Positions 1-40,655 of a stretch of DNA of 40,655 nucleotides are shown here, one piece after another; the first letter of the stretch is position 1, and each line of letters starts with the position of its first letter. The position numbers and the translations under genes are program-made. The DNA comes from a virus: positions 1 through 40,655 of IMG/VR virus record IMGVR_UViG_3300031839_000432. One strand, written 5' to 3'. The notes beneath the pieces were generated by a model. It was not told where the DNA came from and did not search any database. It saw only the letters and a program-made list of their open reading frames with translations.

Positions 1-2
1 CA

Positions 3-113
3 CCGTTTGAATTGAAGTTTGGTGGTAGGTCAGATCGTAACGATTCTGCCGATCAAGAACCAATGGCGCATTTCTCGATTGATTCGTTCGACATTTTGGA
101 GGAGAAAGAATGA
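3..113 (+). CDS. C-terminal end of an unknown protein (5' partial)
   Basis: An open frame enters from the left edge and ends at a TGA at 111-113. The last 36 residues are visible, finishing with Asp-Ile-Leu-Glu-Glu-Lys-Glu. The stop overlaps the ATG of the next gene in an ATGA arrangement, and GGAGGAG just upstream, inside this gene, serves as that gene's ribosome binding site. This coupling is the main evidence that the frame is real. The tail is acidic and shows no domain. Its position before a recombination-type nuclease suggests a replication or recombination partner, for example a single-strand-binding or annealing protein, but that is inference from context only. Confidence 0.7.
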   Translation, partial: PFELKFGGRSDRNDSADQEPMAHFSIDSFDILEEKE

Positions 114-904
114 CAGACTTTAAACCGGGGATCTATGAGGATCTCGACTACCCAACCTATGCGAGCATCACCGTAGACGGTCAACAAGCTTGGCGGTCAC
201 ATGACCTCACCTCGTTGATCAAATGCGCTTACAGTTGGAAGAATGCCAAGCCCATGACTGAATCACCCGCGCTTCTTGAGGGCCGGGTCCAGCACACGGT
301 TTTTCTTGAGCATCACAAATTCTTTGATGAGTTTGCGATAGAGCCAGAGCACATCAATCGACGCACGAAAGCTGGCAAAGAAGAGTACGAAGATTGGGTG
401 TCAGGTCTTGGCGACAAGACGCCTTGCAAGCAGGATCTGTATGACCTCTGCATGGAGCGCCGAGCTGCGCTTGAAGAGTTTATCCCCGGTCCTGACGATA
501 AGGTCGAGCTGACGCTGGTTTTTGAATGGTGCGGACAACCCTGCAAGGGCAAGCTTGACTGGTATACCGGGACTGACATTTGGGATCTAAAAACCTGCCG
601 TGATGCTTCGCCGCGTGGCTTTAAAAACGCCGTCAACTCGTTCAGGTATTACCAGCAAGCCGCCTTCTACATGGCAGCCGCTGAGTACCTCGGAATGCAG
701 TGTGATAAGTTTTATTTTTTGGCGCAGGAAAAAGCATACCCCTACCCATACGGCGTTTATACGCTCACTCAAGAAGCGATTGAGTATGGGCATGCCAAGA
801 ACCAGCAAGCGCTTAAGATCGGCTTGAAGTGCCGTGAGACCGGAGATTACAAACCGTTTAACAATGGTTTGATCACGGAGTTTAATCTTGCAGATCTCTG
901 GTGA
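110..904 (+). CDS. PD-(D/E)XK exonuclease, RecB / exodeoxyribonuclease VIII-like
   Basis: This 264-residue protein is probably a phage recombination or end-processing DNA exonuclease of the PD-(D/E)XK superfamily (the RecE C-terminal / DUF3799 type). The family signature is visible in order: Gly58-Arg-Val-Gln-His62 (the conserved GxxxH region), Glu139 in a beta strand, Lys148 and Asp150, the core Asp159-Leu-Lys161-Thr, and the Gln182...Tyr187 helix motif. These residues normally bind metal and cut the phosphodiester bond. The length fits stand-alone family members. The start is the ATG coupled to the upstream stop and preceded by GGAGGAG. A RecT-like annealing protein is the usual partner and may lie left of the window. 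The alternative is a RecB-like nuclease with a role in DNA repair. Family certain, exact role inferred. Confidence 0.9.
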   Translation: MTDFKPGIYEDLDYPTYASITVDGQQAWRSHDLTSLIKCAYSWKNAKPMTESPALLEGRVQHTVFLEHHKFFDEFAIEPEHINRRTKAGKEEYEDWVSGLGDKTPCKQDLYDLCMERRAALEEFIPGPDDKVELTLVFEWCGQPCKGKLDWYTGTDIWDLKTCRDASPRGFKNAVNSFRYYQQAAFYMAAAEYLGMQCDKFYFLAQEKAYPYPYGVYTLTQEAIEYGHAKNQQALKIGLKCRETGDYKPFNNGLITEFNLADLW

Positions 905-1094
905 GGATTTAGAGCGAGAAGAACGATGGGCGGCTGAGAAAAAATATTACGCTGCTCGATCTGTTTGGAAGCGCAGAAACCAACTGGTGCCGGGCAAAGG
1001 GTTTACTTGGGGTCAATGGTTTCAGCGCATGTTCGATGAAAACTTGGTTGAATACGCCGCTCGAAAAGCGAAGGAAAAATCAGAGACGCCTTAA
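888..1094 (+). CDS. small basic hypothetical protein
   Basis: This 68-residue protein has many Glu, Lys, Arg and aromatic residues, with a Trp-rich centre (FTWGQWFQRMF) and a helical, charged C-terminus. No domain is recognised. No in-frame ATG is available, so translation would begin at the TTG at 888, inside the last codons of the nuclease gene. That suggests coupling to the nuclease. Its 3' end overlaps by 15 bases the convergent gene at 1080-1256. It may be an accessory factor of the nuclease, but nothing in the sequence proves this. The non-ATG start makes it less certain than its neighbours. Confidence 0.55.
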   Translation: MQISGEDLEREERWAAEKKYYAARSVWKRRNQLVPGKGFTWGQWFQRMFDENLVEYAARKAKEKSETP

Positions 1095-1256
1095 CTCTTC
1101 GCTGGCCAATCTCCCAGTTTCCCGGTTGAACTTCATCGCAAGATAATCGTGAATCCTGCTCAGCTCGTAGGCTCTTACATCTTCGTCTTCCTCGCCGACA
1201 ATCTTATCGATCATCGCTAATACGCGGATGGTTGGTATGTTTGATTCTCTTTGCAT
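1080..1256 (-). CDS. short hypothetical protein, 58 aa
   Basis: Reading the minus strand gives an ATG at 1256 preceded by TTAGGATTGAGCC (an AGGA ribosome site seven bases away) and a TGA at 1080-1082. The 58-residue product begins MQRESNIPTIRVLAMID and is mostly charged and probably helical, with an acidic Glu-Glu-Asp-Glu-Asp stretch and a basic C-terminus. No domain is recognised. It lies downstream of the terminator at 1284-1310, so it is expressed either by read-through or from a promoter I cannot see. Good ribosome site and spacing support it as a real gene despite its size. Confidence 0.6.
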   Translation of the reverse strand: MQRESNIPTIRVLAMIDKIVGEEDEDVRAYELSRIHDYLAMKFNRETGRLASEELRRL

Positions 1257-1283
1257 GGCTCAATCCTAAGTCAAATTGCAGGC

Positions 1284-1310
1284 GAAAAAAAGCGGCCTAA
1301 GCCGCTCTTT
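1284..1310 (-). terminator. rho-independent terminator after the 1310-1504 gene
   Basis: On the minus strand a six-base-pair stem AGCGGC / GCCGCT with a TTAG loop (1291-1306) is followed by a run of seven T residues (1285-1291) and lies directly after the stop codon at 1310. It ends the small operon 2067-1310. Confidence 0.85.
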
Positions 1311-1504
1311 CAACTTTCTCGGCGTTTCAGTTCCATGAAACAGTAATTGATTTCGTCCTGATATTGTCCTGACTTGATGTTGTCAGGCATTGCCTGAATC
1401 GCAGCTCGGCAATCATCGATGACGTACCGAAGCGATTCAATGGACCGGGTTTTGCACAGCTTTATGTAATCGCTGTGCCAGTTGCCGTTAGAGCTGATCA
1501 TCAC
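1310..1504 (-). CDS. hypothetical phage protein, 64 aa
   Basis: A small protein with an N-terminal aromatic part (NWHSDYIKLCKT) followed by two probable helices. The Ser-Ile-Glu-Ser-Leu-Arg and Cys-Arg-Ala-Ala-Ile-Gln-Ala-Met-Pro-Asp pattern resembles small phage proteins I recall, none with known function. The GTG at 1504 overlaps the stop of the upstream gene; an ATG is available one codon later. The gene is co-transcribed with 1501-2067 from the promoter at 2112-2154 and is closed by the terminator at 1284-1310. Confidence 0.7.
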   Translation of the reverse strand: MMISSNGNWHSDYIKLCKTRSIESLRYVIDDCRAAIQAMPDNIKSGQYQDEINYCFMELKRRES

Positions 1505-2067
1505 GCCACCTCCTCATCTTCTGCGTAATGCGCCACTGCCTTCGAGGGGCGCTTGTAAAATCCAAACTTCGGATCATCCTTGCTTGGCTCAAGCGTTGCG
1601 ATAAACTCAACAACATCGCCCTTGCTGACGCGACTAATTGAGCTAGGGACTGTGCCAAACACCTTAAATCCAGATTCGTCCTTCACCAGCATTTTGTAAA
1701 CAAGCGTGTTGTAGGCATAGCCATCGACGGTCTTGGTCATCAAGACTTTGCCTTTGACTGCGACTCGACCAGTCGGAACGGGTTCTGCTATCTCGGCTTC
1801 TGCCGCCCACTTAGCCTCTAACTCGGCCTTTCGTGCATCACGCTCGGCGTTACGCTTTGCCGCCGCTGCTGCTCGCTTCGCTTCCATAGCCTCGCGCTTC
1901 TCAGCAGACTTGGCTCGCGCCTTTGCTCGCGCCTCGGGGGAGGTGCTGTAAACAGCCACACCGCTTCCTTGGCACTTGAAACAAACACCGTTCTGATAGT
2001 AAGCAAAATACGAAATGTAACCTTTGCCTGTTGAGCACTTCGGGCAATCTTCAATATATTTAGCCAT
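1501..2067 (-). CDS. zinc-finger protein with Ala/Arg/Glu helix and OB-like C-terminus
   Basis: This 188-residue protein has three visible parts. Residues 8-36 hold two CxxC knuckles, Cys-Pro-Lys-Cys-...-Gly-Lys-Gly and Cys-Phe-Lys-Cys-Gln-Gly-Ser-Gly, like one zinc centre of the DnaJ cysteine-rich domain. Residues about 44-92 are a long Ala/Arg/Lys/Glu helix, probably coiled coil. The C-terminal half has alternating strands (KGKVLMTKTV, TLVYKMLV, GDVVEFIATL) that fit a small beta barrel of OB type. Such parts usually bind nucleic acid or a protein partner; the actual role is unknown. It starts at the ATG at 2067 after AAGGAG and is the first gene behind the promoter/operator copy at 2112-2154. 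Confidence 0.75.
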   Translation of the reverse strand: MAKYIEDCPKCSTGKGYISYFAYYQNGVCFKCQGSGVAVYSTSPEARAKARAKSAEKREAMEAKRAAAAAKRNAERDARKAELEAKWAAEAEIAEPVPTGRVAVKGKVLMTKTVDGYAYNTLVYKMLVKDESGFKVFGTVPSSISRVSKGDVVEFIATLEPSKDDPKFGFYKRPSKAVAHYAEDEEVA

Positions 2068-2111
2068 CTTCCTTCTCCTTAATTAATTTTTTAACCTCAA
2101 CCTCAAGACAA

Positions 2112-2154
2112 AGATTAGCATCTACCGTGTCGATGTACAACACTTTGCAACAAT
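2112..2154 (-). promoter_or_regulatory. promoter with embedded inverted-repeat operator, copy 1
   Basis: Minus strand: -35 TTGTAC (2135-2140), 17-base spacer, extended -10 TGC-TAATCT (2112-2117). The inverted repeat GTGTTG-N5-CGACAC (2127-2143) covers the -35 and the spacer. TTGCAAAG lies just upstream. The same block recurs at 4353-4369 and 4899-4915. It would drive the 2067-1310 operon. Confidence 0.75.
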
Positions 2155-2158
2155 TAAT

Positions 2159-3157
2159 TTAGGTACTTTTTGCGCCCACATTTGGGCCTTCAAGATGATA
2201 GTCCTTTAAGACCACGCCAAGCTTTGAGTCGCCTCTGGTGTGCTGCCCTATCCATGTGCGCTTGCGAAATGAGCCGTCATCGTTTCGCAACACTCGCCAG
2301 TGACCGCGCACTTGATGCAATCGCTTGCCGTAAAACTCGTCTCTCGGCTCTACCGGTTCTCGCATATCAATACTGTCTTTGGGTAGCTCGATGCGACATC
2401 GGTAGTAAGAATCATGCGGCACTATGCGAGGGTTCTTGCCTTTTCCTCTTTGTAGGACGCCAACCTTTTCATGCGTCACCCATGGATAGTTGAGGGTGAT
2501 CATTAGCATCGTGACAAACCGAATCAGTCTGCCCGGATGAAAGTCTTCGTTAAAAGAATCTTCCGAACGACAATACATTTCCTTGCGAACCAAATCAGTT
2601 GACCTGATCAATTTTAGGTAAGGGTCAGTATCAGTAGTTTGTGAAAATTCACACTTGACCCCAAAAGCTTGAATGGAATTTTGTTCTGCAAAAGATTTTT
2701 CAAGATGTGACTCGTTATTCTTTGCGAGCCTTCCAATCCACATGGCACTTGCTTGACGCTGAATTGTTACGCCTCGATCACAAAAATTTCCGTCCTTAAA
2801 AAACTGAAAGCTTATCTCGTGTCCAAAGTCTTCTTGTAGACAGCCAACCACCCCACCGTCTTCGTCAAGAAATTCAATCCACATGGTTTTGAATGGACCG
2901 CGAGCCTCAGTCATGACACCGGCAATAAGACGCCCATCCTCCCTCTGCATAACTGGTTTACTGTAAACATAATCAGAAAGCTTGGGATCGACATCGAACC
3001 GACGAGCAAGACGGATAGCCTTTTGCTCTTCAGCGGCAATTTTTTTAAAGCGTTGAGACTCAACCCGATCTTTTGCCGTGATTCCAAAATCAGGAACCCT
3101 GACCTTTGGCCGGTCAAGGTCATGCACTACCTTTGCGTGAAGCTCTCCTATTTGCAC
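2159..3157 (-). CDS. hypothetical phage protein, 332 aa
   Basis: No function is recognised. The preferred start is the GTG at 3157, which has AGGAG seven bases upstream; a TTG at 3175 would add six residues but has no such site. The protein is mixed in charge, with a Lys/Arg-rich helix at about residues 35-55. Its C-terminal region carries an Arg/His/Trp-rich segment (VRGHWRVLRNDDGSFRKR, then TWIGQHTRG) of a kind I have seen at the end of uncharacterised marine phage proteins. That may be a compact nucleic-acid- or metal-binding tail, which is inference. It follows 3160-3414 with a two-base gap, so the two are one operon with the ArdC-like gene. The promoter of the next unit begins right at its stop. 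Confidence 0.75.
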   Translation of the reverse strand: MQIGELHAKVVHDLDRPKVRVPDFGITAKDRVESQRFKKIAAEEQKAIRLARRFDVDPKLSDYVYSKPVMQREDGRLIAGVMTEARGPFKTMWIEFLDEDGGVVGCLQEDFGHEISFQFFKDGNFCDRGVTIQRQASAMWIGRLAKNNESHLEKSFAEQNSIQAFGVKCEFSQTTDTDPYLKLIRSTDLVRKEMYCRSEDSFNEDFHPGRLIRFVTMLMITLNYPWVTHEKVGVLQRGKGKNPRIVPHDSYYRCRIELPKDSIDMREPVEPRDEFYGKRLHQVRGHWRVLRNDDGSFRKRTWIGQHTRGDSKLGVVLKDYHLEGPNVGAKST

Positions 3158-3159
3158 AT

Positions 3160-3414
3160 TTACACTCCTAAACAAAGGTTAAAGGCATCGTTGACATCCC
3201 TAAGCTCTTCGGATGTGAAAAGGTCAATATCGTAATCTTCAGCAAAAGACATAGAGAGGTCACCTTTCTCGATCAAAGCTTTTTGTATCAGGCACCAAAT
3301 TGTTGCCAAGTTTTCTTCGGATAACTCAACCCATCTCAGGTCTAATTCTCCTCCACTGATAATAGTTGCGGGGGCATCGAAACCGAGTTGTGAAGCTGTT
3401 TTAGTTGATTTCAT
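3160..3414 (-). CDS. acidic hypothetical protein, 84 aa
   Basis: A small acidic protein (many Asp and Glu in the second half: FAEDYDIDLFTSEELRDVND). No domain is recognised. It starts at an ATG behind AAGGAGAGAGACAA, and this ribosome site follows directly on the hairpin that holds the stop of the ArdC-like gene. It is therefore likely translated together with that gene, from the promoter at 4337-4380. Small acidic phage proteins are often inhibitors of host DNA-binding enzymes. That is only a possibility here; the sequence shows no DNA-mimic signature beyond charge. Confidence 0.7.
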   Translation of the reverse strand: MKSTKTASQLGFDAPATIISGGELDLRWVELSEENLATIWCLIQKALIEKGDLSMSFAEDYDIDLFTSEELRDVNDAFNLCLGV

Positions 3415-3428
3415 TTGTCTCTCTCCTT

Positions 3429-3444
3429 GGCGGCTTACGCCGCC
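3429..3444 (-). promoter_or_regulatory. hairpin enclosing a stop codon
   Basis: Minus strand GGCGGC-GTAA-GCCGCC: a six-pair GC stem whose loop holds the TAA of the ArdC-like gene, followed at once by AAGGAG, the ribosome site of the 84-aa gene. No T run follows, so it is not a terminator. It could tune re-initiation or protect the 3' end of the upstream message. Confidence 0.5.
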
Positions 3445-4304
3445 TCCTCTTGTGATTGTGGTTGCAAGTCTTCGATAAACTTGACTGCTTTCTCAGCGGC
3501 TGCTGCTGCCTTGAAGATTGCTTTGGGATCATCCTTCAGAACCTTCAACCAGTTGTTGAGATACTTCGCGTGGTCTTCGCGTGGGCTTGGTGAGATGTCG
3601 AGCAGAGCGCACTGAAACGCTGACGCCAGCTCAGCAACTAACTCCTCCATCGCGTACCCTTCAGAGCCGAAACCGTTCTTCATGCTCAACCGGTCGAGGC
3701 GTGACTTGTTGCCAGTCCAGTGAGCAAGCTCGTGGAGCAGTGTGCTGTAGTAGCACTCGGTTGAAGTTGACGTTGGCGTTGCGGTGAATACTTCGCGCAT
3801 TGGGATTTGTATGTAGTCAGCAGCCGGGCTGTAGAAAGCGCGAGCCGAGTGATCGGTTCTGACGATAGCGCCAGTGGCTGCAACCCAAGCATCAGCCGCC
3901 TCGACAATTTCAGTCTCGTCTTTCTTGACACCTTTCTTGCTGATCTTGTCAGCATACTCGCCGTCCACTTGGTTTGCAGAGAAAACCGAGAAGGTCTTGA
4001 GCATTGGGATCATCTTCTTCTCGCCAGAGTCCTTATCTTTGATCTCGATCTTTTTGAAGAGAACGATTGAAGTACCTTTCTCGCCCTTGCGAACCTGACA
4101 GCCTTTACCCTGCCACTGCTTGTAGGTAGCCCAGTAGCTTCCGGTGAAGCCAAGGATCAAGACGTTGATGCCTTGGTAACGATGACCGCTCACTGCGTTG
4201 CGTGGTAAACCGAAGCCGTCTCCGGTCATTGGGTTGAGCCAGTTGCTGCCAGCAGTTTCCATCTGAGCGATGATCTTGGCGGTGATTTCTGCGTGTGCTT
4301 TCAT
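3435..4304 (-). CDS. ardC: ArdC-like antirestriction protein with zincin metallopeptidase domain
   Basis: This 289-residue protein has the two domains of plasmid ArdC: an N-terminal single-strand-DNA-binding domain (about residues 1-130, DUF1738 type, with the conserved FGLPRN, YQGIN and KGCQVRKGEKGT segments) and a C-terminal zinc metallopeptidase-like domain. The latter carries His191-Glu-Leu-Ala-His195 and a downstream Glu-Glu-Leu-Val-Ala-Glu helix (about 220-225) for the third zinc ligand. In plasmids ArdC shields incoming DNA from host restriction; in a phage it probably acts early in infection. The ATG at 4304 is preferred because it has GAGGAAG upstream and lies just after the promoter -10 at 4337-4342; a start at 4349 would lie within the promoter. 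All metal ligands look intact. Confidence 0.9.
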   Translation of the reverse strand: MKAHAEITAKIIAQMETAGSNWLNPMTGDGFGLPRNAVSGHRYQGINVLILGFTGSYWATYKQWQGKGCQVRKGEKGTSIVLFKKIEIKDKDSGEKKMIPMLKTFSVFSANQVDGEYADKISKKGVKKDETEIVEAADAWVAATGAIVRTDHSARAFYSPAADYIQIPMREVFTATPTSTSTECYYSTLLHELAHWTGNKSRLDRLSMKNGFGSEGYAMEELVAELASAFQCALLDISPSPREDHAKYLNNWLKVLKDDPKAIFKAAAAAEKAVKFIEDLQPQSQEEAA

Positions 4305-4336
4305 GGTTACTTCCTCTTTGCGTTTTTGATGAGGAA

Positions 4337-4380
4337 ATTGTACTACCATTCCGTGTCGTTGTGCAACACTTTGTACAAAC
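4337..4380 (-). promoter_or_regulatory. promoter with embedded inverted-repeat operator, copy 2
   Basis: Minus strand: -35 TTGCAC (4361-4366), 18-base spacer, -10 TACAAT (4337-4342). The operator GTGTTG-N5-CGACAC lies at 4353-4369. It drives the ardC-like operon; transcription should start near 4330, leaving a leader of about 26 bases before the ATG at 4304. Confidence 0.75.
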
Positions 4381-4402
4381 TTATTTGCAATTAATTTCAG
4401 GC

Positions 4403-4428
4403 AAAAAAATGGGGCCTTGCAGCCCCTC
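4403..4428 (-). terminator. rho-independent terminator after the 4514-4852 gene
   Basis: Minus strand: GGGGC-TGCAAG-GCCCC stem-loop (4411-4426) followed by A and seven T residues (4403-4409). It closes the single-gene unit 4852-4514, about 85 bases after its stop. The stretch 4429-4513 between stop and hairpin holds nothing else I can recognise. Confidence 0.85.
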
Positions 4429-4513
4429 GGTGTCAGTTATACTTAACCCTATTGTGGCCGGGCTTTAACACACTGGAAAGTTCAGGCCGAATTGTTTAAC
4501 AATACTTACGCGG

Positions 4514-4852
4514 TTAGCTGAGGCCCTTGTCTCGCAGCATTTCCAAATATTCCTGACCACCGGCATCATTGGTCTCGTAAAAACCGAACACTTCCCAATT
4601 GTCCCATTCAGACATTATGGGTTTTCCAGCCGACTCCCACCTAGCAATGTCGCGTTTAAAATTTTTCCAAGCTTCGGCAACTGACACTCTGTTTAACAAA
4701 ACTCTCCACTCACATCTCGTGTACGGTTTACCTAAAGCTGAAACGCCGTTTACTAAATAACCATTGATAGGCATGTATGGGGCAAAACCAGCGTTCTTTG
4801 CAAAGTGCAGTTCTGCGGCAAGTTTTTGCGATTCGGTTAATTTTGCAGTCAT
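4514..4852 (-). CDS. hypothetical protein, 112 aa, own promoter and terminator
   Basis: An unrecognised protein with many aromatic residues (NGYLVNG, EWRVLLNRVSVAEAWKNF, EWDNWEVFGFYET). It is mixed alpha/beta by appearance and has no metal or nucleotide motif. It starts at an ATG with AGGAATGAG upstream. The gene is a complete unit: promoter/operator copy 3 (4884-4926) before it and the intrinsic terminator 4403-4428 after it. Being singly transcribed under the same control as the ArdC-like gene suggests an early function acting on the host or on DNA, which is inference from context. Confidence 0.75.
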   Translation of the reverse strand: MTAKLTESQKLAAELHFAKNAGFAPYMPINGYLVNGVSALGKPYTRCEWRVLLNRVSVAEAWKNFKRDIARWESAGKPIMSEWDNWEVFGFYETNDAGGQEYLEMLRDKGLS

Positions 4853-4883
4853 GACTCATTCCTTTATTTAAGTGAATAAGCAA

Positions 4884-4926
4884 ACCTTAACAGATCCCGT
4901 GTCGATGTGCAACACCTTGCAAACAA
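4884..4926 (-). promoter_or_regulatory. promoter with embedded inverted-repeat operator, copy 3
   Basis: Minus strand: -35 TTGCAC (4907-4912), 17-base spacer, -10 TAAGGT with an upstream TG (4884-4889). The operator GTGTTG-N5-CGACAC lies at 4899-4915. It drives the 112-aa gene. Confidence 0.7.
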
Positions 4927-4928
4927 GC

Positions 4929-5645
4929 CTATTCCACAACCTCCTCGTACAAATGGATCGCTCGGTTGCGGTCATACAGCCAAAAAACCAAAAGGTAGCG
5001 ATCACCACTTTCGACCGGCAAACCTCGATGCAAGTTTGTGAAGCCGGGAAAGATTAATGCGTGACCAGATGGCAGCGGCTTCAATACACCGTGGTTGTGA
5101 AACTCAGTGCCGCCGCCTTTATAGTCGCCAGTGTTCAGCGGTATCACCACGCTAACGTCAGCGCTTTCATCGTGGTGCCAAGCGCCTTGTTTTTTATCTC
5201 GCAGGTTGTAGTTTGCAATCTGCACACTGGCGATCTCGTTCACCTCTCTTTGATAGAGAGAGAAGATGATTGGCGCTAAAACATTCTGCACCACATGCCA
5301 CATGTTTCGATACAACTCCGGCACATGCTCCTTCAAAACGATTTCAGGAATCTGCCTCAACTCATCCTCATCGGCGTTTGGTTCAAAACCAATGATCCGC
5401 CGCATGTTGTCGATCTCCTCACAGAGCATCTTGCAATACTGTCTGCGAAATATCGGCACCCGATAAATCTCTGGCCAGATCTTTTTGGTTAATTTTTGAA
5501 TCGGCATTTCGCCAAGATTTTCTTGGCCACCTTTTGCTCGATACCGGGCAATGGCTGGGATGGAATCTTGAACCGCCTGATACACCGGCTGGTTCAAAAA
5601 CCAATGTGACTGCATTGACAGCATATAATTTTTAAGCGAATACAT
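4929..5645 (-). CDS. 2-oxoglutarate/Fe(II)-dependent dioxygenase (prolyl-4-hydroxylase type)
   Basis: This 238-residue protein carries the full 2OG-Fe(II) oxygenase site in its C-terminal half: His157-x-Asp159 (in WHHDESADVSVVIPLN), the distal iron ligand His206 (TNLHRG) and Arg216, which binds 2-oxoglutarate (ESGDRYLLVFW). The Gly-Gly-Gly-Thr-Glu-Phe turn and the PSGHALIFPG strand also match the jelly-roll fold. The N-terminal 100 residues are helical and family-specific. The enzyme would hydroxylate a protein, nucleic acid or small molecule; the substrate cannot be told. Such oxygenases are frequent in marine phages. It diverges from the regulator at 5702 across about 56 bases. No good ribosome site precedes the ATG, so the start is less sure than the domain. 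Confidence 0.88.
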   Translation of the reverse strand: MYSLKNYMLSMQSHWFLNQPVYQAVQDSIPAIARYRAKGGQENLGEMPIQKLTKKIWPEIYRVPIFRRQYCKMLCEEIDNMRRIIGFEPNADEDELRQIPEIVLKEHVPELYRNMWHVVQNVLAPIIFSLYQREVNEIASVQIANYNLRDKKQGAWHHDESADVSVVIPLNTGDYKGGGTEFHNHGVLKPLPSGHALIFPGFTNLHRGLPVESGDRYLLVFWLYDRNRAIHLYEEVVE

Positions 5646-5647
5646 GT

Positions 5648-5676
5648 TTGTAGGTTAGTCCAATTTTGTATACAAT
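5648..5676 (+). promoter_or_regulatory. plus-strand promoter with overlapping palindrome
   Basis: -35 TTGTAG (5648-5653), 17-base spacer, -10 TACAAT (5671-5676). A perfect ten-base palindrome TTGTATACAA (5666-5675) overlaps the -10, a likely operator position. It sits about 26 bases before the ATG at 5702 and within the divergent region shared with the oxygenase gene. Confidence 0.65.
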
Positions 5677-5701
5677 TCACAAGTTTACAGGAGATTTAAT
5701 C

Positions 5702-5869
5702 ATGGATACAGAGGCACAAGTCGCTCGTCAAAGAAAGAGCCTTGCTGTCGATCAAAAAACTTATGACCTGTTGCAAGAAGTTTGTTTTGAAGAAAGGCGA
5801 ACTAGGATTGAGCAGTTAAAAATTTTGATCGAGAAAGAGCATAAGCGCATCTTTGGCGAGAGTAATTAG
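5702..5869 (+). CDS. small ribbon-helix-helix-like DNA-binding protein
   Basis: This is a 55-residue protein starting at the ATG at 5702, which has AGGAG eight bases upstream; a more distal start at 5666 would overlap the promoter. After a polar N-terminus come a short strand (KSLAVD), a helix (QKTYDLLQEVCFEE), a turn and a second Lys/Glu-rich helix (IEQLKILIEKEHKRIFG). That order and length fit a ribbon-helix-helix (Arc/MetJ/CopG type) repressor. It probably regulates its own promoter through the palindrome at 5666-5675 and perhaps the divergent oxygenase gene. The fold assignment is by pattern only. The next gene starts directly after its stop. Confidence 0.6.
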   Translation: MDTEAQVARQRKSLAVDQKTYDLLQEVCFEERRTRIEQLKILIEKEHKRIFGESN

Positions 5870-6106
5870 ATGAATATTTTTAAGCAAAAGAAAATGCCGC
5901 CGCCAACCTATCGAGAACCACTCGAAGCTGCGGAGATCATTCAGTTGTTTGGCCAACTCACCTTGCATCAACAAGCTGCTTTGATGCGACTCATGAGCCG
6001 CAACCTCGTCATCAGAACCGACAGCGGGGAGATCATGGGCTATGAGCTTGACTTTAACGTGGACGGCGCTCTGGTGGCCGCTACGATGGCCTCAGAAGAA
6101 GACTAG
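5870..6106 (+). CDS. hypothetical protein, 78 aa
   Basis: The ATG follows the stop of the RHH-like gene with no gap, so the two form an operon from the promoter at 5648. The N-terminus is basic and Pro-rich (KQKKMPPPTY). The middle is helical (EAAEIIQLFGQLTLHQQAALMRLMSRN) and the C-terminus acidic. No domain is recognised. It ends in the palindrome CTAG (6103-6106), which also supplies the stop codon of the convergent late cluster. Confidence 0.7.
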   Translation: MNIFKQKKMPPPTYREPLEAAEIIQLFGQLTLHQQAALMRLMSRNLVIRTDSGEIMGYELDFNVDGALVAATMASEED

Positions 6107-8808
6107 GCCACAAGCCCAGCGATCCCCGACTTAGACTGCCTGAGCCTCTCAGCAAGCTCTCTGTCCTGATCTGAGGGCAGAACCGTGGGTCCGGGGATTC
6201 CCATGCTTGACACGCCGCCGCCCATTGAAGGCAGGGGGTCAAAGATGTCGGTTACTGAAGGCGATGGTGGTGGTGAAGCTTGAGAGCTTTCCATCATCTT
6301 AATTTGAGAAGCGGCTTCTTCTCGCAACCTTTCCTGCTCTTCTTCTCTCGATGATGCTCGTTTCTCTCTGATCTGAGTTTCAGGTGATGGAGTAACACCC
6401 TCTTCCATTGCCTGCCCGGTTTCTTTGAGAGCCTGAGTCGCAATCGCGTAATATTTTGGATACGCTTCTGCCATCTGCTTCAGCAAGGTTCTATTAGGGT
6501 CAGGGTTAATGATTTGCTCAATTAAAACATCTTCATAAGCGTCAATTCTTTCCTGTTTATATTTAGCCGCCATACTTCCGTTAACAGAATCTCGTATTGA
6601 CTTGGCGCTTCTTCCAAGTAAACCGAACATATTAAAAATTAACTCAGGAGCACTAAACCCTGCTTTGTTTGACTCTATGTTAAGAAGTTCAGCAAACTTC
6701 TGTTTTGTTTGAGTGTCAGAGTTTACCCGGTCCTGAATAGATCTAACGCTTTGCAGAATGTCAGAAATTTCAGCTAATTCTTTCAATTCTTCTGGCTCGA
6801 ATATTGCTCGATAATTTGCAATCTCGCTTGAAAAACCGCCTTTTTCGGAAGCTTTGGTTAAATCGTTAACATCGCCTCTTAAAGACATAGCTCCTAAAAA
6901 CTTATTTGGAACACCAAGCTCGCTGTTTGTTCTTTGCGAAACATCGTTAAATCTTGTTCTTAGCCAATCGCCTTTCAGCCTTTGCCAAGCTGCGGGGTTT
7001 TGATCCATCACAGCAGTTTTGAGTTTCAAAATATCAACAGGCTCTGCTGATCCTGCGAACATTCTCGATACTGCTCTAGCTGCCTCGGTTCCGCCAGCTT
7101 CTGCAACTTTTGCAATATCTGCAATAATTTTAAAATTCTGCAACGTAGACATTGGATCTTCTGGCCGATAAATATCTTGCGCTCGCCCCCAAACCGGATT
7201 GTAAGAACGAAAAGCTTCGTTCATAGAAGCTTTTAAGTTTGAAAGCTCTCCAACCAACTTTTTATTTCGGGTTGCATCTGACTTTCCGTATTTTGTGATT
7301 AGCGTGTCAAAAGTTTCTTGTAAAACTTTAGCTACATCTCTGCTCGTATCAATTGGCAAATAGTCTAAAGGATCATCAAGCTCACCATTCTTGGCTATGG
7401 CTGCTCTTAATCTCTTTTTTGAAGTCAAAGCATCGCGCAACGCGCCATAAGCTTCTTTTCTTAAAGGGTCAAGATCAGGATCTCGAAGTGTTACCAGTAT
7501 TCCCCGTAACGGCTCACCATCTCGTGTTGTATTTGGAACTTGTCTTGCAGTTAAAAAAGTATCGACCAAAGCCGCAAGCTCTGGCGATCCTGCCTCGTCA
7601 AGATCATACGCTTGCTTATAAATTTCTCCAGCTTGCTGCGATCTTCTTTTTTGTTCCGCTTTTATAAAATCGTCAGCCGCTCTTGCAACATCAAGCTCAG
7701 GGGTAGAAGAAGATCCGCCTTTCATTTTTCCTGTTAACGGGTCTTTGAAGGCGTTTGGAACATACTTGCCGCTTGCTAATTCATCGGCAAAACCTTTGAC
7801 CATGTTAGTTACTTGCTCAGCCCTATTTAGGTACATATCGGTGAGCAATCTCGACCTAGACTGCAAGCCTAAATAGTATTGAGCGAAAGCAGCCTGACCG
7901 ATACCTTTCATGGCTTCGCCGCGTGTTAATTGAATTCCTCTTTTAGCGGCATTGGCAATAGTCTTGTCAACATCGCCGCCGCCTTCTTTTAAAATCGCTG
8001 CGATCAAGTCTTGTGCTTTTTCATCTGGGAACTGATCTCTCAGATAACCGATCTTTGGTAATGTGGCATCACCCAATTGTCGAAAAGCCTGCCCAATAGC
8101 GCCTCTGGGCAAACCTACAGGAATTAAACCAAATCCAGCAGACCAAGCCGTATCCGAAACAAGCTGGTCAAAATCACTTTCAGGACCACCAACTACCGCA
8201 GAAAGACCAGACCTTATACCTTGCCCAACGACTGTTCCTGCGGCAGAGCCAGCAGCGCCGCCAGCCATTCCGCCAACAACTGTGCCTGCGCCCGGTCCAA
8301 GAAAAGCGGTTCCCTTTGCCGCTCCAACGGTCATACCTGTACCGCCAAGAATCATTTCTGATAACAATTGAGCACCCGGACCCATCCAGCCTATAAGGTC
8401 ATCTTTGTCTATGTCGCCAAATTCAATGACATCACCAAACTCTTTGTAAGCTTGACCCTTGGGGCCGTATACTCCATCGACATCAATAAACATAACGTCA
8501 TCAGAGTCTGGGTCAACGTAATATCTTTCGCCGGGATCTCGGCCTTTTCTTGCATCTTCAGGAAACCGCCTTGAACCCAACCAATGATGACCGGCTCGGG
8601 GACTGTTGGTTAACCCGTGAACAAAACCGTCAACAACGCCAGAAGCTTCTTCTTCGTAAAACCTTCGCCCGGCTTCTCTAAGTTTTTGATCGTGCTCAGC
8701 ACCTAGCCCATCCACGTTGGTGCGGATTGCTAATTCTAATTCTTCCTTACTTCTTTCTTCAGGAATTTTGTACTCGATTCCGTCAATCTCAACAGTTTTC
8801 TTAGCCAT
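6103..8808 (-). CDS. large putative internal virion / DNA ejection protein, 901 aa
   Basis: This is the last gene of the late cluster. The ATG at 8808 overlaps the upstream stop (TGATG). The N-terminal 130 residues are charged. At about 140-210 lies a long Gly/Ala-rich hydrophobic stretch with repeated small residues (glycine-zipper pattern such as GGMAGGAAGSAAG), able to insert into membranes. The rest is mostly helical and Lys/Glu-rich, with a Pro/Ser-rich tail at about 830-875 (ASPPPSPSVTD). Size, membrane-active segment and position after the tail genes fit the ejection (internal core) proteins of podoviruses such as T7 gp15/gp16 or P22 gp16/gp20. No lysozyme or transglycosylase motif is visible. 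Role inferred from architecture and position, not from a recognised family. Confidence 0.6.
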   Translation of the reverse strand: MAKKTVEIDGIEYKIPEERSKEELELAIRTNVDGLGAEHDQKLREAGRRFYEEEASGVVDGFVHGLTNSPRAGHHWLGSRRFPEDARKGRDPGERYYVDPDSDDVMFIDVDGVYGPKGQAYKEFGDVIEFGDIDKDDLIGWMGPGAQLLSEMILGGTGMTVGAAKGTAFLGPGAGTVVGGMAGGAAGSAAGTVVGQGIRSGLSAVVGGPESDFDQLVSDTAWSAGFGLIPVGLPRGAIGQAFRQLGDATLPKIGYLRDQFPDEKAQDLIAAILKEGGGDVDKTIANAAKRGIQLTRGEAMKGIGQAAFAQYYLGLQSRSRLLTDMYLNRAEQVTNMVKGFADELASGKYVPNAFKDPLTGKMKGGSSSTPELDVARAADDFIKAEQKRRSQQAGEIYKQAYDLDEAGSPELAALVDTFLTARQVPNTTRDGEPLRGILVTLRDPDLDPLRKEAYGALRDALTSKKRLRAAIAKNGELDDPLDYLPIDTSRDVAKVLQETFDTLITKYGKSDATRNKKLVGELSNLKASMNEAFRSYNPVWGRAQDIYRPEDPMSTLQNFKIIADIAKVAEAGGTEAARAVSRMFAGSAEPVDILKLKTAVMDQNPAAWQRLKGDWLRTRFNDVSQRTNSELGVPNKFLGAMSLRGDVNDLTKASEKGGFSSEIANYRAIFEPEELKELAEISDILQSVRSIQDRVNSDTQTKQKFAELLNIESNKAGFSAPELIFNMFGLLGRSAKSIRDSVNGSMAAKYKQERIDAYEDVLIEQIINPDPNRTLLKQMAEAYPKYYAIATQALKETGQAMEEGVTPSPETQIREKRASSREEEQERLREEAASQIKMMESSQASPPPSPSVTDIFDPLPSMGGGVSSMGIPGPTVLPSDQDRELAERLRQSKSGIAGLVA

Positions 8809-10298
8809 CAAAACCTTCCCGAAACATCGTTTTCATTCCCTGACCCTTTTTTTGAGTCTGAGTTAAAGCCTTGCCTTAACAATCGAGCCTCCCTGCTTTC
8901 CTCTTTTGCCAACGCTTCAATTTCAGGTATCTCTTGTTGAGAGAACAACGGGTTGTTTCGATGCCATTGAGCTTGCCATTTTCCTATTGCGGCAGAAATC
9001 ATCGCATCATTTCCTGAATCAATGGCTTCGTTAAACTCTCCAGACAACATCGCATCGTTATAAGCTTCTTGAAAATCAATAGATTTTTGGTTGATTCGAT
9101 TCAAGTAACCAATCAGGCGATCATAACCGCCTTTTGTCATTGCTAAGCCGGGGGAAGATGCCAAGAACAAGGTCATTTCCGCGTTAGAAATAGCGCCTTT
9201 GGTTTGACCAATCAATCCCATCGCTATTCTGGTTCCAAAAGATTTAACAAGTTGTTGAGCCTCTATCGTCTCAGCATCTGCCCAACCGAGATCCACCATA
9301 AACTCTCTTAACGGAAGCGTAACGCTTGCTAACCTTCCTCTTTCATCCGCATCCAAATTTTTAGACAAACGAGCAGCGGTGTCTAATAAGTTTTTTTGAC
9401 TTCTTGCAAGCTCAGCCTGCTTGCCCCACTCAGCAACAGCCTTTGAGAACAATTTGCCCTGCTCTTGAACAAAGCCAGAAGTCTTTTGACCGCCAACACT
9501 AACCGAAGTACCGCCGCCAGTGACAGGGTAGCCGCCAAGATTTTGATATTCTTGTTGCGTAGCCAAATCAGTTTCAGCCGCTGACCTTCTAATTTTCTTT
9601 CCTGTAGGATTTCCTGACTCGTCAAGCTCAGGTATTTCCCATGCTATAAACTTGGTTCCCTTATTGCTTTGTTTTATCAATTCAAGCTGCGCTTTTCGCA
9701 TATACTCAGAGGCTAAAGTTTCATCTTCTCTTGCCAGTTCAAAAGCTTTTAAAGCTATTTGACGCTGAAGCGCCCTAGCTTCATCAGCTTCTTTTTTGGT
9801 TTCTTTGTTAAAAGCAACTAAGCCCTTTCCAATACCTGCCATGGGGCCAAGGGTAGGATCTGAAGAAAGAATAGCTTCGCCTAAAGTTGAAGCCAAATCG
9901 TAAAAGTTTCTTCTCCTCGGAGCTGCTCCAAAGAGCGGTGCAAGCTTGCTTTTGTAGTCGTTAAACCGGTCATCAAAAGTTCTTCTGCTATCCTCTGAAT
10001 CCTTAACCTCTTCCTCAAGATCTTTTATTTGGGCAGCAGTAGCCCTTGGCGGCGCGACATCCTCTCGCTCGTCTGCAAGATCGTCAAGAGCCGAATAAGG
10101 CTTCAGAGGCTGGACTGGTAAAGGTCTGGTAGGAAGCAACGAATTTATTGAAGGAGGCTTTGGCACATTCAGCGAAGGATTGCCTGCAAGCAAAGGGTTC
10201 TCAAAATTGGCCACTGAGTCCACATAAGGTAGCCCAGCAATCCCCCCTTGGTTATAACCTCGGATTTGTTTGTCCATTTGTGGTCTTCCGATTGTCAT
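8808..10298 (-). CDS. putative virion structural / internal protein, 496 aa
   Basis: The start is the ATG at 10298, seven bases after GAGG; the TTG two codons earlier is less likely. The N-terminus has a GGIAGLP-type peptide and a long Pro-rich linker (about residues 35-85), followed by a charged coiled coil (about 90-120). The middle is helical, and a conserved-looking segment (GLIGQTKGAISNAEMTLFLAS) lies near residue 365. I recall that motif in marine phage virion-cluster proteins of unknown function. Together with its two large neighbours it forms the distal end of the late cluster, where podoviruses keep ejection proteins. No enzymatic motif seen. Confidence 0.6.
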   Translation of the reverse strand: MTIGRPQMDKQIRGYNQGGIAGLPYVDSVANFENPLLAGNPSLNVPKPPSINSLLPTRPLPVQPLKPYSALDDLADEREDVAPPRATAAQIKDLEEEVKDSEDSRRTFDDRFNDYKSKLAPLFGAAPRRRNFYDLASTLGEAILSSDPTLGPMAGIGKGLVAFNKETKKEADEARALQRQIALKAFELAREDETLASEYMRKAQLELIKQSNKGTKFIAWEIPELDESGNPTGKKIRRSAAETDLATQQEYQNLGGYPVTGGGTSVSVGGQKTSGFVQEQGKLFSKAVAEWGKQAELARSQKNLLDTAARLSKNLDADERGRLASVTLPLREFMVDLGWADAETIEAQQLVKSFGTRIAMGLIGQTKGAISNAEMTLFLASSPGLAMTKGGYDRLIGYLNRINQKSIDFQEAYNDAMLSGEFNEAIDSGNDAMISAAIGKWQAQWHRNNPLFSQQEIPEIEALAKEESREARLLRQGFNSDSKKGSGNENDVSGRF

Positions 10299-10312
10299 TT
10301 TCAAACCTCAAA

Positions 10313-12484
10313 TTAAGAGCTGGGTATGGTGGGGTTGTTGAAATTACCTATCGCACCAAGCGCGGCTAAGCCAGTTCCTACACCAGCTTGCAAAGCAGAT
10401 GGCGGAGGCGTGTAAGTCGTTGAGGTTTGCGTTGCACCTTGCGGAACCATCTGCATAAATGGCATCAACGCCTGATATTGAGCAAGAGGCGCTTGCTGCG
10501 CTTGCAGCAAGCCAGCACGTTGAGCATCAAGCTGCTGCTGACGTAACTGTTGAGCCTGACCGCCAATGCCTTGCATCGCCGCAACGTCTTGAGCGCCAGC
10601 CTGCTGCGCTTGAGCGCCCAATCCTGCAAGCATGCCGCCGTAACCGGTTTGAGCAGAACCAAGCGCCTGACCAGCCTGCGCTTGCTGAGCGCCAATCTGA
10701 CCGTATTGACCGGCCAACGTGCCAGCAATATTCATTCCTTGCTGTCCGGCCTGAGTTCTTGCAGCGGCTTGTTGTTGACCCAAACCAGCCAATTGCTGAC
10801 CAAGACCGGTGCCAGCACCAAATCTTTGCTGAGCCGCGCCAGTCATTACATTACCAAGCTGTTGCTGTGCGCCTAATTGTTGTTGCGCCTGTTGACCCAT
10901 TTGAGCGGCAAGACCCTGCTGAGCCGCTAACTGGTTCTGGGCAGTTTGTTGAATCAGGTTTCCGTAACCTTGACCAGCCGCAAGTTTCTGTCCAGCCGCC
11001 TGTTGAACCTGTCCAGCAACTTGTTGTCCTGCGCCATAACGCTGCTGAGCGCCCTGACCTAATATTCCTGCCAACCCTCTCGAAGCGGCAAGCTCACTTG
11101 CTGCTCGCTGTTGCCTTGAACCGGCTAAATTTTGAGCAGCGCCCATCCTTTGCTGAGAGGCTTGTGCGGCCCGGTCAATTAAACCTCGCTCTCCTGCAAG
11201 CTCTTGTCCTGCCAAAGATGCTAAACCGGACGATGCTGTTCTTTGGGCCTGACGCTGGCGCTCGTCTTCACTGATAGCCGTCTGCTGAGCGCGTTGAAAG
11301 CCTGCTGAGCGTAATCCGCCAACTTGTTTAGCCAACCCACGGCCCATGGCTTCGGCCCTTTCTTCGGCGCTTAAACGCGCACGAGAGCCAAATGCAGACT
11401 CGCCGCCCGAAGCAATGTCACGAGCATACTGGGCCATGTCCTGCTTGGCCAATCCTTCAGAGGCATCAGTGATTGCTTGTTGAACGACCTGATCCTCATA
11501 AGGATCAAAATACTTTGACGTTTGAGAACCGATATCCATGGGTTCGCCAGTCGTTTTTTGAAGCTCAGTTCTAGCCTGTCCAATCTGACTGCCAAAATCA
11601 CCAGTGGTTTGCGCCTCTGCGCCCAACTGTCTTGTGAGATCTCTGTCAAGACGGCTGATGCCGCCTTTTAACCCTTGCTCCGCGAGATCAAGACGCGCTC
11701 TTTGATTAGCACCGGATCGAGCAGCAAGTTCTTCTGATCGTGATAAACCACGCGAAAGATCTTCTGCGCTTCTCATACCCATGCCAACCGAGTCTGTAAT
11801 ATCTCGACCAAACTCATCGTAACTTCTTCGACCCTGCTGCCGAGCACGAGCCAAGTCCATTCCAAAGTCCTCAGTTGCTCGCCTGCTCAAATCAGCCTGT
11901 TGCCCTAATTGCTGGGCAAATTGGCCAACCCCTTGCTGAGCCATGCCTGTAATGTCGCCAAGATCTCCTCTCAACCTTTCTTCGGCTGTAATGGCTCTAC
12001 CTCGACCCTCTTGGATGCCGCGCATAGAATCTTGTAAAGCTCGATCTCTCTGGTCAAGCGCAAAGCGAGCACCCTCTTGGGTTTGCTGTAAAGCTTGTTG
12101 AGACGCTAAATCTTGACCAGCAAAACCGGCTTGTAGCGCATCGATTCCTTGCTGGCCTCTCTGCATTGCCTGCTCAATGAACGGCTGTTGGGTTCCAACA
12201 TTCGCACGAGCAAGCTCTTGAGCGCGAATCTGATCAGGGGATAAGCCTGCAATCTCCTGCGGAATAACAATTGGGCGACCTTGGTCATCAAAAAATGTCC
12301 TTTCTGCCGCTCTAAAAGCACCCGGTATGAAACCGCCCTCACCATCCAAGCCAAACAATAATTGCTGGGTAATTGGGTCCATTTGCTGAGTATTTTGCTG
12401 AACCGCAGAAATATAATTTGAGGCGTCACCGCCTTCCTGAAACTTCCTAACTCTTTGCAGTTGCGCTGGGGTTAAAATGCTCAT
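10313..12484 (-). CDS. Gln/Ala-rich repetitive virion-cluster protein, 723 aa
   Basis: This is an unusual low-complexity protein. After an N-terminal 110 residues of normal composition, nearly the whole chain consists of Gln, Ala, Gly and Arg in heptad-like helical repeats. Residues 110-440 are charged (Arg/Asp/Glu) and residues 440-690 almost only Gln/Ala/Gly with repeats such as AQQRYGAGQQ and LGAQQQLG. The C-terminus (about 690-723) is Pro-rich and ends in a hydrophobic Gly/Ala helix (GVGTGLAALGAIGN) that could cross a membrane. Proteins like this occur in marine phage virion clusters. A rod-like structural or DNA-ejection conduit role is plausible but not shown. Overlaps the next upstream gene by four bases (ATGA). 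Confidence 0.6.
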   Translation of the reverse strand: MSILTPAQLQRVRKFQEGGDASNYISAVQQNTQQMDPITQQLLFGLDGEGGFIPGAFRAAERTFFDDQGRPIVIPQEIAGLSPDQIRAQELARANVGTQQPFIEQAMQRGQQGIDALQAGFAGQDLASQQALQQTQEGARFALDQRDRALQDSMRGIQEGRGRAITAEERLRGDLGDITGMAQQGVGQFAQQLGQQADLSRRATEDFGMDLARARQQGRRSYDEFGRDITDSVGMGMRSAEDLSRGLSRSEELAARSGANQRARLDLAEQGLKGGISRLDRDLTRQLGAEAQTTGDFGSQIGQARTELQKTTGEPMDIGSQTSKYFDPYEDQVVQQAITDASEGLAKQDMAQYARDIASGGESAFGSRARLSAEERAEAMGRGLAKQVGGLRSAGFQRAQQTAISEDERQRQAQRTASSGLASLAGQELAGERGLIDRAAQASQQRMGAAQNLAGSRQQRAASELAASRGLAGILGQGAQQRYGAGQQVAGQVQQAAGQKLAAGQGYGNLIQQTAQNQLAAQQGLAAQMGQQAQQQLGAQQQLGNVMTGAAQQRFGAGTGLGQQLAGLGQQQAAARTQAGQQGMNIAGTLAGQYGQIGAQQAQAGQALGSAQTGYGGMLAGLGAQAQQAGAQDVAAMQGIGGQAQQLRQQQLDAQRAGLLQAQQAPLAQYQALMPFMQMVPQGATQTSTTYTPPPSALQAGVGTGLAALGAIGNFNNPTIPSS

Positions 12485-14637
12485 GCCGCCTTAGCCCTCT
12501 TTGATTTTGGTTTGTCGGCAAACTCGGCAAACAGGTCCATCATTTCATACATCAACTGTGTGCCTTTCTCCCGACTTTCTCCGCCATTAGGCGTTAACGT
12601 GATAATACCGCCGTCACTTTGCAAGTCGAATGAACCAGCTCCGCGCACTGCCTGACCAGTCATTACAAACTCGCCATCACTTAGCATCGCAGGGATATCG
12701 TCGCTGGTTTCTGTTCCCTCGCCGTTAATGCCGCCGTTCTTTCGTTTAAAATCTTCGGTCGCTACATTGCCACCTTCAGCATAGGCCATCGGAACCATGC
12801 CGCCATATCGCATTTGCAACGGCATAACGGCTCCGCCATACCTCATTCCGGTTACAGGATCTGCTTGCGGATTATTTACTTCCATCTCGTTTTGACTTTC
12901 CCCAAAACCATAAGACGAATCTTCTGGCGTTGGTCTACCTCCGCTCAATAATGGCATTGGCGATGGTAGTAACCCGTAATCGATTGGATCTGGCGCAGCT
13001 TCTCCAGCGGCGGCTGCGTCACGCTTAGCCATCTGATAACCGCCGTATTTGTTCATGGTCATAGCTGGCGTCAACTGAACGCCTCGTCGGTTTTTAGCTT
13101 CGTCATAAGCAAGCTTTGCAAGAACCGCTGCAATGCCAGCTCCACCAAGGCCGCCTATATTCAAACCGCCGCCAGAACCATCGCCCCCAAAAAGTCCCGA
13201 AAGAGGATTCTTTGCTCCGGGTCCGTAAACATCTTCTAATCCGCTTTTTCCGCCGAAACCGAGGTAATCGCCAATAGTTTTTAGCCACTGAGGAGTCCCG
13301 CCGCCTTGTGCCTGTTGTTGATTTCCGCTCTGCTCTAAGGCTCTTAATATCTCTTCTGGACTAGCCTCTGCTTTTTGCATATCAAGTATTAACTGCTGCA
13401 CTGAAGTCGGGCCTTGACTGCCGTCTCCTTCTGACTGATATATCTCATCAAGCACCTCGTATGGGTCTCTTTGCGCCTGCGCTTGACTGGCATAGTCAGT
13501 GACTCCGATAGAGTCACCAATCCCTCCAAAGAAGTCACCTATGCGGCCAAAGCTGCCAATTTTGTCTTTACCGGGGCCGGTAAAAATATCTCCTAGCTTG
13601 CCGAAGCTACCAGCTCCATCTGCGCCGCCACCTGTAAATAAGCTGCCAATACCCTTACCGACATTGCCAAGAAGACCAACGCCATCAGCGCCTTTTGTTA
13701 CAAATTCCTTTACACCACCAAACAAGCTTGATATTCCGCCACTACCGCCACCGGCAGGAACGCCTTTGCCCATGGTTAGCAATGAAAGAGGGCTAGCCCG
13801 ACCTTTTGCAACGTCATAAACCGTAAAAGCTTTGTTGGCTAACGCTGCAATTGGTTGCCAAGGTCCGGGGATAAACTGAGCAACTTTCGCCAGCGGTTTA
13901 ACGACCTTCTTGACAACCTTTTTGACGCTCTTGGCTAACTTTTTAAAAAAACCAAACTCTTCCAAACCGGTAATAGGGTTTAGCGAAGCAATACCAACAC
14001 CAACAACCATGCGGGAAGGATCAATGTTCAGCTCTTCAAATTTCTTTTCAATTAAACTTTCAAACTCTGGGTCTTCAAAAGCTTCGGGAGGAATAATAAC
14101 TTCGCCGGGTCTAACGTGAGCAAGAGCTGTATCTTCACCTCGACCCGCCTGCGCTAATTGAATCGCCATTTCTCCCATGGGTGCTTGAGAGCCAACCTCT
14201 GCCGCTTCTGCCAAGTGCAAATATTGATCACGCTCAGCAGGATCTTCTGCTTGAGAGGCTTGCATCATCAGCTCCTCAATTGAAGATCGAATCGCCTCAT
14301 TCGGGTCAGCTTGGCCCTCAGCCTCATCTTCCATCGCCTGCATCATCATTTCTTCGCGGCTTACTTCGCCGCCTTCGGCCATGCCCAAAGAATTCTTGTA
14401 AAGATCCATTTCTTTGTCAGAGACTTGCCCTCTGAGCATCTCTTCCATATCGTTTTGGCTTTCACCAAAACCCCCCGCTGCCTTATCCATGGAAATAGGC
14501 TGGCGCTCAGAAGCTTGTCTTTGCAACATCCGCTCCATATCGTTTTGGCTTTCACCAAAACCTCCCGCTGCCTTATCCATGGAAATAGGCAAATCACCCA
14601 TTAAGTTTTGAATTTGTTGTTGTAGTTCTGGACTCAT
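12481..14637 (-). CDS. modular virion-cluster protein with repeated GFGESQNDME peptide, 718 aa
   Basis: Several parts are visible. The first 80 residues hold a duplicated 30-residue unit with the peptide GFGESQNDME; a third, diverged copy (GFGESQNEME) lies near residue 580. Residues 85-145 are acidic and helical. Around 174-185 is HVRPGEVIIPPEAF, and near the C-terminus is the related DDIPAMLSDGEFVMT segment, a pair of Gly-Glu-Val/Phe motifs common in phage tail-tip or ejection proteins. Residues 232-256 form a strongly basic amphipathic helix (Lys/Val repeats) next to a hydrophobic segment, which looks membrane-active. A Gly/Phe-rich linker follows (about 300-380). A role in the tail tip or genome ejection is likely but inferred. 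Confidence 0.6.
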   Translation of the reverse strand: MSPELQQQIQNLMGDLPISMDKAAGGFGESQNDMERMLQRQASERQPISMDKAAGGFGESQNDMEEMLRGQVSDKEMDLYKNSLGMAEGGEVSREEMMMQAMEDEAEGQADPNEAIRSSIEELMMQASQAEDPAERDQYLHLAEAAEVGSQAPMGEMAIQLAQAGRGEDTALAHVRPGEVIIPPEAFEDPEFESLIEKKFEELNIDPSRMVVGVGIASLNPITGLEEFGFFKKLAKSVKKVVKKVVKPLAKVAQFIPGPWQPIAALANKAFTVYDVAKGRASPLSLLTMGKGVPAGGGSGGISSLFGGVKEFVTKGADGVGLLGNVGKGIGSLFTGGGADGAGSFGKLGDIFTGPGKDKIGSFGRIGDFFGGIGDSIGVTDYASQAQAQRDPYEVLDEIYQSEGDGSQGPTSVQQLILDMQKAEASPEEILRALEQSGNQQQAQGGGTPQWLKTIGDYLGFGGKSGLEDVYGPGAKNPLSGLFGGDGSGGGLNIGGLGGAGIAAVLAKLAYDEAKNRRGVQLTPAMTMNKYGGYQMAKRDAAAAGEAAPDPIDYGLLPSPMPLLSGGRPTPEDSSYGFGESQNEMEVNNPQADPVTGMRYGGAVMPLQMRYGGMVPMAYAEGGNVATEDFKRKNGGINGEGTETSDDIPAMLSDGEFVMTGQAVRGAGSFDLQSDGGIITLTPNGGESREKGTQLMYEMMDLFAEFADKPKSKRAKAA
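14444..14590 (-). repeat. 57-bp direct repeat, 90-bp period
   Basis: Copies at 14444-14500 and 14534-14590 differ at one base (14473 versus 14563, C/T). They lie in frame in the 718-aa gene and encode the repeated ISMDKAAGGFGESQNDME unit. The near identity, including third codon positions, points to a recent duplication. Confidence 0.9.
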
Positions 14638-14945
14638 GGCGTACTCACCGTTATGTTGCCCAACGCGCTCGTCATTTGAACGCCGGTTGGGTAGGTTTGA
14701 TGTTCATACAGATTCCTGAGCTGATTACCATCAAACGCTTGATGAATTGATTCGGTCGAATTAAATATTATCGCACCGGTTGCAAATTGTAACTGAGCAA
14801 TTTGCTCATTATTAAAATGCGGGGATATCGTGATATCCACTGACCCTAAGTTTATCTCAAGAATCCGCACAAGGCGATTGTAGGTGTCTTGAGTAACAAA
14901 TTCCTTGAGTTCGAGGGGTAACCTCGTCTCCAGAAGCTTGCTCAT
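14634..14945 (-). CDS. small virion-cluster protein, 103 aa
   Basis: No domain is recognised. The N-terminal half is helical (LPLELKEFVTQDTYNRLVRILEINL). The second half is rich in Asn, Gln and Thr and contains the segment SIHQAFDGNQLRNLYEHQTYPTG. It resembles small proteins next to tail genes in marine phages as I recall them. It overlaps both neighbours by four bases, so it is translated with the large tail protein upstream and the 718-aa protein downstream. It may be a tail accessory or completion protein (inference). Confidence 0.65.
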   Translation of the reverse strand: MSKLLETRLPLELKEFVTQDTYNRLVRILEINLGSVDITISPHFNNEQIAQLQFATGAIIFNSTESIHQAFDGNQLRNLYEHQTYPTGVQMTSALGNITVSTP

Positions 14946-16843
14946 CTTCTACCGCTCGGTTGTAACTCGACACGGGTAGCACCTAGTCGCCACTTATAGC
15001 CTTTTTGATTCAAATCTGATGCGTCATCGTCTGATTCAAACCGGAAAACCACTTGCCTGCCTCTAGTACGCACATTGCTGAATGTGCTGGTTGACGTAAC
15101 TTTAGTCGTTGAGTCGGTTGTTAACGATTGACCCGGATAATCTCTACGTTTAACCACAATGTTCATGCAAGGATCATTACTGACTGACGGGTCTGTTACA
15201 AAAGCCATGTCGGGAATGATCTTTTTCATAAAAGCAAAGTTTTCGCCAGCAGAAATGTCAATGTCCGCAGACTCAATGTAAACATTTGTCATCGGTTCTA
15301 AATTATCGTCATAGCCGGTCTCGTGGTTATACAGGAGGTTGTTGCCACCAACTTTTGCGGCTGCTATTGGCAAATCTTCAATGCCAGCGTCCAGCCAAGA
15401 AAACCGAGTCAAAGACCCGTTCGCCCAAGTTTGCTCTAAATAATTGTAAGTGACATACCGGCTGATCTCGCCGGTTCCGTCCTCTAGGCTTGGGTAAAAG
15501 AACCACATCTCGTTGTATCGACTGTTCACGCTCATAAAGCACTTGAACGCTTGTCCAAGGTCAATGTCGTTGAACACATATTCTTGAACGGTACAAGGCA
15601 AACGCTGCACTGAACCGTTGTAAAAGTTAAAGCCGGTCTTGCTTGCAAAAAAGACGCCGCTTGGAGAGTTTGCGGCAGACTTGGGAGAAAGCAGGCCAGC
15701 ACCTTCGTTCACCAAGTTAACAGCAAAAGTTAAAGGTGGCCCGATAAAGTTCATTGAGTAAAGCGATGTATCGGTCCAGATCAAGATTTCTTGCCGTGAC
15801 TTCAAGCCGCCAACAATAAATGAACCAGACGAAAGCCTAACGTCACCCGCGCTGTTCGTTGCAGTAGGCTCAAATTCAAGCTCATCTTCTGCTGAAGAGA
15901 AGGCAATCAGCATCGGGTCAATAACATTGGTACGAGCAGTACCCGCCGTATTGATAGGGTCAGCGCCTAAAATTACCAGATGCCTGTCAGTTTCACTGGT
16001 AATAACTTGTAAGCCAACGGTAGGAACCAAGTTGGCACCCGTTCTTCCGCTAAGCTCTACTGCTCTCGTCGATACGCCATCGTTCTCGATCCACTCATAA
16101 ATACCAGCGCCACGCGGATTTATAATTAAGTTTTCACCAAAGTTATCGTGCGTCCACAGCCGCAATTGGTTTACAGCAGAGATTGCGCTTGCGGATCCAA
16201 AACCACCAGATCCCCAAGTACCGACACCCCAGCCAGAACTGCTAACATAAGTATCAAGCCCAACATTAATTTGATAAGCACCGACAGTGCTCGATCCACC
16301 ATTACCGGTGTCAGAACCGTTCGCAACCAGCGTAGCGCCTGACGTATCTTTTGCAATAATTTCATAAGTATTCACTCCGGTGACGAGCGACACTTGATAT
16401 TCTTGATTGAGAGCAGAAGCTACAATGTTGCCACCTAACGAGGCAGCTCCAGAGAAAGTCACAAAGTCGTTATTAGCAGCGCCGTGGTTTAGGTCCGTGA
16501 CCGTAATTGTTGAAGATCCGTTGGTTGCGCCAAAGGTTACATCACCAGCATTAGTGGTTGCTCGTATTGGCGTAACATCGAAGTAGCTATTACCTTCCTC
16601 GATGTAATATTTCCAAGTGCTGCCTACGCCAAGGAATCGGGTTCCGGCCAAAGATATCCAAGAGTGCAAAGCTCGGCCAATGCCAAGGAAATATTGAGAT
16701 CCAAGCTGCGCCCAGCCGCCGATTTTTTCAACGCGGCCTTTGCGGAACCTAATAAAGTTGCCATCAACCCACCCGCCTTTTGCGGAATAGTCGGTAGCCT
16801 CTTTATTGATTCCCGGCTGAAAATCTAGTTGTTGCAGCGCCAT
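14942..16843 (-). CDS. large beta-rich tail protein (nozzle/stabilisation type), 633 aa
   Basis: The N-terminus (LDFQPGINKEATDYSAKGG, then WVDGNFIRFRKGRVEKIGGW) is a signature I associate with podovirus tail proteins of the P22 gp10 / T7 gp12 kind, which plug or extend the portal-adaptor tube. The rest is almost entirely beta structure with many Gly, Ser and Thr and repeated WSW- or FFYP-like aromatic strands, as expected for a beta-propeller nozzle. About residues 95-185 form an inserted Ig-like region (TFGATNGSSTITVTD, then SGATLVANGSDTGNGG). It follows adaptor genes and precedes the tail accessory gene, which fits. Family placement is by pattern; gp10-like and gp12-like cannot be separated here. 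Confidence 0.7.
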   Translation of the reverse strand: MALQQLDFQPGINKEATDYSAKGGWVDGNFIRFRKGRVEKIGGWAQLGSQYFLGIGRALHSWISLAGTRFLGVGSTWKYYIEEGNSYFDVTPIRATTNAGDVTFGATNGSSTITVTDLNHGAANNDFVTFSGAASLGGNIVASALNQEYQVSLVTGVNTYEIIAKDTSGATLVANGSDTGNGGSSTVGAYQINVGLDTYVSSSGWGVGTWGSGGFGSASAISAVNQLRLWTHDNFGENLIINPRGAGIYEWIENDGVSTRAVELSGRTGANLVPTVGLQVITSETDRHLVILGADPINTAGTARTNVIDPMLIAFSSAEDELEFEPTATNSAGDVRLSSGSFIVGGLKSRQEILIWTDTSLYSMNFIGPPLTFAVNLVNEGAGLLSPKSAANSPSGVFFASKTGFNFYNGSVQRLPCTVQEYVFNDIDLGQAFKCFMSVNSRYNEMWFFYPSLEDGTGEISRYVTYNYLEQTWANGSLTRFSWLDAGIEDLPIAAAKVGGNNLLYNHETGYDDNLEPMTNVYIESADIDISAGENFAFMKKIIPDMAFVTDPSVSNDPCMNIVVKRRDYPGQSLTTDSTTKVTSTSTFSNVRTRGRQVVFRFESDDDASDLNQKGYKWRLGATRVELQPSGRR

Positions 16844-16849
16844 TTAGCA

Positions 16850-17275
16850 TTACGCCAAACGGATGATTGCGCCAGTTGCAGTTGGTGCTGGAAAAACCAC
16901 CGTGAAATCGCCTGCGGTACTGGTTTTATCGCCACCGAAATCAATGGCTGCAACGGCTTTATCACCTTGCGTGTCGTTGTATATCAGACAGCCTCTCGCA
17001 GTCACGGTTGCTGTGCTGAAGGTGAGATCGTTAAAATCTACACATCCAACCCCGTTTGTAGCGAAAGGCGTTACATTCGTTAACGCAGAACCGCCAGCAG
17101 TGTAATTCGTTCCAGACGCTTGCCCAGTGGTGACGTAAACCGTGGTTCCCGCTCCAAGAGTTGCGCTGGAAGTATAAAGTGCTAACTTAAATGAGTTAGC
17201 ACCGTTCGTAAAATTGTGCGTTCCTGTAAGCAGTTGTTGCTTAAACGAAGTACAAATTGCAGATGTGATGGCCAT
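16850..17275 (-). CDS. small beta-rich virion protein, 141 aa
   Basis: A beta-sandwich-like protein rich in Thr, Ala and Gly (TSFKQQLLTGTHNFTN, then SFKLALYTSSATLG at the N-terminus). It ends with a strand-rich tail, DFTVVFPAPTATGAIIRLA, that I recall from many phage and prophage structural clusters. No enzymatic residues are seen. It is likely a tail-associated or decoration protein. The start is an ATG with an AGGAG-like site (GGAGCTGTGACATGG context) immediately after the upstream stop at 17277. No unusual composition beyond low charge. Confidence 0.7.
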   Translation of the reverse strand: MAITSAICTSFKQQLLTGTHNFTNGANSFKLALYTSSATLGAGTTVYVTTGQASGTNYTAGGSALTNVTPFATNGVGCVDFNDLTFSTATVTARGCLIYNDTQGDKAVAAIDFGGDKTSTAGDFTVVFPAPTATGAIIRLA

Positions 17276-17276
17276 G

Positions 17277-17567
17277 TCACAGCTCCTTGATAATGTTCGC
17301 CATGTCCTCGTGACCTTGCTGGCGCAGCTTATTTGAAAGGGTCACTCGGTCTGATTTTATTGAGTTTTTCATCCCTAGCAATATTACTTGATAAACGTGA
17401 CTTCTGAAAGCCTCCGCTTGCTGTCGAATATGAGGCGCTGCCGTCTCGCTTATACCCACAATTTTATTAGTGACTTGCTCCGCCCAGAACTCAGGGTCAT
17501 GCCCCTTGTTCTGGGTTGTAGAAACCATGACGTTTCCTAGCTGGAAACCGATATCGTCTTTCATCAT
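17277..17567 (-). CDS. small helical virion-cluster protein, 96 aa
   Basis: This is a compact helical protein with the segments NKGHDPEFWAEQVTNKIV, then ETAAPHIRQQAEAFRSHV, a pattern I recall from small proteins in marine phage head-tail clusters. The function is unknown. The conserved His/Trp and the amphipathic helices suggest a binding role within the virion or during assembly. Two ATGs in a row are present at 17567 and 17564, the first overlapping the stop of the upstream gene. It lies between the Rossmann-type enzyme and the beta-rich 141-aa protein in one operon. Confidence 0.7.
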   Translation of the reverse strand: MMKDDIGFQLGNVMVSTTQNKGHDPEFWAEQVTNKIVGISETAAPHIRQQAEAFRSHVYQVILLGMKNSIKSDRVTLSNKLRQQGHEDMANIIKEL

Positions 17568-18283
17568 CCCTTGTATGGCTCCGGGGCTTTGGGAAGTTCA
17601 ATGGTTTCAAGATTATGCTTTTTCACCATTTCGCTCATCATGGAGCGTGGAAACACATGCCACTCTCCATCTTGCGGCATTGCAACTAATGGATCGTCAA
17701 GTCGATGGTAGCCATACAATCGCTCAGTCACACCAACATTGCTATCAAGCAATGACGATCTTGGTGATGCGCCAATCCCGATACCGTTCTCAAGACACTT
17801 ACTGATCCAAAATTCTACGCAAGCTCTGCCAGCTTCAGCGAAGTGAATGTTATGCGCGTAGCTAAAATCCAATCCAAATAGATCTATATGACCGACCCGA
17901 TTCCAATACGCAAAACCCATTGCATACGCAACAGTTGTGTTGAAGTAAGCGCACTTGGCGTCTGTCATGACTTCGGCTAAAGGAAACTCAACCACCGCCG
18001 GAACTCGATCATCAAGCTCACAGGAATAAATAGGTTTGTCAAAGGTTGGCAACAACCGGCGCATAACGTCCGTCTGGTTTCCAGCATCTTCGGTGTCTAA
18101 GTAGCGACTCACCGGATCCATCATGAAAACTCGATCACAAGCAAAAACCGACAAGGCGCTGTTGATTACCCACACCTCGTCCCACTGCTTGCTGTTTTCC
18201 ATGCCAATTACATAATCAATTTGGCTTGCGCCCAAACCAATCAATGCAACTTTTTTTCCTTTTAAACTTTCAATCTTCTCCAT
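17564..18283 (-). CDS. Rossmann-type enzyme, DUF115 / glycosyltransferase-like, 239 aa
   Basis: An enzyme-like protein inside the tail gene cluster. The N-terminus KKVALIGLGASQIDYV is a beta-Gly-x-Gly-x-Ser turn of a Rossmann fold. It is followed by WVINSAL, DRVFMMDP and, after a variable middle, TTVAYAMGFAYWNRVGHIDLFGLDFSY, which recalls the DUF115 / MAF and sialyltransferase-like folds (a G-x-S loop and an h-x-G-x-D loop before Tyr). Those families handle nucleotide sugars. The protein may glycosylate a virion or host surface component, or may have become structural. I find no second catalytic signature. The start is the ATG overlapping the upstream stop in TGATG. The fold is fairly sure, the reaction open. 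Confidence 0.6.
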   Translation of the reverse strand: MEKIESLKGKKVALIGLGASQIDYVIGMENSKQWDEVWVINSALSVFACDRVFMMDPVSRYLDTEDAGNQTDVMRRLLPTFDKPIYSCELDDRVPAVVEFPLAEVMTDAKCAYFNTTVAYAMGFAYWNRVGHIDLFGLDFSYAHNIHFAEAGRACVEFWISKCLENGIGIGASPRSSLLDSNVGVTERLYGYHRLDDPLVAMPQDGEWHVFPRSMMSEMVKKHNLETIELPKAPEPYKG

Positions 18284-18930
18284 CAACTCACCCCTGTCCG
18301 TAATAGGTCATAACGATATTCATCTCGCGTGTCACGACCTTCGGACAGGTTTTTCATCCGACCGATTGCTGCCATGAAACGCTGTTCCATGTTGGCAATC
18401 ACATCGGGAGTTTCTTTTAAGAAGACGGCGGCTTCGGCTAACGTACCGTATAGCAAAGCATCTGGGTAATCAGTGCTAAGCAATGTAGTTCCGCTATCCG
18501 CGCCAGAAGTAAGTGAAGCAGGCTCGTGCAAATAATGCAGCTCTACGCTGTAATTTGCATCAGGAACCGGCGACAGCTCAAATGCTGCGTCATCAAAATT
18601 GCTGTAATACTTTGGGCGGCCCCGGCTAGAAGACGATGGGTCATATTGTTTTAAGAACGACGGATGCTTTAGCAGCAAATAATAGTACGTTCCATTGTCA
18701 ATAATCGCCAACGAAAACGGTGCATAAAAATCAGTAGGTGTCGCTAAGAACCGATTGTTTTGCGAGGTTGTCGCGGTTACATTTTTACGCTGCTCAGACA
18801 ACTGAACCAGCTTAAAAATCCTTGTCTCCGCCTCCTGTATGAAGGTGTTCAGGTTGTTATTAAAAGTCGTTTCATCGACCTGCAAATAATCCTGAACCGC
18901 AGACTTCAAAGTTGCCAAAGTGAAACTCAT
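18283..18930 (-). CDS. head-tail adaptor / tail tubular-like protein, 215 aa
   Basis: The N-terminus FTLATLKSAVQDYLQVDE, then NTFIQEAETRIFKLVQLSEQRKN is typical of phage adaptor proteins that ring the portal and start the tail in podoviruses (T7 gp11 / Sf6 adaptor-like group). A beta-rich middle follows (ATPTDFYAPFSLAIIDNGTYY). The C-terminal helices (LAEAAVFLKETPDVIANME) carry aromatic and basic residues to the end. Length fits the group (about 200 aa). It lies between another adaptor-like gene (19244-19939) and the tail enzyme gene, so the two probably form successive rings. Assignment by pattern. Confidence 0.7.
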   Translation of the reverse strand: MSFTLATLKSAVQDYLQVDETTFNNNLNTFIQEAETRIFKLVQLSEQRKNVTATTSQNNRFLATPTDFYAPFSLAIIDNGTYYYLLLKHPSFLKQYDPSSSSRGRPKYYSNFDDAAFELSPVPDANYSVELHYLHEPASLTSGADSGTTLLSTDYPDALLYGTLAEAAVFLKETPDVIANMEQRFMAAIGRMKNLSEGRDTRDEYRYDLLRTGVS

Positions 18931-19241
18931 GATGTGGTTACCTCCACGTTGCCAACACTACAGGATATTGCAAAAGTTTGCAATTGTGTGCCAAGGATAC
19001 CATCTCCAACATTGGTGTAGACGGTAAAGAAATTGTTGTCACTCGTTTCCGCAGGGCGAGGATCTTTAAGCGCTTGCGGATCAATGGGCGTAGGCTTTCT
19101 CATCAACTGAGGATGCTTTGGCGACCACTGATCAGGACCAACCAAGTAGCCATCCCAAGTTTTCTTCATGTCTCGCAGACGATAGCGAAAACCTGTGATA
19201 TCACAGATTCCCCAAGCTTTCTTGTTGGATGCAAAAGCCAT
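18927..19241 (-). CDS. small virion-cluster protein with a relic zinc-ribbon pattern, 104 aa
   Basis: The layout WGICDITGFRYRLRDMKKT, VGPDQWSPKHPQL, and a Pro-rich DPQALKDPRPAE resembles small phage structural proteins. In the ones I recall, Cys-x-x-Cys pairs sit at the CDITG and VGPDQ places. Here only one of four Cys remains, so the zinc site is probably lost. The C-terminal third is beta-like (FFTVYTNVGDGILGTQLQTFAISCS). Function is unknown, likely a virion component between two adaptor proteins. Overlaps its downstream neighbour by four bases. Confidence 0.6.
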   Translation of the reverse strand: MAFASNKKAWGICDITGFRYRLRDMKKTWDGYLVGPDQWSPKHPQLMRKPTPIDPQALKDPRPAETSDNNFFTVYTNVGDGILGTQLQTFAISCSVGNVEVTTS

Positions 19242-19243
19242 GA

Positions 19244-19939
19244 CTATGCGATGTTGTAGCTTCTAAGATCTGGGGCGACCCTAAAACTTGCTCGCTCCTC
19301 GTCTTGGCTCAACGCTCTGGTAAACTCTTCCTCATACAATTGCTTCAGCATCTGCACTTTTTCAGGAGCTTTTTTAAGAGCCAGATAATAAGACAACCCG
19401 GCAGTCAAGCATGGGTAAAACCGAAACGGCATCTGCAAAGAATTAGCACCACCACCAGCGTCATCCATGCGCGTCAACACGTTAACGTAAACGGTGTATG
19501 TGCTGTTTTTGTCAGGCTGCGGCCAAACCGTAATGGTCGGGGATATCTGCTTATCCACGAAAAATTGATTAGGCTTGCCTGTTGTGGTTTTAGTTGCCAA
19601 GTGAGCGTATTCAGCTCGACTCATGCGGCTCAGCGGAACATCAGTGTTTGTGCCTTGAATTTCTTCTCGGACAAAAACGTCAAGCACATCAATCGCTGCC
19701 GTTGAATTTGTTGGATCAAGATTATAGGTAATCGTACCCGTCAACATCGGGATTGCGTTTTGCTTGATAGTCCATTGGTTTAAACCACGGTTTGCCCACT
19801 CAGCCAACATTAGGTTGAGTGAGCGGGTCGCGGTCCGCAAATCATAGCCAGTACGCAGCTCTAGGCCGCATCTTTCAAACGCTTCCTCGATATACTCGGC
19901 AACATCCGGCTCGAAACTTTTAGTACCGCTGACGGCCAT
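19244..19939 (-). CDS. head-tail adaptor / tail accessory protein, 231 aa
   Basis: The N-terminal half contains the helical motif AEYIEEAFERCGLELRTGYD, then LRTATRSLNLMLAEWANRGLNQWTI. I associate this with podovirus adaptor proteins (P22 gp4 or T7 gp11-like) that dock on the portal and extend the tail. A beta-rich region (TGTITYNLDPTNS, then TYTVYVNVLTRM) follows, and a helical C-terminus with charged residues completes it. No P22 gp4-type lysozyme motif is visible. The gene begins one base before the end of the basic 244-aa gene and is the first tail gene of the series 19939-14634. Confidence 0.7.
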   Translation of the reverse strand: MAVSGTKSFEPDVAEYIEEAFERCGLELRTGYDLRTATRSLNLMLAEWANRGLNQWTIKQNAIPMLTGTITYNLDPTNSTAAIDVLDVFVREEIQGTNTDVPLSRMSRAEYAHLATKTTTGKPNQFFVDKQISPTITVWPQPDKNSTYTVYVNVLTRMDDAGGGANSLQMPFRFYPCLTAGLSYYLALKKAPEKVQMLKQLYEEEFTRALSQDEERASFRVAPDLRSYNIA

Positions 19940-20674
19940 TTACTTTCTCCTTCCGCGACCTCTTCTGCCGCCAGTGGTTCGTGGACGAGGTGGTTCTCTT
20001 CTGGACTTATCGCCCATGCCTTTGCTCTTAATCCCAAGGGCGTCAACTAAGGTGGCTCCAAGACCTTCAAATCTTCGAGGCATCATTCTACCGATATCCG
20101 GATCCGGACCCATAACCGGAGGTCTTAACCTGCCCCCGCCGGGCATTTTTGGCTCGTATGGCGACTCCGTTCTGCGGCGAGCCTGATCTTTAAGGCGATC
20201 AAAAATATTTCCTCTGCCTCTGCCGCCACGATCTGCTTTACCTGCAAGCATCTCTTGAATTCTTTGAAGCTGATCGCGTGAAGGACTTCTTGGACCTCTT
20301 CCCGGCCCAGTTTTTACATGATCGCGAACATTACCATCTCTGCCGGAACGGCGTTTTTTGCCGCGAGAAGACTCGTCTCGGTCATCAACGCCGTTCATGT
20401 CTTCATCTTGGAAGTCATTGGTTCGAATCGGAGGCATTTTTGGACCTCTCCTGCGTGCCGCCTCCTCCGCTTCGCGGCGTTTTTCCATCGCTTCACGAGC
20501 CGCTTGACTCATGGCAATACCTGACCCACTCCCGTCAGGAGGTATCTCTCCTGCAAGAAATCCGGGCCCACTCATGCCGACTGGTTTAGCAGCTCCGCCC
20601 ATCTGTTTGCGCGTTACCCTGCCATATAAACCAGAATTTCCGACTGGTTTTCTGCCGTTATTCTTTTTCATCAT
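19940..20674 (-). CDS. Arg/Gly-rich basic protein, 244 aa, with SGLYGR motif
   Basis: A strongly basic, low-complexity protein. Residues 10-18 hold Gly-Asn-Ser-Gly-Leu-Tyr-Gly-Arg, a peptide that also ends the 232-aa protein (21365-22063) and, with Phe for Tyr, the protein at 22063-22374. The middle (about 55-75) is a charged helix of Glu, Ala and Arg. From residue 95 to the end Arg, Gly and Pro dominate (RRSGRDGNVRDH, then GGRRGRGRRK at the C-terminus), a composition like RGG-type nucleic-acid-binding tails. A DNA- or RNA-condensing internal virion protein is plausible. ATGATG start with GAGGA upstream. Family unknown. Confidence 0.65.
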   Translation of the reverse strand: MMKKNNGRKPVGNSGLYGRVTRKQMGGAAKPVGMSGPGFLAGEIPPDGSGSGIAMSQAAREAMEKRREAEEAARRRGPKMPPIRTNDFQDEDMNGVDDRDESSRGKKRRSGRDGNVRDHVKTGPGRGPRSPSRDQLQRIQEMLAGKADRGGRGRGNIFDRLKDQARRRTESPYEPKMPGGGRLRPPVMGPDPDIGRMMPRRFEGLGATLVDALGIKSKGMGDKSRREPPRPRTTGGRRGRGRRK

Positions 20675-21359
20675 CTAAGTCCTCTTCGTTCGTTTCGGCA
20701 TATAGGTTGTCGAAAACTTGATTAATATCCAAAGTATAGTCTAAATCAGATTTGCTGTAATGAATATGCTGGCTCGGCAAGAAATCTGGCGCTCCTTGGC
20801 CGGTTTCAAACCATGCCGGATGTGTGACTCTTACCCTATTATTGGGCAGCGCAACAATATTTCCGGTCCACTTGCCTGCATCTAACAGCTCTAAAACATG
20901 CGACTGTTTATGTTGGGCAGGGTCATCAGCAATTTCATTTTCCGAATAATCCACCGTGAAAAGGTATTTTGCAGGATAAAATTCGCCGTCAATCTTAGCG
21001 AGCCAAGGACAAGGTGTGCAACGATCAAGGACGTAAACAGCGTGATGATGACTGCTGCAATCCCAAGGCTGAGCAGCCCATACAGGCATTGGTTCAGGCC
21101 ATTCTTCAAACGGCGTATCACCAACCAGCGCGGTGATTGGCATTCTTGCCCACATTGCGCCACCGTGGATATTTGGTTCATCTTCATCAGCCTCGCAACC
21201 TGTAAATAAGATCTGAAACGAAAGACAGCGAGTCGGCATCGTGGTTACACCAATAACCATCGCATGCAGAAACTCGCCGTGATACCTCTGATGATTAACT
21301 GTGTATTCGCGTCTTACCCAAGCTTTAAAGTATGGGATGTTGCTTTGCAAATACGCCAT
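20658..21359 (-). CDS. conserved marine phage protein of unknown function, 233 aa
   Basis: A globular protein of normal composition between two highly basic neighbours. The N-terminus AYLQSNIPYFKAWVRREYTV and the segment MVIGVTTMPTRCLSFQILF, then GGAMWARMPITALVGD are patterns I recall from marine phage clusters. Cys, His and Trp are frequent (CSSHHHAVYVLDRCTPCPW), suggesting a metal-binding or enzyme-like site, but no known catalytic motif is seen. The C-terminus is acidic (EEDLDDEKE). It overlaps the basic 244-aa gene by 17 bases. A virion or assembly role is inferred from the operon only. Confidence 0.65.
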   Translation of the reverse strand: MAYLQSNIPYFKAWVRREYTVNHQRYHGEFLHAMVIGVTTMPTRCLSFQILFTGCEADEDEPNIHGGAMWARMPITALVGDTPFEEWPEPMPVWAAQPWDCSSHHHAVYVLDRCTPCPWLAKIDGEFYPAKYLFTVDYSENEIADDPAQHKQSHVLELLDAGKWTGNIVALPNNRVRVTHPAWFETGQGAPDFLPSQHIHYSKSDLDYTLDINQVFDNLYAETNEEDLDDEKE

Positions 21360-21364
21360 TAATT

Positions 21365-22063
21365 TTACTTCCCGTATAAACCAGAGGATTTCGATGAAGG
21401 TGCTCTAAAGCCGCTCGTAGCGCTTGGCCGAGAAGTTCCTGCAACCTTGCCGCCTTTCTTCATGCCTTTGGCTTTCATCATGCCGCCTCTTTGCATGCCT
21501 TTGGCTTTCATCATGCCGCCTCTTTGCATGCCTTTAGCTTTCATGGCTCCGCCTCTTTGCATTCCGGGTGGCTTGGGCGCTTTCGCTTTAAGGGTTTGAC
21601 GCTGCTTGCGAGCAGCAAGATTACCGTACTTCTTTGTTAGATCGTCAATAACGCCTGTTGGCTGTTTGCGCCCGGTGCTTTGGACAGATCTAAGCAAATT
21701 CTTTTGAGCATCACTCAGCTCTGAAATTGATCTGCCAGTTCCTGCACCAGATCGCGCCTTTGACGGGCCAGCTTCTTTGCCGCCCATACCGGTAGTTTTT
21801 ACAGCTACACCACCTCTTTGCATTCCGGGTGGCTTCGCTCTTTTACCTTTGCCCATCCCACCTTTTGCACCAGCTCTTTTACCGGGCTTGTAGCCGTATT
21901 GATCGGACAGGTTTTGAATTACGCTTGTTGACTGCTTACTGCCTTCTCGTCCCTGAACGGAATCTAAAAGATTTTTTTGCGCTTTGCTTAACGTAGATCG
22001 ACGTTGTGCGCGTGTTGTTGGAGCGCCGCCACGACTGTATCCTTTTGCCTTCATCTTCTTCAT
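21365..22063 (-). CDS. basic repeat protein with two LSxAQKNLL units and MQRGG repeats, 232 aa
   Basis: This is a Lys/Gly/Arg-rich protein with clear internal duplication. The unit Leu-Ser-x-Ala-Gln-Lys-Asn-Leu-Leu-x-Ser-Val-Gln ... Thr-x-Val-Ile-x-x-Leu occurs twice (about residues 25-55 and 115-145). Each is followed by Lys-Pro-Pro-Gly-Met-Gln-Arg-Gly-Gly. Three tandem 11-residue repeats of the MQRGGMMKAKG type follow (DNA repeat 21461-21559). The chain ends in Ser-Ser-Gly-Leu-Tyr-Gly-Lys. Charge and repeats suggest binding to nucleic acid, for example packaged DNA, but no family is recognised. The start codon shares a base with the stop of the upstream gene (TAATG). Confidence 0.65.
   Translation of the reverse strand: MKKMKAKGYSRGGAPTTRAQRRSTLSKAQKNLLDSVQGREGSKQSTSVIQNLSDQYGYKPGKRAGAKGGMGKGKRAKPPGMQRGGVAVKTTGMGGKEAGPSKARSGAGTGRSISELSDAQKNLLRSVQSTGRKQPTGVIDDLTKKYGNLAARKQRQTLKAKAPKPPGMQRGGAMKAKGMQRGGMMKAKGMQRGGMMKAKGMKKGGKVAGTSRPSATSGFRAPSSKSSGLYGK
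21461..21559 (-). repeat. three tandem 33-bp repeats
   Basis: Units at 21461-21493 and 21494-21526 are identical; 21527-21559 differs at a few bases. Each encodes 11 residues of the MQRGGMMKAKG type inside the basic 232-aa gene. Confidence 0.9.
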
Positions 22064-22374
22064 TATCGTCTCCCGAATAAACCGGAATTGCCCGGAGTTT
22101 TCCTGATTGATCCGCCATGAGCGGCGAATGTTTTTACCATCGTAGGCTTGCCGCCTACACCTTGTTTTTTAGACCTTTTTCTGGTCACCGCACTTTTCTT
22201 TTGGCTTTCGCTCATACCCGCTGCTTTCGCCGCCGGTACGCACTTTGGGTAACCCCTGCCGTTTTTTTTTGACGCGCTTTTTCGGCCACATTGCTGATAC
22301 TTACCGTCTTTTTTAGGAGCGCCGATATCGACCCAATTCTCGCCAAACCATTTTTTTAGGCCAGTCCTAGCCAC
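22063..22374 (-). CDS. basic cysteine-containing protein (DUF5872-like), 103 aa
   Basis: Start taken as the GTG at 22374, which overlaps the stop of the upstream gene (GTGGCTAG); a GTG at 22449 would add 25 residues lying in the neighbour's coding region. The protein has LKKWFGENWVDIG, then CGRKSASKKNGRGYPKC and a Lys/Arg-rich second half, which matches the small viral/phage family I recall as DUF5872 (Trp-rich N-terminus, two Cys, basic tail). It ends with Gly-Asn-Ser-Gly-Leu-Phe-Gly-Arg-Arg, the peptide shared with two neighbours. Likely a nucleic-acid-binding virion or packaging accessory protein (inference). Confidence 0.65.
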   Translation of the reverse strand: MARTGLKKWFGENWVDIGAPKKDGKYQQCGRKSASKKNGRGYPKCVPAAKAAGMSESQKKSAVTRKRSKKQGVGGKPTMVKTFAAHGGSIRKTPGNSGLFGRR

Positions 22375-22717
22375 GGGGTACTCGTGTCTTTTTTTGCTTG
22401 CTAGGCATAATTGCGCCACAACCTCGACCTTGAACCATGACGGCTCCACCGGTATTCATGTTTCTAGCAATCGCTTCACCACGCTTACGCTCGTAACGAC
22501 TAAGCTTACCGTCCTTGTTCAAATCGCTTTTCTTCTCGTTCAAGGTAACTTCTCCACCGGTCGCGCCTTTATATTTTCCGCCCATCTTCTTGTACTCCTT
22601 GACCATGTACGCATTTGCGTATGCTGACGGATAAACATCAAACTTCGCCTTAGCCTTAGCTTTTGCTTTAGCGTAAAGGCTTGGGTTCGCTACATTCTTA
22701 GGAGCAGATGAAGTCAC
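22367..22717 (-). CDS. basic small protein with an EF-hand-like loop, 116 aa
   Basis: The N-terminus KNVANPSLYAKAKAKAKAKF and the segment YPSAYANAYMVKEYKKMGGKY are features of a small protein I recall from many marine phages. In the middle Asp65-x-Asn67-x-Asp69-Gly-Lys71-Leu-Ser73-x-x-Glu76 fits a complete 12-residue EF-hand calcium loop followed by a helix. The C-terminus is basic with two Gly-Gly turns and a Gly-Arg-Gly-Cys-Gly peptide. It may bind calcium or simply use the loop structurally. Its 3' end overlaps the start of the DUF5872-like gene. Virion or assembly role inferred from position. Confidence 0.7.
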   Translation of the reverse strand: MTSSAPKNVANPSLYAKAKAKAKAKFDVYPSAYANAYMVKEYKKMGGKYKGATGGEVTLNEKKSDLNKDGKLSRYERKRGEAIARNMNTGGAVMVQGRGCGAIMPSKQKKTRVPRG

Positions 22718-22720
22718 AAG

Positions 22721-24649
22721 CTACATTCCAAAATTTGTTCGGTTAAAAAGGTCGTTGTCAAATTTCTGAATTTGAAATGGTCCTTGGCTGTAATTTATAG
22801 GCGCTTGTGAACCAGTATTGCCCATTGAGCCAACTGGAGCATTGCCGTAAAAGTTAGCCGCTGCCGATCCACCTTGACCATAAGGGCTTTGATTACCTAC
22901 GCCGCCAGAGCTTCCGCCAGCAGGGTTAAAACCAGCCGCTTCAGACGCTGATGGACCGTAATTCATGCCTGCATTATAGGTTTGACCTGCGCCGGGTACG
23001 AATCCGCCCATAAAGTTTTCATAGGGCGTTCCACTAAAGCCGGGTCCGGGTTCAACAACAATAGGACCGGGATCAACAGTTCCTGTGCCGCCGCCAGTTC
23101 CACCAGTTCCGCCAGTTCCACCACCGGGGGGAGGTGTTTGAGTCTTCAGCTCATCGATAATCGACTGGCGCAAAGCGTCAACATCTACTTCTCCGGGAAT
23201 TTGACCTTGCAAAGCTGCGATCTGCTCTTGTATTGGATTGATTGCGCCAGTAATAGCTTCTTGCCTTTGGGCGGCAATCGGATCAATTGCAGCTTGAATA
23301 GCTGCTTTTCTTTGCTCCTCAATCTGAGCAGGATCAAGCATTTGTCCTTGAAGATCAGTTATTTGGCTGGTTGTACCTTTTAGTGACTCTTCAAGAGCCG
23401 CTAACTCTTCTGAGGTAGCACTGCCTTCTACGGCTTTTTGTAAAAGATCTATCTCAGAACCAAGCTCAGTGGTTGACCCTGCAACAGTGGCAACCTCGGT
23501 TTGAAGCGCTTCAAGGCTTTGTAGTGGAGCTAAACCGCCGATTTTACCCTCAACATCTGATTTCAACGATTCGATAGCAGTGTTTATTTGGTCTGGAGTA
23601 AGGGTTCCAGTTTCCATTGCTTGAGCGATAGAAGCGTTTACTTGATCATTGGTCAGCATACCATCGCGCAAAGCTTCCATCTGATCAAACAGTTGTTTTC
23701 GTTCATCGCTTCCGGTGCTCTTTAAAGTTTCAGATTCGGTGCGTAACTTGTTTATTTCTTGCTGAAGCTGGTCAATTGGAAGCCCTGCAATATTTTCTTC
23801 GAGGTTGGTGACGCTTGCTTCGATATTCCCTAAAAGCGTTGATCTTTCATTCCGCAAAGCTTCTAATTGAGCCTTGTTTTCAGTTTGAATCTCCGACTGA
23901 ATCGTTCCTAAGCTTTCCCGAACGGAATCTATTTCAGCTTGAACCGCTTCTGCTGCACTCTTCTGAGCACCAGTAAGCTGTGCGTCTCGTGCGTCAAGAT
24001 CGGCATTTATTTGTTCTTGAGTGGAATTAAGCGTTGCTCCCAGCTCACTAATTCTTGCGTCAATATCGCCGATCAAAGAGCCTTGCCGATCCTCCAGACT
24101 GCCAATAGCATCGGTTTGGGCCGCCCTTACTCTTTCTTCAGAAGCTGCCAAATCCGCAGCCGTCTGGTCAATATTCTGTTGGATTAAGTCGCTGATCCTC
24201 TGCTGCTCAGTAGTCAGCGCTGCTCGCTCGTCAATCCCTTGTTGGCGCAAAGCTGCCGTCTCGGTATCAACTCCAGTTTGTAGCTCAGCAATTCGATCTT
24301 CCAAAGTTTTAGTCAGACCAGACCGTTCAGCCGCTGCCGCTTCTTCTGCCGTCGATATGTCTTGTCTTAAAAGATCTCTGAGTGAGTCAATTTCACCTTG
24401 TCGAGCAGTAGCTGAAGCTTGATCCGCAGCTTTTTGCTCATCCATAATTTTTTGATACTGAGTAGAAAGAAGGTCTTCTGTGCTTGGTCCCTCAACCGTG
24501 ACCTTGTTCATTGCGTAGGGATTAGGCGCTTCTCTTGAACCACGGTCATAAACCGGGCGCTGCATCAAATAATCTTGCAGAGAAGCGTAAGGACTCGCCG
24601 AGCTGCCGTACTCATCAACCGCTTGTTGCATATTGTCTGATACAGCCAT
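22721..24649 (-). CDS. long coiled-coil virion-cluster protein, 642 aa
   Basis: Residues about 65-510 are almost uninterrupted Ala/Glu/Gln/Leu/Asp heptads with few Pro or Gly, predicting a long parallel coiled coil. Then comes a Pro/Gly/Thr linker (a short run of Gly-Gly-Thr repeats), and a C-terminal 110 residues rich in Gly, Asn, Ser and Tyr ending in FNRTNFGM. The N-terminus has DNMQQAVDEYGSSASPYASL. The shape suggests a rod: a fibre shaft, a whisker or an internal rod. It lies after the head decoration genes and before the basic proteins, so head or neck fibres are possible. No enzymatic motif. Function inferred from shape only. Confidence 0.6.
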   Translation of the reverse strand: MAVSDNMQQAVDEYGSSASPYASLQDYLMQRPVYDRGSREAPNPYAMNKVTVEGPSTEDLLSTQYQKIMDEQKAADQASATARQGEIDSLRDLLRQDISTAEEAAAAERSGLTKTLEDRIAELQTGVDTETAALRQQGIDERAALTTEQQRISDLIQQNIDQTAADLAASEERVRAAQTDAIGSLEDRQGSLIGDIDARISELGATLNSTQEQINADLDARDAQLTGAQKSAAEAVQAEIDSVRESLGTIQSEIQTENKAQLEALRNERSTLLGNIEASVTNLEENIAGLPIDQLQQEINKLRTESETLKSTGSDERKQLFDQMEALRDGMLTNDQVNASIAQAMETGTLTPDQINTAIESLKSDVEGKIGGLAPLQSLEALQTEVATVAGSTTELGSEIDLLQKAVEGSATSEELAALEESLKGTTSQITDLQGQMLDPAQIEEQRKAAIQAAIDPIAAQRQEAITGAINPIQEQIAALQGQIPGEVDVDALRQSIIDELKTQTPPPGGGTGGTGGTGGGTGTVDPGPIVVEPGPGFSGTPYENFMGGFVPGAGQTYNAGMNYGPSASEAAGFNPAGGSSGGVGNQSPYGQGGSAAANFYGNAPVGSMGNTGSQAPINYSQGPFQIQKFDNDLFNRTNFGM

Positions 24650-24653
24650 TAGA

Positions 24654-24938
24654 TCACCATTTCTTGCAAGACCAGTAACGAGGTGTCAATTTATCCTTCG
24701 CCGTTGAGCACTTGTGGCGAGCGCGAAAACTGGCTCTTCGTTCTGGTATGTTTTTTTTGATTGTCATGTTTGGATCGCCAAAACGAACCAATTTAATTTG
24801 ATCTCCTTGACGCGCAAGAACCGCAAACTTCTTTTTACCGCCAGAAGTCCTTTTCGGTTTATTAAAACCGGAGAACGACTCGCCACGATAAGTGACTCTG
24901 CCGCTCTCGGTTCTTTTAGCGTCCTTCGTGGAGGCCAT
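24654..24938 (-). CDS. small basic DUF5754-like protein, 94 aa
   Basis: The C-terminal half is the diagnostic part: FGDPNMTIKKNIPERRASFR, then RHKC...YWSCKKW, with conserved His, Cys and Trp residues that could form a small zinc site. I recall this family (DUF5754) from many marine phages of both podo- and myovirus type. The N-terminus is basic (KPKRTSGGKKKFAVLARQGDQIKLVRFG). The function is unknown; the small size, basic charge and virion-cluster position suggest a capsid-internal or maturation role. The start follows the upstream stop with one base shared. Confidence 0.75.
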   Translation of the reverse strand: MASTKDAKRTESGRVTYRGESFSGFNKPKRTSGGKKKFAVLARQGDQIKLVRFGDPNMTIKKNIPERRASFRARHKCSTAKDKLTPRYWSCKKW

Positions 24939-25342
24939 TAGGCGTACTCTTTGATCAGTTCCAAAATCACGGTGTAAGTATCAGTATTACCCGCTCCTAT
25001 TGTTGTAAACAGAATGTCTCCTGTTACACCGGCACCAGCATTGTTTGGAATGCCGGTGAAATCAGAATAATCATGGAAACCATTGCTGTCGGGCGATAGG
25101 CCGATAATCAACGTGTTTGCGGTTGCATCACACAAAAGCTCAACGCCCATGCCGACACACTGCCACCAAATCTTAGCCACGGTTACTTTCGTGCAAGCTT
25201 TACCAGCAGAGTTAGCGGTCAAGGCTGAGACATCAACCTTGACCACGTTGGTCTCGCCAGTTCCGTCAGAGATATTTGTAAACTTCAAGACGGCTTTACG
25301 TTCGCCGTCTTGAATAGTTTGTGAAGTGACTGCATCAGCCAT
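24938..25342 (-). CDS. beta-rich virion protein (decoration-like), 134 aa
   Basis: A beta-sandwich-like protein. Characteristic segments are ADAVTSQTIQDGERKAVLKF, then TNISDGTGETNVVKVDVSAL and the C-terminal TGDILFTTIGAGNTDTYTVI, which I recall from structural clusters of many phages next to the capsid gene. No catalytic residues. Low charge and small size suit a head decoration or head-tail completion protein that coats the shell. It follows the 170-aa protein and precedes the DUF5754-like gene in one operon. Confidence 0.7.
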   Translation of the reverse strand: MADAVTSQTIQDGERKAVLKFTNISDGTGETNVVKVDVSALTANSAGKACTKVTVAKIWWQCVGMGVELLCDATANTLIIGLSPDSNGFHDYSDFTGIPNNAGAGVTGDILFTTIGAGNTDTYTVILELIKEYA

Positions 25343-25365
25343 TATTACTCTCCTGAGTTATAGCG

Positions 25366-25875
25366 TTAAGCGTCAGCGAAAGGAGTAACAATCGTTCCAG
25401 AGCCTAGCAATAACGTGTTGTGTACCAAATAAGTAGCAGCGTCGATAGCAGTTACCTGAACAACACTACCCACAAGACCGCCTTTTGTGGATCCGTTTAG
25501 GGTCATAACATCGTTAGATGCCGCAGGAATAAATGCTTTCTTCGCGCCGTCATCTACAGCGACGATTACAGCGCCCTTGAACTTATCAGTGCCGTCAGTC
25601 TTGATGTCAAGATCGGTTGCTGCGGTTTCTACATAAAAGTAGAAAGAAGCGCCAATGTTATTTTCTTGATCAGGTGAGGTCGGATCGGTTGGTGTTACTG
25701 AAGAAATTGCAGGCAAAGTAAACTTGCCGTCAGCATCGTTTAATAAAATAATTTTACCAGCGTGAGCTGCAACGGTTAGTGTGGTGTCAGCAGATAAGCT
25801 AACACTGCTGTTTACACCGGCAGTAATAAAACCAGCTAAAGATTTAACGGGTCCAGAAAAAGTAGTTTGCGCCAT
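25366..25875 (-). CDS. beta-rich head protein after the capsid gene, 169 aa
   Basis: Start chosen as the ATG at 25875, with AGAGGTG six bases upstream; the GTG at 25884 would give three more residues and overlaps that ribosome site. The protein is rich in Ala, Thr, Val and Gly with beta-strand alternation (VSLSADTTLTVAAHAGKIIL, then ASFYFYVETAATDLDIKTDG). It has no metal or catalytic motif. It is the first gene after the capsid gene's terminator, behind a promoter-like region, and its make-up suits a decoration protein needed in many copies. Assignment from position and composition. Confidence 0.65.
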   Translation of the reverse strand: MAQTTFSGPVKSLAGFITAGVNSSVSLSADTTLTVAAHAGKIILLNDADGKFTLPAISSVTPTDPTSPDQENNIGASFYFYVETAATDLDIKTDGTDKFKGAVIVAVDDGAKKAFIPAASNDVMTLNGSTKGGLVGSVVQVTAIDAATYLVHNTLLLGSGTIVTPFADA

Positions 25876-25932
25876 TATATTCACCTCTTACGAAAGGATT
25901 CGCCCCATTGTCTTCGTAACGTCCGCTGAGCC

Positions 25933-25978
25933 GGTCAATAGGGCTAATTTATCTCAGGTCAATGACATTCTAGGTCAA
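25933..25978 (-). promoter_or_regulatory. three direct TTGACC repeats: candidate promoter/regulatory region
   Basis: Minus strand copies of TTGACC occur at 25973-25978, 25957-25962 and 25933-25938 (spacing 16 and 24 bases). TTGACC is close to a -35 box, and AT-rich GATAAATT follows the middle copy. It sits between the strong terminator after the capsid gene and the 169-aa gene, where a new promoter is needed. No single -35/-10 pair is perfectly spaced. Confidence 0.4.
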
Positions 25979-25987
25979 TATTGAGGC

Positions 25988-26013
25988 AAAAAAAAGGGGG
26001 CATTAGCCCCCTT
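25988..26013 (-). terminator. strong rho-independent terminator after the major capsid gene
   Basis: Minus strand: GGGGG-CTAATG-CCCCC stem-loop (25996-26011) followed by eight T residues (25988-25995). It lies about 25 bases after the capsid stop codon and separates the head genes from the next unit. Confidence 0.9.
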
Positions 26014-26018
26014 CTTTC

Positions 26019-26038
26019 ATTGTTTCATGTGAAACAAT
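26019..26038 (-). repeat. 20-bp inverted repeat containing a parS-like core
   Basis: ATTGTTTCA-TG-TGAAACAAT: nine-base arms around two bases, between the capsid stop (26038-26040) and the terminator. Its inner 16 bases (26021-26036) differ at one base from the bacterial ParB site consensus TGTTTCACGTGAAACA. In RNA it forms an eight-pair stem with an AU-rich base and could protect the capsid message. Confidence 0.7.
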
Positions 26039-26955
26039 TAAGCGCCTTGACTTCCGTAGATGCCTCGCCAATCGGAGAATCCGAAAGAATAACGCTCTCG
26101 CGCTTTGTATCGAATGTTTCCGGTGGTGAAGTCTGGTTCCATAGAGGTTTCCATCGCTGTGCGTTGGAACATCTTGAGACCTTCGCCTTGGTCTGTGACC
26201 GAAGTTAACAGGAAGAAAGCATCTGGGTCGTTCAGATAGTGGTTAACAGTGTAACCACCGGGCAGAACGCCAGTGTTTCGGATCGCGTTAACGTCATTGT
26301 CAGCAGTCCCAGATCGCTTCTCAGAATTCAAAATTCTGTCCGCAACAAATACCAACTGTGGAGGAACGACTAACTTAGTCGCCTGAACCGAAATGGTCAG
26401 TCCTCGGTCATCAGTAAAGGTTGAGATATCAATCAAAGCGTCTTCGAGTGAAGTCTCGTTCAGGTCAGCCATCGTCGTAGCTCGGTTAGCAGCAGTGCCG
26501 CCACCAGCCAAAGGGTGAGAAGTGTTGATTAATGAAACACCGTCTCCGCCAGTAAAACTAGCAGAAAACGCATTGTTCAAAACATCAGCGCCTTTCACTT
26601 CCTTGGTGTTAGCCATTGATCGAGCCAGTGCTTTCACATATCGCTTACCGAGTGAGTCATACAAATTATCTTCGACTGCTTCATCGGTGAGCGCGAATGC
26701 CAAAGCAATCGTCTCGTGGGTGTAACGAGCTGAATAGCTTTCAGAAGCATTGTCAAAAACAACGCCTTGGCCTTCAGTCTTCGTGGGTGCTGAACCAAAA
26801 CCAGTAATCAGAACCTCTTCTTCAAAAGCACGTTGAGAATCTTCGATTGCGTAGATCTCTTCGTACTCGCGGTCGTAGCTGTCATAGCTCATACCAAAGA
26901 GGCTGTTAAGGCCCGGCTCTAGCTCTTTCGCTAGTTGTGCGCGTGAAATTGCCAT
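26038..26955 (-). CDS. major capsid protein, HK97 fold (Mu gpT-like)
   Basis: This 305-residue protein forms the capsid shell. The N-terminal arm is short (ISRAQLAKELEPGLNSLFG), followed by aromatic EYEEIYAIEDSQRAFEEEV. Then come the Mu gpT-type segments SHPLAGGGTAANRATTMADL, DISTFTDDRGLTISVQATKLVVPPQL split by a turn, and the C-terminal RYKARERYSFGFSDWRGIYG. Length and order fit HK97-fold capsids lacking a large N-terminal delta domain, consistent with the separate scaffold-like gene upstream (28041-28985). It is followed directly by a palindrome and a strong terminator, which fits high expression of the 3'-most head gene. The encoded GroES-like protein may assist its folding. Confidence 0.88.
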   Translation of the reverse strand: MAISRAQLAKELEPGLNSLFGMSYDSYDREYEEIYAIEDSQRAFEEEVLITGFGSAPTKTEGQGVVFDNASESYSARYTHETIALAFALTDEAVEDNLYDSLGKRYVKALARSMANTKEVKGADVLNNAFSASFTGGDGVSLINTSHPLAGGGTAANRATTMADLNETSLEDALIDISTFTDDRGLTISVQATKLVVPPQLVFVADRILNSEKRSGTADNDVNAIRNTGVLPGGYTVNHYLNDPDAFFLLTSVTDQGEGLKMFQRTAMETSMEPDFTTGNIRYKARERYSFGFSDWRGIYGSQGA

Positions 26956-26967
26956 TAGTCAGTCTCC

Positions 26968-27555
26968 TTATGCTAAGCCAGCAGATTTAACACCGGCAAT
27001 GTGGTTTTGGATAACCACAAGGACGTTGGTGTTAGCACTTGCTACGTCATCGTTATCGGGATCTTGAGAAATGTCCAGAGCTTTCAACGGCAAGGTTGTT
27101 GCAGTTGCGCCAGTGGTCACATCAAGTTCCACATTTGATCGGCCAGAAGCTGTATCACCAGTGGTGGCTTGGTCAACAATATCAAAATTGCCGAACAAAT
27201 CCGCTACAGGGAAAGCTGCATCAGCTTGAACAGCAAAGACGGTCATGGGATCGTCTATGATGAAAGCAATGATGTCTGATGCCGCGATTGAACCGGGGTA
27301 GTAGTTAGAAAAAACCTGCTCACCGGATGTGGGGTCTGTGTATTGACACCCGTTAAAAACCCCGACTACGGGGACAGTGCTACTAGCTGCGGCTCGTTCG
27401 ATACCGCCTCCGGTTACTTGCTTAACAAGATCTCCTTGGAAAATCTTGCCGCTCAAACCAGAAGCAATACGATATCGACTTTGGCCGCCAGAGTAGGGAG
27501 CACCACCCATCATACGGACGGGGCGTAAACCAAAGGCTGCGTCTTTGTTAGCCAT
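26968..27555 (-). CDS. head protein upstream of the capsid gene, 195 aa
   Basis: A beta-rich protein with the N-terminus ANKDAAFGLRPVRMMGGAPY, the segment YRIASGLSGKIFQGDLVKQV, then VVGVFNGCQYTDPTSGEQVF and the acidic IIDDPMTVFAVQAD. I recall this pattern in many phages, next to Mu gpT-like capsid genes. The function is unproven; a capsid decoration or minor shell protein is likely. It starts with an ATG after AAAGGAGAAAAAC and is twelve bases upstream of the capsid gene, so both are made in one message. Confidence 0.75.
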   Translation of the reverse strand: MANKDAAFGLRPVRMMGGAPYSGGQSRYRIASGLSGKIFQGDLVKQVTGGGIERAAASSTVPVVGVFNGCQYTDPTSGEQVFSNYYPGSIAASDIIAFIIDDPMTVFAVQADAAFPVADLFGNFDIVDQATTGDTASGRSNVELDVTTGATATTLPLKALDISQDPDNDDVASANTNVLVVIQNHIAGVKSAGLA

Positions 27556-27573
27556 TGTTTTTCTCCTTTAGAC

Positions 27574-28041
27574 TTATCGTCTGCCAAATGTTACTGAGGA
27601 GTCTCGCTGAGGGTCATACTTAACGTAACGTGAATCGCTGCGGGTTTCGTTGAACATTGTGTTATCCAATGCGTCACGAGCCGCTTGGTTCTTATCGTTA
27701 TAATAAGAGTTTCGCTCTTCAATCGTTTCGTTAGGAATTTTCGCCAGCAATAATCCCTCGTTGTAAATGACGCCAGCATGTCTTCCAGAATCCATTGTGG
27801 GAAGTTCCCACTCTGGAGGCAAGTCAGAACCTGTTACCAGTTCCCAACCTTCCCTTAACCTTCGACTTACGTTAGCTCGATCCTCTTGCCCTAACATGCT
27901 CTCTCGAATCCACCGATAGGTGTAACCGGGAGGTGAGGGCGGAGTTTCCAGCTTACGAACTGGTCGCCACGGTCTACGTCGAGCCTTTTTATCGTGCGTC
28001 TCGGAATCACGCGAAGCGCGGGTTTTAGCTGTGTCTGTCAT
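27574..28041 (-). CDS. small head-assembly-cluster protein, 155 aa
   Basis: A basic N-terminus (KTRASRDSETHDKKARRRPW) is followed by YRWIRESMLGQEDRANVSRR, then LREGWELVTGSDLPPEW and a helical, Asn- and Asp-rich second half. I recall this layout from small proteins between scaffold and capsid genes in marine phages. No domain with a known role. It overlaps the scaffold-like gene by one base (TAATG type) and sits before the 195-aa head protein. It probably takes part in capsid assembly (inference). Confidence 0.7.
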   Translation of the reverse strand: MTDTAKTRASRDSETHDKKARRRPWRPVRKLETPPSPPGYTYRWIRESMLGQEDRANVSRRLREGWELVTGSDLPPEWELPTMDSGRHAGVIYNEGLLLAKIPNETIEERNSYYNDKNQAARDALDNTMFNETRSDSRYVKYDPQRDSSVTFGRR

Positions 28042-28985
28042 TATCTTGCCTCCCTTTGAGCAATTTTTTGCTTTTCTGATGCTACACGTTTAAGCCAAGC
28101 TTCCTCGGACATATTGTGTGGCTTCAAACCACGGAGGCGCTGAAGTTCTGACTGAGTGAACTTAACACCACGCTTGTTGCTTCGTGTTTGTTGCCGACCA
28201 GCAGGGCTGGCGGAAGCGACTCTTTGCACGGCGGGTCTATCTTCCTGTTTATCGGCTTTCGGTTCTGACCTTAAATCAGGATAGATCCGAAAAACTCTTG
28301 TGTCCAACTCATTGTAATACTCTTCTGAATCTGGTTCAAACCCCTCATTAATCAGGTTGAAATGCGTAAAATACGCAAACTGAGTTGCCTGAAGGTTTTC
28401 CTCGTTCTCAGAATCACCGTACCACTGATTTTGATCGTGCCAAGATAAAGCCTCATTTGTAGGCTTGATCTCTTGCTGAGGCGCTTGCGCCTGATCTTGA
28501 TAAGCTTGATAATTTTCTTGCTGAGGAGCGACTTGCTGCTCTGATGACTGAGTGTGCCTAGATTTGGCAACTCGAAGCTTTTCTTTCTGAATTGCAATGT
28601 CATTCTTTAGCGTATCAGCTTTTGATATTAGATCCGCATCACCAGAACGAATAGCCTTTCGATAAATATCGTCGATCTGGCTTTCTTTGCTTAGTAAAGC
28701 TTCTTCCTCTTTTTGAAGAACTGTGCTCTGCTGAACCACGGAATGTTGACGATAAGCGTTCAATTCCTGATCTTTTTGCATTGCTAATTGCTCAAGGTAT
28801 TGAGCACGTTCTTCAGCTTGTTTGGTTTTTTGATTTAGCTTGTTAATCCGCTTGCTGACCGATTTGGTGTAGCGCTCAAGCTCGTCATCACTGTTGACTG
28901 CCCCGCCTTCTTGTTCTTCAGCCGGGTCTTCAACAATTTGAACTTCAATTTCTTCTTCTACCGCGTTTTGATTTTCTACACTCAT
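28041..28985 (-). CDS. putative scaffolding protein, 314 aa
   Basis: This acidic, helical protein has the hallmarks of a phage scaffold. The N-terminal 35 residues are Glu-rich and disordered. A coiled coil of Lys/Glu/Gln runs from about 40 to 150 (LERYTKSVSKRINKLNQKTK). A Gln-rich linker (about 155-175) follows. The C-terminus is basic (NKRGVKFTQSELQRLRGL, then KQKIAQREAR), the usual place for the part that contacts the capsid shell. It lies two genes upstream of the capsid gene. No protease motif is seen, so removal of the scaffold would need another factor or intact exit. Assignment by architecture and position. Confidence 0.7.
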   Translation of the reverse strand: MSVENQNAVEEEIEVQIVEDPAEEQEGGAVNSDDELERYTKSVSKRINKLNQKTKQAEERAQYLEQLAMQKDQELNAYRQHSVVQQSTVLQKEEEALLSKESQIDDIYRKAIRSGDADLISKADTLKNDIAIQKEKLRVAKSRHTQSSEQQVAPQQENYQAYQDQAQAPQQEIKPTNEALSWHDQNQWYGDSENEENLQATQFAYFTHFNLINEGFEPDSEEYYNELDTRVFRIYPDLRSEPKADKQEDRPAVQRVASASPAGRQQTRSNKRGVKFTQSELQRLRGLKPHNMSEEAWLKRVASEKQKIAQREAR

Positions 28986-29404
28986 CGCCAGCTACTCACT
29001 ATGTCTTCAGGGTTTAGGATAGTGCCAATAACTTCGTCATCGTTTATGATGCGAACCTCATCACCATCGTCCAACTTGAAACGAGCGCCTGCGTAACGTC
29101 CAATAAGAACCCAGCTACCCTCGTCGCACCAAGGTTTGTCGCCAAATTTCTCGGTATCTGCATAACAAAGTGGTCCCTTTTTAACAACATAAGCAACGAC
29201 TGTTGCTAATGATTCTCGGTCCACGGTTTCTTTTGTTAGATGAATGCCACCCTTACTCGTCCTTTTCCCAACATAGGGAATTACAAGCATCCGCCAACCA
29301 GACGGACTTGGCATACGATCCAACACGCTTTTGTCCAACAAGGAAGGATCTAAAACAAGATCATCCTTCTGAACGAAAGCCGATTCAATCGACGGTTTTG
29401 ACAC
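28982..29404 (-). CDS. phage-encoded GroES-like co-chaperonin
   Basis: This 140-residue protein has the GroES (Hsp10) fold pattern. A 30-residue N-terminal extension precedes PSPSGWRMLVIPYVGKR. Then comes the mobile loop with Gly52-Gly-Ile-His-Leu56 (the GGIVL motif that docks on GroEL, here GGIHL). Further on are the Val-Val-Ala-Tyr-Val-Val strand, EGSWVLIGRYAGARFKLDDG (equivalent to the VGDIVIF-GYG region), and DEVIGTILNPEDI at the end (the E-DILAI-like C-terminus). Two Cys (80, 93) flank an insert not present in E. coli GroES. Like T4 gp31 it would pair with host GroEL to fold the capsid protein, which is encoded just downstream. Chaperone family sure, client inferred. Confidence 0.88.
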   Translation of the reverse strand: MSKPSIESAFVQKDDLVLDPSLLDKSVLDRMPSPSGWRMLVIPYVGKRTSKGGIHLTKETVDRESLATVVAYVVKKGPLCYADTEKFGDKPWCDEGSWVLIGRYAGARFKLDDGDEVRIINDDEVIGTILNPEDIVSSWR

Positions 29405-29595
29405 TAGCGCTCTCCTTTTGCGTAAAAATCTTGAATTGACTGTTCAACCAAGTTTAACGCAGTTAGCTCGCCTTGCAAACTTTTATAATGTTCCATATCT
29501 TTGAGCATACCTTCGCACAATGTTTCAACGATCAAACTTCTGCGATCAGCAATCATGCGCTTCAAAGATGAGGCTAGGTCAACATCGTCTCTCAT
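29404..29595 (-). CDS. small helical protein, 63 aa
   Basis: A compact helical protein (LASSLKRMIADRRSLIVETL, then CEGMLKDMEHYKSLQGELTA). I recall this family from many marine phages directly next to portal or co-chaperonin genes; the function is unknown. It overlaps both neighbours by one or four bases, so translation is coupled. Size, helicity and position suggest an assembly factor or head-tail connector component. Confidence 0.7.
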   Translation of the reverse strand: MRDDVDLASSLKRMIADRRSLIVETLCEGMLKDMEHYKSLQGELTALNLVEQSIQDFYAKGER

Positions 29596-29822
29596 ACGCG
29601 CTCGTAATAATCTAAGCCGCGAGTAGCTGCACCAGTGCCGCGAGTACGCATCTTCTTAACCTTAACCTTGAGCTGGCCTTTAGAAACCGCTCCACCGTCT
29701 TTCATGCCTTTAGCTGTTTTCATGGCAATAGCAACAGCTTGGTCTTGTGGCTTACCTTCTTTTCTTAACATGCTTATATTCCTGCTAATGGTTTTTTTTC
29801 CGCTACCCTTCTTCAGAGGCAT
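29592..29822 (-). CDS. small basic protein, KKTISxNI type, 76 aa
   Basis: The start is the ATG at 29822, with AGGAGCAGG upstream; the longer frame to 29930 lies inside the neighbouring gene and has no ribosome site. The N-terminal PLKKGSGKKTISRNISMLRK, then EGKPQDQAVAIAMKTAKG is a common phage/virus module with a helix of Gln-Ala-Val-Ala-Ile-Ala. The C-terminus is basic (KVKVKKMRTRGTGAATRGLD). The function is unknown; it probably binds nucleic acid or a partner in the head. It overlaps its upstream neighbour by 20 bases. Confidence 0.7.
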   Translation of the reverse strand: MPLKKGSGKKTISRNISMLRKEGKPQDQAVAIAMKTAKGMKDGGAVSKGQLKVKVKKMRTRGTGAATRGLDYYERV

Positions 29823-30129
29823 CGTCCTGCTCCTCAACAACCGATTTTTTCTTAAAAGAAACTTTTGTTTTTGCTTTGGGTTTAGGGCTTTCCTCGGCAG
29901 TCTCTGCAACAGCAGCCTTTGGCGCTTCAATTGAAACTGAAGCTTTTACTGGCGCAGATTCACCTCTTGCAATTCTTTCAACCTTGGCCTTAATTCTTGC
30001 CTCATTTGCGGCTTGCCTAAGCCCTTTCTCTTCTTCCATCTTTTCGACAACAGCTTTTTCGGCATCCCTCATAATTTTTTTGTAAGCCTTTAGCTCTTTT
30101 TGACGTTCTAAAATGTAACTCGTTGTCAT
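29803..30129 (-). CDS. Lys/Glu/Ala-rich helical protein, 108 aa
   Basis: The first 55 residues form a charged helix likely to be a coiled coil (RQKELKAYKKIMRDAEKAVV, then EKMEEEKGLRQAANEARIK). The second half is an Ala/Pro/Lys-rich linker with acidic ends (VVEEQDDASEEG), looking disordered. No family recognised. It overlaps the portal gene by four bases and the next basic gene by 20. A head assembly or internal protein is plausible, by position only. Confidence 0.6.
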   Translation of the reverse strand: MTTSYILERQKELKAYKKIMRDAEKAVVEKMEEEKGLRQAANEARIKAKVERIARGESAPVKASVSIEAPKAAVAETAEESPKPKAKTKVSFKKKSVVEEQDDASEEG

Positions 30130-32621
30130 CTGTAACCTCCGAATTTAGCCTGTAACTCAAGCAACTTTAACTCAGCTTGCTGCTCAAGTCTCTTCATGGC
30201 TATATCTAACTTGTCATCTGCTACGTCCTTCTGAACATCAATTCTTTGTTTCGATATTTCAGATTCAAGCAGCTTTTCTTGTTCTCGCTGAGCCTGTTTA
30301 GCATCAAATTGCTCTTGATCAGCAACTATCTCCTGTTCACGCAAATCAAGCTCTCTTTGCCTAATTTGGACTAGCGGGTCTTCTTCGTTGCCCTGACCAA
30401 CTGACATTAAGAAATCTTGAGTCAATTGAGCCATGATCGGCGCTGAAAAACTTTCAGTAATCATTTGAATTTGACTTGCAACTTGTTGCTGTTGCTCTGG
30501 TGGAACCTGTTGCATTTGCTGTTCCATCTGCTGCATTTGCTGTTGAATCTCGGGAGGCATTTGCTCCTTTGCCATTTGGGTAGACATAAACTGCAAGTGC
30601 TGCATGCTATGAGCAATAATCAACGACTGCATTTGTGGGTTAGTTTTAACCACATCCGTAAGAAATAAAGACCTATGCGTGTCGATATGCGCTTGGTGGT
30701 TTTGTGGCTCAAAAGCCTGCTGTGGCTGACCTATCATCAAACCGCTGTTTTCGATACCAGCATCAACGGGTGCAGGAACCGGAGGTGGTGGTGGTGGCTG
30801 CAAAAGGCTGTCGATGTCATCTACGCCAAGAGCTGCGTACATTCTACGATAAGCCTCGTACATGCCTTGAGGCCCATGGATTTCTGGATTTGACTGCACA
30901 AGCTGCATCAGCTCTTGCGCCATCGTAATTCGTTGAGACTGGCTAAATATGTTGGGATCAGAAACCGGGATAACATCAACGCGGCCATCAAAGTCTGTTT
31001 GTTTTACTTGCTGATCGCCATTTGGCGTCTGGTACGGATACATCGGCGGCAAGTATTCAGCAAACACTTTGGCTAAAAGCTGAAACTCGATTCGCTGCGA
31101 ATAATGCAATCGCTTGTGAATTGCGCTCATCACCTTGGTGCCGCGCTCTAACAAGGCAACCGTGGTACCAACCGGCATTGCTTGATTCATGTCGCCAACA
31201 TTGGTGTCGGCAATTGAAGCAAATCTCTTGCCGGATTCAACCAACATTCCAAGTAATTGCATCAAGACATTTGAAGGCTCTTTGACAGGAAGCGGAATTA
31301 AATTTTCTCGCAACGACCCACCGGTTGTGTCAATATCTCGAAACTCTCCGGGCTGAAGCGGCTCATCCTCATCACGAATTCTCATCCCTCTTGCTTTAAA
31401 GCCGGAGGGTAAATTTGCGATGGTCCCGGCATCTATTAGTTGCCGCAGAATGGACGTTGAAGCCTTGGAGAGACCTCCGATCATGTGACTCAAACCAAGG
31501 CCATAAAACCCCAGTCCGGGCAAAAACTTGTACTGAACAAAGTAGTTAATTTTTTGTTTTAGCGGGTCTTGCTCAGCATAATTTCGACGGATTGCCAAAA
31601 CCTGCTGACTTTGCTCGTCAATTGTGACGATATACGGGAGTTTTAATCCGGTTGGCTCTCCATCTGAGCCAACATCTTCATATCCGGGCAAATCCAAGAT
31701 GGTATGAACCTCGTAAACCGTTCTATCCCGGTTTTCCGAATAATTCGGTGCCATACCCTCAATTTCATCAATTTCTTCTTCAATTTCGCTTCGGTTAGAA
31801 ACGTAAGAGTCGCCTTTCAACTCAATATCCGCATAAAAACCGGTCAACTGCTGCTTGCGGATCTCGTTTTTGCTCATAGAGATCACATGAGTGACCCTTT
31901 CTGCCGACAAAATGTCAGAAGATTCGTAAGGGACCACGAGATCTTCAGGAGCAATAAACTTCGAGACAGCCCTGCTAAGTGCTTGGTCGTAATAAACCTT
32001 CTTGAAAGCAGATCCGGCGATAGGCAAGTAAAAAAGCAGCATATCTAGCTCTGGATCGTATTCTTTCATCACATTCATGATGTAAAAATTCATAAATCCA
32101 GAAACCCGCTGAGCCTGCATGTCTATTTCGGGGCTTCTTTTGCCGATAATTTCCGTTTTTACCGGTCCTTTGGCTGGGAGCAGCTCTTTGTATGCTTGAG
32201 CCTGAAATTGTGTAACCGACTCGGCTAAAATCGGGTGAATAACACCTGAAGATCCCTGAAATGGGGACGAACGCATTTCGTCAAACTTCATTCCCAAATA
32301 TTTTAAACCGTCAACGTAGGTTTTTTCCCACTCGGATCGAGACTGCTTGTCTGATTCGATTGACTGCAAAACATCATCAGCAAGCTTTCCAATGTCGGAC
32401 TTGTCGAGAAAATCAACTAGGTTTGAATCGAAAGGTATTTGCGGCGTTTCTGGAACCGCGTCAATTTCTTCATCGATTAAAATTTCTTCTTCATCGACCA
32501 ATATTTGAGCGGCATCTCTGATCATGTCTTCACGAGAAGGTTCTGGTGCGACTTCAACCTCTCGGGAAAGAGGAATTACGTCTGGGTCATCCTGAGTGCC
32601 TAAAAGTCTTTCAACTGCCAT
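30126..32621 (-). CDS. portal protein, P22-type, 831 aa
   Basis: The portal is the dodecameric ring through which DNA enters and leaves the capsid. The N-terminal 75 residues are an acidic extension. The core begins with LADDVLQSIESDKQSRSEWE, then YVDGLKYLGMKFD, the segment PFQGSSGVIHPILAESVTQF and RNYAEQDPLKQKINYFVQYK. A stem/crown region with helices around the Asn-Gln-Ala-Met-Pro-Val-Gly-Thr stretch follows. The last 200 residues are Gln-rich (QQQMQQMEQQMQQVPPEQQQ) and end in long Lys/Glu/Gln helices, like a barrel that reaches into the capsid. Length exceeds P22 gp1 (725). Directly downstream of the terminase gene, with its start sharing a base. Confidence 0.88.
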   Translation of the reverse strand: MAVERLLGTQDDPDVIPLSREVEVAPEPSREDMIRDAAQILVDEEEILIDEEIDAVPETPQIPFDSNLVDFLDKSDIGKLADDVLQSIESDKQSRSEWEKTYVDGLKYLGMKFDEMRSSPFQGSSGVIHPILAESVTQFQAQAYKELLPAKGPVKTEIIGKRSPEIDMQAQRVSGFMNFYIMNVMKEYDPELDMLLFYLPIAGSAFKKVYYDQALSRAVSKFIAPEDLVVPYESSDILSAERVTHVISMSKNEIRKQQLTGFYADIELKGDSYVSNRSEIEEEIDEIEGMAPNYSENRDRTVYEVHTILDLPGYEDVGSDGEPTGLKLPYIVTIDEQSQQVLAIRRNYAEQDPLKQKINYFVQYKFLPGLGFYGLGLSHMIGGLSKASTSILRQLIDAGTIANLPSGFKARGMRIRDEDEPLQPGEFRDIDTTGGSLRENLIPLPVKEPSNVLMQLLGMLVESGKRFASIADTNVGDMNQAMPVGTTVALLERGTKVMSAIHKRLHYSQRIEFQLLAKVFAEYLPPMYPYQTPNGDQQVKQTDFDGRVDVIPVSDPNIFSQSQRITMAQELMQLVQSNPEIHGPQGMYEAYRRMYAALGVDDIDSLLQPPPPPPVPAPVDAGIENSGLMIGQPQQAFEPQNHQAHIDTHRSLFLTDVVKTNPQMQSLIIAHSMQHLQFMSTQMAKEQMPPEIQQQMQQMEQQMQQVPPEQQQQVASQIQMITESFSAPIMAQLTQDFLMSVGQGNEEDPLVQIRQRELDLREQEIVADQEQFDAKQAQREQEKLLESEISKQRIDVQKDVADDKLDIAMKRLEQQAELKLLELQAKFGGYR

Positions 32622-34105
32622 TAGTAATACACCTTTCTGTCACGAGGCAGAAATCTAGCCTCGTCTTGATAATCATCTTCGAGCGTAACAAAACCGCCCT
32701 GCCTGAACCTCATTAGCGCCATTGTAGCAGAGTCGCAAAAGTCATCATGGTCGCCGTATGGGAAAGAAGCCATTTCCTCGATGACTTCCTCAGCAAACGT
32801 ATCTTCTGACGCCCAAACCATCGCCGATTCAAATAACGGCGCGACACTGTTCATTCTTGCAATCTTATCCTGCCCCCGAGATGGTGTATAGGCCGTCACG
32901 GGGATGCCCATTCTTCGCAATTCTTGGGTTAGGGGGGTGCCGGATGCCTTGGCCTCAATTAACACGCAATCAGGATCCCAATACTTGTACTCATCCATCG
33001 CAATCTTTTTAAGCTCCGGGAAATCGACACGGAACCGCTTAGCGTCTAATAATATTATGCACTCAGGACCATCGATTTCTGGTGTGAAAACTGCCCAAGT
33101 TGTAATGGCTGAATAGTCAGCGGTCTCTTTCTTCGAGAACGCCGTATCGTAGGACTGAATTACATAAGAATAGGCTGGCACATAATCCTTCTCCCAGATC
33201 TCCCACCACTCACGTTTAACGATTGAGCCTTCTTCAGCGGTTGGATTCTGCATCCACTGGGAATTCCACTTGCCAATTGGCAAAGAAGCTTTAACGCTCA
33301 ATAACTCTTCTTTCTTCCAGTATTCCGGCCACAAAGGTAATTCTGATTCTGGCATGATCGCTGGGAACTCGATCATCTCCCACTGATCAGCATGATCGTC
33401 ACCTTGCTTTTTAATAACCTTGCCAACCAAGTCTTTAGTTGACCATCGCGTCATAACGATTACGATGATGCCTCCCGGCTGTAAACGCTGACGAGGACCA
33501 GAGGTATACCACTCGTAAACCGAATCCATTGCGGTTGGAGAAAGGGCGTCTTGCTCAGAAACAGGGTCATCGATAATTAACAGGTCAGCACCGCGACCAG
33601 TAATCGCGCCACCAACGCCCGAATAAAAAGATTCGCCACCCTCATTGGTGGTCCACCTACCGGCTGATTTGTTATCTGATTGAAGCTTCAGCTTCGGGAA
33701 GACTTCTTGATAATCTTCTGAGTCAATGATGTTCCTGACTCTTCGACCGAACCGGACCGCAAGCTCGGCGGTGTGTGTGGTCTGAATAATTTTTAAGTCA
33801 CCGCGCCGACCCATCATCCATGCAGGAAAATAGGTGCTCGCAAATTCTGATTTAGTATGACGAGGTGGCAAACAAACGATCAACCGTTTTAGCTTGCCTT
33901 GAGCAATACGGTTAAACTTTTCACCTATTATTTTATGGTGCCTTCCTTCAACAAAATCAGGCCACATGTGCTTAACGAATTTTATAAAATCGTTTTGGCA
34001 GTCATCTTGCTTTTCAAGTTGATCGTATTTTTTCAAAAGCGCTATGGCTTCTGTTTTTTCGGCGTCCGATAAAATGTCAAAGTCTTTTAGCGCAAGCTCA
34101 GACAT
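32621..34105 (-). CDS. terL: terminase large subunit (packaging ATPase/nuclease)
   Basis: This 494-residue motor protein cuts and pumps DNA into the prohead. The N-terminal ATPase has a Walker A Pro80-Pro-Arg-His-Thr-Lys85-Ser-Glu87, an adenine-side FIKFVKHMW region, a Walker B Leu175-Leu-Ile-Ile-Asp-Asp180 and the coupling motif MTRWS near 218-222. The C-terminal RNase H-like nuclease shows Asp320 (QSYDTAFSK), Glu384 (LIEAKASG) and the acidic His453-Asp-Asp-Phe-Cys-Asp-Ser459. All key residues are present; the Gly of the usual PPRHGKSE loop is Thr here, as in some marine phages. No small terminase was found nearby. The endolysin gene overlaps its start by eight bases. Confidence 0.95.
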   Translation of the reverse strand: MSELALKDFDILSDAEKTEAIALLKKYDQLEKQDDCQNDFIKFVKHMWPDFVEGRHHKIIGEKFNRIAQGKLKRLIVCLPPRHTKSEFASTYFPAWMMGRRGDLKIIQTTHTAELAVRFGRRVRNIIDSEDYQEVFPKLKLQSDNKSAGRWTTNEGGESFYSGVGGAITGRGADLLIIDDPVSEQDALSPTAMDSVYEWYTSGPRQRLQPGGIIVIVMTRWSTKDLVGKVIKKQGDDHADQWEMIEFPAIMPESELPLWPEYWKKEELLSVKASLPIGKWNSQWMQNPTAEEGSIVKREWWEIWEKDYVPAYSYVIQSYDTAFSKKETADYSAITTWAVFTPEIDGPECIILLDAKRFRVDFPELKKIAMDEYKYWDPDCVLIEAKASGTPLTQELRRMGIPVTAYTPSRGQDKIARMNSVAPLFESAMVWASEDTFAEEVIEEMASFPYGDHDDFCDSATMALMRFRQGGFVTLEDDYQDEARFLPRDRKVYY

Positions 34106-34541
34106 GGCTCCAATCTTCGTTTGTGAATAAAAGTGATTCCGCCTCCCTTCTGCGGATCAAACCATCCAAAACTTTTCCACCAGCTTTGTTCCATCTCTGC
34201 ATTTCTGAAGGAACTTGATCAAACTGGCTATCGTTCAAGCGTTTTAGCATGGTCGAGGAACGAAGATTACTCGGACCGAGGTTGTATGTCCATGCGACCA
34301 GTGCATCAAATTCGTGTTGCTCAAGCGGCACTTTTACCGCTTCTTGAACATATCCTTCAAACTCTTCCAAATCTTCTTCAAGCATTCGGTCAGCATCTTC
34401 TTGAGTGCAAGCATCGCCTTCTTTAATACCTTGAGTGTGGCCATAACCAATCGTCCATACGTTTGCAGAACACTGATAAGCCTGAAGCTCACAGCCTTCA
34501 AATTTTTTAATTAATGATCGCCCTTCTTCGCTAGTCTTCAT
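34098..34541 (-). CDS. endolysin, GH24 lysozyme (T4/P22 type)
   Basis: This 147-residue muramidase cleaves the cell wall for release. The catalytic triad pattern Glu-x8-(Asp/Cys)-x5-Thr is present: Glu15 (KKFEG), Cys24 and Thr30 (VWTIGYGHT). The conserved WTYNLGPSNLRSSTMLKRLN and LIRRREAESLLF segments complete the fold. Cys instead of Asp at the second position is a known variant of this family. No signal or SAR segment is at the N-terminus, so it needs the holin of the upstream gene to reach the periplasm. It overlaps the terminase gene by eight bases at its 3' end. Confidence 0.93.
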   Translation of the reverse strand: MKTSEEGRSLIKKFEGCELQAYQCSANVWTIGYGHTQGIKEGDACTQEDADRMLEEDLEEFEGYVQEAVKVPLEQHEFDALVAWTYNLGPSNLRSSTMLKRLNDSQFDQVPSEMQRWNKAGGKVLDGLIRRREAESLLFTNEDWSHV

Positions 34542-35014
34542 TAGTCATGCTTATGTGATGCGCCGTAGTAGAAACTGATAATAGATGAGACGATACCGCC
34601 CAGATAACCGAGCACAAGGTTAACAATCCCGTCATCATTCATGGCAGGATCTTGTAGTGTGACTAGGGCAATGTATCCGCCAAAAAATAATACACACGCA
34701 ACCGCAATAAATTTAGGCGTCCAGTCTCCTTTAAAAGCAAGCCTAGCGTTTTGTATATCCTCCGCCTCGAGTGCGAATACATCCACGTCTAACTTCTTCA
34801 TCTGAACTTGGAAGTCGAGTTCAGCTTTTTTAATCTCTGCCAACTGCTCTGGGGTAGCCGCTTGTACTGCATTGGCAATACTTTTTTCATCAGGCTTGCA
34901 TCCTAGTACGCTGGCGATCGTCTGTGCCGCAGCACCACCCAAAGGCCCACCAAGGGCTTGACCAAGGGTAGGCGCTACCGCACCGATCAATCCTTTGATT
35001 GCGTCAAATTTCAT
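34541..35014 (-). CDS. holin, 3-TM GTA type, 157 aa
   Basis: An inner-membrane pore protein that times lysis. The N-terminal 40 residues are Gly/Ala-rich and moderately hydrophobic (GLIGAVAPTLGQALGGPLGG), an amphipathic or first membrane segment. Residues 45-90 are a charged helix. Two clear membrane helices lie at about 102-120 (FIAVACVLFFGGYIALVTL) and 130-152 (IVNLVLGYLGGIVSSIISFY). This fits the Holin_3TM family first defined in gene transfer agents. The C-terminus is short with His/Lys. It is directly upstream of the lysozyme gene, sharing one base. Confidence 0.85.
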   Translation of the reverse strand: MKFDAIKGLIGAVAPTLGQALGGPLGGAAAQTIASVLGCKPDEKSIANAVQAATPEQLAEIKKAELDFQVQMKKLDVDVFALEAEDIQNARLAFKGDWTPKFIAVACVLFFGGYIALVTLQDPAMNDDGIVNLVLGYLGGIVSSIISFYYGASHKHD

Positions 35015-35211
35015 TGTGTTATTACCAACCCAACAATAGCTATTAACGAAGTAATCATAACGGGGTAGATACCCCAGATCATACGCTCTAATTTATCAAA
35101 GCGTTGTGACCCGGAGTCTAACCGTTCCTTAATAGACTCATACCGCAAAGCGCATTCAGCCTCATGAATCTCAATCTTCTTTAACGCTTTACTAGCATGA
35201 GTCTCAGCCAT
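35011..35211 (-). CDS. small membrane protein, XhlA-like, 66 aa
   Basis: An N-terminal charged helix (residues 5-45) is followed by a single membrane helix at the C-terminus (about 46-64, WGIYPVMITSLIAIVGLVIT). The order charged helix then membrane anchor resembles haemolysin XhlA, which helps holins. It overlaps the holin gene by four bases. Probably part of the lysis group; it could also be an antiholin (inference). Confidence 0.7.
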   Translation of the reverse strand: MAETHASKALKKIEIHEAECALRYESIKERLDSGSQRFDKLERMIWGIYPVMITSLIAIVGLVITQ

Positions 35212-35471
35212 TAGTTCACCACTTCTGCTTCAGGTTCTTCAACCGCTTGAATTGAATCGCGCAGGGCGTTTTCACGAAAGCCTAATGCAACCTGTAAGTT
35301 AATGCTTTGCTGTTGAGCTGCTGCAATCTGATTCTGCAAATCACCAAGCTGCTTACGCAAATTAACCACTTCGACGTAGTGTATTTTGGAATCATTCCCA
35401 AGTTCATTTACGTCATACTCCTGATCGTCAATGGTCAGGATTACTGGTTGCTGTTCTTGTTGTTCGCTCAT
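35211..35471 (-). CDS. small coiled-coil protein, DUF6447-like, 86 aa
   Basis: It starts with ILTIDDQEYDVNELGNDSKI (a beta hairpin) and continues with a long Gln-rich coiled coil (VNLRKQLGDLQNQIAAAQQQ). I recall this layout as DUF6447 from phages; its function is unknown. No membrane segment. It is located between small membrane genes of the lysis group and shares one base with the next gene. The acidic C-terminus is Glu-Glu-Pro-Glu-Ala-Glu-Val-Val-Asn. The ATG has AGGAGG upstream. Confidence 0.65.
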   Translation of the reverse strand: MSEQQEQQPVILTIDDQEYDVNELGNDSKIHYVEVVNLRKQLGDLQNQIAAAQQQSINLQVALGFRENALRDSIQAVEEPEAEVVN

Positions 35472-35498
35472 AACTCCTCCTAGTTTTTAAATTAAGCG

Positions 35499-35906
35499 TT
35501 ACTTTATTGTGCCACTTTTTTCAAGCTCGTTCACCTTCGACTCAAGATAACCTAACCTAATCTCTTGAGCATGGTTAGTGCGGATCGCTTCCTGAACTTC
35601 TTGTGGTGGTGCCCAGTTGTTACGGAAGCTAGTGTTTAGATCAACCACCTTCTGCAACGCATCGATCTGACTGTTTTGAAGCAAATCATCGGGCAGCGCA
35701 CCCAACTCCCCACGCGGCCATTTGATGCGAAACTCGCTGTTCATCTGTATATCGACTTCAAGAATGGTTAGCTGTCGCTCTAACACCGATATACGGTTAG
35801 TCACTTCTGTGTAACCAATCACCGCGATGGCAACCCCTGCGATGATGGCGATCAAGTTGCGTAACGGTATCTCGATCTTGGTCTCGTCCGATATTTGAGC
35901 GGCCAC
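35499..35906 (-). CDS. membrane-anchored coiled-coil protein, 135 aa
   Basis: The start is the GTG at 35906 and shares a base with the stop of the upstream membrane gene (TAGTG). A membrane helix lies at about 16-34 (RNLIAIIAGVAIAVIGYT), then a coiled coil of Arg/Glu/Leu (RISVLERQLTILEVDI) and a longer helical, Asn/Gln-rich tail. One N-terminal anchor with a coiled-coil outside domain is the arrangement of inner-membrane spanins, but the family is not recognised and no lipoprotein partner is seen. It may otherwise be a lysis or superinfection factor. Confidence 0.6.
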   Translation of the reverse strand: MAAQISDETKIEIPLRNLIAIIAGVAIAVIGYTEVTNRISVLERQLTILEVDIQMNSEFRIKWPRGELGALPDDLLQNSQIDALQKVVDLNTSFRNNWAPPQEVQEAIRTNHAQEIRLGYLESKVNELEKSGTIK

Positions 35907-36059
35907 TACTTGTTCCTGTTATTCCACAGCTCAAACAGTGTTCGGATCTTCTCCTTAATCTGCTCGATATCAGCGTGCATCTTGGCGAGCACGATAACCA
36001 AAGTTACGAATCCCAAGGCGATAGGCCATATAGCCCCAATAGCGTCTAGCACATCCATA
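35906..36059 (-). pseudogene. small membrane protein with a one-base frameshift (about 50 aa)
   Basis: From the ATG at 36059 the frame reads MDVLDAIGAIWPIALGFVT and then runs into an early stop. In the +1 frame the sequence goes on as VIVLAKMHADIEQIKEKIRT, then LFELWNNRNK and a TAG that shares a base with the next gene's GTG. The two parts together form one membrane helix plus an amphipathic helix, a layout common in phage lysis-region proteins. The break is at the four A residues 36000-36003 (T run in the message); three would restore one frame. It could be a sequence or assembly error, a recent mutation, or programmed slippage at UUUUG. Confidence 0.6.
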
Positions 36060-36080
36060 ACTTTGGTTGCTCACTACCGT

Positions 36081-36326
36081 CTAAGAAGCGGTGTAGCCAT
36101 TACCTGCGCTGATAGCTGCATTGACTGCGGTCATGTCTTCATCGCCCCAGTCATCTTTAGCAACCATAAGCTCAAGGTGCTCAGTGTTGCGGTCAACACA
36201 GTCTTGACGGTCTGCGGCATCATCATCAGCCATTTGTTCGCCAGCGATAATCGCGTTGATTAGGTCTACACTGTGGCCCATAGCCGTGTAGTCCTGTGCT
36301 AGTTGTTCGGTAGTACGGTCTTCCAT
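36081..36326 (-). CDS. small acidic protein downstream of the tail fibre, 81 aa
   Basis: The sequence MEDRTTEQLAQDYTAMGHSV, then INAIIAGEQMADDDAADRQD and LELMVAKDDWGDEDMTAVNA is a form I recall right behind tail fibre genes of marine phages. It is acidic and helical with few hydrophobic residues and no catalytic motif. It starts 13 bases after the fibre stop with AGGAGATAAACA upstream. Possible roles are a fibre assembly chaperone or a small adhesion accessory. Position is the only support. Confidence 0.7.
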   Translation of the reverse strand: MEDRTTEQLAQDYTAMGHSVDLINAIIAGEQMADDDAADRQDCVDRNTEHLELMVAKDDWGDEDMTAVNAAISAGNGYTAS

Positions 36327-36339
36327 TGTTTATCTCCTG

Positions 36340-39300
36340 TCAGGATTCTAGTGCCTCAATACGGGCGGTTAGTGCTGCGTTTTGTGCAGATAGTTCTTGG
36401 ATGGCTTTGACAAGAACGGGAATCAAGGCAGCTTCCGCTACTTCTTGTGAACCATCATCTCTTTCGTCCCAAAGTTTAAAGCCGTCTTTAATACTGTCAT
36501 CTGCATCTATAGCTGCTTTAACTTCTTGGGCTATAAAGCCGTGTTGAGTTTGCGAGCTTTTAAAGGCTTCGGTTGAGCCTTCTTCGTAAGCCCTAAAAGA
36601 TTCAGGCAATTCGCCTTTGTTTTTGTAGTTAAAGGTTCTGGGACGCAATGCGTTAATTAATGACAAGCCAGCTTCAGAATCTACAATGTCTTTCTTGTAA
36701 CGTTCATCAGATACAGTTGCCCATGTTACATTACCGTGTGCAGCTCTGATGTCGTCAGTGCCTGAGCCAAGAGTTGTATATCCTGCCGCTCCTGCAACAT
36801 TATATCCTAAGACCATTGCTCCATCTGCATCAGCCGCAGTAGCTCTTGAGTATGCACCTACTATTACGTTTCTTAAGCCTGTAGTATTTAGGACGTTATA
36901 ATTAGCCGCGGCAAAACCCAGAAACGTGTTGCTGTGACCTGTAGTAGTGTCGCCACCTGCATGTTGCCCCACCATTGTGTTGCTGTGGCCTGTAGTGTTA
37001 TCTTCACCAGCAAGACCACCAATGAGGGTGTTGTTAACGCCTGTGGTTACTCGTTTTCCTGCTTGGTCTCCTACTGCTGTATTGTAAGCATTTGTAGCTG
37101 ACGTAAAGTTTTGAGTGCTAAGAGCCTCATTACCTATTGCAACAGAGGCACTTCCTTGTGTGTCCGTTGTTAGCGCTGCATAACCTAACGCTACGTTGTG
37201 GGTTCCTGTAGTAAGTGCATCCGCTGCTAGACCACCAATGATGGTATTTTGAACGCCTGTGGTTATATCATTACCTGCGGAGTACCCAACTGCTACATTG
37301 TACGTATCAGTGGCTGAGGTGAAGTTCTGCGCGGATAAGGTGGCAGTACCAATTGCTACACTTCTGCTTCCTAAAGTATCTGAAGCTAAAGCACTAACTC
37401 CTACAGCGACATTGTAATCAGCATCAGTTAAAGCATCTCCCGCAACCCCACCTATGAGCGTATTTTGAATGCCGGTAGTGACTGATAACCCAGCACTAGT
37501 ACCTACGGCAGTGTTATAACTTCCCGTAGTATGCTCAAACAAAGCGCGATACCCGATTCCAACACTACTTGTCCCAGTGGTATTATCGTAAAGCGCCTGA
37601 TAACCTATTGCTATGTTGTTACTAGCGGTAGTGTTTGCCCTTAGAGCGTTTTGACCTAATGCGGTATTGCCAGCACCTGTTGTGTTTGAGCCTAAAGCAC
37701 TTAAACCAACGGCTGTATTGTTAGCTGCTGTTGTGTTGGCGGCTAAGGAACTATCGCCTAAAGCTGTGTTGTATGAGCCTGTAGTATTAGATGCTAAAGC
37801 GCCTTGCCCGAAGGCAACATTCTGTGCGCCTGTGGTAATAGCGCCGCCTGCATTTACGCCTACTAAACTATTGTAAGAGCCAGTAGTAATCGCATCACCA
37901 GCAAGACCACCGATGAGGGTGTTTTGAACGCCTGTGGTTACATACCTACCTGCTTGCGATCCTACTGCTGTGTTGTAGGCATTAGCCGAACTGCTTTGAT
38001 TTTGATTTTGCAATGCCCCCCAACCGACTGCAACGGACTGCTCGCCTTTTGTCTCAGTGCTAAGAGCTAAGTAACCGACTGCTACGTTTGCGGAGGCGGT
38101 GTTAACGGCATCACCTGCAAGACCACCGATGATTGTATTTTGAACGCCTGTGGTTACTGCTTCACCAGCAGCATGTCCCACTGCAACATTGTAGGTTTCA
38201 ACGGCGCTAGTGTTGGCCTGAAAGCGCAACGCAGAAAAACCAACGGCAACGCTTCTACTGCCTAAAGTGTCCGTGGTTAAAGCTTGGTATCCGACTGCAA
38301 CATTGGCATCAGCATCAGTAAGCGCATCCCCTGCAAGACCACCGATGAGCGTATTTTGAACGCCGGTGGTGACTGCGGCTCCTGCGGCGTGACCAACTGC
38401 CACATTGTAAGTATCAGTCGCCGAAGTAAAGTTTTGAACATTAAGAGCAGAATCACCTATTGCAACGCTCTTGCTTCCCAAAGTATCGCTAGTTAAGGCT
38501 GCTCTCCCAATAGCTACGTTATTGTCAGCATCTGTAAGAGCATCACCAGCTAGACCGCCTATGAGCGTATTGTGAATGCCTGTGGTGACTGATGTGCCTG
38601 CTTGTGAGCCAACAGCCGTATTGTAAGCATCAGTAGCTGACGTGAAGTTTTGACTACGTAGAGCAAAATCACCAAGAGCTACGCTATGGCTTCCTTGTGT
38701 ATCAGAACTTAACGAACCATTACCTACAGCTACATTCTGATTGCCCACAGTAAGAGCATCACCTGAAACTGACCCTATGAGAGTATTTTTAATGCCCGTG
38801 GTTACTGATAGCCCTGCATGATAACCCACGGCAGTATGGTTAGTACCTGTGGTGTTTGCGGTTAAAGCACCTGTACCAACTGCTGTATTATTACTTGCAG
38901 TATTTGCAAATAAAGCACCTTTTCCAAGTGCTGTATTATCAGCACCTGTAATGTTTGATGACAAAGCTGCATAACCTAAAGCAGTATTTTGAGATGCTGT
39001 AGTGTTAGCATCAAGGGCTAAAGAACCTACTGCTACATTATATTGACCTGTGGTGTTTACATTTAAAGCTGACCTACCAACTGCTGTGTTGTAAGATGCT
39101 GTGGTGTTAAATGCTAAAGCCCTATTACCTATCGCCACATTATTAGAACCTGTAGTATTATCAAATAGTGCATGATAGCCTACAGCATCATTATCTACAC
39201 CTGTGGTGTTGTTACCTAAAGCTCCACCACCAAAAGCGTTATTTTCGTCCCCTGTTGTGTTGTCTGCTAAAGCTTGATAACCAACTGCTGTGTTGTTAGA

Positions 39301-40655
39301 TGCAGTTGTATTAGCCCTCAAGGCATCTTTACCAATTCCTGTATTGTTAGCACCTGTTGTATTAGTTAATAATGAACCACTGCCAAAAGCAGAATTATTA
39401 GATGCTGTCGTAGTATTTGCTGCTGCACCATCACCAACTGCTGTGTTAAAAGAACCTGTAGTTAAATCAGTAAGCGATTCGCTACCAACAGCAACATTAT
39501 AGTTACCTGTGGTAAGTGCATCTAAAGAAATTCTACCTACAGCTACGTTAGCAGAACCTTCAGTATTTGCTGTTAAGGCATTAGCACCTACTGCTACGTT
39601 ATATTGACCTGTGGTGTTTGCAGTAAGCGCGGAAGAACCAATCGCTACGTTTGCCCCGCCACTTAACGATCCGTCATCCAGTGCCTGATTACCCAGCGCA
39701 ACGTTGTTTGCACCAACAGGGTAGTTCCCATCCAGCTTAATTGATCCGCTGTCTACTGAAAATTCACCAGCTACGGTAAGCCCGTCTGTGACAGCAGTTC
39801 CCGTTACGTCGATGCCTGTGGCTGTGGTGGCTAGTTTTTGGTTATTGTTGTGATACAGCTTGACATCATCGTCGTCATTAAAAACGGCAAAAACTTCGTT
39901 AAAACCTCTGTCCGCAAAGATAATCCTGTCATCGGACTCCATGCGAATTTCGCCAGTGGCGTTGCCGTTACGAATTAAGCCATCTGTGCCGTTGCTTAAA
40001 ATCTCAAGGTCAGAGCCAGCGCCGAAGATGGCTTTGGCATTGTCAGGCATAGTGATGCCGTTAGTATGGACAGTAGCGGCAGTTGTAGTCAGTACGCCTG
40101 TGACAAGCGCAGTACCTGACACATCAAGGTTGCCATTCAAGTCAACTGTAGTCGCAGCAATTTGAATTTCAGTGTCTGCAACGAGATCTAACTGACCGTC
40201 TGCGCTTGAGTTGATGTAGATCGCTGAGTCGCGGAACTGAATCTTTTGGTCGGTGGTGGTCGTATTGCCAGCCGTTAAAACCTCAGCCAACGTATCCGTC
40301 ACACCGGGATCAACAAGCGCCATCGCGTCAACAACTGCGGCACCAGAGCCTGCCCCATCAAGGTAAACCACTGCCGTCTTGCCGGTGGCAATCGTGACGT
40401 TCGCGCCAGAACCTTGGCTAATTGCAATCGATTGAGAGCCACTGGTTGCGTTCTCGATGAACATGACGCGGGAAAGGGTGTTTGGTGCAATCGTTAACGT
40501 GCGAGTCGCTGTCAGGCTTGTCGCAGAAGTTACCTTGTAATACATCGCTCGCGCTGGGTCTGACACCCCATCGGCAACCGTGGTCGTTGCGTCAGCATCG
40601 CTGCCAAAAGCTTGCTGAGTCGCGTAACCTAACGCCTCGCCGATTAGCTCTAAGT
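36340..40655 (-). CDS. giant tail fibre with YadA-like head repeats and S74 chaperone (5' partial)
   Basis: The frame is open to the right edge, so the N-terminus is missing; no in-window start is likely, and the GTG at 40566 is internal. Over 1430 codons are visible. After a virion-anchor-like beta region (40655 to about 39740) come dozens of YadA/trimeric-autotransporter head repeats of the form Asn-Thr-Thr-Gly-x-x-Asn-x-Ala-x-Gly-x-x-Ala-Leu, each about 17 residues (about 39720-36850). Parts are grouped into a 72-residue super-repeat. The C-terminus is a peptidase S74 intramolecular chaperone: Ser-Asp-Glu-Arg-Tyr-Lys (Ser codon 36709-36711), RTFNYKN, QTQHGFIAQEVKAA and a final coiled coil (LIPVLVKAIQELSAQNAALT). 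It would trimerise, cut itself off and leave a host-binding fibre. Confidence 0.92.
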   Translation of the reverse strand, partial: LELIGEALGYATQQAFGSDADATTTVADGVSDPARAMYYKVTSATSLTATRTLTIAPNTLSRVMFIENATSGSQSIAISQGSGANVTIATGKTAVVYLDGAGSGAAVVDAMALVDPGVTDTLAEVLTAGNTTTTDQKIQFRDSAIYINSSADGQLDLVADTEIQIAATTVDLNGNLDVSGTALVTGVLTTTAATVHTNGITMPDNAKAIFGAGSDLEILSNGTDGLIRNGNATGEIRMESDDRIIFADRGFNEVFAVFNDDDDVKLYHNNNQKLATTATGIDVTGTAVTDGLTVAGEFSVDSGSIKLDGNYPVGANNVALGNQALDDGSLSGGANVAIGSSALTANTTGQYNVAVGANALTANTEGSANVAVGRISLDALTTGNYNVAVGSESLTDLTTGSFNTAVGDGAAANTTTASNNSAFGSGSLLTNTTGANNTGIGKDALRANTTASNNTAVGYQALADNTTGDENNAFGGGALGNNTTGVDNDAVGYHALFDNTTGSNNVAIGNRALAFNTTASYNTAVGRSALNVNTTGQYNVAVGSLALDANTTASQNTALGYAALSSNITGADNTALGKGALFANTASNNTAVGTGALTANTTGTNHTAVGYHAGLSVTTGIKNTLIGSVSGDALTVGNQNVAVGNGSLSSDTQGSHSVALGDFALRSQNFTSATDAYNTAVGSQAGTSVTTGIHNTLIGGLAGDALTDADNNVAIGRAALTSDTLGSKSVAIGDSALNVQNFTSATDTYNVAVGHAAGAAVTTGVQNTLIGGLAGDALTDADANVAVGYQALTTDTLGSRSVAVGFSALRFQANTSAVETYNVAVGHAAGEAVTTGVQNTIIGGLAGDAVNTASANVAVGYLALSTETKGEQSVAVGWGALQNQNQSSSANAYNTAVGSQAGRYVTTGVQNTLIGGLAGDAITTGSYNSLVGVNAGGAITTGAQNVAFGQGALASNTTGSYNTALGDSSLAANTTAANNTAVGLSALGSNTTGAGNTALGQNALRANTTASNNIAIGYQALYDNTTGTSSVGIGYRALFEHTTGSYNTAVGTSAGLSVTTGIQNTLIGGVAGDALTDADYNVAVGVSALASDTLGSRSVAIGTATLSAQNFTSATDTYNVAVGYSAGNDITTGVQNTIIGGLAADALTTGTHNVALGYAALTTDTQGSASVAIGNEALSTQNFTSATNAYNTAVGDQAGKRVTTGVNNTLIGGLAGEDNTTGHSNTMVGQHAGGDTTTGHSNTFLGFAAANYNVLNTTGLRNVIVGAYSRATAADADGAMVLGYNVAGAAGYTTLGSGTDDIRAAHGNVTWATVSDERYKKDIVDSEAGLSLINALRPRTFNYKNKGELPESFRAYEEGSTEAFKSSQTQHGFIAQEVKAAIDADDSIKDGFKLWDERDDGSQEVAEAALIPVLVKAIQELSAQNAALTARIEALES
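36850..39720 (-). repeat. YadA-like repeat array in the fibre gene
   Basis: Tandem units of about 51 bases (17 residues), and about seven or eight 216-base super-units (72 residues) beginning with Val-Thr-Thr-Gly-(Val/Ile)-x-Asn-Thr-(Leu/Ile)-Ile-Gly-Gly. The super-units lie in two blocks separated by plain short repeats. Copies differ by a modest number of bases. Confidence 0.85.

Follow-up and report, generated by a model that had tools for sequence, protein, structure and literature searches.

Three small transcription units in the early region of one phage genome start from promoters with a common sequence block, and the question raised by this locus is what that block is and what may read it. 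The window (the whole stretch of DNA that was analyzed) corresponds to a linear virus record in IMG/VR with a length of 40,655 bp.

Block promoters of the window

The preliminary description reported three minus-strand sigma-70-type promoters sharing a block, and both their coordinates and their spacers of 17, 18, and 17 bp match our analysis, as do the downstream genes (zinc-finger-like, ArdC, and 112-aa). The relevant features are as follows.

888..1094, plus strand: 68-aa protein adjoining exonuclease VIII, second candidate regulator
1501..2067, minus strand: 188-aa zinc-finger-like (CxxC) protein, first gene of promoter 3
2112..2154, minus strand: block promoter 3 (zinc-finger unit); upstream TTGTTGCAAA, -35 TTGTAC (2140-2135), block CGACACGG (2132-2125), -10 TAATCT (2117-2112), spacer 17
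2159..3414, minus strand: rest of the ArdC unit, proteins of 84 aa (3160-3414) and 332-338 aa (2159-3175)
3435..4304, minus strand: ArdC-like antirestriction protein, 289 aa, first gene of promoter 2
4337..4380, minus strand: block promoter 2 (ArdC unit); upstream box TTTGTACAAA, -35 TTGCAC (4366-4361), block CGACACGG (4358-4351), -10 TACAAT (4342-4337), spacer 18
4411..4426, minus strand: intrinsic terminator GGGGCTGCAAGGCCCC-ATTTTTTT, located after the 112-aa unit and before the ArdC promoter
4514..4852, minus strand: 112-aa ORFan, cargo of promoter 1
4884..4926, minus strand: block promoter 1 (112-aa gene); upstream TTTGCAA, -35 TTGCAC (4912-4907), block CGACACGG (4904-4897), -10 TAAGGT (4889-4884), spacer 17
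5702..5869, plus strand: 55-aa Arc-like ribbon-helix-helix (RHH) protein, candidate regulator

The pattern GTGTYG-N5-CRACAC occurs exactly three times (2127-2143, 4353-4369, and 4899-4915), always on the minus strand, and a search of the rest of the 40,655-bp window returned no fourth exact copy. With up to two mismatches allowed, 13 sites were found against 4.4 expected, a number reached in none of 100 shuffles, while the 12-bp core ACAWCGACACGG is present at the same three places with about 0.01 occurrences expected by simple base counting. The block lies 56-69 bp from the start codon. A generic promoter scan of the window listed only the ArdC promoter among the three, promoters 1 and 3 being missed because they are too far from consensus. 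The only other copy in the window is a weak one at 14960 (three mismatches), and no block was found upstream of its late genes. This degenerate copy and another one in contig G031 (14708), both located inside a conserved structural gene, look like coding coincidences.

The ArdC protein matches the Pfam families ArdcN (7.8e-29) and MPTase-PolyVal (1.7e-45); a longer version of its ORF is unlikely, since the start at 4349 would lie inside promoter 2. The 188-aa CxxC protein has no Pfam family, and its PHROG matches are of unknown function. A terminator separates the 112-aa gene from the ArdC promoter, and both units thus appear to be independently transcribed. The earlier proposal that several units, early or accessory, share one promoter cassette holds up, as the cassette is also kept in relatives; we regard a shared promoter cassette as very likely.

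Conservation and variants of the block

Across relatives, only the right half and the -35 region are conserved (TTTGTRYAAA-N3-TTGCACAWCGACACGG-N7-TAnnnT). This was examined in 54 non-redundant TTG-type sites picked by CGACACGG, in which the eight block columns and the TTG were fixed by choice and the TAnnnT -10 was likewise part of the selection; the sites show an upstream TTGTRYAAA (1.3-1.5 bits at AAA), TTGCACAW, and the -10 TAnnnT. The upstream box TTTGTRYAAA is located at about -50 to -41.

The form of the block is clade-specific among the phages: one clade has CGACACGA in place of CGACACGG, and lower-GC relatives have the form TTTGTRYAAA-N3-TTGCACA-TTTGT. Class 2 sites (TTTGTRYAAARNTGTAGACAWCGACACGG-n5-TGAgannaT) keep the block, with the sigma-70 hexamers likely shifted by 1 bp and an extended -10 gained, and in a further promoter variant the block is displaced by ~2 bp relative to the hexamers. 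In several divergent promoter pairs, each of the two promoters has the block or a close variant of it. As judged from these variants, the block is separable from the -35 and -10 hexamers.

This separability bears on the main rival explanation, namely an extended strong promoter without a dedicated regulator, in which block and upstream box would optimize the binding or escape of the host holoenzyme. The conserved flanks of T4 early promoters are thought to aid the host holoenzyme in this way. Such a reading agrees with the constant association of the block with sigma-70 hexamers, with the resemblance of the A-rich upstream box to an UP element, and with the status of the regulator, which is so far a candidate only. 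It does not account for a block sequence that stays the same as the hexamers move by 1-2 bp, nor for other promoters of the same phages (e.g., that of the RHH gene) that have no block, and an 8-bp reading in this part of the spacer is not known for RNA polymerase. We consider it unlikely, although it is the strongest of the alternatives.

Occurrence in phages and bacterial genomes

Using a stringent pattern (right half plus -10 at fixed spacing), the block was found in 86 IMG/VR contigs; the database was also scanned with the palindromic form, part of whose matches are GC-rich chance hits. The large block-bearing contigs (G001, G022, G024, G028, G031, G337, G342, and others) belong with the window to a single family of uncultivated aquatic phages of ~50-55 kb, with identities of ~82% for TerL and ~90% for the major capsid-like protein. 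The division into block-bearing and block-less contigs is imperfect, as one exact ACAACGACACGG occurs in G335, a member of the block-less class, and G336, counted among the block-bearing contigs, shows variant forms of the block. Contig L074 is near-identical to the window and extends it on the left with an HTH-DUF3310 gene, a possible ssDNA-binding protein, a primase/helicase, and a small-terminase-subunit-like gene.

The TerL relatives in INPHARED are phages 023Pt_psg01, HTVC027P, HTVC023P, and DSL-LC04, and none of the four has the block in its first 50 kb. HMO-2011-type phages were set aside as kin, since TerL points to relatives of HTVC023P, HTVC027P, and DSL-LC04 instead. A blastn search of the 54-nt consensus against INPHARED revealed no cultured phage with the block, although such a search has little power with a query of this length.

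A single MAG carries the block; a search of 294 further genomes from its order, the one order covered, gave no occurrence. A species-wide scan yielded two contigs, one being the phage-like contig of the MAG; this genome-collection scan used the palindromic form, which is too narrow. Among everything searched, the block promoter looks phage-specific and restricted to these phages. We thus have little reason to assume that a host transcription factor reads the block and that the phages copied a host regulatory site. The same block in many phages that may share hosts would fit such copying, yet, next to the results in bacterial genomes, the clade-specific form of the block among the phages argues against it, making a host factor improbable.

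Asymmetry of the element

The preliminary description interpreted the shared site as a symmetric GTGTYG-N5-CRACAC operator, at which a repressor dimer would control lysogeny or an early-to-late switch. None of the three window sites deviates from the palindrome, and among the left-arm triplets of the 54 sites GTG ranks second (CAC 10, GTG 9, GAC 6, TAG 5, then TAC, GGG, and others). However, the three left-arm positions hold only 0.07-0.62 bit of information, and the left arm varies even in near kin of the window (CTG or GTA in L017, L068, and L069), in which the right half is intact. With its left half-site unconserved (GTG in 9/54, CAC in 10/54), the palindromic (dimer) operator was rejected as the shared element. 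Neither an integrase nor a CI-like repressor gene is present among the genes examined (a subset of ORFs in genome fragments), and the serine recombinase of relatives adjoins tail-fiber genes, leaving the proposed lysogeny switch without support. Overall, a repressor acting on a symmetric operator is very improbable, and the element is best described, from the aligned sites, as a promoter whose spacer contains an asymmetric block.

Placement of the block relative to genes

A comparison of 8-mers in six contigs put CGACACGG first for enrichment in the regions before genes (17/453 windows, versus 0/249 coding windows), a result that shows placement without independent discovery, given that these contigs were collected by the motif. 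Ten large contigs contain 28 exact block copies, 24 of which are accompanied by a -10 and an ORF start; two control patterns gave none. When loci were chosen solely by the RHH protein, 47 out of 80 carried a site (at most one mismatch), with a total of 102 sites versus 23 for a reversed control pattern. Sites picked by the upstream box and TTGCACA alone have a -10 at the right spacing in 14 out of 33 cases, and several of these carry CGACACG and three TTTGT. Terminator-like hairpins are found upstream of 9/69 block promoters and of none in shuffles.

The copies have the properties of a multi-copy viral promoter (several intergenic copies per genome, hexamers, and gene-facing orientation), and the sequence evidence couples them to both sigma-70 hexamers and start codons. 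The -35/-10 spacing of 17-18 bp speaks against a promoter for a single-subunit phage RNA polymerase (a subset of ORFs was scanned). Replication iterons or a packaging signal, which a short, repeated, and conserved sequence in a phage early region could represent, are hardly credible, since the copies are dispersed over separate transcription units without any tandem array and are coupled to promoters in a fixed orientation and at a fixed -10 spacing, with the start codon at a median distance of 58 bp downstream.

Cargo genes of the block promoters

Across 146 loci, some of which overlap on the same contig, 210 promoter-proper sites are followed by an ORF. The first genes were assigned to 62 single-linkage families, among which some small ORFs may be miscalled; they include ArdC, an SNF2-like helicase, HD_4 phosphohydrolases, the zinc-finger protein, the YNRVRRTC protein, and many ORFans. 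The same promoter is, by this comparison, reused before dozens of unrelated small genes, and the cargo is exchangeable. The 77-aa YNRVRRTC protein is often the first in a block unit and is encoded by seven out of ten block-bearing contigs, the other three appearing without the region. Its confident alpha-beta-beta-beta-alpha model gave no structural match.

Candidate regulators

The RHH-like protein at 5702 had been suggested as a possible repressor. Its fold was confirmed by structure prediction as an Arc-like ribbon-helix-helix, while its link to the block is unproven and it stands as the best candidate in the window. The best of five AF2 models has a pLDDT of 84 (60-68 for the others), and Foldseek probabilities reach 0.98, with Arc, MatP, and CopG as top matches and omega structures also matched; the E-values of 0.3-1 reflect the shortness of the protein, which has no Pfam match. 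According to DSSP, two helices are visible in the monomer model, and the strand forms only in the dimer.

Peptide patterns of the RHH protein retrieved 193 matching stretches, of which 172 encode relatives, and a set of 26 diverse members has R11, K12, S13, L14, A15, and D17 without exception. All ten large block-bearing contigs encode the protein, as do six relatives assigned to the block-less class; the four TerL relatives without block lack it. The invariant strand is unchanged across promoters of the CGACACGG, CGACACGA, and TTTGT variants. As the protein also occurs in block-less relatives, its target may be the upstream box plus TTGCACA, shared by block-bearing and block-less contigs alike, and not the block. 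Autoregulation through the block was excluded, the promoters of the RHH gene carrying none. TTGYRCAA-like octamers lie upstream of the RHH gene in 6/25 cases versus 4/83 control regions; this pattern was chosen post hoc and is suggestive only.

A second candidate is the 68-aa protein (888-1094), which tracks the block in 9/10 block-bearing versus 0/6 block-less contigs. The HTH-DUF3310 protein (L074, 9812-10261) was discarded as regulator because its N-terminal part is not common to all block-bearing genomes.

A proposed early-gene regulon

On balance, we favor a family-wide early/accessory promoter whose copies form a regulon set by a phage protein. The three sites would be copies of a sigma-70 promoter TTGCAC-17/18-TAnnnT found throughout the family, consisting of the upstream box and the asymmetric CGACACGG between -35 and -10, and each copy would start a small cargo unit, with terminators separating some of the units. 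Early transcription from these promoters would be carried out by the host RNA polymerase (holoenzyme), and a DNA-binding protein of the phage would read the block and/or the upstream box and thereby set them as one regulon. The existence of such a dedicated phage regulator seems reasonably probable. By analogy with Arc and Aca, we infer that it would most likely be a repressor shutting off strong early genes. Its identification with the RHH protein at 5702-5869, the best candidate in hand, is tentative and has somewhat less than an even chance of being correct. The promoter would mark a set of genes specific to these phages, with one or more anti-restriction genes among them, and this set is probably switched by a phage protein. 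More speculatively, and still less likely, a small RHH protein acting with or through the asymmetric spacer block could time several promoters per genome, and inserted genes would join a timed counter-defense set.

Comparison with known systems

The Arc repressor is a small phage RHH protein with an operator between the -35 and -10 of the early ant promoter of P22, while Aca repressors are HTH proteins encoded next to acr genes that bind inverted repeats at the strong early acr promoters. The present system is similar to Arc (structure 1par) in its small phage RHH protein and in an element between -35 and -10, but it involves many promoters per genome, its RHH protein is a candidate binder, and Pfam detects no sequence similarity. 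With Aca systems (for example PMC9001735) it shares a putatively strong early promoter of anti-defense genes with an operator-like element; here, however, the element is asymmetric and present at many loci, and no HTH partner was found.

In SIRV2 and other archaeal viruses, an early-gene motif at strong promoters precedes many small early genes, including anti-defense genes; it was used to predict further anti-defense genes, with Aca8 as the proposed small viral regulator (PMC11065993). Both systems thus have one conserved promoter sequence before many small genes, anti-defense genes among them, and a proposed small viral regulator. They differ in that the SIRV2 system comprises archaeal BRE/TATA elements, Aca8, and a virus-specific motif, whereas sigma-70 hexamers and a family-wide block are found here, and in that the SIRV2 motif genes are early, while early expression is here predicted from sequence.

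The ESAS of cluster K mycobacteriophages, which are temperate, occurs in several intergenic copies per genome, measures ~46 bp with SigA-like -35/-10 hexamers at 17-18 bp and an imperfect 15-17-bp inverted repeat, and accompanies SAS next to start codons (PMC11373665). The multi-copy intergenic arrangement and the hexamer spacing are the same in our phages, but the repeat is unconserved, the conserved block being asymmetric and located in the spacer. In halovirus HF2, intergenic repeats carry promoters with reporter-shown activity and are kept across the virus genus (PMC8707807). They likewise are repeated promoter-bearing intergenic sequences conserved across viruses, but of haloarchaeal type and with activity in reporters, and no phage regulator is argued in the part of that paper drawn on here.

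Multi-copy conserved viral promoters are therefore already known (ESAS, SIRV2 motif, and HF2 repeats). New is an asymmetric block that is embedded in the spacer and kept throughout a family of uncultivated aquatic phages, in front of exchangeable cargo; a limited literature search found no prior description of the motif. If our reading is correct, the block promoter offers a searchable signature of ~28 bp for early, probably host-facing genes of this family, in which about 60 families of mostly uncharacterized first genes share a promoter with ArdC, a known anti-restriction protein. It would also provide a testable regulator and could predict anti-defense genes in uncultivated aquatic phages, opening promoter-based discovery of such genes in bacterial phages, as in archaeal viruses (PMC11065993).

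Proteins of the window and of a related contig

The protein encoded divergently from the RHH gene, which encodes the 55-aa ribbon-helix-helix protein, is kept across the whole phage family with 60-74% identity. A 68-aa protein whose gene overlaps the end of that for exonuclease VIII is found in nine out of ten block-bearing contigs and in none of six block-less relatives, and is a possible second regulator candidate. The near-identical contig L074 encodes a DUF3310 protein with an HTH-like N-terminal extension; the extensions in other family members differ from it.

4929-5645, minus strand: 2OG-Fe(II) oxygenase-like protein
888-1094, plus strand: 68-aa protein
L074 9812-10261, minus strand: DUF3310 protein

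Divergent promoter pairs and block-led units

Divergent promoter pairs in related contigs are spaced by 35-45 bp and carry the block or a near variant in each promoter (a close variant, TTGCATATGGGCACGG, in L077), resembling a compact two-way switch. Another pair of this phage family lies in a 7-kb contig (L084) of the gammaproteobacterial MAG H12SWP_bin.13; its presence there either hints at the host or is an artefact of binning.

Block pairs: L077 9152-9187; L038 14263-14309; L095 1487-1530; L110 2079-2122
MAG pair: L084 305-340

The first gene behind block promoters often encodes a conserved 77-aa protein (motif KKxxYNRVRRTC) with an alpha-beta-beta-beta-alpha fold in a confident predicted model, for which a search for structural matches found none. 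In three contigs (G001, G024, and G031), this gene is directly followed by a serine recombinase gene and then by tail-fibre-like genes, and the recombinase of this block-led unit may possibly serve in tail-fibre switching.

77-aa protein: L038 14359-14589; L088 5347-5577; G001 46409-46642
Serine recombinase: G001 46639-47430; G024 4032-4829; G031 41984-42781
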